In this document: piece by piece, positions 1 through 33,925 of the stretch | Position numbering within the stretch: position 1 is the first letter of the stretch | How the letters are laid out: each line of letters opens with the position of its first letter | NCBI GenBank assembly: GCA_937936705.1 | Contig: CALHCP010000146.1 | Coordinates: 1-33,925, forward strand | DNA from: an uncultured cyanobacterium | Lineage (GTDB): Bacteria > Cyanobacteriota > Cyanobacteriia > Gloeomargaritales > Gloeomargaritaceae | DNA: 33,925 bases | Reading direction: 5' to 3' | Position numbers and translations under genes: made by a program | The notes under the pieces: model-generated | Told to the model about the DNA's origin: nothing | The model's input: only the letters and a program-made list of their open reading frames with translations | Databases searched by the model: none

Positions 1-1
1 T

Positions 2-928
2 ATCACCGTGAGTATGGGGGTCGCCTTCAGCCACCTGCCGGTGAATCAGCCGGAGGATTGGTTGCGTTTCGCCCGGGCGGCCACCCATCGCGCCAAACGC
101 CTGGGGCGGGGGCGCTTAGAACTGTTCCGTCCCGGCATGGACGACAACGGCGGGCGGTTGCGTCTGGAAACCGACCTCAGCCATGCCATCGAACGGGGGG
201 AATTGTCCCTGCGTTATCAACCGATTGTCTTTCTCGCTAGTGGTCAGATCGCCGGCTTTGAAGCCCTGGTGCGCTGGTATCATCCCGAGGTGGGCTGGAT
301 TCCCTCCGACCAGCTCATCAGTATTGCCGAAGAAACCGGCTTGATCATCCCGATTGGGTTGTGGGTGCTGCGCACCGCCTGTGAACAGCTGTACCGGTGG
401 CAGCAGCAATTCCCGGAGGCGCAGCCCCTGACCATGAGCGTGAATGTTTCCAGCCAACAGTTTATCCAAACCGACCTGGTGGCACAAATTACCCAGGTTT
501 TGCGGGAAACGGGTCTGCCGGGAAACCATCTCAAATTGGAGTTAACCGAAAGTCTTTTGATGGAAAGCGAAGCCGATGCCATCGCCACGCTTTCCCAACT
601 CCGGGAATTGGGGGTGCAAATTCTCATCGATGATTTTGGCACCGGCTATTCCAATCTGGCCCGTATGCGCAACCTGCCCACGGATGTAGTCAAGGTGGAC
701 AAGTCCTTTATCCAATCCCTGGACGACCAGAACCTGGATTTTGTGCAAGGCGTGGTTGCCCTCGCCCATGCCCTCGGTAAAGCCGTGGTGATTGAGGGGA
801 TCGAAAAGCCAGAACAGCTCCAACAGCTCCGGCAAATCGGCTGTGCCTATGGGCAGGGGTATCTCTTTTCCCCGCCGATTGAAGCCGCTCAGGTGGAAGC
901 CCTGCTCACCCATCCGCCCCGCTGGTAG
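2..928 (+). CDS. GGDEF-EAL cyclic-di-GMP protein, 5' end cut off by the window
   Basis: Makes or breaks the second messenger cyclic di-GMP; the visible part is a complete EAL phosphodiesterase domain preceded by the last part of a GGDEF domain. The frame is open to the left edge: the first codons read I-T-V-S-M-G-V-A, the usual last core strand of GGDEF, followed by a helix ending RAKRLGRGR, so the GTG at position 8 is internal and not a start. EAL motifs are intact: GFEALVRW, SVNVSSQQF, ELTES, DDFGTGYSNL, KVDKSFIQ, EGIE and GQGYLFSPP, so metal-dependent cleavage of c-di-GMP to pGpG is expected. Activity of the GGDEF half and any sensor domain cannot be judged from this window. Its stop codon lies one base from that of the convergent rnc gene. 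Confidence 0.95.
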   Translation: MTVSMGVAFSHLPVNQPEDWLRFARAATHRAKRLGRGRLELFRPGMDDNGGRLRLETDLSHAIERGELSLRYQPIVFLASGQIAGFEALVRWYHPEVGWIPSDQLISIAEETGLIIPIGLWVLRTACEQLYRWQQQFPEAQPLTMSVNVSSQQFIQTDLVAQITQVLRETGLPGNHLKLELTESLLMESEADAIATLSQLRELGVQILIDDFGTGYSNLARMRNLPTDVVKVDKSFIQSLDDQNLDFVQGVVALAHALGKAVVIEGIEKPEQLQQLRQIGCAYGQGYLFSPPIEAAQVEALLTHPPRW

Positions 929-929
929 T

Positions 930-1649
930 TCACAGCCCGGCTTCCCCCGCCAAGACCCCCCACGCCTGTTGCGCCGCCGCCTGCTGGGCCGCCTTCACCG
1001 ATTCCCCTTGCCCCACCCCGACCAACTGTTTTCGCACATACACCCGCGCCATAAACCGCTCCGGCGTACCGCTCAAGGGTTCGGTTTGGTAAATCGGCAA
1101 GACTTTGTAATGCTCTTGCGTCCACTCTTGCAGCGCATTTTTGTAATTCAAGCGGGCGGGGTCTTGCAAGACCCGTTGGGCTTCCCGATCCCAATGGGGA
1201 TAAAAGCAGGGTTGTAAGCGCGTTACATTCCCCGTACTGAGATAAACGGCACCGACGACCGCTTCTAAAAGATCGGCCAACCAAGCGCCCTGGGGCTGTA
1301 AGCGGCTGGAGGCCAGGACAAAATCCGCCAGACCGTACCCCTGGCCGATCTGCCCCAGTAAGCGATTGCTCACCAACACCGAACGCAGAGCCGTGTATTC
1401 CCCCACGGGGGTCTGCGGATAGCGATGCCACAGGTAATCCGCCGCTAACAACCGCAGCACCCCATCCCCCACAAATTCCAGCGGCTCGTAATTGGATTGG
1501 GGGTCAAAACTGCTGTGGGTCAGGGCTTGATCCAGCAAGTTCCAGTTGATGCCACTGGACTGGATGCCCAGCCGATCCAGGAGTTTTTGTAATTCCTGGT
1601 GCCGTCGCGAACCTAGAGGAACCACCGCCATCGCTGTCAATCGGTTCAC
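930..1649 (-). CDS. rnc: Ribonuclease III
   Basis: Double-strand-specific endoribonuclease acting in rRNA and mRNA processing. The catalytic domain (about residues 17-160) keeps all acidic residues expected for Mg-dependent cleavage: E55, E58 and D62 in YEPLEFVGD, and D126 and E129 in ADLLEA. A C-terminal dsRNA-binding domain starts near residue 168 (NYKNALQEW) and runs to the end. The length (about 239 residues) is normal for the family. The start is uncertain: GGGAGG ends only one base before GTG 1649, whereas TTG at 1640 has a ten-base spacing and ATG at 1631 lies further down. It is the last gene of a minus-strand operon, with its ribosome site directly after the aldo/keto reductase stop, suggesting translational coupling. 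Cyanobacteria often carry more than one RNase III paralogue; which one this is cannot be told here. Confidence 0.93.
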   Translation of the reverse strand: MNRLTAMAVVPLGSRRHQELQKLLDRLGIQSSGINWNLLDQALTHSSFDPQSNYEPLEFVGDGVLRLLAADYLWHRYPQTPVGEYTALRSVLVSNRLLGQIGQGYGLADFVLASSRLQPQGAWLADLLEAVVGAVYLSTGNVTRLQPCFYPHWDREAQRVLQDPARLNYKNALQEWTQEHYKVLPIYQTEPLSGTPERFMARVYVRKQLVGVGQGESVKAAQQAAAQQAWGVLAGEAGL

Positions 1650-1655
1650 ACCTCC

Positions 1656-2618
1656 CTAAAAATTCCAGAGTATCGCCCCGGCGGGGATGCGCTCCTGCAC
1701 CGGCCGGCTGATCTGATCCAACTGCGCCAGGGTTGCCTCGCTCAATTTCAGGTGCAAAGCCGGCAGGTTGGCCAAAACCTGCTCCCGGTTGCGCACGCCG
1801 ATGATGGGGTGGGTCTGGGGCTGGTGTAACAGCCAGGCCAGGGCTAAATTCGCCAGGGAAACCCCGTAGGCGGCGGCAATGGGGCGCAGCTGGGCTAAGG
1901 CCTGTTGGGCGCAGGCGAACAATTCCCCCTGAAATAAGATATTTTTGGAGCGCACATCCTCGGCGGGAAATTGATGCCCCGGGGGAAACTTGCCCGTCAG
2001 TAGTCCCTGCGCCAGGGGCGAATAGGCCAAAATCCTTATGTTTTGCTGTACACAATAGGGCAATAAATCCCGTTCAATGCCCCGCCAAAACAGAGAATAG
2101 GGCGGTTGCACACTGACAATCACCCCGTATTGCTGCGCTGCCTGGAGTTGGGCGAGGCTGAAATTGGATACGCCGATGGCACGGATTTTTCCCTGTTCTT
2201 GCAGTTGCACCAAAGCCCGCAGGGTTTCCTCAATGGGCACGCTGGGGCTGTTCCAGGTACCGCTCGGCCAGTGAATTTGATACAGATCGATCACATCCAC
2301 CCGTAAGCGTTTCAGGGAACCTTCACAGGCTTTTAAGACTTGGTCATAGGCCAGATGATTGGCAAAAACTTTCGTGGCAATCACCGCTCGGTCGCGATAG
2401 TTTTGGATCGCTTTGCCCACCAATGCTTCGCTGGTGCCGTCCCCGTAAATTTCCGCCGTATCAAGGGTGGTGATGCCCGCGTCTAAGGCGGTTTGTATCG
2501 CGGCGATGATGTCTTGCTCGTCAATGCCCGGCCACCCCCGCTTGCCCGCCTGCCAGGTGCCGATCACCAGCGGGCTGAGGTTCACTGCCGTTTGCCCTAA
2601 AGCCATCGGAGGGGTCAT
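1656..2618 (-). CDS. Aldo/keto reductase
   Basis: NAD(P)H-dependent carbonyl reductase of the (beta/alpha)8 aldo/keto reductase superfamily; the substrate cannot be predicted. The catalytic tetrad is visible: D53 and Y58 in LDTAEIYG, K83 in IATKVF and H116 in LYQIHWP. The later family signatures IGVSNFS and PIIGVRN are also present. The length of 320 residues is typical. The start codon overlaps the stop of the upstream ArsA-like gene as ATGA, and rnc follows after six bases, so the three genes should be one transcript. No obvious functional link to the neighbours is known to me; the overlap only indicates co-expression. Confidence 0.92.
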
Positions 2619-3811
2619 GGGGTACTCACCAATTCCACCGCGGGAAATTCAATTTTTAAGTAATCCTGTTCCAGGCTGGCTTTTTCGGGTTGGAGTCCGG
2701 CTAAGGCTTGCGGTAAGACCATATTGCGGCGGTGGTTGCCGATGCGAATGTTCAACTCATCGCCGGTTTTACTGAGTTGAATCTGCTCTTTGGGGATGCC
2801 GGGGAGATAGAGTTCTAAGCAGTAACCCGCTCCGGTTTCCGTGACTTTCACGGTTTGTTCTCGGTAATAAATCTGGGTCGGGTCTTCGTCGGGATAGAGG
2901 GTATTTTTGAGGCGTTCCAAGGCGGCCAAACCGCAAAGTTCTTCGGGATAAAGGGGGACTTCCTTGACCGGTAGGGGATGAAAACTACTGCGAATTTCCT
3001 GGCGGTATTGGTGTTGGCTTGCCTGCCATTGTTGGAAAAAGGGATCGCTGACCGTGGCGGGTAAAATGCGATTGGTGATCACCAAATCCGTCGCCACATT
3101 GTACAAACTCAAATAGGCGTGCGCCCGCAGGGATTCTTTGATCACCATCTTTTCGGGGTTGGTGACCAACCGGACGGAAGTGCGAGTATTGTCGGTTAAC
3201 ACCCGCTCCAGTTGTTCGATCTGTTCATAAAATTCGTAGGGGGCATCCATCACCTGTTGATTGGGCAGGGAAAAGCCCATCACCCGCTTAAAAATCGGTT
3301 CAAAGACCGGCGTGAGCACCTGCGCCATCCCCTGCAAGGGTTTATAAAACCGGCGCATATACCAGCCCGCCACTTCCGGGATACTCAGCAGCCGCAAGGC
3401 GGTGCCGGTCGGGGCGGAGTCAATGATTAACACATCATAGGTGCCCTCGTCCCAGTGACGTTTCACCCGCACCAAGCCGAAAATTTCATCCATGCCGGGC
3501 AGTACCGCCAATTCCTCGGCCTGTACCCCGTCTAGCCCCCGCGCCTGCAAGACTTCGGTGACGTAGCGTTTGACGGCTCCCCAGTTTAACTCCAATTCCC
3601 GCAGGGCATCCAATTCGGCTCCCCAGAGGTTGGGGCGCACCTGGCGGGGTTCGTGATCCAAAGGTTGGTCAAAACTGTCGGCGAGGGAGTGCGCCGGGTC
3701 GGTGCTTAAAACCAAGGTGCGGTACCCTAATTCGGCACAGCGTAATCCGGTGGCCGCCGCTACGGAAGTTTTGCCCACTCCACCTTTCCCGGTCATTAAC
3801 AACAGCCGCAT
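2615..3811 (-). CDS. ArsA/Get3-family ATPase with C-terminal HSP20-like domain
   Basis: P-loop ATPase of the ArsA/Get3 group. Residues 7-15 form the deviant Walker A motif TGKGGVGKT, which carries the signature lysine K9 as well as K14; a switch-like DPAHS follows and [10 protein letters not shown] is a later nucleotide-binding segment. From about residue 318 the protein has an alpha-crystallin-like domain ([18 protein letters not shown] onward), the ArsA_HSP20 fold typical of photosynthetic-lineage Get3 homologues. A role in handling tail-anchored or hydrophobic proteins is an inference from that family; no arsenite pump or other ars gene is nearby, so arsenic export is unlikely. First gene of the operon with the aldo/keto reductase and rnc. 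A possible -10 (TACAAT on the minus strand, 3853-3858) lies upstream, but no convincing -35 was found. Confidence 0.93.
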
Positions 3812-3892
3812 ACGACTTCCCTGCCCGTTGCTAGGGGCTGATTTTATGGTTCATTGTATTTAGGATAACGTGTTCGCAGGTAGGGACGGGGA

Positions 3893-4726
3893 ATGACGGT
3901 CACGCGTCCGGCGGTGCCCCAGGGATGGGCGGCTTGGGGGTTGATTGGCGTGGCGGCGATGTATCTGCTGCTGCTGGTGGGCTTGCCCCTGGTGAATGTG
4001 TTTTATCAGGCGTTCCGGGAGGGGTGGGCGGCCTACGTCGCCGGTTTGACCAGCCCGGATGCGCTGCATGCCATTGGCCTAACCCTGCTGGTGGTGGGGG
4101 TGGCGGTGCCGTTGAATACGGGGTTCGGTCTGGTCACCGCCTGGGTGTTGGCCCGTTATCCCTTGCCGGGGAAGGGGTTGATTCTGGCTTTGATTGATGT
4201 GCCCTTGGCCATTTCGCCGGTGATCGTGGGGTTGATGTTTATCCTGCTCTACAGTCCGACGGTGGGGGTGTTGCGGCAGGTGGTGGAATGGCTGGGGTTG
4301 ACCATTATTTTTGCACCGCCGGGCATGATCCTCACCACTCTGTTGATTACCCTGCCGTTTGTGGTGCGGGAGGTGTTGCCGGTGCTGGAAAGCGGCGGGC
4401 AGGAGGAAGAAGAGGCGGCGCAGACTTTGGGAGCCAAGGGGTGGCAGATTTTCTGGCGGGTGACGCTGCCCCGCATCCGCTGGGCTTTGTTGTACGGGGT
4501 GATTTTGACCACGGCGCGGGCGCTAGGGGAATTTGGGGCGGTGGCGGTGGTCTCCGGCAAGGTGATTAACCACACCAATACCCTGACCCTGCACATTGAA
4601 CGGGTGTATATGGAATATCAAACGGTGGCGGCCTTTGCGGGAGCCTCGCTGCTGACGCTGATTGCGCTGGCAACGGTGGCCGGGCAAGCCCTGCTCGGAC
4701 AAGCAGAACCGGAACAAACGGGCTAA
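3893..4726 (+). CDS. cysW: Sulfate ABC transporter permease, CysW type
   Basis: Inner-membrane permease of an ABC importer for sulfate/thiosulfate (or a related oxyanion). It has about six hydrophobic segments. The EAA loop that docks the ATPase is clear (EEEAAQTLGAKGWQIFWR), and the end region VINHTNTLTLHIERVYMEY followed by VAAFAGASLL is characteristic of CysW rather than CysT or ModB. The length of 277 residues is normal. It is orphaned: no binding protein, CysT or CysA gene adjoins it, so it must work with subunits encoded elsewhere if functional. It is divergent from the ArsA-like gene across an 81-bp gap and is followed after 29 bases by alanine dehydrogenase, with which it may be co-transcribed. 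Confidence 0.9.
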   Translation: MTVTRPAVPQGWAAWGLIGVAAMYLLLLVGLPLVNVFYQAFREGWAAYVAGLTSPDALHAIGLTLLVVGVAVPLNTGFGLVTAWVLARYPLPGKGLILALIDVPLAISPVIVGLMFILLYSPTVGVLRQVVEWLGLTIIFAPPGMILTTLLITLPFVVREVLPVLESGGQEEEEAAQTLGAKGWQIFWRVTLPRIRWALLYGVILTTARALGEFGAVAVVSGKVINHTNTLTLHIERVYMEYQTVAAFAGASLLTLIALATVAGQALLGQAEPEQTG

Positions 4727-4755
4727 ACTAAGGCCAACGGCTCACCGGGGGAAGC

Positions 4756-5835
4756 ATGCGGATTGGGGTACCCAAGGAGATCAAAGACCAGGAATTTCGG
4801 GTGGGGCTGAGTCCGGCCAGCGTGGCGCAGTTGGTGACCCAGGGACATCAGGTGGTGGTGGAAACTCAGGCGGGTCAGGGGGCGGGCTTTCCCGATGAAC
4901 TGTATCGGCAGGCGGGGGCGGTGATGGCTGCCGATGCGGCGACGGCTTGGGCGCAGGAGTTGGTGGTCAAGGTGAAAGAACCCCTGCCCTCGGAGTATGC
5001 TTTTCTGCGCCCGGATTTGCTGTTGTTTACCTATCTGCACCTGGCGGCGCAACCGGATTTGCTCAAAGCCCTGCTCCGGGCGGGGACGACGGCCATTGCC
5101 TACGAAATGGTGGAACTGGATGATGGCCGCTTACCCCTGTTGCAGCCCATGAGTGTGATTGCCGGTCGGCTGGCAGTGCAGTTTGGCTGCCATTTTCTCC
5201 AGCGGCAGTCCGGGGGTCGGGGCGTACTCCTGGGGGGCGTGCCGGGGGTGAAACCGGCGCATGTGGTGATTCTAGGGGGCGGGGTGGTCGGCACCGAAGC
5301 GGCCCGCATGGCGGTCGGCCTGGGGGCACAGGTGACGATCATTGAACTGAATCTCGACCGGCTGAGCGCCTTGGCGGATTTATTCGGGTTTCGGGTACAG
5401 TTACTTTACAGCAACAATACTAACATTAGTGAGATGGTACCCACAGCGGATTTGCTGATCGGGGCGGTGCTGATGCCGGGGCGCCGCACGCCGATATTGG
5501 TGCCGGAATCCCTGGTGAAACGGATGCAGCCGGGCAGTGTGATCATTGACGTGGCGGTGGATCAAGGGGGATGTGTCGCAACGCTCCAGCCCACCACCCA
5601 TACGGAACCGGTTTATACCCAACACGGCGTATTGCACTACGGGGTGCCGAATATGCCGGGGTCGGTGCCCTGGACGGCGACCCAGGCGTTAAACCAGAGC
5701 ATTTTTCCTTATTTGGTGGAGTTGGCTCAGAAGGGCAAAGCGGCGTTGGTGCCCAATACTCCCTTGGGGCGGGGGGTGAATACCCAAGGGGGGCAACTGG
5801 TGCATCCGGTGTTACGGGAGTTATTCCCTGAGTAA
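4756..5835 (+). CDS. ald: Alanine dehydrogenase
   Basis: Catalyses the reversible NAD-dependent oxidative deamination of L-alanine to pyruvate and ammonium, linking nitrogen and carbon metabolism in the cytoplasm. The N-terminal MRIGVPKEIKDQEFRVGL matches the family start. The substrate-binding/catalytic lysine (VVKVKEPLP) and histidine (FTYLHLAAQ) are present, the NAD-binding glycine motif is GGGVVGTEAARMA, and IIDVAVDQGG carries the late catalytic aspartate. Length 359 is usual. A glycine- and valine-rich composition follows local codon use. It lies between cysW and a small conserved gene on the same strand; the frame of the small gene may overlap its last codons. Confidence 0.95.
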   Translation: MRIGVPKEIKDQEFRVGLSPASVAQLVTQGHQVVVETQAGQGAGFPDELYRQAGAVMAADAATAWAQELVVKVKEPLPSEYAFLRPDLLLFTYLHLAAQPDLLKALLRAGTTAIAYEMVELDDGRLPLLQPMSVIAGRLAVQFGCHFLQRQSGGRGVLLGGVPGVKPAHVVILGGGVVGTEAARMAVGLGAQVTIIELNLDRLSALADLFGFRVQLLYSNNTNISEMVPTADLLIGAVLMPGRRTPILVPESLVKRMQPGSVIIDVAVDQGGCVATLQPTTHTEPVYTQHGVLHYGVPNMPGSVPWTATQALNQSIFPYLVELAQKGKAALVPNTPLGRGVNTQGGQLVHPVLRELFPE

Positions 5836-5902
5836 AATTACCCAAAAAATTACTAAACAAGCGGGGGGCAATCCGGGTTTTGCCGGGCGTTCGGCGGGTT
5901 AT

Positions 5903-6175
5903 GTGCGATATAATCGGCTGCAGTCACAGGACGTTCCCAACCGCATGTTGATTCTTTTGGCTGAAGAGGTAGAACCGCTGGGAGCTACATACCCACAGGC
6001 GGGTCGGATTCAGTACCGGCGCAAGGTGTTTGAACGGCTGCGTTCTTTTGATATTCACCAACGGCAGCAGGCCATCCGAGAATGCCAAAAGTATTTAGAT
6101 TCCCACACCCGCGGTTGTTTGTTGGTTAAGGACCGGTCAAGTTATACCCTGTGGACGTATGTGCCGGATGCCTGA
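5903..6175 (+). CDS. Small conserved-looking protein of unknown function
   Basis: I do not recognise a named family. The 90-residue product is charged and compact, with a likely helix around RIQYRRKVFERLRSF and HQRQQAIRECQKYL, and ends with a beta-like segment GCLLVKDRSSYTLWTYVPDA. No signal peptide or membrane segment is visible. Its start is uncertain: GTG 5903 has no good ribosome site, ATG 5945 would give 76 residues, and the frame is open upstream through protein-like sequence as far as a CTG at 5828 preceded by GGGAG at seven bases, which would overlap the end of ald by eight bases. It is probably part of the ald transcript. Confidence 0.7.
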   Translation: MRYNRLQSQDVPNRMLILLAEEVEPLGATYPQAGRIQYRRKVFERLRSFDIHQRQQAIRECQKYLDSHTRGCLLVKDRSSYTLWTYVPDA

Positions 6176-6230
6176 GCGGACAGTGGGCTGAGAAGGTTGT
6201 GCCTCGGTTGATAGGGGGGTGTTATGGGCA

Positions 6231-6290
6231 ATGACCCTTCCCTTGGCCTGGTGTAATGGTGTTCTGAACAATCTGCGGCAATGGAACTGA
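6231..6290 (+). other. Possible displaced first exon-like piece of rsmD (19 codons)
   Basis: Short frame MTLPLAWCNGVLNNLRQWN followed by TGA, preceded by AGGGGGG at 6213-6219. The spacing N-x-x-L-x-x-L to the RPTT motif is the same as I expect for intact cyanobacterial RsmD proteins if one base is added near its end. It could also be an upstream peptide that couples translation to ATG 6281. Confidence 0.45.
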
Positions 6291-6772
6291 GACCCACCAC
6301 GGCTAAAGTCCGACAAGCCTTGATCAACATCTGGCGCACCGAATTGGCAGGGGCGGTCTTTTTGGATTTGTGTACCGGCACCGGGGCGGTCGCCTTGGCG
6401 GCGCGCAACGCCGGGGCACGGCTGGTGGTGGCAGTGGATACCTCGGCCAAAGCCATACGGAGGCTAGAGGTTCATGCCAACCGGGAGGATTTCTACACCC
6501 TGCGGGGAACCTTGCCGGGATGTTTGGCGGGCTTAAAAACCGTGTTCGACCTGATTTATTTTGACCCACCCTATGCCAGTGGGTTATATCTGCCCACCCT
6601 AGAAGCGATTGTCGCCTATCAATTGTTGGCAGCCGATGGGGAATTAGCCGTAGAACACTGCAGCCAGGTTCCCCTGCCCGAAGCGTATCTCTGCCTGAAA
6701 CGCACCCGCCAGAAACATTATGGAGATACGGTACTCAGTTTTTATCAAATGTTAAATGGCAATCCTACCTGA
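6281..6772 (+). CDS. rsmD: RsmD-like 16S rRNA guanine-966 N2-methyltransferase, N-terminus apparently frameshifted
   Basis: SAM-dependent methyltransferase predicted to modify G966 of 16S rRNA. The SAM-binding motif is FLDLCTGTGAVALAA and the catalytic N-methyltransferase motif is FDPPY. The visible frame begins MELRPTTAKVRQAL, lacking the roughly 18 residues that normally precede RPTT in this family. Those residues appear to lie in another frame from ATG 6231 (19 codons, stop at 6288-6290) whose end reads N-G-V-L-N-N-L-R-Q-W, so a single base seems to be missing near 6284-6288. No good ribosome site precedes ATG 6281. The last codons (G-N-P-T) and the stop lie inside the left end of a dispersed repeat. 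The gene may be a pseudogene, a sequencing error or translated from a reinitiated start. Confidence 0.8.
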   Translation: MELRPTTAKVRQALINIWRTELAGAVFLDLCTGTGAVALAARNAGARLVVAVDTSAKAIRRLEVHANREDFYTLRGTLPGCLAGLKTVFDLIYFDPPYASGLYLPTLEAIVAYQLLAADGELAVEHCSQVPLPEAYLCLKRTRQKHYGDTVLSFYQMLNGNPT

Positions 6773-6805
6773 TTTTAGAATGGCGGTCGCAGGGGCGCAG
6801 CTCAG
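6758..6805 (+). repeat. Dispersed repeat, copy A1 (left part only)
   Basis: GCAATCCTAC left end and the core GGCGGTCGCAGGGGCGCAG; broken off by the second hairpin repeat. It contains the last codons and stop of rsmD. Confidence 0.75.
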
Positions 6806-6870
6806 GCAGTTTTGCCCTCACCCCCAACCCCTCTCCCAGAACCGGAGAGGGGAGTGAAAACCCAAAGGGA
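6805..6870 (+). repeat. Second hairpin repeat, copy 1
   Basis: GGCAGTTTTGCCCTCACCCC, then a perfect 9-bp stem CCCCTCTCC (6828-6836) / GGAGAGGGG (6844-6852) with a 7-base loop, then GTGAAAACCC. A matching inverted copy lies at 10581-10645. Similar hairpins are frequent in other cyanobacterial genomes. Confidence 0.75.
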
Positions 6871-6904
6871 CCGTGTTTTGGCATCCTAATAGGAATTGGT
6901 ACGG

Positions 6905-7025
6905 CTATAGGGAACCTCTATTAATTCGGGACAAGCGGTCCCAGGAGTGTAGCCCCCGTTTCCGGTTCTCCATAAACTCAGCATTCCACCGAGATGATTT
7001 TCTGCTGGTTCCCATCAATCAATGG
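6905..7025 (+). repeat. Dispersed repeat, copy A2
   Basis: Begins CTATAGGGAACCTCTATT, has a degenerate core AAGCGGTCCCAGG and the long right half (GAGATGATTTTCTGCTGGTT). It ends just beyond the petG stop codon. Confidence 0.8.
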
Positions 7026-7034
7026 GGGTTTGAG

Positions 7035-7133
7035 TTAATTGCGCTTGTATTGCATATAAGCGGCCATGAATAACCCGGCCAACGTGACCGGCACCAGCCC
7101 CAATACAATACTCAACACCAAGGGTTCGATCAT
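7035..7133 (-). CDS. petG: Cytochrome b6f complex subunit PetG
   Basis: A 32-residue single-helix subunit of the thylakoid cytochrome b6f complex, needed for its assembly or stability. Translation on the minus strand starts [20 protein letters not shown] and ends [10 protein letters not shown], the expected PetG pattern: acidic N-terminus, one membrane helix with a central V-P-V-T-L-A-G, and a basic Q-Y-K-R tail. AGG lies nine bases before the ATG. It is divergent from cobS with only 28 bases between starts, so its promoter must lie in or next to the cobS 5' end. A dispersed repeat (6905-7025) follows directly downstream and may act as its transcript end. Confidence 0.96.
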
Positions 7134-7161
7134 TGCTTTAACCTGTTAGGGTGATGATATT

Positions 7162-7923
7162 TTGGTTTATTTTAGCGCAATGGGTGGGCTTTGGCGGCGG
7201 TTTTGGGGGGCGGTGGCCTTTTACACCATACTGCCCGTACCGGCAGAGGCAGAAGTGGCACAGGTGGCGGTCTGGGCACCCCTCATCGGACTGCTGTTGG
7301 GTGGTTTCCTTGACCTGGTGGATTGCATCTTGGCTCCGATGCCGCTTTTGCCCCGCAGTGGGTTGCTGGTCGCTGTGGGACTATGGCTCACGGGGGGGTT
7401 GCATTTGGATGGGGTCATGGATACTGCCGACGGCTTGGCCGTGACCCAACCGGAGCGGCGGCTGGCGGTCATGCGGGATAGCCATACCGGCGCTTATGGG
7501 GTCATGGCGGGTTGTCTGGTGATTGTACTGAAGACTATTGCCTTGGCCAGTTTACCATCCCAACGGTTTTGGCTATTGACCGGAGCCATGGGGTGGGGAC
7601 GGTGGGGACAGGTGGCGGCGATTGGGCTTTATCCCTACCTCCGGGCGGAAGGCAAGGGCAAAATTCACCATCAAGAACCGCTCCCTTGGTCTTGGGTACC
7701 GGGATTGTTGCTGTTGTTGGCTTGGGGGGGATTGTGGTGGGGGCTGACCGGCCAGAGGATGGCACCGCTGGCGTTGACCGGCTGGGGCTGTGGCTTGGCT
7801 TTAACTGTGGGGTTCTGGTTACACCGACAATTGGGGGGGCACACGGGGGATACCTACGGAGCCGTGGTGGAATGGGTGGAAACCCTCTGTTGGTACGCCA
7901 TGACCTTAGTTTTAGCCGGTTAA
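7162..7923 (+). CDS. cobS: Adenosylcobinamide-GDP ribazoletransferase (cobalamin synthase)
   Basis: Integral membrane enzyme that joins adenosylcobinamide-GDP and alpha-ribazole (phosphate) in the last steps of B12/pseudocobalamin synthesis. Recognised from FYTILPVP near the N-terminus, GGLHLDGVMDTADGL with its acidic metal-binding residues, and VMRDSHTGAYGVMA, all hallmarks of CobS, plus several hydrophobic helices rich in Trp and Gly. Length about 253 is normal. The start is TTG 7162 (AGGG seven to ten bases upstream) or ATG 7180. No cobalamin riboswitch box was seen upstream; the gap to petG is too short to hold one. No other cob gene is in the window. Confidence 0.95.
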   Translation: MVYFSAMGGLWRRFWGAVAFYTILPVPAEAEVAQVAVWAPLIGLLLGGFLDLVDCILAPMPLLPRSGLLVAVGLWLTGGLHLDGVMDTADGLAVTQPERRLAVMRDSHTGAYGVMAGCLVIVLKTIALASLPSQRFWLLTGAMGWGRWGQVAAIGLYPYLRAEGKGKIHHQEPLPWSWVPGLLLLLAWGGLWWGLTGQRMAPLALTGWGCGLALTVGFWLHRQLGGHTGDTYGAVVEWVETLCWYAMTLVLAG

Positions 7924-7973
7924 GCAACCCCAGCAATCAAGCCAGACTGAGGGGTGCTTCGGGAAGAAAATGG

Positions 7974-8093
7974 ATAGCAATCCTAGTTGGATTGAGCATA
8001 GCGGTCGCAGGGGGGCACCCCCCGCTTGGATTCGCCACAATTTGGGCGTTCTGGCCAGAGAATTTCCGCTTGGTTCCCATAAATAGAGGTGCC
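7974..8093 (+). repeat. Dispersed repeat, copy B
   Basis: Begins ATAGCAATCCTA, core AGCGGTCGCAGGGGGG, ends ATAAATAGAGGTGCC. Fills the gap between cobS and the PAP/fibrillin gene; the right half matches copy E2 (GGGCGTTCTG, AATTTCCGCTTGG). Confidence 0.8.
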
Positions 8094-8208
8094 TATAATG
8101 AGAGAACAGCGGTCGCCTTGGGTCTTACCTCAGGTCACCTGGCCATATTTGCCCTTGTGCTTCCCCAGCAAAACTGGTCTAATAACGATGGTCGGCTACG
8201 GGAGTGTT

Positions 8209-8793
8209 ATGCAAGAAAAATTAAAACTGTTGAAGGCGGTGGCGGTCACCAATCGGGGTCTGTTGGCATCGCCGCGGGTGCAGGCCGAACTCGATCAACT
8301 CATCCGCCAGTTGGAAGCCCAAAATCCCACCGCTAATCCTGCCCAAACTCCAGAATTGCTGAGCGGTTGTTGGCAGTTGCTCTACACGACCAGTACGGAT
8401 GTCCTCGGCTTGGGGCGGCTGCCGGGGGTGAGCTTGGGGCAAGTGTACCAAGTGATTCAGGCCGACAAAAATCGGGTGTACAACATCGCCGAAGCCCAGG
8501 GGATTCCCTGGTTAGAGGGGTTACTGGCGGTCAAAGCCCGTTTTGAAGTGGTCAACCCCATGCGGGTCGCCATTTACTTTGAACAGAGCATGTTGGCATT
8601 GCAAAACCTGGTGGATTACCAAAACCCCACCCAATGGCTGGAGCGGCTGGAGCAGGAACCCCCTTTGCCCATGCTGCAAATTCCCCTAGATAGCGGGCGT
8701 TCCCAAGGCTGGTTGGACATTACCTATTTGGATATTGACCTGCGCATTAACCGGGGCGATAAGGCGAATGTCTTTGTCCTGGCGCGGGTCTAA
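8209..8793 (+). CDS. PAP/fibrillin (plastoglobulin-like) family protein
   Basis: Member of the plastid-lipid-associated protein/fibrillin family, found in cyanobacteria and plastids and thought to bind lipids or quinones at thylakoids and lipid droplets. Family features are the opening helix [17 protein letters not shown], the segment [20 protein letters not shown], and the closing [14 protein letters not shown] followed by V-F-V-L. ATG 8209 is chosen because GGGAG sits five bases upstream and the family starts here; the open frame further upstream (to 8089) is made of dispersed-repeat sequence. The product is 194 residues, soluble, without signal peptide. Downstream lies a 2Fe-2S protein gene on the same strand after 86 bases. 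Confidence 0.9.
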
Positions 8794-8879
8794 TGCTCCT
8801 GCCCCAGTCGGGCAAAGGCTCAGATGCTGAATTAATATGTAAAACTGTAAAGAAATTGTTACCCCTGGGGGTCAGGACG

Positions 8880-9188
8880 ATGGTGAAGACGACCACGGCC
8901 AGTATCAACTTTCACAACGAGGGCAAAGAGGTGGTGGTTGCCAACGGAGCCAATTTGCGGCAGCAGGCGTTGGCCAACGGCATTGATCTCTACACCTGGA
9001 AGGGCAAACTGATGAACTGTGGCGGGGTGGGGCAATGTGCCACCTGTGTCGTTGAAATTTTGGCGGGCATGGAGCATTGTTCGCCGCCAACCGAATTTGA
9101 GCAGCGTCAGCTCCGCAAAAAGCCCCACTGCCGCTTAGCCTGTCAAACCTTGGTTTATGGCCCGGTGACGGTCAAAACCAAGCCTTAG
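8880..9188 (+). CDS. 2Fe-2S ferredoxin-like protein
   Basis: Small electron carrier of 102 residues. The cluster ligands are arranged C-x5-C-x2-C ([11 protein letters not shown]) with a fourth cysteine in HCRLACQT. This spacing is that of adrenodoxin-like or dehydrogenase-type domains and not the C-x4-C-x2-C of photosynthetic plant-type ferredoxin, so it is probably not the main photosystem I acceptor. The partner is unknown. ATG 8880 was chosen because the frame further upstream lacks family-like sequence; a weak AGGA precedes it. The upstream gap has a short TGTAAAACTGTAAA direct repeat but no firm promoter. psbM follows on the same strand after 78 bases. Confidence 0.88.
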
Positions 9189-9266
9189 CTCGGCGCCACA
9201 ATCCTTAAAACTTCCGTCCCCCATTCTCCGTTAGAGTAGAGTCTGGAGTATTTGAGGTTGTCAGCG

Positions 9267-9380
9267 ATGGAAGTGAACATTTTGGCTTTGATCGGTACGG
9301 CGTTGTTGGTTTTGATCCCGACTGCTTTTTTGATCATTCTGTACGTGCAGACGGCCAGCCGGGGGGAAGGCCAACGTTAA
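9267..9380 (+). CDS. psbM: Photosystem II reaction centre protein M
   Basis: A 37-residue single-helix subunit at the photosystem II dimer interface. Translation [18 protein letters not shown] followed by [17 protein letters not shown] matches PsbM, with its conserved V-N near the start, L-x-P-T/A-x-F in the helix and Q-T-A-S-R at the end. GAGG lies nine bases before the ATG. The stop codon overlaps that of the convergent universal stress protein gene within the palindrome GTTAAC, leaving no room for a terminator between the two. Confidence 0.96.
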
Positions 9381-10252
9381 CGCACCAGCAGTACGGGTGT
9401 ATCGGCGTGTACCCGCACGTAGTCCGAGAGGGAATTGCCGATCAGACGGTCTAAGTCCACCAGACTGCGGGCAATGGTGGGGCGACGGTCGGGGGAACCT
9501 AAGAGCATTAGGTCGGCGGCGACTTCCTGAGCCAGACGGCATAGGCTCACACCCGGATTGCCTTCGCTCACGACACAGCGGTATTTCAGCCCCCGCTGCC
9601 GCACCTTTTGGATGGCCTCGGCCAAGGTGGGGCTGGCTTCCGGGCGCTGGGTGAGTTCTGCCAAAGTCACCCCTTGCAAATTGGGGTTGACATCTGCTAA
9701 GACTAATTCGCCTCCCTTCAGGTCGCTGAGCAGGAACATGGCCAATTCGAGGCTTTGTTTGGCACCGGCAGAGCCGTCATAGGCGACGAGGATGCGCTGG
9801 ATTTTTTCTACATAGGTATCATCTTTCACCAATAGCATCGGGCGGGATGCCAGTTGAAAGACGTACTGGCTGACGGAATTTTCCAAAATTGCCCGCAGTC
9901 GTCCCAACCCGCGGGAACCCATGATAATTAAATCTACTTCCAATTCGTCCGCTACCCGGGGTACCACGTCTTTGGGGTCTCCCTCCCGCAGCATGGTGGT
10001 GACTTGGGCGGGTTTGAGGCAAGCGGTGGTGTCTCCATCCAGACGACAGACATGGATTTTCGCCAGGGCATTTTTGAGAATTTCTACCCCTTCGGCCTGC
10101 TTGGCTACCATGTCTTGCGCCGACGCCTGGGGAACGACCACATGGAGCACCGTCACCTGAGCCTGGGCAATACAGGGTAGGTCAATCAGGGCATTGAGCA
10201 TCTCCTCGGTGTGACCACTGCCGGACACCGCCACCAATATCTTCCGAATCAT
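9377..10252 (-). CDS. Tandem universal stress protein
   Basis: Two UspA domains in one chain: residues about 1-138 ([14 protein letters not shown] to MLLVKDD) and about 147-291 ([14 protein letters not shown] to TPVLLVR). Such proteins are cytoplasmic, often dimeric, and may bind ATP. In the first domain the G-x2-G-x9-G-S/T loop reads [15 protein letters not shown], with Asn where the last Gly is expected; in the second the loop is more diverged ([12 protein letters not shown]). ATP binding is thus doubtful. An excellent ribosome site GGAGGAGG lies eight bases before the ATG, and TATAGAT (minus strand, 10281-10287) could be its -10. Its end overlaps the end of psbM by four bases. Confidence 0.93.
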
Positions 10253-10373
10253 GGAGTTAACCTCCTCCGTTCTGAATCCTATCTATAGGCTTAGACCAGA
10301 AACCCATCCGCCAACCCATTTCTTCAGGTTTCTTCAAATTGAGCGAAATTGACGGGATTTGCCAACCAGAGAC

Positions 10374-10474
10374 GGGAACCTCTATCAATTACGGATCAGC
10401 GGTCGCCGGGGCGCAGCCCCCGACTTGGGTTCTCCGAAATCTTGGTTCGCCAATCAGGTCATATCGCTATATAG
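10374..10474 (+). repeat. Dispersed repeat, copy C
   Basis: GGGAACCTCTAT left end, core AGCGGTCGCCGGGGCGCAG with the GGGGC-GCA-GCCCC hairpin, right end AATCAGGTCATATCGCTATA. Lies between the stress protein gene and mntC, next to an AT-rich stretch. Confidence 0.85.
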
Positions 10475-10475
10475 C

Positions 10476-10560
10476 AGTACCTAATACTTATTATTTATAC
10501 TTTTTTATGCTTACCATTTTTAGTATATTTTTAGTATTTAATATACACAAAAACACCTAA
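10476..10560. other. Strongly AT-rich stretch between two repeats
   Basis: About 85 bases composed almost wholly of A and T runs, in contrast to the GC-rich surroundings. No gene, no clear promoter. Confidence 0.7.
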
Positions 10561-10580
10561 TTGGAGTCGCCGGGCGGCGC

Positions 10581-10645
10581 CCCGTTTGGGTTTTGACTCC
10601 CCTCTCCCCGCAGGGGTGAGCAAAACTGCCCTAACTGCCACCCCT
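10581..10645 (-). repeat. Second hairpin repeat, copy 2 (inverted)
   Basis: Reverse complement reads GGCAGTTTTGCTCACCCC, then GGGGAGAGGGGAGTCAAAAC, the same element as at 6805-6870 with a shorter loop. Confidence 0.7.
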
Positions 10646-10687
10646 AGTGCTATGGAGATGTCCCAAAGATTACGAAAAGTTACAAAT

Positions 10688-10749
10688 ATGAAATGACCAT
10701 GAAAAGCCCCCCGCCTCGGTGTTAGGCTAACTATGAAAGGATTATGAAA
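10688..10749 (+). promoter_or_regulatory. Paired ATGAAA direct repeats upstream of mntC
   Basis: ATGAAA at 10688, 10699, 10733 and 10744: two pairs, each with 11-base spacing, set 45 bases apart (about four helical turns). The pairs read ATGAAATGACCATGAAAAG and ATGAAAGGATTATGAAAAG. The palindrome GTTAGGCTAAC (10721-10731) lies between them. Candidate binding site of an OmpR-type regulator such as ManR. Confidence 0.5.
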
Positions 10750-10750
10750 A

Positions 10751-11650
10751 GTGCGGATGCGGGGTTGGTGGCTTGGGGTCTGGGTGTTAGTCGGTTTGGG
10801 GGGGTGTCAGGGTGAGCCGTCTGCCCCGGATGGCCGGGTGGTTTTAACCACTTTTACCGTGCTGGCGGACATGACCCGGCAGGTGGCGGGGGAGCAAATA
10901 CGGGTGGAATCCCTCACCAAGCCGGGGGTGGAAATTCACGGCTATGAACCGACACCGAGGGATCTGGCTCGCGCTCAAAAGGCCAGTTTGATTTTAGAAA
11001 ACGGCTTCGGTTTGGAGCGTTGGGCAGAGCGATTTTATCGCAATTTGCGGTCTGTGCCGCGGGTGACGGTCACCGCCGGAATTACCCCCCTACCGATTCA
11101 ATCCGGGAGCGCTCACCATCAACCCAATCCCCACGCCTGGATGTCTCCCCGCTTGGCGTTAATTTATGTGGAAAATATCCGCCAAGCCCTGGTGCAGCTT
11201 GACCCGGCCAATGCAGCTATTTACACCCAAAATGCCCGGCGATATCAACAAGAAATCAAACAATTAGACCAAAAACTCAAGCAATCTTTGGGTGTTATTC
11301 CCGCATCCCAAAGATATTTGGTTTCCTGTGAGGGAGCGTTCAGTTATTTGGCACGAGATTATGGCTTAAAAGAAATTTATCTCTGGCCGATTAATGCCGA
11401 ACAACAAGGTACTCCCCAACAAATTCGTAAAACGATTGAACAAGTGCGAGCCAGTCAGGTGCCCGTGGTATTTTGCGAAAGTACGGTGAATGACCAAGTG
11501 CAAAAACAGGTCGCCAAGGAAACAGGCGTAAAATTTGGGGGGATTTTTTATGTGGATTCTCTCACAGCGCCGGGCGGGGCAGCCCCCACCTACCTCAAAC
11601 TTTTGGAACATAACGTGAATACTCTAATCCAAGGCTTAAAAACCAATTAA
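10751..11650 (+). CDS. mntC: Manganese ABC transporter substrate-binding lipoprotein
   Basis: Periplasmic Mn-binding lipoprotein that delivers manganese to the MntAB transporter, supplying the photosystem II water-oxidising cluster. A short basic N-terminus and hydrophobic stretch end in the lipobox LGGC (C19 from the GTG). Metal ligands of the cluster 9 family are present: H63 (EIHGYEP), H128 (NPHAW), E194 (SCEGAF) and D269 (FYVDSL). C193 and C242 are 49 residues apart, as are the disulfide-forming cysteines of Synechocystis MntC. The phrases AWMSPR, YLARDYG and WPINAEQQ also fit MntC rather than ZnuA. The start is GTG 10751 or ATG 10757. It is the first gene of mntCAB; the order C-A-B matches Synechocystis. 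Direct repeats just upstream may be the operator. Confidence 0.95.
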   Translation: MRMRGWWLGVWVLVGLGGCQGEPSAPDGRVVLTTFTVLADMTRQVAGEQIRVESLTKPGVEIHGYEPTPRDLARAQKASLILENGFGLERWAERFYRNLRSVPRVTVTAGITPLPIQSGSAHHQPNPHAWMSPRLALIYVENIRQALVQLDPANAAIYTQNARRYQQEIKQLDQKLKQSLGVIPASQRYLVSCEGAFSYLARDYGLKEIYLWPINAEQQGTPQQIRKTIEQVRASQVPVVFCESTVNDQVQKQVAKETGVKFGGIFYVDSLTAPGGAAPTYLKLLEHNVNTLIQGLKTN

Positions 11651-11664
11651 CAGGAGATTAAAAT

Positions 11665-12417
11665 ATGCCCCATCCTATGAGCGTCGAACTGGAAAACGTC
11701 ACCGTCACCTATCAGGAAAAGGTGGCTTTACACGGGGTGAACTTATCCCTAAAATCGGGTTCTATTGTGGGTTTGCTGGGCATGAACGGCAGCGGTAAAT
11801 CTACCCTGTTTAAGACGATTATGGGGTTTATTCGACCCAGAATCGGCCGGGTGCAGATTGAGGGATTACCGATTTCGGTGGCACAAAAACGGGGTTTAGT
11901 CGCTTACCTACCGCAAACGGAACAGGTGGATTGGCAATTTCCGGTGAGTGTTTACGATGTGGTGATGATGGGGCGGTATGGATATATGAATGTTTTACGC
12001 CTGCCCCGCCCGGTGGATCGGCGCATGGTTCAGGAGAGTTTGCAGCGGGTGGAGATGTGGGCATTACGCAACCGGCCCATCGGGGAACTGTCGGGGGGAC
12101 AAAAAAAACGCGCCTTTTTAGCCAGAGCTTTAGCCCAACAAGCGAAGATTTTACTCCTGGATGAGCCGTTTAATGGCGTAGATGTGAAAACGGAGCGAGC
12201 CATCATTCAACTGCTCATGGAATTACGCAATCTCGGGCAGACGATTTTGGTGTCTAGCCATGATTTGGTTTCGATTTCTACCTTTTGTGACCAAGTGATT
12301 TTTATCAATCAAACGATTTTGGCCTACGGTGCGACCGCAGAGGTTTTTACCCCGGAAAATCTAACGCGCACCTTTGGGGGAATCCTGCCGCCACTGCCCT
12401 GGCGAGGAGATGTCTAA
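11665..12417 (+). CDS. mntA: Manganese ABC transporter ATP-binding protein
   Basis: Cytoplasmic ATPase subunit that powers Mn import through MntB. Walker A is GMNGSGKST, the Q-loop segment is [10 protein letters not shown], the ABC signature is LSGGQKKR, Walker B is ILLLDEPF and the switch histidine is in VSSHD. Length 250 is typical for metal importers of this group. A good ribosome site (AGGAG) precedes ATG 11665, fourteen bases after mntC. Its TAA stop overlaps the start of mntB by one base (TAATG), indicating coupled translation. Confidence 0.95.
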
Positions 12418-13250
12418 TGGGTCTGATTCACGGGTTGACGGCTCCCCTGCAGTATGAATTTATGGTGAAAGCCTTGGTCTTGAGCGGCTTGGTGGGGGTG
12501 GTGTGTGGAGTTTTGTCCTGTTATCTGACGCTGAAGGGGTGGGCATTGCTGGGGGATGCGGTGGCGCATTCGGTCACCCCTGGCGTGGTGTTGGCTTATG
12601 TCTTGCATATCCCTTTGGCGGTAGGGGCATTCGTCTTTGGGGTGGGTTCGGTGTTAATCATCGGTTGGATTCAGAGTCAAACGCGCCTGAAAGAAGATAC
12701 GGTGATCGGTTTGGTGTTTACGGGATTGTTTGCCCTGGGGTTGGTGCTGATTTCTAAAACCCCCAGTAATGTGGATTTTTTACATATTTTATTCGGCAAT
12801 TTATTGGGCATTGCCACTCCAGATATGATCCAAACCGTAGGGATTGGCTGTTTGACTTTGGTGGTTGTTTTTGTCTTAAAAAACGATTTGCTCTTATTCT
12901 GTTTTGACCCCACCCACGCCCGCTCGATTGGGATTGATATTACCCGGCTTTATTATATTTTATTAACTTTAGTATCGTTAACGATTGTGGTCGCCTTACA
13001 AGCGGTGGGGATTATTTTGGTGGTGGCGATGTTGATTACGCCCGGTGCGACGGCTTATTTACTCACGGATCGGTTTGACCGGATGTTAATGCTGGCCATG
13101 CTGTGTGGGTTAGGGGCGGCGGTTTTGGGAACCTACCTGAGCTATTACTGGGATGCGGCGACGGGCGGCTGTATTGTCCTGATGCAAACCCTTTGGTTTC
13201 TCCTGGCGATGGGGTTGGCTCCCAAGTACGGTGTGGGGCGGCGGGTGTGA
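12417..13250 (+). CDS. mntB: Manganese ABC transporter permease
   Basis: Inner-membrane channel of the Mn importer (ABC-3 family of Zn/Mn/Fe permeases). Several hydrophobic helices span most of the 277 residues. Family features include the early LLGDAVAHSVTPGV with acidic and histidine residues in the membrane path, GNLLGI, and QAVGIILVVAMLITPGATA. It overlaps mntA by one base and ends the operon. No terminator was seen in the 73 bases before glgP, which has its own promoter candidate. Confidence 0.94.
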   Translation: MGLIHGLTAPLQYEFMVKALVLSGLVGVVCGVLSCYLTLKGWALLGDAVAHSVTPGVVLAYVLHIPLAVGAFVFGVGSVLIIGWIQSQTRLKEDTVIGLVFTGLFALGLVLISKTPSNVDFLHILFGNLLGIATPDMIQTVGIGCLTLVVVFVLKNDLLLFCFDPTHARSIGIDITRLYYILLTLVSLTIVVALQAVGIILVVAMLITPGATAYLLTDRFDRMLMLAMLCGLGAAVLGTYLSYYWDAATGGCIVLMQTLWFLLAMGLAPKYGVGRRV

Positions 13251-13268
13251 AGTTGATGTTAAGAAAAT

Positions 13269-13296
13269 TTGCCGATTGCAACGGGGAGGCTACACT
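13269..13296 (+). promoter_or_regulatory. Candidate sigma-70 promoter of glgP
   Basis: TTGCCG (13269-13274) and TACACT (13291-13296) are separated by 16 bases, 27 bases before the glgP start. Good match to -35/-10 boxes by eye; not experimentally supported. Confidence 0.45.
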
Positions 13297-13323
13297 AAAG
13301 GCCAGTGAATAGGTGGTGACACT

Positions 13324-15879
13324 ATGCGCCCGATTTGTACATTCAAGGTTTCCCCCGTTCTGCCCCCGCAGTTGGAAGCGCTGCGCCCGTTGGCCTACAA
13401 CCTCTATTGGGATTGGAGCGATGAGGTCAAGGAGTTGTTTCGGCGGTTAGACCCGGATTTGTGGGAGCAGAGCCGGCAAAACCCGGTGTTGATGTTGGGC
13501 ACCATCGGTCAGGAGCGGTTGCAGGCGGCCAGTCGGGATGATGGTTTTTTGGCGCACCTGGAACGGGCGCAGCAGGAATTGCAGCACTATTTGCAGGAGC
13601 GCAGTTGGTATCAGCGGCAGCGCCCGCAGGCGCAGGATTGCTATGCCTATTTTTCGGCGGAATTTGGCTTGACGGCGGCGTTGCCGATTTACTCGGGCGG
13701 GCTGGGGGTGTTGGCGGGCGACCATTTGAAATCGGCCAGTGATTTGGGTTTGCCGCTGGTGGGGGTGGGGTTGTTGTACCAACAGGGTTATTTTCAGCAG
13801 TATTTGACGGCGGACGGCTGGCAGCAGGAACGTTATCCCATCAATGATTTTTACAATTTGCCGCTGCATCTGGAACGGCGGCCGGACGGTTCGGAACTGC
13901 GGATTGAGGTGATTTTTCCGCAGCGGGTGGTCTATGCCCGGATTTGGCGGGTGGATGTGGGGCGGGTGCCGTTGTACTTACTGGATACGAATATTCCCCC
14001 CAACAATAGCTATGACCAGGATATTACCGACCAGTTGTACGGCGGTGATATTGATGTGCGCATCCATCAGGAAATGATGTTGGGGATCGGCGGGATCAAG
14101 GCGCTGCGGGCGTTGGGATTAAACCCGTCGGTGTATCACATGAATGAGGGGCATTCGGCGTTTTTATCCCTGGAGCGGATCCGGGAGTTGATGGTGGAGC
14201 AGGGGTTAAATTTTGCCCAGGCGAAAGAGGCGGTGCAGGCCAGCCAAGTGTTTACGACCCATACCCCGGTGCCGGCGGGGATTGACCTGTTTCCGACGGA
14301 TAAGGTGCTGTACTATCTGGGGCGCTATCGGGAAATTTTCGGGCTGTCGGAGCAGGAGTTTCTCTCCTTGGGCAGAGAACATACGGGGGATTTTCAGGCG
14401 CCGTTTAATATGGCGATTTTTGCCATTCGCATGGCCAGTTGCCTCAACGGGGTGAGTCAACTGCACGCCCGGGTGAGTCGGCAGATGTTCGGTTCCCTGT
14501 GGGGGCCGACCCCGGAGCATGAGGTGCCGATCCGGGGGATTACCAACGGGGTGCATGCCCGCAGTTGTGTGGCTCCGATGACCCAAAATCTTTACCAGCG
14601 GTACATCGGCTCGGACTGGTGGGCGTTACCGGCGACGGCGGCGGAGTGGCAGCGGGTGGAGAGCATCCCCGATGAGGAATTGTGGCGCATCCACGAGCGG
14701 GCGAAGATGCAGATGATTTTGTATGTGCGGGAACGGCTGCGGCGGGCGTTGGAGGAGCGGGGGGCATCCCAGGCGGAGATTCTCAAAACCCGCGAGGTGC
14801 TGGACCCGGAGGCGTTAACGATTGGTTTTGCCCGCCGGTTTGCCACCTATAAACGGGCGAATCTGATCCTGCGCGACCCGCAGCGGTTGCTGAAGATGCT
14901 GGGGGACCGGCAACGGCCGCTTCAGTTTGTGTTCGCCGGCAAAGCCCACCCCAAGGATCACCCGGGCAAGGATATGATCCGGGATATTATTCACTTTGCT
15001 AAGGAACATGGCTTAGAACGGCAGCTGGTGTTTGTGCCGAATTACGACATCAATACGTCCCGGCTGATGGTGGCGGGGTGCGATGTCTGGCTGAATAACC
15101 CCCGTCGTCCGCGGGAGGCTTCCGGTACCAGCGGCATGAAGGCGGCCATGAATGGCGTCCCCAACCTCAGTACCCTGGATGGCTGGTGGGCGGAGGCGGA
15201 TTATGTCACCACCGGCTGGCCGATTGGCCGGGGAGAGGAATACACGGATACTCAACTTCAGGATGAATTGGAGGCCAACGCCCTCTACCAAATTTTAGAA
15301 GAGGATGTATTGCCGTTGTATTACCAGCGGGATCAGGAGGGCTTGCCCCGGGGCTGGCTGGCCAAGATGAAAGCCTCGATTCGCATCAATACGCCGTTTT
15401 TCAACACGGAACGGATGGTGCAGGAGTACGCTCAGTTGGCCTATTTCCCGGTGAGTGACCGGTGGTTTCAGTTGGCGGCGCAGGGCTATGCCAAGGCAAA
15501 GGAACTGGCGCAGTGGAAAGCCCATGTCTTCCAGCACTGGTATGGGATCAAAATCCAGAACGTGACCGCCAAAGCGCCCAAGGAGGTGCGGGTCTATGAA
15601 CCGATTGGGGTCACGGCGCGCATTGATTTGGGTCAACTCACGCCGGCGGATGTGCAGGTGCAGTTGTACCAAGGGGAGGTGGATGCGACGGGGAATATCC
15701 CGGTGGGACAGGTGGTGCCCATGACCTGCCAGGGACAAACGGGGGACGGCAGTTATGAGTACATTGGGGAAATCAGCTACCCGAACAGTGGGTTGCAGGG
15801 CTTTGCGGTGCGCCTACTGCCCCACCACCCGGACTTGAGCAATCCCTTTGAGTTGGGGTTGATTCATTGGGGGAGTTAG
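13324..15879 (+). CDS. glgP: Alpha-glucan (glycogen) phosphorylase
   Basis: Releases glucose-1-phosphate from glycogen by phosphorolysis, feeding night-time carbon metabolism. The 851-residue chain has the N-terminal DUF3417-like segment (LAYNLYWDW) of the bacterial/archaeal type, then the GT35 phosphorylase body: YFSAEFGL, IYSGGLGVLAGDHLKSASDLG, HMNEGHSAF, TTHTPVPAG and GFARRFATYKRA. The PLP lysine is K606 in GTSGMKAAMNG. A final beta-rich extension of about 100 residues follows. GGTGGTGA serves as a ribosome site. It ends in a four-base overlap with convergent surE. Confidence 0.95.
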   Translation: MRPICTFKVSPVLPPQLEALRPLAYNLYWDWSDEVKELFRRLDPDLWEQSRQNPVLMLGTIGQERLQAASRDDGFLAHLERAQQELQHYLQERSWYQRQRPQAQDCYAYFSAEFGLTAALPIYSGGLGVLAGDHLKSASDLGLPLVGVGLLYQQGYFQQYLTADGWQQERYPINDFYNLPLHLERRPDGSELRIEVIFPQRVVYARIWRVDVGRVPLYLLDTNIPPNNSYDQDITDQLYGGDIDVRIHQEMMLGIGGIKALRALGLNPSVYHMNEGHSAFLSLERIRELMVEQGLNFAQAKEAVQASQVFTTHTPVPAGIDLFPTDKVLYYLGRYREIFGLSEQEFLSLGREHTGDFQAPFNMAIFAIRMASCLNGVSQLHARVSRQMFGSLWGPTPEHEVPIRGITNGVHARSCVAPMTQNLYQRYIGSDWWALPATAAEWQRVESIPDEELWRIHERAKMQMILYVRERLRRALEERGASQAEILKTREVLDPEALTIGFARRFATYKRANLILRDPQRLLKMLGDRQRPLQFVFAGKAHPKDHPGKDMIRDIIHFAKEHGLERQLVFVPNYDINTSRLMVAGCDVWLNNPRRPREASGTSGMKAAMNGVPNLSTLDGWWAEADYVTTGWPIGRGEEYTDTQLQDELEANALYQILEEDVLPLYYQRDQEGLPRGWLAKMKASIRINTPFFNTERMVQEYAQLAYFPVSDRWFQLAAQGYAKAKELAQWKAHVFQHWYGIKIQNVTAKAPKEVRVYEPIGVTARIDLGQLTPADVQVQLYQGEVDATGNIPVGQVVPMTCQGQTGDGSYEYIGEISYPNSGLQGFAVRLLPHHPDLSNPFELGLIHWGS

Positions 15880-16553
15880 CAGACCCGCAGGGGGCTGATG
15901 GCAATCTGCCCGCGAAAACACACGGCCACGTCGGCATCGGGGTCGCTCGTCCGTTGTTGATACACGCCCTGGTAAATAAATCCGGCGGGGGTGGCTTGGT
16001 AATCCATGGGTAGGGGGCGGGTACAGGGGGGACAAAACACCAGTTCCGGCTCCGGGGCGGTGTCATCCAAATGGGGAAAGTTCACGTTCCAGAAGCTGCC
16101 GGGTTCTGGCCGCTGTAATAACATTTCTAGGACTTTCTGGCTCCAGCGTTGGGTGCGTTCCCAGTTAAGGGGTTGTCCCCGGCGTTGGTATTGGGACAGG
16201 GCAATGGCGGGAATCCGATGCAGGGCGGCTTCGCGCACGGCGGCCACGGTGCCGGATTGATACACATCCACGCCTAGGTTGGCCCCTTGATTGATGCCCG
16301 CAATTACCCATTCTGTCTGGGGTTGCCAATAGGCGAGGGCGAGGCGCACACAATCTACGGGGGTGCCCCCGACGGCGTAGTGGTGGGGGGTGCGTTCTGT
16401 AATGGGGATGGGTTGGTGGGTGGTCATCTGATGCCCACAGCCGGAAAACTGGGAACTGGGGGCGACCACCAGGGCAGTCGGCAACACCTGGGTGAGTACC
16501 TGCAATCCGGGCGCATCAATGCCGTCATCATTGGTGAGTAAAATCGCCGTCAC
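15876..16553 (-). CDS. surE: 5'-nucleotidase SurE
   Basis: Metal-dependent phosphatase that dephosphorylates nucleoside monophosphates, in the cytoplasm. The metal site LTNDDGIDAPGL opens the protein; VVAPSSQFSG, GTPVDCVRLAL and GINQGANLGVDVYQSGTVAA complete the SurE signatures. The length of 225 residues is slightly short but complete. The start is GTG 16553 without a strong ribosome site. The DUF4346 gene lies 25 bases upstream on the same strand, so both are probably one transcript. The end overlaps glgP by four bases. Confidence 0.95.
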   Translation of the reverse strand: MTAILLTNDDGIDAPGLQVLTQVLPTALVVAPSSQFSGCGHQMTTHQPIPITERTPHHYAVGGTPVDCVRLALAYWQPQTEWVIAGINQGANLGVDVYQSGTVAAVREAALHRIPAIALSQYQRRGQPLNWERTQRWSQKVLEMLLQRPEPGSFWNVNFPHLDDTAPEPELVFCPPCTRPLPMDYQATPAGFIYQGVYQQRTSDPDADVAVCFRGQIAISPLRVC

Positions 16554-16578
16554 AAGTGCTCAGCAGGAGTGCAAGTGT

Positions 16579-16971
16579 TCAATCTTGAGTGTAGGGTTCC
16601 CCCCGCATCAAGGCCACTTCCGCCCGTTGCAACTCCCGCCCCAGGTAGGCGGCATGGCTGAGTTGGCTGACCGGTTGCCAGCCCTGACATTCCTCAAAAA
16701 TTGCCACACATAGCTCTTTGGCGGTGCGTCCCCGAAACACATGGCCGGGTTCCCGTTTGGCTCCTCCCCGCGCCGGAATCGGCTGGCCGGTGGCGGGGTC
16801 AACGGCTAGCCCCCGTTCGTCAATGACATTGGTAAACCATTGGGCATAGATGTAGCCCTCCTGGGGGTCAATGTAAATAATGAAATAACCCGCCGGGTCG
16901 AGGTCGAGGTGGCGTTTCGACAGGTTTTGGTCAATGCAACGGATTTGCTCCGCCCAATCAATGGACATCAT
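16579..16971 (-). CDS. DUF4346-type cyanobacterial protein
   Basis: A 130-residue cytoplasmic protein of unknown function. It fits the cyanobacterial DUF4346 domain: D-P-A-G-Y-F-I-I-Y-I-D near residue 25, a middle segment with many charged and small residues, and the closing SHAAYLGRELQRAEVALMRG. In some homologues this domain is attached to a larger pterin-binding enzyme-like protein; here it stands alone. It is upstream of surE in a likely two-gene operon and divergent from the OppB-type permease gene, with a 12-bp tandem repeat in the shared upstream region. Confidence 0.78.
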   Translation of the reverse strand: MMSIDWAEQIRCIDQNLSKRHLDLDPAGYFIIYIDPQEGYIYAQWFTNVIDERGLAVDPATGQPIPARGGAKREPGHVFRGRTAKELCVAIFEECQGWQPVSQLSHAAYLGRELQRAEVALMRGEPYTQD

Positions 16972-17000
16972 GGGATCAGGGTTTACCAGTTTGGTTATTC

Positions 17001-17036
17001 TTTACTATTGTGTTTACTATTGTGGCTCTATTGTGG
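17001..17036. repeat. 12-bp tandem repeat in a divergent promoter region
   Basis: TTTACTATTGTG occurs twice in a row (17001-17012, 17013-17024), followed by a diverged third unit GCTCTATTGTGG. It lies between the DUF4346 gene and the permease gene. Confidence 0.8.
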
Positions 17037-17066
17037 CTTGTTTGTGGCGGGTTGGGGAGCAGTTGG

Positions 17067-18095
17067 GTGGAACGGTGGCAACAGATCCAGAATTATGTGC
17101 TGGCGCGGTTACTCCTGGCGCCGGTGATGCTCTGGACGGTGGTGACGGTGGTGTTTTTGCTGTTGCGGGCGACGCCCGGTGACCCGGTGGATGCGATTTA
17201 TGGCGGGCGGGCACCGGCGGCAGTCAAGGCAGCGCTACGGGTGCAGTTGGGTCTGGATCAGCCGTTGCCGGTGCAATACCTGCGCTATCTGGGGCAATTA
17301 CTGCGGGGGGATTTGGGAACTTCGTTAACCGAACCGGGGCGCACGGTGGGGGAGATTATTGCGGCCTATCTACCGGCGACGGTGGAACTGGGGGTGGCGG
17401 GTTTCCTGGTGGCCGCCGGGTTGGGCATCGGGTTGGGGTTGGTGACCGGCAGTCGGCCGGAGGCGGACCCGGTGGCGATGACGGGCAAATGGGTCAGTAT
17501 TGTCAGCTATGCGGTGCCCCTGTTTTGGCTGGGGATGCTCCTGCAGCTCTGGCTGAGTGTGGCCTGGGGCTGGTTTCCCTTGGGGGTGCGGTTTCCGGTG
17601 CAGGAAACGCCGCCGCCGGGTGTGACCGGGCTGTACGTGGTGGATAGTTTGTTGGCAGGGAATTGGCGCCAGTTGGGGATTGCCCTGCGGCATTTGGCGT
17701 TACCGAGTTTGACGTTGGGGCTGGTGCTGAGTGGGTTGTTTGAACGGATGGTGCGGGTGCAGGTGCGGGCTAGTTGGCGCGGGGATTATGTGGAAGCGGC
17801 ACGGGCGCGGGGGATTCCGCCGGGGTGGATTTTGCGGCACCATGTGTTGCCCAATGCCTTGATTCCGGTGGTGGCCTTGTTGGGGTTGACTTTGGCTTCC
17901 CTGTTGGGGGGGGCGATTGTGACGGAAGTGACGTTTTCCTGGCCGGGCTTGGCGAACCGGTTGTACGAGGCGATCAATTTACGGGATTATCCCACCGTGC
18001 AGGGGATTGTGGTGTTTTTGGCGGTGGTGGTGGTGAGCCTGAGTATTATAATTGATGTACTAACGGCATGGATCGACCCCAGGGTGCACTTGTAG
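17067..18095 (+). CDS. Peptide/nickel-type ABC transporter permease, OppB/DppB family
   Basis: Inner-membrane permease for oligopeptides or a related solute. The N-terminal signature VLARLLLAPVMLW followed by FLLLRATPGDPVDAI, the periplasmic region after it, and the EAA-loop sequence YVEAARARGIPPGWILRHHVLPNALIPV are typical, as is the closing YPTVQGIVVFLAVVVV. GTG 17067 is chosen because GGGGAG ends seven bases upstream and homologues start close to here; the open frame extends back to 17010 through the tandem repeat. The product is 342 residues. It is orphaned: no OppC, binding protein or ATPase gene adjoins it. Dispersed repeats follow immediately. Confidence 0.92.
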   Translation: MERWQQIQNYVLARLLLAPVMLWTVVTVVFLLLRATPGDPVDAIYGGRAPAAVKAALRVQLGLDQPLPVQYLRYLGQLLRGDLGTSLTEPGRTVGEIIAAYLPATVELGVAGFLVAAGLGIGLGLVTGSRPEADPVAMTGKWVSIVSYAVPLFWLGMLLQLWLSVAWGWFPLGVRFPVQETPPPGVTGLYVVDSLLAGNWRQLGIALRHLALPSLTLGLVLSGLFERMVRVQVRASWRGDYVEAARARGIPPGWILRHHVLPNALIPVVALLGLTLASLLGGAIVTEVTFSWPGLANRLYEAINLRDYPTVQGIVVFLAVVVVSLSIIIDVLTAWIDPRVHL

Positions 18096-18115
18096 GGGAG
18101 CGGGATTGAATCATC

Positions 18116-18200
18116 GGGAAACCTCTCTTAATTATTAATTAGGGGTAAGTGGCCGCCGGGGTGCAGCCCCCGGCTGGGGTTCTCCAGAATGTTTGTTCTT
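18116..18200 (+). repeat. Dispersed repeat, copy D1
   Basis: GGGAAACCTCT left end, core GGCCGCCGGGGTGCAGCCCC, short right half ending TTGTTCTTATAGCAATCC. First of three adjoining copies downstream of the permease gene. Confidence 0.75.
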
Positions 18201-18322
18201 ATAGCAATCCTAATAGCAATCCTAATTGAATTGAGAATGGCGGTCGCGGGGGCGCAGCCCCCGATAAACTCAGTATTCCAGCGAGATGATTTTCTGCTGG
18301 CTCCAACAAATAGAGGTGCCCA
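18200..18322 (+). repeat. Dispersed repeat, copy D2
   Basis: TATAGCAATCCTA appears twice at the left end, core GGCGGTCGCGGGGGCGCAG, long right half ending AAATAGAGGTGCCCAT. Confidence 0.85.
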
Positions 18323-18434
18323 TAAATCAAGTCATATTGCTATGGGGAACCTCTATAAATTACAAACAAGCGGTCGCCGGGGCGCCGCCTCTGACCTTGG
18401 TTCCCCGTAATTCTTGTTCTCAAATCAGGTCATC
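18323..18434 (+). repeat. Dispersed repeat, copy D3
   Basis: Starts in AAATCAAGTCATATTGCTAT, continues with GGGGAACCTCTATAAATTAC, core AAGCGGTCGCCGGGGCGCCG, and ends AAATCAGGTCAT. Joined directly to D2. Confidence 0.85.
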
Positions 18435-18505
18435 CATTCTGGACATTTGGGGCAACAAGCCATCTCGGCTTAGCTAGAAGTACTCACAAGAAGACCGATC
18501 ATTGC

Positions 18506-18540
18506 TTAATAATTCCTTCGGAGCTATTAAACTTTTCTGT
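18506..18540 (+). terminator. Terminator-like hairpin before the histidine kinase gene
   Basis: TTAATA...TATTAA arms enclose TCC-TTC-GGA, followed by ACTTTTCTGT. Weak stem; the rest of 18435-18601 holds a TACACT (18572-18577) that may be the kinase -10. Confidence 0.35.
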
Positions 18541-18601
18541 GGAGAATTCCCAAGGATTCTAAGGGGATCGTTACACTGGATTTAATAGCCCCCAGGTAAC
18601 C

Positions 18602-19573
18602 ATGATTTTAACTGATGATGTGATGAATTGCTTGCCCATTGGGGTTGTTCTGACCCAGGAACAGGGGCGCATTTTTCATTGTAATCAGGTCATGGCGGAT
18701 TGGTTTCAACTTGATCCCCAGCAGGTACGGGGCAATAACATTACCGAATTCTGGCCGGAATTGATGCCCTATTTGCGGTGGCAGGAAGCGGGGGGACGGG
18801 TACGATTGTCCACCTCGGAGAGTTGGTTAATGATGCGGGTGGTGGTGCGGAAATTGTCTCTTGAGGGTGCCGGGGGTTTGGTCTGGAGTTTTGTGCCGGA
18901 GCATAGCCGGGATTTGGAGCAGTCTCAACAGGAGTTCATTGATACGATTAGCCATGAATTGCGTACCCCGTTGACCAGTATTAAGGGGTTTGTGGATACG
19001 TTGTTGCAATCTCAGGAGCATTTCAGTCATACCCAGATTCGCCATTTCCTGGAAATTGTCCAAACCCAAGTGGCACACCTGTCGGCTCTGGTGGAGGCGG
19101 TGCTGTCCGTATCGCGGTGGCAGGTCTTACCGGGGCATTTTCGACCGGTGCAGGTGGCGGATTTGGTGCCGGAGGTGATGCAGGAGTTGGCTTTGGAGCA
19201 TGATACTCGGCGGGTGGTGTGGTGCCTCCACGAGATGCCGCCGGTGTGGAGTGACCCGGTGCTGTTGGTGCCGATTTTGGTACAGGTGTTGGATTATGCC
19301 TTGACCCATACGCCCGGCGATACCCAGGTGCAGGTGCGGGGGTGGCCGGGGGGCAACGGCTTGCAAATTGGGGTGCCGGAGTTGGATTTGGGCGAACTCT
19401 GGTATCCTTTGGGGCCAACCCGACCGGGGATGGGGTTGTATGTGACGCAAATGCTGGTGGAACGGCTCCAGGGACGCTTGTTGTTGGGTCAGGGACTGAC
19501 TTTGGAATTGCCGCGGGTGGCTCGGATGACCCCAAGGGTGGCAGGCTTAGCCCAACCGGATGTTTGGAATTGA
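18602..19573 (+). CDS. PAS-domain histidine kinase with degenerate ATP-binding domain
   Basis: Sensor kinase-like protein without membrane segments. A PAS-like domain (about residues 5-100) is followed by a HisKA dimerisation domain with the phosphoacceptor H118 in ISHELRTPLTSIKGF. The catalytic domain (about 205-310) is short and altered: the N-box, normally N-A-x-K, reads VLDYALTHTP with Tyr232 at the Asn position; the G1 box D-x-G-x-G is replaced by PELDLGELW; only a G2-like GMGLYVTQMLVERLQG remains. Autophosphorylation is doubtful; it may act as phosphatase, scaffold or partner of another kinase. The next gene on this strand encodes a receiver-domain protein. Forward repeats lie upstream and inverted repeats downstream. 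Confidence 0.85.
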   Translation: MILTDDVMNCLPIGVVLTQEQGRIFHCNQVMADWFQLDPQQVRGNNITEFWPELMPYLRWQEAGGRVRLSTSESWLMMRVVVRKLSLEGAGGLVWSFVPEHSRDLEQSQQEFIDTISHELRTPLTSIKGFVDTLLQSQEHFSHTQIRHFLEIVQTQVAHLSALVEAVLSVSRWQVLPGHFRPVQVADLVPEVMQELALEHDTRRVVWCLHEMPPVWSDPVLLVPILVQVLDYALTHTPGDTQVQVRGWPGGNGLQIGVPELDLGELWYPLGPTRPGMGLYVTQMLVERLQGRLLLGQGLTLELPRVARMTPRVAGLAQPDVWN

Positions 19574-19589
19574 TACAGATTTCTGGTTA

Positions 19590-19681
19590 GGGCACCTCTA
19601 TTGGGCGAACAAAGACTCTGGAGAACCAAGGTCGGGGGCTGCGCCCCGGCGACCGCTGTTCCGTAATTTATAGAGGTTCCC
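19590..19681 (-). repeat. Dispersed repeat, copy E1, apparently complete
   Basis: 92 bp with both terminal inverted repeats: GGGCACCTCTATT at one side and TATAGAGGTTCCC at the other, with the usual GC-rich core between them, in minus orientation. Confidence 0.9.
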
Positions 19682-19688
19682 AATCTAA

Positions 19689-19822
19689 AGACACCTCTAT
19701 TTATGGGAGCCAAGCGGAAATTCAGAACGCCCAAATGACGGAGAACCACAGCGGGGGCTGCGCCCCGGCGACCCCTTGTACCTCATCACTTGTCCCTCAT
19801 TAATACATGAGTAGAGGTTCCC
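19689..19822 (-). repeat. Dispersed repeat, copy E2
   Basis: 134 bp, minus orientation, ends ACACCTCTATTTATGGG and GTAGAGGTTCCC. It carries an extra internal stretch ATTAATGAGGGACAAGTGAT (reverse) absent from E1. Confidence 0.85.
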
Positions 19823-20128
19823 GTTAATTTAAGGCACTTCTATTACTTGCCGTCAGCCCCAAAGCATCTCCCTGAAACCCTCTGATTCCAGGGAACTCCG
19901 CCCCCTGCGACCGGTATGCAAAAACCCAATCCCATGAGCGCAACCTTGCCCCGGCAACCCTCGCTTAAAATTCATAAACGATTATGGCAATTGCGACATA
20001 TTTTGTATTATTCTAAATTGGAATTGGCTTCAATTAAATCCCGTTGCCACCTACGAGTTGGCTGGTATGGCTGTTTTCAATCTGGGAACCATGGCTCTCG
20101 TCATCATGCTTTGTCTAGGGGTAAGACT
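19823..20128. other. Intergenic stretch before the hybrid regulator
   Basis: Holds a partial repeat end (AAGGCACTTCTATT, 19831-19844). From 19950 to 20110 it is richer in A and T than its surroundings. The regulator frame is open through 19916-20128, but the sequence does not look like the family and is taken as untranslated leader. Confidence 0.55.
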
Positions 20129-20132
20129 GTGA
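20067..20132 (+). other. Possible 21-codon leader peptide overlapping the regulator start
   Basis: ATG 20067 opens a short hydrophobic frame, MAVFNLGTMALVIMLCLGV then R-L and TGA, whose stop overlaps the GTG start of the regulator as GTGA. The ribosome site is weak. It could be a coupling leader or chance. Confidence 0.25.
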
Positions 20133-21922
20133 CTCAAGATCTAAGTCAAGAACTGAATGCGTTACAGCAGCGGCAAGTCACCGGCACGTTGGTGGTGCAG
20201 GCAGAGGGGCAAACCTGGTGGCTTTACCTGTTTATGGGACGACTGCTCTATGCGACGGGGGGCGAACATCGGGTACGGCGTTGGCAACGGGTTTTGAAAG
20301 CCCATAGCCCCCAGTTTCAGCCGGACTGGCATAGCTTGGGAAATGCGGCTCCTTGGGAGTATCACAGCTTGGTGCAGGGTACCGCCAATGGCCGCCTCAC
20401 GCCTTCCCAGACCAAAGCGGTGATTTTGGCGAGTGTCTTGGAAGTGTTATTTGCCCTGGTGGGCCAAGCCAATCTCACCTTAACCCTGGAGTCGGGACAG
20501 GGGTTGAGTACGCAAATTGCCCTTTTGCAGGTGCAACGGGTGTTGGCAGAAGTCGAACAACTGCAACAACAGTGGCAGGCAACGGGGATCACCAAGTGGG
20601 GGAAAATTACCCCGAATGTGGCGCCGGTCGTCAAACGAGCCGAGCAAATCCAAGAGCAAGCGGGGGGAACCCAGTGGCTGACGCTATTGAACGGCCAGAA
20701 CACATTTTGGGATGTGATGACCTGCACCCGCAAATCACTCCAGGCGAGCGTCCAACCCCTGATTCCTTGGCTAGAACAGGGCTGGCTCGAATTGCAAACC
20801 CTGCCGGATCTGCCCGCGCCGCTACCGGAACGGGTCTCTTCCCCCTCGGCCGCAGCGGCAACCCTACCCAGCAATAGTCATCAGCCTTTGGTGGCCTGTC
20901 TCGATGACAGCCCGGTGATGCTCAAAATTTTGGAAACGACCCTGGTGCGGGCGGGGTATCGGGTCATGACCGTGTCCGAACCGATGATGCAGATGGCCTC
21001 GCTCTTGGAAGCCAAACCGGCCGTGATTTTGATGGATTGGGTCATGCCCAACGTGAACGGCTACGAACTCTGCGGTCTGCTGCGGAAAACCTCGGTCTTC
21101 AAAGACACCCCCATTTTTCTGATCACCGCCCACGAAAGCATCGTCAACCGCACCCGCGCCCGCCTGGCCGGGGTCACGGAAATGCTCAAGAAACCCGTTT
21201 CCCCGGAAGAATTATTCAAACTGGTCAGCCGCTATGCTCCCCTGCGTAGCGATAGCCCGCCTCCCGCCCCCGAACCGCTACCTCCCGAACTCACCACCGT
21301 TCCCCCCGAAGCGGAACCGCTGGTGGATCAACTGGCCGACCCGGTTGCCCAAGCCCATCAACTGCTCCAGCGTTATGCCGCCGGGGAACGGGACTTTACC
21401 GGCATCAGCCTGATTGGCTGCAACCTCCAGGGCGCCAACCTGGAGGGGATCAATTTGTCCCGCGCCGACTTGATGCTGGCCGATTTGAGCGGCTGCTTAC
21501 TGATCGGGGCGAAACTCTCCGGTGCCAACCTCATCGGGGCAGAGATGGTGAAAACCAACCTGAGGGAAGCCAGCCTCAGCGGTGCCAACCTGATCGGCGC
21601 CAACCTCAGTCAGGCGAATTTGCGGGGCTGTCAGTTGATGGGAGCCAATCTCAGTTCCGCCACCCTGTACCAAACCCATCTGCGGGGAGCCGACCTGAGC
21701 GAAGCCCTCATCGCCGGTGCCAACCTCACCAGTGCGGATTTGCAAGCAGCGGTTTTGTACGCCACCAATCTCCACGGCGCCGTGTTGAATCAGGCCAACT
21801 TCGAGCACGCCAATTTAACCGGGGCGAATCTCTGGCAAGCTCGGATGGAACAGACCAATGTCGAAGGTGCTAATTTGACGGGTGCCGTGCTGCCGCAAGT
21901 GAACAGTGATGGGCAGACCTAA
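20129..21922 (+). CDS. PatA-like (DUF4388)-receiver-pentapeptide hybrid response regulator
   Basis: 597-residue regulator. Residues 1-230 resemble the PatA/PixG N-terminal (DUF4388) region: DLSQELNALQQRQVTGTLVV then WWLYLFMGRLLYATGG. Residues about 253-370 form a receiver domain with D259/D260, phosphoacceptor D303 (LMDWVMPN), T333 and K355, all intact. A proline-rich linker leads to about 35 pentapeptide repeats (residues 423-595, A-N-L-x-G type), predicted to form a quadrilateral beta-helix. PatA-like regulators usually end with the receiver, so the added helix is unusual. GTG 20129 is chosen because AGGGG lies upstream and the family begins with this sequence; the frame is open back to 19916. 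The histidine kinase upstream is a candidate partner. Confidence 0.88.
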   Translation: MTQDLSQELNALQQRQVTGTLVVQAEGQTWWLYLFMGRLLYATGGEHRVRRWQRVLKAHSPQFQPDWHSLGNAAPWEYHSLVQGTANGRLTPSQTKAVILASVLEVLFALVGQANLTLTLESGQGLSTQIALLQVQRVLAEVEQLQQQWQATGITKWGKITPNVAPVVKRAEQIQEQAGGTQWLTLLNGQNTFWDVMTCTRKSLQASVQPLIPWLEQGWLELQTLPDLPAPLPERVSSPSAAAATLPSNSHQPLVACLDDSPVMLKILETTLVRAGYRVMTVSEPMMQMASLLEAKPAVILMDWVMPNVNGYELCGLLRKTSVFKDTPIFLITAHESIVNRTRARLAGVTEMLKKPVSPEELFKLVSRYAPLRSDSPPPAPEPLPPELTTVPPEAEPLVDQLADPVAQAHQLLQRYAAGERDFTGISLIGCNLQGANLEGINLSRADLMLADLSGCLLIGAKLSGANLIGAEMVKTNLREASLSGANLIGANLSQANLRGCQLMGANLSSATLYQTHLRGADLSEALIAGANLTSADLQAAVLYATNLHGAVLNQANFEHANLTGANLWQARMEQTNVEGANLTGAVLPQVNSDGQT

Positions 21923-21989
21923 CCACTCATCCTGACCCCAAAACGGGTATAGTGTTAGGGAAATTAGAAAAATGATTGAGGGGTCGGGC

Positions 21990-23348
21990 GTGCAGGTTGC
22001 CATCATTGGCACAGGCTATGTGGGCTTAACCACCGGGGTTGCCCTGGCGTACTTGGGACATCAAGTGATCGGGTTGGATGTGGATGCCGAGAAGGTGGCT
22101 CGCCTGCGCCAGGGTGAAATTCCCATCTACGAACCCCACCTGGCGGAATTACTCCAACTGGCTCGCAAAAACATTACCTTTACCACCGACTACGCCACCG
22201 CCATTGCCCCGGCACAGGTAGTCTTTATCGCCGTCGGCACTCCCTCCCTCCCCGACGGCAACCCCGATCTCACCTACGTCCGCCAAGCCGCCCAAGGGGT
22301 GGGGCTGCACCTGGAGCAACCCTTTACCGTGATTGTCAATAAGTCCACGGTGCCGATCGGCAGCGGCAACTGGGTGGAAACTCTGATCGATGAAGCCTTG
22401 AAAACCCGTCCCCAGGCCACGGCTCGCTTTGCGGTGGCCTCCAACCCGGAATTTTTGCGGGAAGGTTCCGCCCTGCACGACACCCTCTACCCCGACCGGG
22501 TAGTGTTGGGGACGCAGGCACCGCCAGCCCTGGAAATTTTATATACATTGTACCAACCGATTCTGGAGCAGAATTTCACGCCTCCCAGTTTTTTGCCCCG
22601 TCCGGCAGGGTTGTTAGCCGTGCCCTTGATTACGGCGGATTTGGCTTCGGCGGAGTTGATTAAATATGCCGCCAATGCCTTTTTGGCGCTGAAAATCAGT
22701 TTTATCAACGAAATGGCGCAGTTGGCCGAACGGGTGGGCGCCGATGTCACCCAGATCGCCCGCGGCATCGGTTTGGATCAACGCATCGGCAGTCAATTTT
22801 TGCAAGCGGGGATCGGCTGGGGCGGCTCTTGCTTCGGCAAGGATACGGCGGCGTTGATTGCCACCGCCCGTGAGTACGGCTTGGGGATGGCGATTGTGCA
22901 GGCCAGCCGTTTGGTGAATGCCCAGCAACGCCAGTGGGTGGTGGATAAGCTCCTGCAAACCTTAAAAATTCTCAAAGGCCGCCGGATCGGGTTGCTGGGT
23001 TTAGCCTTCAAACCCCACACGGATGACCTGCGGGATGCCCCGGCGCTGGATATTGCCCAACAGTTGGTAGAACGGGGGGTAGGGGTGCGGGTGCATGACC
23101 CGGTGGCCTTGCCGCGGGCCCGGCGGGAATGGCACAAACTGGAAGTCCAGTACTATGATGACGTGAACCGGTTAGCCCAGGACTGTGACGGGTTGGTGCT
23201 GGTGACGGATTGGCCGCAGTACCGGGATTTGCCTTGGGAAGAACTGGCGCCAGTGATGCGGCAGGCGTTGCTCCTGGATGGCCGCAATTTCTTGGATCGA
23301 GAACGGCTGCAGCAGGCCGGGTTCACCTATCTGGGTCTAGGGCGCTGA
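21990..23348 (+). CDS. ugd: UDP-glucose 6-dehydrogenase
   Basis: Oxidises UDP-glucose to UDP-glucuronate with two NAD. The N-terminal Rossmann motif is [24 protein letters not shown] and the catalytic C281 in [10 protein letters not shown] are present, and [17 protein letters not shown] is the C-terminal signature. Length 452 is usual. GTG 21990 is preferred over ATG 21972 because GAGGGG lies six bases before it and the strand begins immediately. A TATAGT box at 21948-21953 could be the -10. The stop overlaps the next gene as TGATG. First of three UDP-sugar genes. Confidence 0.95.
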
Positions 23349-24292
23349 TGGCGGGGACGGTTCTGCTCACCGGGGCGGCGGGGTTTGTGGGCAGTCATCT
23401 TACGGATCGCTTGGTGCGGGACGGCTATCGGGTGCTGGCGGTGGACAATTGCAGTACCGGTTCCTGGGACAATTTAGCCCATTTACAGGGTCATCCCCAA
23501 GTCAAACAAATAGAGCATGATGTTATTACGCCTTTAGAGGTAAATGAACCCTTGGACTGGGTGATGCACTTTGCCAGTCCGGCTTCGCCGCCCAAGTATT
23601 TGGCCTTGCCGGTGGCAACCTTACGGGTCAACAGTGAGGGGACGTACCATCTGCTGGAGTTGGCGCGGCGGCAGGGGGCGCAGTTTTTTTTGGCCAGTAC
23701 CAGTGAAGTGTATGGCGACCCTTTGGAGCATCCTCAGCGGGAAGATTATTGGGGGCATGTGAATTGCACCGGCCCCCGCAGCGTCTATGACGAGGCCAAA
23801 CGGTATGCCGAAGCGATCACCTTAGCCTTTCATCGCCAGTATGGGTTGTCGGTGCGGATTATTCGCATTTTTAATACCTATGGCTCCCGCATGGACATTC
23901 ACGACGGGCGGGTGGTGACCAATTTTATTCGGCAGGCGTTGCGGGGGGAACCCTTGACGGTTTACGGGGATGGCCGGCAAACCCGGAGTTTTCAGTACAT
24001 TGACGATCTGGTGGAAGGGATTGTCCGGTTGATGCAGGTGAATTACCCCTACCCGGTGAATTTGGGCAATCCCCAGGAATTGACCGTATTGGCCTTGGCG
24101 CAGGTGATTCAAGAATTGACGGGTACGGCCTCGGCAATCATTTTTCATCCGTTGCCCCAGGATGACCCGAAACAACGGCAACCCGACATTACCCTGGCGC
24201 GCACGAAACTTCACTGGTCACCCCAGGTGGATTTGCGCACGGGTTTGGCGCAGACGATTGCGGATGTCCGTCGGCGATGTCTATCCTCGTAA
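23348..24292 (+). CDS. UDP-glucuronate decarboxylase (UDP-xylose synthase)
   Basis: Converts UDP-glucuronate, the product of the preceding gene, into UDP-xylose; a short-chain dehydrogenase-fold NAD enzyme. The start follows the ugd stop with a one-base overlap; the frame further upstream lies inside ugd and is not used. Motifs: [13 protein letters not shown] for [37 protein letters not shown] with the Y-x-x-x-K pair, and [10 protein letters not shown]. The wording around GHVN and RSVYDEAKR is characteristic of UXS enzymes and separates them from 4-epimerases and dTDP-glucose dehydratases. Length 314 is normal. It overlaps galE by 16 bases. Confidence 0.9.
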
Positions 24293-25260
24293 CCGGCGGT
24301 GCCGGGTATATCGGCAGTCATACCTGTAAAGCTCTGGCGCAGGCGGGTTTGACACCGGTTGTTCTGGATAATTTTAGTACCGGGCATCGCTGGGCGGTGC
24401 GCTGGGGCGAATGTATCACCGGGGATTTGGCGGAGCGGGAATTGCTGGTCAATGTGCTTAAACAATATAACATTCAAGCGGTGCTGCACTTTGCTGCCAG
24501 TATTGAAGCGGGGGAATCCATGCAGCGCCCGCACCGATATTTTCGGAATAATTTAGTCAATACCCTGAATCTGCTGGAAGCGATGGTGGCGACGGGGGTC
24601 AAGACGCTGATTTTTTCCTCGACTTGCGCCATTTACGGCAATCCCCAGTGGCTGCCGCTCACGGAAAACCACCCCCAACAGCCGGTGAATCCCTACGGGG
24701 AGACGAAACGAGCCATCGAACAGGCGTTGTATTGGTTCAGCCAGGCTTACGGGTTGCATTACGCCGCCCTGCGCTATTTCAATGCCGCTGGTGCCGATTT
24801 AGACGGAGAATTGGGGGAATGCCACGAGCCGGAAACCCATCTGATTCCCAGGGTGTTGTTTTCCCTGTTGGGCGGGGAACCGGTGCGGATTTTCGGCACC
24901 GATTACGAGACCCCGGATGGCACGGCGGTGCGGGATTTTATCCATGTGACCGACTTGGCGCAAGCCCATCTCCAGGCGTTGCGCTATGTGCAGGAACATC
25001 AAACTAATTTGGTGGTGAATCTGGGCACCGGGCGGGGCTATTCCGTGCGGGAGGTGATTACCATGGCCGAACGGGTGACGGGGCAAACGATCCCGGTGCG
25101 GGAAGCGGCGCGGCGGGCGGGGGATGCCCCGATGTTGGTGGCGGATGTCCGCTTGGCCGGGGAATGCTTGGCCTGGCAGCCGCGGTATTCCGATTTGGCA
25201 ACCATTCTGCAAACGGCCTGGGCATGGCATCAAAATACCTATGCTAAGGTACACAATTAA
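24277..25260 (+). CDS. galE: UDP-glucose 4-epimerase (GalE family)
   Basis: NAD-dependent interconversion of UDP-glucose and UDP-galactose. Motifs: [46 protein letters not shown] with Y-x-x-x-K, and [11 protein letters not shown]. The length of 327 residues matches GalE. It overlaps the end of the UDP-xylose synthase gene by 16 bases, so co-translation is likely. Because its neighbour makes UDP-xylose, a role as UDP-xylose 4-epimerase (giving UDP-arabinose) is an alternative that sequence reading cannot decide. Confidence 0.93.
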
Positions 25261-25296
25261 TATCGGTAATATCGGCCGTATCTTCTCACCCTTGCG

Positions 25297-26457
25297 ATGA
25301 CCTATTCTCCTGCTGCGAAACCCTCCCGTTTCCCCATCCGCCGCTGGTTCAGGAAGATGCAAGTTCCCTTCACGCTGCTGATTGTGGTGCTGTTGATGAT
25401 GGCCATCTTGGCCGGCTGGTACTGGTTGGCGGGCGTTGTCACGTTATTGTCGCTGGTCTTGGCATTGGAATTGTTTTGGGATTCTATTCAACAGTTTTTT
25501 CAGGAAATTCACCCGGAAGAATCCTCTTTGTTATTGGGTGGCATTTCTTTATTTACGGGGTTTATTGGCTTATTGGTGTGGGTGTGGGGACGGGGGGGTT
25601 TGCAGATTAATTGGGATGTGGCCTCGGCCTTGGGGGACAGTCTGGGGGCGGTGGGACAAATTTTGGTGGCTCTGGTGGCGGCGGTGATTTCCTGGCAGCA
25701 GTATGTGATTTCCAAAGTCCTGACCGAGCAGCAAAATCGCATTACCCAACAGCAAACCATTGATGCTTATTTTCAGGGGATTTCCGAATTGGCGTTAGAT
25801 GACCAAGGTTTATTAGAAGATTGGCCGCAGGAACGGATGATTGCCGAAGGGCGCACGGCGGCTTTATTGAGTAGTATCAACGCCGAAGGCAAAGCTAAGG
25901 TCGTGCGCTTTCTGTCTATGGCCAAGTTGTTGACGCCCCTGAGACGGGATCAACGCTTGGGGCGGCCGATTTTAGATGGCAATGGCTTGTATCAAGAGGA
26001 TCGGGAAAACGGGGAACGGGTGATTGATTTAGACAATATGCTGGCGGGCGCGGATTTGGCGGGTACGGATTTGCGGCGGGTTGATTTCAGTAAAGCGGAT
26101 TTGAGCGGTGCCAATTTTACCAATTGCAATCTCGCCCGCGCTAACTTGGCGATGACCAATTTACAGGGGGCAAAATTTAACGGCGCCAATCTCCAGGGCA
26201 CGATTTTCTACTACGGTGAACCGGAAAAGTGGGATTATGCCAGTCCCTACCAGCCTTGGATCAAGGGGGAGCGCCCCAATTTGCAAACGGGGGAATATAC
26301 CGGCGCGATTGTCGAGGGAGCGGATTTTAGCGGCGTTCACAATCTTTCCGAAGAACAGCGGTTTTATCTCTGTTCCTGGGGGGGAGGCCGCACCCGCAGT
26401 ACGATCCCCGGCGGCTGTCAGGGCATTCCCAGCAAGCTCTACGGGGGCGAGGGTTAA
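25297..26457 (+). CDS. Membrane protein with pentapeptide repeats
   Basis: 386 residues. After a basic N-terminus come about three hydrophobic segments (near residues 24-57, 75-98 and 113-137), then a cytoplasmic helical region (KVLTEQQNRITQQQTID) and about 12 pentapeptide repeats (D-L-x-G-A/A-N-L-x-x type, residues about 250-310), with a further short block GADFSG. Such proteins are common in cyanobacteria; no function is established. It stands 36 bases after galE on the same strand and could be read from the same transcript. Its stop overlaps the stop of the convergent DinG-like gene by four bases within GGTTAACC. Confidence 0.85.
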   Translation: MTYSPAAKPSRFPIRRWFRKMQVPFTLLIVVLLMMAILAGWYWLAGVVTLLSLVLALELFWDSIQQFFQEIHPEESSLLLGGISLFTGFIGLLVWVWGRGGLQINWDVASALGDSLGAVGQILVALVAAVISWQQYVISKVLTEQQNRITQQQTIDAYFQGISELALDDQGLLEDWPQERMIAEGRTAALLSSINAEGKAKVVRFLSMAKLLTPLRRDQRLGRPILDGNGLYQEDRENGERVIDLDNMLAGADLAGTDLRRVDFSKADLSGANFTNCNLARANLAMTNLQGAKFNGANLQGTIFYYGEPEKWDYASPYQPWIKGERPNLQTGEYTGAIVEGADFSGVHNLSEEQRFYLCSWGGGRTRSTIPGGCQGIPSKLYGGEG

Positions 26458-27875
26458 CCGGTGCCAAACCCGGCCAGGCGGGAGTAGCGTATCACCGGCT
26501 CCAGGGCAGCTAAAATCTGCGCCCCATAGGAGCGATGGCACACGCGGCTATCCAGAAGGGCGACCCGTCCGCCCCGCACCGGTGCGACGGCGCGTTGCAG
26601 GTGGGCGAGGGTGTGGGGGAGGAGATACTCGCGGAACCAGTCCCGCCCCTGTTGCCGCAAGGCCTCGATCCGCGCCATCACCAAGGGCTGTTCTCGGGGG
26701 GGAATGGGAAGCAGGGGAATCACGAGTAAATCGGGGGTGGGCAGCCGTTCCTGATGGGTTTGCCAAAATCGCCAACCCGTGACCAGGATGCCGTTTTCTT
26801 CGAGGCCGGTGCGCTCCCGTTGTACCCGCGAACCGAATTCTGCGGCCAAGCTGACGGTGAGTTGGGTTTGCAGGGGCTGTTCATCTGCCAAAATCACGAC
26901 CAAGCCGGCGGTCAAAGCCAGTAGGCGCTGGAGTTCTTGGCGGATGGCCGGGTAAAACTGGGGGTGGTTGGGGGGGGGCAGGTGCGCCGGGGCGTAGAGA
27001 TGGATGACCTCATCCCGGGCGTGGGGGGCAAACCGAAACCGGGTCATCCCCGGCAGCGTAAGGGTTCCCAGCGCCATGCCTAAGCCGACCCAGGGGTGCT
27101 GCGGCCAGTGGGGCAGAAATTCCGCTAAAGCCCACAGGGGGGAGCAATGGAGGGTAAATTGCGCCAGGGACCGCTCCAGGGTCACCCACCGGACGCGCCG
27201 GGGTGGGGACGGCCACAGCGCCTCTAGCCAGTTTTGTTCGCTGGCACTCAGGAGCCATTGCTCGTAGGGGTTGGGGGGATGGCTGAGGATGGATTGGGTC
27301 AAGGCCAGTTGGGTTTCCCGGATGAGTTCGGCCTGCTGGGGTTGGGCCCAAACCCATTCATCCCAGGCGTGGGGGGGGTGGCTCTGGGTTAAGACGGTTT
27401 CCGCCCATTGTTCCAGGTCGTCCAGCCCGTCCACCACGGTCGGTAATTGCGCCAAGGGGGCGCCGGGGTTCAACAGTTCCCGCAACCACCGTTCTGGGGT
27501 CAGCAGGAGCAGCGCCTCCCGTTCTCCGCCAAGCTCCTGTTCCCGGTAAATGGGTTTATGCACCTGCAACCAAGTCCGCAAACGGGGTAATTCCACCTGG
27601 AGCCACCGCCGTTGGATGGGGGGGGGAGCCACCAACACCACCGTCCCCGGCCAGAGCAGTGCCGCCGCCAAATATCCCAACCGGTAATGCCCGTGTACCC
27701 CCGCCAAGCCCCCCACCTCCATCACCGCACCGGGGCCTAAGCGCAGGGAACGGGTCACCAAACGCGCCAGGGTCAAATGGTGCGGCCAAGGGGGAATGCC
27801 CTCGGTTTGGAGTAAGGAGCGCAGGCGTTGATGGACTTCGACTTCCAGCATTGGGGTACAGTGAACTATGTTCAT
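26454..27875 (-). CDS. DinG-like helicase-superfamily protein lacking Walker A
   Basis: 473-residue protein resembling XPD/DinG superfamily 2 helicases in layout. The C-terminal region LLVIPLLPIPPREQPLVMARIEAL, then WFREYLLPHTLAHLQRAV and VALLDSRV, follows the DinG helicase C-terminal pattern, though the motif VI Q-x-x-G-R-x-I-R is altered. The N-terminal site where Walker A (G-K-T) is expected reads VMEVGGLAGVHGHYRLGY, and VVDGLDDLEQW stands where the DEAH box would be. ATP-driven unwinding is therefore unlikely. ATG 27875 is chosen because GGGGGAG precedes it by four bases; ATG 27851 is an alternative. I think similar proteins occur widely in cyanobacteria, but have not checked. Confidence 0.65.
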   Translation of the reverse strand: MNIVHCTPMLEVEVHQRLRSLLQTEGIPPWPHHLTLARLVTRSLRLGPGAVMEVGGLAGVHGHYRLGYLAAALLWPGTVVLVAPPPIQRRWLQVELPRLRTWLQVHKPIYREQELGGEREALLLLTPERWLRELLNPGAPLAQLPTVVDGLDDLEQWAETVLTQSHPPHAWDEWVWAQPQQAELIRETQLALTQSILSHPPNPYEQWLLSASEQNWLEALWPSPPRRVRWVTLERSLAQFTLHCSPLWALAEFLPHWPQHPWVGLGMALGTLTLPGMTRFRFAPHARDEVIHLYAPAHLPPPNHPQFYPAIRQELQRLLALTAGLVVILADEQPLQTQLTVSLAAEFGSRVQRERTGLEENGILVTGWRFWQTHQERLPTPDLLVIPLLPIPPREQPLVMARIEALRQQGRDWFREYLLPHTLAHLQRAVAPVRGGRVALLDSRVCHRSYGAQILAALEPVIRYSRLAGFGTG

Positions 27876-27905
27876 GCTACTCCCCCGCCGGGGGGTCAAG
27901 CGTTC

Positions 27906-28754
27906 ATGCACATCGGTATTGTCGGTTTGGGTTTGATCGGCGGCTCCCTGGCGCTGGATTGGCGGCAGGGGGGGCATCGGATTACAGGCGTGAGTCGGCG
28001 GGCGGCAACCATTACCCTTGCCCAGGAGCGGGGCATCATTGACCACGGTGGCACGGAATTATCCCTGCTGGCGAGTTGTGAGGTGGTGGTTTTGTGCGTA
28101 CCCGTGGTTCAGTTAGTCCAAACTGCGGAGCTGGTCTGCCCCCACTTACGTGCCGATGCGATTTTGACCGATGTGGGTTCGGTGAAAGCGCCTGTGGTAC
28201 AGGCCATTACTCCCCTGTGGCCGGGTTTTATCGGCGGGCATCCGCTGGCGGGTACGGCGGCACAGGGCATTGCTGCCGCCCAAGCGCAATTATTCCGCCA
28301 GCGCCCCTACGTGCTCACCCCCACCCCAGGGACGCATGCACCGCAGTTAGCCCGCTTGCAAACCCTGATTCAGGAATTGGGTGCCCATCTGCTGGTGTGC
28401 GACCCTCATCACCATGACCGGGCAGTCGCCTGGATTTCCCACCTGCCCATCTGGGTAAGTGCCGCCCTCCTCAACGCGGCGGCTCGGGAACCTGACCCCC
28501 AGATTGCCGCTTTAGCCCAACAACTGGCGAGTTCAGGTTGGCAGGATACCACCCGGGTCGGCGGGGGCAACCCGGAATTGGGGGTCGGTTTAGCCCAATC
28601 CAACCGGGAACATCTGCTGGCAGACTTGCGCCACTATCATCAGGAAATCGCCCAAGTGATTGCCATGCTAGAAAAACAGGACATTGCCGGTTTGACCACT
28701 TATCTTGAGAACAGCCGCCGGCTGGGCCAAGCGTTTCCCGGCAAGAGGGGATAA
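27906..28754 (+). CDS. tyrA: Prephenate/arogenate dehydrogenase
   Basis: Last oxidative step of tyrosine synthesis; cyanobacterial enzymes mostly use arogenate and NADP. The start is ATG 27906, where MHIGIVGLGLIGGSLALDW opens the nucleotide-binding fold; the arginines in GVSRRAA after the second strand fit NADP preference. DVGSVKAPV and GGHPLAGT carry the catalytic region including the family histidine, and the helical C-terminal dimerisation domain contains PHHHDRAVAWISHLP. Length 282 is normal. Divergent from the DinG-like gene with only 30 bases between preferred start codons. Dispersed repeats fill the space after its stop. Confidence 0.94.
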   Translation: MHIGIVGLGLIGGSLALDWRQGGHRITGVSRRAATITLAQERGIIDHGGTELSLLASCEVVVLCVPVVQLVQTAELVCPHLRADAILTDVGSVKAPVVQAITPLWPGFIGGHPLAGTAAQGIAAAQAQLFRQRPYVLTPTPGTHAPQLARLQTLIQELGAHLLVCDPHHHDRAVAWISHLPIWVSAALLNAAAREPDPQIAALAQQLASSGWQDTTRVGGGNPELGVGLAQSNREHLLADLRHYHQEIAQVIAMLEKQDIAGLTTYLENSRRLGQAFPGKRG

Positions 28755-28766
28755 GCGTTTTACCAT

Positions 28767-28820
28767 CGAGAACCCCCGTCAGACGCGGTGACCGCTTGTC
28801 CCTGATGAATAGAGGTTTCC
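28767..28820 (-). repeat. Dispersed repeat, copy F1 (partial)
   Basis: Reverse complement begins GGAAACCTCTATTCATC and contains ACAAGCGGTCACCG and GGGTTCTCG. Follows the tyrA stop. Confidence 0.7.
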
Positions 28821-28823
28821 TAA

Positions 28824-28943
28824 ATATAGCCACCCTAATTGAATGTAGAATAGCGGTCGCCGGGGCGCCGCCCCCGACTTGGGTTCTCCAGAATTTTTGT
28901 TCTTAAATCCGGTCGCATTGCCATAGAGGTAACCTCAATAGCA
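28824..28943 (+). repeat. Dispersed repeat, copy F2
   Basis: ATATAGCCACCCTAATTG left end, core AGCGGTCGCCGGGGCGCCG, right part TTCTTAAATCCGGTCGCATT then CATAGAGGTAACC. Ends six bases before the DUF3769 stop codon. Confidence 0.8.
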
Positions 28944-28948
28944 ACGCC

Positions 28949-30841
28949 CTACAGCGCATCCAAACGGGGAACAATCTGATCCCGTTCCAACAACGGTTCG
29001 GGATTACCCGTCCAGTTAAATTCATTCAAACGAAAGAGGATGCCCCCCTGCGCCCGTTCCGGGTTGAAGAATACCGAAACTCCATAGGTACGGCGACTAT
29101 ATTCCAAACCATAAGTTGCACTGATAATCTGAGCACCCCCATTATCCAAACTCAAGGTAATATTGGCCGTGGCGCGCAAGGGACCAAAAATTTGTTGTGC
29201 CAAAAACAAATTCACCACCTGCTGATCCACCCGCCGGTCAAAGAAGAAAGGGGATGCTTCAGTCAAGCGAAATCGCGGCGAATAGGACACACGAAACGCC
29301 GTGTAGTCAAACCAATTTTTCGCAAAGTGACCCAATTGCCCACTGAACCCGACATCGCCCCCCAAGACAATTTGGGTAGCCCCGTTGCTGTAAAAATTAT
29401 TGATGCTGGATATGCCGGCGCTAAAACCCACCGATGGCGTTAAAGGACGGGGGCTAAACCGTAACCCCTCCGTTGCTGTCGGGGGTAAAGGCTTCCCCTG
29501 CCAAAGGGTGATCGACCGGCTCAGGGTCAACGCCCCTTGATACCGCCCGAGGGTACGCAATTCTTGACCATCGGGGTCATTGGTATCATCACTGTCGGCG
29601 GTAATAATCCGGGCACTCAGAACGTACTGCAACTGGGTGGTGCCCGCCTTGTCCAAGGTAATGGGTTGATTAGAAAGCAAAGCCACCCCCGCCCCAAACC
29701 GCACATCCTCAAACCCCAACGAACCGTTAAACACCCGTTGCCGGTAGGCCGCATCGGCTATGAAGCGGTGCTGTGGTAACCACCGATGTTCCAGCTGAAA
29801 CCGCGCCCGCAGCCGTTCATCCGTATCTCGAAAATCCAACCGGCTCAATAGACCCTCTAGCTTGACCGTCGTATCCGGGGCTACATCCGCCACCAACCGA
29901 GACCGCAGGCCAAAATTGGTACCCCAACCAAACCCCCGTTCAATCGTGCGTTGGAGCAGAAAAATCGGTGTAATTTGAAAAGTAACATGCCGGTCATCCA
30001 CCACATCAAAGGTACGGCTGAGGAATACACCGCCCAAATCCCGTTGGTCATAGCCCAGTTCCAAGGGCAAGGGATCGCGCCGCCGCCGGGAAATCACCAC
30101 CCGGTCCCGCAGTAACGGCACCGCAATCCGCCGGTCAAAGGCTAATTGTCCCCCCTTGGCGCGAATCTCACTATCCCCATTGGGCAAGCGGGTGAGGGTG
30201 GCTCGGCGGGCTTGTAATTCTAATTCAGGCGGGTCAAAGGGGTCATTGGTGATTTTCAGATTGGTGGCCGTCCCCCCCCCTTTCGAGTCAAAGGTCAATT
30301 CATCCGCCGTGAACCGTTGTAACCCTCGCCCCGGGCGCTCTACCGCCGTTTGCGGTACAAACACCCGCCGGGGAGTTGCGGGATCCACCAAAACCGGGGC
30401 ATCCATGAGATTCGTATCTCGAGCCGCCTCCTCAAGCCGTAGCCCCCCTCGCACCTGATAAAAAACGCCGCTTTCCGCATCCAGGTCGTAATCCAGGCGT
30501 TTGCCCCGGAGGATCTGGTCGCCCCGCGTCAAAACCACTTCCTCGCCGGTAGCCGTGGCCTTGCGGGTGAGAAGATTAACTTCTATTTCATCGGCCTCTA
30601 ATACCGCCCCCCGGTGCCGCAGCACCGCATTCCCGGTAGCCGTAAAAACTTGGGTTTGTTCATTAAATGTTTGCCGATCCGCATCCACCTCCACCCGCGC
30701 TTTCGGGTCAATCGCCTGCACCAGCCGCTCCCACAGGGGCAAAGACGTATAGTCAATGTCCTCGGTCGAAACCGGACGGACATCTCTAAGAGCAGCGACC
30801 TGGGGTGATACTCCCGGCGCAATGGGAGCAAAATATGGCAT
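28949..30841 (-). CDS. DUF3769 outer-membrane (LptD/OstA-like) protein
   Basis: 630 residues. An N-terminal OstA/LptA-like region (about 45-165: VEVDADRQTF, TATGNAVLRHRGAVLEADEI) is followed by a long beta-rich part predicted as an outer-membrane barrel, the pattern of cyanobacterial DUF3769 proteins. A role in lipopolysaccharide transport to the outer membrane is inferred from the LptD resemblance. No signal peptide is visible after the ATG, and an in-frame stop lies four codons upstream, so secretion needs explanation: wrong start, upstream frameshift or an unusual export signal. psbI lies 53 bases upstream on the same strand. The end borders a dispersed repeat. Confidence 0.82.
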   Translation of the reverse strand: MPYFAPIAPGVSPQVAALRDVRPVSTEDIDYTSLPLWERLVQAIDPKARVEVDADRQTFNEQTQVFTATGNAVLRHRGAVLEADEIEVNLLTRKATATGEEVVLTRGDQILRGKRLDYDLDAESGVFYQVRGGLRLEEAARDTNLMDAPVLVDPATPRRVFVPQTAVERPGRGLQRFTADELTFDSKGGGTATNLKITNDPFDPPELELQARRATLTRLPNGDSEIRAKGGQLAFDRRIAVPLLRDRVVISRRRRDPLPLELGYDQRDLGGVFLSRTFDVVDDRHVTFQITPIFLLQRTIERGFGWGTNFGLRSRLVADVAPDTTVKLEGLLSRLDFRDTDERLRARFQLEHRWLPQHRFIADAAYRQRVFNGSLGFEDVRFGAGVALLSNQPITLDKAGTTQLQYVLSARIITADSDDTNDPDGQELRTLGRYQGALTLSRSITLWQGKPLPPTATEGLRFSPRPLTPSVGFSAGISSINNFYSNGATQIVLGGDVGFSGQLGHFAKNWFDYTAFRVSYSPRFRLTEASPFFFDRRVDQQVVNLFLAQQIFGPLRATANITLSLDNGGAQIISATYGLEYSRRTYGVSVFFNPERAQGGILFRLNEFNWTGNPEPLLERDQIVPRLDAL

Positions 30842-30894
30842 TGGGAACGAACCTCACACCACCCAAATGGGGTTAAATCAGCAGCAGACTAGGC

Positions 30895-31011
30895 TTATTC
30901 TAAATCCCGGCGTTTGGGATTACGGGAGGGGTCAGCCGACAGGAAGCCGAACACAAACAGGAGGACGAAGAAAGCGACCGTTGCGTAAACCGTGTATTTC
31001 AGAGCCAACAT
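30895..31011 (-). CDS. psbI: Photosystem II reaction centre protein I
   Basis: A 38-residue subunit of the photosystem II reaction centre, bound next to D1. The minus-strand translation [19 protein letters not shown] continues [19 protein letters not shown], matching the PsbI pattern: L-K-x-x-V-Y, one helix, then F-G-F-L-S-x-D-P-x-R-N-P. It lies 53 bases before the DUF3769 gene, possibly in one transcript, and is divergent from the SAM hydrolase gene across 91 bases. Confidence 0.97.
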
Positions 31012-31102
31012 AGGATTAAATCAGGGTATGAACGTTTGTATCTTAACATTCCCCCGGCGCCGATTTTGGCACAATTGAGCCAGTCATCCACCCATATCCG
31101 GT

Positions 31103-31894
31103 GTGTCTCTCATGGCTCCCATCGTTTTACTCACCGATTTTGGTGGCCAAGATCATTACGTGGGTGTCCTCAAAGGCGTGATCTTGAGCCTCCATCCCCA
31201 AGCGCAAATCGTTGACCTGAGCCACGAGATTCCCGCCTATCAGGTGACGGCGGTGCCGTTTCTTTTAGAACAATCTCTACCTTATTTCCCCCAGGGAACC
31301 ATTTTTTTGGTGATTGTTGACCCTGGCGTGGGGGGCACCCGGCGACCGATTGCCCTGCAAACCTCCCAAGGATACGCCGTTGGTCCTGACAATGGTGTAT
31401 TTACACCGTTATTACCCCACGTGACCGAGGCAGTGGTCTTAGATCACCGAACCTACTGGCGCACCCGGCAGCCCAGCCAGACCTTTCATGGTCGGGATAT
31501 TTTTGCCCCCGTGGCGGCGCACTTGAGTTTGGGGGTGCCGTTGAGCCATCTGGGCGGAACAATCAGGCCAGAAACCTTAGTCCGTTCTGCTCCGTCCCCC
31601 TGCCTACCCACCCCCCAAGGCTGGCAAGGAATCATTCAATACTGCGATCATTTTGGCAATCTGATCACTACCATTCCGGGGGATGCCATCCGAGCCAGAG
31701 CCATTCAACAGGTGCAGTGGGGCGACGCAGTCATTCCTTGGGGGCAATGTTATGGGGATGTCCCTGCTGGGCATTTACTGGCTTTGGTGGGGAGTCATGG
31801 TTATGTGGAAATTGCCTGTCATCAGGGCAGTGCAGCCAGGATTTTGGGTGCTAAAATTGGGGATCAGGTGAATATTATCTGTCAAACGAGTTAA
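31103..31894 (+). CDS. S-adenosylmethionine hydrolase (SAM hydroxide adenosyltransferase, DUF62)
   Basis: Uses activated water to split S-adenosylmethionine to adenosine and methionine. LLTDFGGQDHYVGVLKGVI, VDPGVGGTRR, GPDNG, FHGRDIFAPVAA and the late DHFGNLITT are family signatures. The triad proposed for the hydrolases (Asp-Arg-His) is present: D73 and R80 with seven-residue spacing, and H129. This favours hydrolysis over halogenation by the related fluorinase and chlorinase. GTG 31103 or ATG 31112 is the start; neither has a strong ribosome site. A repeat and then thiE follow. Confidence 0.93.
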   Translation: MSLMAPIVLLTDFGGQDHYVGVLKGVILSLHPQAQIVDLSHEIPAYQVTAVPFLLEQSLPYFPQGTIFLVIVDPGVGGTRRPIALQTSQGYAVGPDNGVFTPLLPHVTEAVVLDHRTYWRTRQPSQTFHGRDIFAPVAAHLSLGVPLSHLGGTIRPETLVRSAPSPCLPTPQGWQGIIQYCDHFGNLITTIPGDAIRARAIQQVQWGDAVIPWGQCYGDVPAGHLLALVGSHGYVEIACHQGSAARILGAKIGDQVNIICQTS

Positions 31895-31910
31895 TCAGTC
31901 ATACATAGTT

Positions 31911-32035
31911 TATAGCAATCCTACATGAGTTTAGAATGGCATTCGCCGCGGCGCAGTCCCCGTCTCTGGTTTCTCCCTCAACTCAGTATGCCGGCGAGAT
32001 GATTGTCTGCTGGTTCCAATAATCCAGAGGTGCCC
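31911..32035 (+). repeat. Dispersed repeat, copy G, reaching the thiE start
   Basis: TATAGCAATCCTAC left end, decayed core TTCGCCGCGGCGCAG, long right half GCGAGATGATTGTCTGCTGG and terminal CCAGAGGTGCCC, immediately followed by the thiE ATG. Confidence 0.85.
32026..32030 (+). promoter_or_regulatory. Ribosome binding site of thiE inside a repeat end
   Basis: AGAGG five bases before ATG 32036. It is the AATAGAGGTGCCC terminal repeat shared with copies B, D2 and E1, here read as CCAGAGGTGCCC. Confidence 0.7.
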
Positions 32036-33058
32036 ATGAATGATACCTTAAAAACCTACCGTATTTTGGATGCCAATCTCGACCGCGCCAGGGAAGGATT
32101 ACGGGTGATCGAAGAATGGTGTCGGTTGGGACTCAATCAATCTCATACCGCCGAATTATGTAAAAATTATCGGCAAGAATTAGCCCGTTGGCATCGCGGC
32201 GAATTTCGGGCGGCACGGGATACAGCAGGCGATGTGGGCACGGCGCTCACCCATGCCCAAGAAATCCGGCGAGAGAATATAACTGCCCTCTTACAAGCCA
32301 ATTTTGGCCGGATTCAAGAAGCCCTGCGGGTGCTAGAAGAATACGGCAAATTAGTGGATGGCAATCTTGCCCAAGCCATGAAACAGCTACGCTATCAAAT
32401 CTATGAATTGGAGCGTCAATTATTCAGTAAAGAACGGCAGCAAAAACTAGAGCAAGCCTATTTGTATTTGATTACGATGCCGCACGTTAATTTATGCGCT
32501 ATCGTCGAATCGGCCTTACAAGCAGGTTTAACCCTGGTGCAATATCGAGATAAGGAACAAACCGATGCGGCTCGCTACGAAATTGCCGAGAAATTATGCC
32601 GGTTATGCCACCAGTACAATGCTTTGTTTATTGTCAATGACCGCGTGGATATCGCCTTGGCTGTAGATGCGGACGGTGTGCATTTGGGGCAACAGGATCT
32701 GCCCCTGGCGACTGCCCGGCAATTATTAGGTGACCAGCGGCTGATCGGTTGTTCGACCACGAATCCAGAGGAACTCCAACGCGCGCTGGCGGGAGGGGCA
32801 GACTATGTGGGGGTGGGGCCGGTCTATGCCACCCCCACCAAAGCCGGGAAACCCCCGGCGGGCTGGGATTATGTGGAGTATGCGGCGAGTCACTGGCAGA
32901 AACCTTGGTTTGCCATTGGGGGCATTGATCTGAATAACTACCGGGAAGTGGTGCAGGCCGGGGCGCAGCGTCTTGCGGTTGTCCGAGCCATTATGGCCGC
33001 AGATGACCCCGGCGCTGTGACGCAACAATTTTTGCAAAAACTCCAGCCTCAACCATGA
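32036..33058 (+). CDS. thiE: Thiamine-phosphate synthase with N-terminal extra domain
   Basis: Joins hydroxymethylpyrimidine diphosphate and thiazole phosphate into thiamine phosphate. The first 135 residues (TYRILDANLDRAREGLRVIE, then REALRVLEE-like ALRVLEEYGKLV) form the helical domain found on cyanobacterial ThiE proteins, described as ThiD2 and linked to phosphorylation of the pyrimidine; I recall this from family knowledge. The ThiE barrel begins near residue 140: LVQYRDKE, FIVNDRVDIALAVDADGVHLGQ, IGCSTTNPEEL, YVGVGPVYATPTKAG and FAIGGID. ATG 32036 is the start; its AGAGG ribosome site belongs to a dispersed repeat. The stop overlaps the next gene as ATGA. Product 340 residues. Confidence 0.94.
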   Translation: MNDTLKTYRILDANLDRAREGLRVIEEWCRLGLNQSHTAELCKNYRQELARWHRGEFRAARDTAGDVGTALTHAQEIRRENITALLQANFGRIQEALRVLEEYGKLVDGNLAQAMKQLRYQIYELERQLFSKERQQKLEQAYLYLITMPHVNLCAIVESALQAGLTLVQYRDKEQTDAARYEIAEKLCRLCHQYNALFIVNDRVDIALAVDADGVHLGQQDLPLATARQLLGDQRLIGCSTTNPEELQRALAGGADYVGVGPVYATPTKAGKPPAGWDYVEYAASHWQKPWFAIGGIDLNNYREVVQAGAQRLAVVRAIMAADDPGAVTQQFLQKLQPQP

Positions 33059-33925
33059 ATTTCTGGCAAGCCATTAACCAGAAAATCACAACAGTCACCG
33101 GGCGGCCTTTTGCCGGAACGCCCCAGGGGAGTCGGGGCGGGGGCTGTATTCATGATAATCAAATTTTGAGGGATGGGGAGCGGCAATTTTTTATTAAAAT
33201 TAACCGGGAAGCCGAGCTGGATTTATTCATTACCGAAGCCTTGGGTTTGCAAGCATTAAGTGCTGCCCATACGCTCAAAATTCCCCAGGTGATCGGCTGG
33301 GGGGTAGCCGAGGCACAAGCCTATTTAATTCTGGAGTATTTAACTCTCACTCAACGGGGAAACTGGTATTTCATGGGGCAGCAATTAGCCCAACTACACC
33401 GGCAAAGCGTCGGTCAACAATTTGGCTGGGAACGGGATAATTATATCGGTGCCACACCCCAAAAAAATGCTTGGCATCGTGATTGGGCTGATTTTTTTTG
33501 CACCTGTCGCTTAGGGTATCAATTCCAGTTGGCTCAACGGCGGGGGGGACGTTTCCCCGCCGTGGAAAAGCTCTTAAACCGAGTGCATGACCTCCTCGGT
33601 GCGATGGCCGTCACGCCGGTTTTAGTGCATGGGGATTTATGGTCAGGCAATGCGGCCTTTACGCAAGCCGGTGAACCGGTGATTTTTGACCCGGCGGTTT
33701 ACTACGGCCATCGGGAAGTCGATCTGGCCATGAGTGAATTATTCGGCGGCTTTCCGGCGCAATTTTATCAAGGCTACCAATCCGTATGGCCTCTAGAATC
33801 GGGGTATCACCAACGGAAAACCGTTTACAATCTCTACCATATTTTGAATCACTTTAATTTATTTGGCGGTTCCTATTGGCAACAAGCCGAACAGATGATG
33901 ATGCAGATCCTGCACAGCCAGCCCC
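33055..33925 (+). CDS. Fructosamine-3-kinase family protein, 3' end cut off by the window
   Basis: Kinase-like fold related to aminoglycoside phosphotransferases, predicted to phosphorylate ketosamines (or ribulosamines) on glycated proteins so that the sugar falls off. The frame opens M-N-F-W-Q-A-I and stays open to the edge. Motifs: FIKINRE with the ATP-binding lysine, LILEYL hinge, LHRQS, the catalytic loop HGDLWSGN, and FDPAVYYGHREVDLAM in the metal-binding position. About 290 residues are seen, close to full length for the family. It starts within the thiE stop (ATGA), so translation is likely coupled. Confidence 0.93.
   Translation, partial: MNFWQAINQKITTVTGRPFAGTPQGSRGGGCIHDNQILRDGERQFFIKINREAELDLFITEALGLQALSAAHTLKIPQVIGWGVAEAQAYLILEYLTLTQRGNWYFMGQQLAQLHRQSVGQQFGWERDNYIGATPQKNAWHRDWADFFCTCRLGYQFQLAQRRGGRFPAVEKLLNRVHDLLGAMAVTPVLVHGDLWSGNAAFTQAGEPVIFDPAVYYGHREVDLAMSELFGGFPAQFYQGYQSVWPLESGYHQRKTVYNLYHILNHFNLFGGSYWQQAEQMMMQILHSQP

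Follow-up and report, generated by a model that had tools for sequence, protein, structure and literature searches.

A putative histidine pseudokinase next to a PATAN-receiver-pentapeptide regulator gene in Gloeomargaritaceae

Described systems and layout of the locus

Cyanobacterial response regulators of the PatA/PixG/PixE/LsiR type carry a PATAN domain followed by a receiver with a complete active site, and regulators with a PATAN domain make contact with PilB1 and direct pili in Synechocystis (PMC12288463, PMC7690835). The regulator described here shares this layout, and across residues 5-390 the nearest PATAN-receiver (PATAN-REC) proteins are ~36-42% identical to it. Its receiver, however, is followed by a pentapeptide beta-helix of 35 units, a combination seen in Gloeomargaritaceae only, and the regulator's neighbour is a putative pseudokinase rather than a CheA-type system. 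On the kinase side, the nearest described comparison is with ChpT and Spo0B, dimeric histidine phosphotransferases of kinase-like build that combine a phospho-acceptor histidine in the DHp domain with a degenerate CA domain and no plausible autokinase activity. ChpT, a relay case, has a kinase-like fold without an ATP lid and does not autophosphorylate (PMC3433190). A lidless CA domain is common to ChpT and the pseudokinase, the latter as known here from its sequence and an AlphaFold2 monomer, whereas an N-terminal PAS domain, a HisKA DHp of the PhoR/WalK type and an independent origin from an rpaA-linked kinase set the pseudokinase apart from both phosphotransferases. Orthologous to it are the rpaA-linked PAS-HisKA-HATPase kinases of Gloeobacter and relatives, which differ in their intact ATP sites, in their position downstream of rpaA and in the GGDEF-REC gene that is often next to them. 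Finally, HetL, Alr5209 and Qnr-MfpA share the pentapeptide beta-helix, as judged from a structural model and a fold search, while here that helix is mildly acidic and fused to PATAN-REC.

The window, i.e. the whole stretch of 33,925 nucleotides that was analysed, is one whole contig of a 2.05 Mb genome that is 83% complete (G000). It was compared with a sample of 390 cyanobacterial genomes in which G000-G007 make up the family Gloeomargaritaceae and G000-G006 the genus of the window; these include Gloeomargaritales cyanobacterium VI4D9 (G002), Gloeomargarita sp. SKYG116 (G006) and a member of the sister genus, Gloeomargaritaceae C42_A2020_066 (G007). G005 is probably G. lithophora, and G020 is presumably Gloeobacter violaceus PCC 7421. 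The features are as follows.

18602-19573, +: putative pseudokinase gene, PAS (residues ~6-100), DHp/HisKA (~105-172), degenerate CA (~180-306); Pfam, 16-orthologue alignment, AlphaFold2 model, tree
18950-18985, +: H-box SHELRTPLTSIK; HisKA phosphatase-type motif, E119 and T122 with His118
18953-18955, +: codon of phospho-acceptor His118; 16-orthologue alignment
19139-19519, +: degenerate catalytic/ATP-binding domain; N-box Asn to Tyr232, Lys to Thr235, DxG and F-box/lid deleted
19574-20110, no strand: expanded intergenic region (23-81 nt in relatives) with two palindromic repeat copies (19634-19654, 19753-19773)
20129-21922, +: gene of the PATAN-REC-pentapeptide regulator; starts at GTG 20129 or else at TTG 20111, which lines up with the ATG in G002/G005
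20129-20593, +: DUF4388/PATAN domain; Pfam, PATAN-REC proteins from other cyanobacteria 36-42% identical
20885-21232, +: receiver domain, complete active site; Pfam, orthologue alignment
21035-21037, +: codon of the receiver's phospho-Asp303; orthologue alignment
21341-21898, +: helix-capped pentapeptide beta-helix, ~35 units; Pfam, AlphaFold2, fold search, NCBIfam
18151-18393 and 19634-19773, also 8003, 10401 and 28855: sites of the palindromic repeat

The kinase gene and its ATP site

In the 323-residue product of the kinase gene (18602-19573, + strand) Pfam recognised a PAS domain and HisKA (54.3 bits; cut-off, 26.9), and HATPase_c reached 14.9 bits, below its cut-off of 26.4, so that the label of a degenerate kinase given in an earlier note on this DNA holds. 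Like active HisKA/HATPase_c kinases the protein has a phospho-acceptor histidine in its H-box, but it lacks the N, G1 (DxGxG), F and G2 boxes with which such kinases bind ATP. His118 and Glu119 are invariant across all 16 aligned orthologues (HELR.P H-box), and Thr122, four residues past the histidine, is kept in all seven genus members; the same seven share identical losses at the ATP site, the motifs of which are intact in the alignment in 9/9 other orthologues examined. Relative to the intact kinases, identity is 73% in DHp helix 1 and falls to 31% in the CA domain. AlphaFold2 (mean pLDDT 77.8, pTM 0.55) predicts a PAS domain, a hairpin-shaped DHp domain and the core of a CA domain that is disordered at the expected position of the missing lid, and a fold search with this model retrieved WalK, HK853 and further histidine kinases.

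Orthologues in the six genus relatives are 70-84% identical to that of the window, and selection, estimated from pairwise NG86 values only, gave a dN/dS of ~0.14-0.16 in close pairs, with similar values for the CA remnant alone. A decaying pseudogene is ruled out by this ratio (~0.14) and by seven intact open frames. Since the ATP site is destroyed in all seven genomes, His118 and the Glu/Thr pair are invariant and dN/dS is ~0.14, the gene is, as judged from these comparisons, a maintained histidine pseudokinase that has lost its ATP site and is under purifying selection, and its product cannot plausibly use ATP.

A DHp histidine together with a CA-like domain predicted to be unable to bind ATP (from sequence and the AlphaFold2 monomer) is the composition of a phosphotransferase of the ChpT/Spo0B kind. 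In DivL, a tyrosine takes the position of the phospho-acceptor histidine; no such replacement is found here, as His118 is kept throughout. One may also consider that the pseudokinase acts as a scaffold similar to DivL or RetS, heterodimerising with another histidine kinase or controlling it allosterically, without phosphate chemistry of its own, which is a known outcome for degenerate kinases (PMC4211667, PMC5361649); a profile search did place DivL among the solved relatives of the protein. A pure scaffold, however, would not need His118, Glu119 and Thr122, which persist in 7/7 genomes, and because of this strict retention phosphate chemistry is favoured and we regard pure scaffolding as quite unlikely.

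Orthologues beside rpaA and the Kai clock

At E <= 1e-25, orthologues of the kinase were observed in 19 of the 390 genomes, namely the eight family members, G026, G061 and nine genomes of families f14, f30 and f33. In ten of them (all nine from f14, f30 and f33, plus G007) the gene comes immediately 3' of a same-strand rpaA orthologue, a linkage taken from coordinates, with gene maps for G020, G085, G095, G104, G065, G113 and G007. The linked regulator is RpaA, scoring 475 bits against the solved RpaA chain 9dvt_R. Orthology of the rpaA-linked kinases was established from how far the next best match lay behind and from a tree, in which 16 kinase orthologues form one clade (99/99), with the genus and G007 joined at 100/99 and the genus on a long stem. 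We also considered an SphS/PhoR phosphate kinase, which was rejected: PhoR models gave ~99 bits against a cut-off of 334, and it is RpaA to which the orthologues are linked.

A GGDEF-REC gene stands 3' of the kinase in G020, G085, G065 and G113; the same holds for G026 and G061, whose rpaA is at another locus (the assignment was checked with Pfam in G020, G085, G065, G026 and G061). Clusters of rpaA, a PAS histidine kinase and a GGDEF/REC gene were seen at L060, L142, L145 and L146, and without the third gene at L143 and L144, all in KaiB-less cyanobacteria. No description of the rpaA-adjacent kinase of Gloeobacter and Anthocerotibacter was found in the openly readable literature. Throughout the genus of the window, the kinase has no rpaA linkage (7/7 genomes); rpaA lies elsewhere with other neighbours, as mapped in G000, G001, G002 and G005. 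Judging from the tree, the alignment and gene order, the ancestor of the pseudokinase was a kinase with an intact catalytic domain, of the kind that early-branching cyanobacteria have next to rpaA, and the genus moved the gene away from rpaA and lost its ATP site.

This ancestry raises an alternative in which the pseudokinase still serves RpaA, binding, dephosphorylating or titrating it and thereby opposing SasA in clock output, the PATAN neighbour being incidental. Besides the linkage in ten genomes, the pseudokinase keeps the phosphatase-type HExxT, KaiB is present in the genus together with a second KaiB-domain protein that is as long as SasA, and the contact residues of DHp helix 1 are the same as in rpaA-linked kinases, so that RpaA may still be a partner of the pseudokinase. 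Against it stand the divergence of helix 2 and the CA domain, two further parts that contact receivers, from those of the rpaA-linked kinases, and the gene order: no genus member has retained the linkage to rpaA, and five have the PATAN regulator as neighbour. Continued service to RpaA therefore seems unlikely.

KaiB was surveyed in the 390 genomes with Pfam PF07689, which detects the KaiB-like domain of SasA too. It is missing in 11, nine of which are the f14/f30/f33 genomes with rpaA-linked kinases, the others being G051 and G296 (68% complete); since the nine come from three families only, they represent few evolutionary events. Of the 379 KaiB-bearing genomes, ten have the kinase (E <= 1e-25), in one case linked to rpaA (G007) and in seven catalytically dead. 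Gloeobacter violaceus and Anthocerotibacter panamensis are described as lacking kaiABC (PMC8874327), for Gloeobacter also in a second source (PMC5520375). The rpaA-linked PAS kinase is thus a candidate pre-clock RpaA kinase. The fuller history would be that the gene of the window is a relic of this kinase, which sat beside rpaA where Kai was absent, was mostly lost after SasA took over and persists in Gloeomargarita, with its ATP site dead, as a phosphatase or phosphotransfer module now wired to a PATAN-receiver-pentapeptide adaptor; taken as a whole, we consider it rather doubtful.

The regulator, its neighbour and a proposed working

Pfam scores for the regulator were 31.1 bits for DUF4388 (cut-off, 25), 73.3 for Response_reg and 197.8 for Pentapeptide. 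A start at 19916, assumed previously, proved wrong, as it would add 65-71 unconserved residues; translation begins at TTG 20111 or GTG 20129, since only from there on can the orthologues be aligned. The receiver does look functional, as the earlier note had it: the acidic pair D259/D260, phospho-Asp D303, Thr333 and Lys355 are invariant in seven full-length orthologues. An N-terminal PATAN/DUF4388 domain followed by a receiver (Pfam and homology) is what regulators of the PatA/PixG kind have, but this one does not end at its receiver, which is followed by ~220 residues of linker and pentapeptide helix. The 35-repeat beta-helix proposed in the earlier note was recovered, with 35 five-residue units by register (good core pattern in 31) and ~34 regular turns in AlphaFold2 behind a capping helix at 405-417. 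HetL, NP275-NP276, MfpA and Qnr folds were matched in the fold search, the NCBIfam Alr5209-type model gave 167.8 bits on this region (cut-off, 125), and Qnr/MfpA NCBIfam models scored under their cut-offs. The repeat domain has a net charge of only -2 to -9 over ~175-190 residues and, given this mild charge, DNA mimicry, which had been suggested for its surface, is not indicated.

The full PATAN-REC-pentapeptide span was found in 8/390 genomes, all of them Gloeomargaritaceae (G000-G007, in two pieces in G004), and in none of the other 382 at E <= 1e-60 with the best three candidates per genome considered. Searching the GTDB collection (84,980 species) with two peptide patterns yielded no full-span matches outside Gloeomargaritales, and no description of this domain order was found in the openly readable literature. 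Thus, the order looks undescribed, as had been surmised, and in these searches it is confined to this family.

Other proteins with related parts were also observed. G007 encodes a 1133-residue PATAN-REC-pentapeptide-PAS-GGDEF-EAL protein (L057:2836-6237), in which the same front end is joined to c-di-GMP enzymes. A second PATAN-REC paralogue, ~54% identical, without pentapeptides and with its receiver acidic pocket changed from DD to DA, lies directly downstream in G001, G003 and G006 (L048:7202-8455, L051:5187-6455, L055:4242-5498). Within the window, three genes on, there is another pentapeptide-repeat protein (25297-26457), whose N-terminal half has a weak cation-efflux match.

Both genes are conserved across the genus at 68-84% identity, which excludes chance, and they are real neighbours on one strand in the window and in four relatives, i.e. 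in the same order in five of the seven genus genomes (G000, G001, G003, G005 and G006). The gap is 23-81 nt in G001, G003, G005 and G006 and ~540 nt in the window, owing to inserted repeats. A compact operon was rejected for the window, given this gap and the promoter-like and terminator-like sites there, which are at chance level. The palindromic repeat GGGGGCTGCGCCCCGGCGACC (<=2 mismatches) has 238 copies in the 2.05 Mb genome of the window against zero in a control, with 27, 42 and 55 copies in G002, G004 and G005 and none in G001, G003, G006 and G007; it resembles a REP-type element that would have spread within a single branch of the genus, and Rfam gave no match at its gathering threshold.

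All seven genus genomes hold both genes, so kinase and regulator do co-occur, although the regulator is broken in one of them (G004). There, a transposase-like ORF is inserted within the receiver of the PATAN-REC-pentapeptide gene (L052:7740-8850), with a short direct repeat containing TTCAAAGAC on both flanks; the insertion looks recent. The two genes lie apart in G002 and G004, and G007 has a regulator unlinked to its intact kinase. Because of the separation in G002 and G004, and because the pseudokinase of G004 is intact beside an IS-split regulator, the link between the genes is common and not obligatory. These cases stand against joint action of the two proteins. They also fit independence of the two genes, with common descent as the sole reason for their proximity, another kinase phosphorylating the regulator and an unrelated function for the pseudokinase. 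Order and strand are nevertheless the same in 5/7 genomes, with short gaps in four, and intact kinases precede a non-DNA-binding receiver protein, GGDEF-REC, in G020, G085, G065, G113, G061 and G026; independence is accordingly very unlikely. Of the two-component pair proposed in the earlier note, the conserved neighbourhood and the undescribed domain order stand, whereas an ordinary kinase-regulator pair does not, since the kinase has lost its ATP site; further against it are the mostly rpaA-linked orthologues outside the genus and the unlinked or broken cases above.

Our preferred reading, to which we give a probability of about 0.45, is that the pseudokinase, once linked to rpaA, acts without ATP on the neighbouring adaptor-type regulator, as its phosphatase or its phosphotransfer partner. 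Depending on the state of the PAS domain, the DHp dimer would strip the regulator's receiver of phosphate or relay phosphate to it, and the receiver would gate the adaptor's output; here we infer both the joint action and the direction of phosphate flow. PATAN would contact a partner, for which PilB, the motor of type IV pili, is proposed by analogy, and the pentapeptide helix would serve as a rigid scaffold or as an arm for docking. In 8/8 family genomes there is a long match to a PilB-like ATPase (~480-550 bits); as TIGR02538 never passed its curated cut-off, PilB identity is taken from these long matches, and an output to pili may be expected by analogy.

The locus offers a placeable case of a histidine kinase that would have lost ATP binding and kept the residues that handle phosphate; intact orthologues from close relatives can serve as controls, and the lineage, that of Gloeomargarita, is held to be sister to plastids. 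It also points to a candidate ancestral RpaA kinase in clockless cyanobacteria, so that the drive on RpaA before the Kai clock becomes testable in Gloeobacter, and the PATAN-REC-pentapeptide order may represent a new output arm in a class of regulators known to steer type IV pili.
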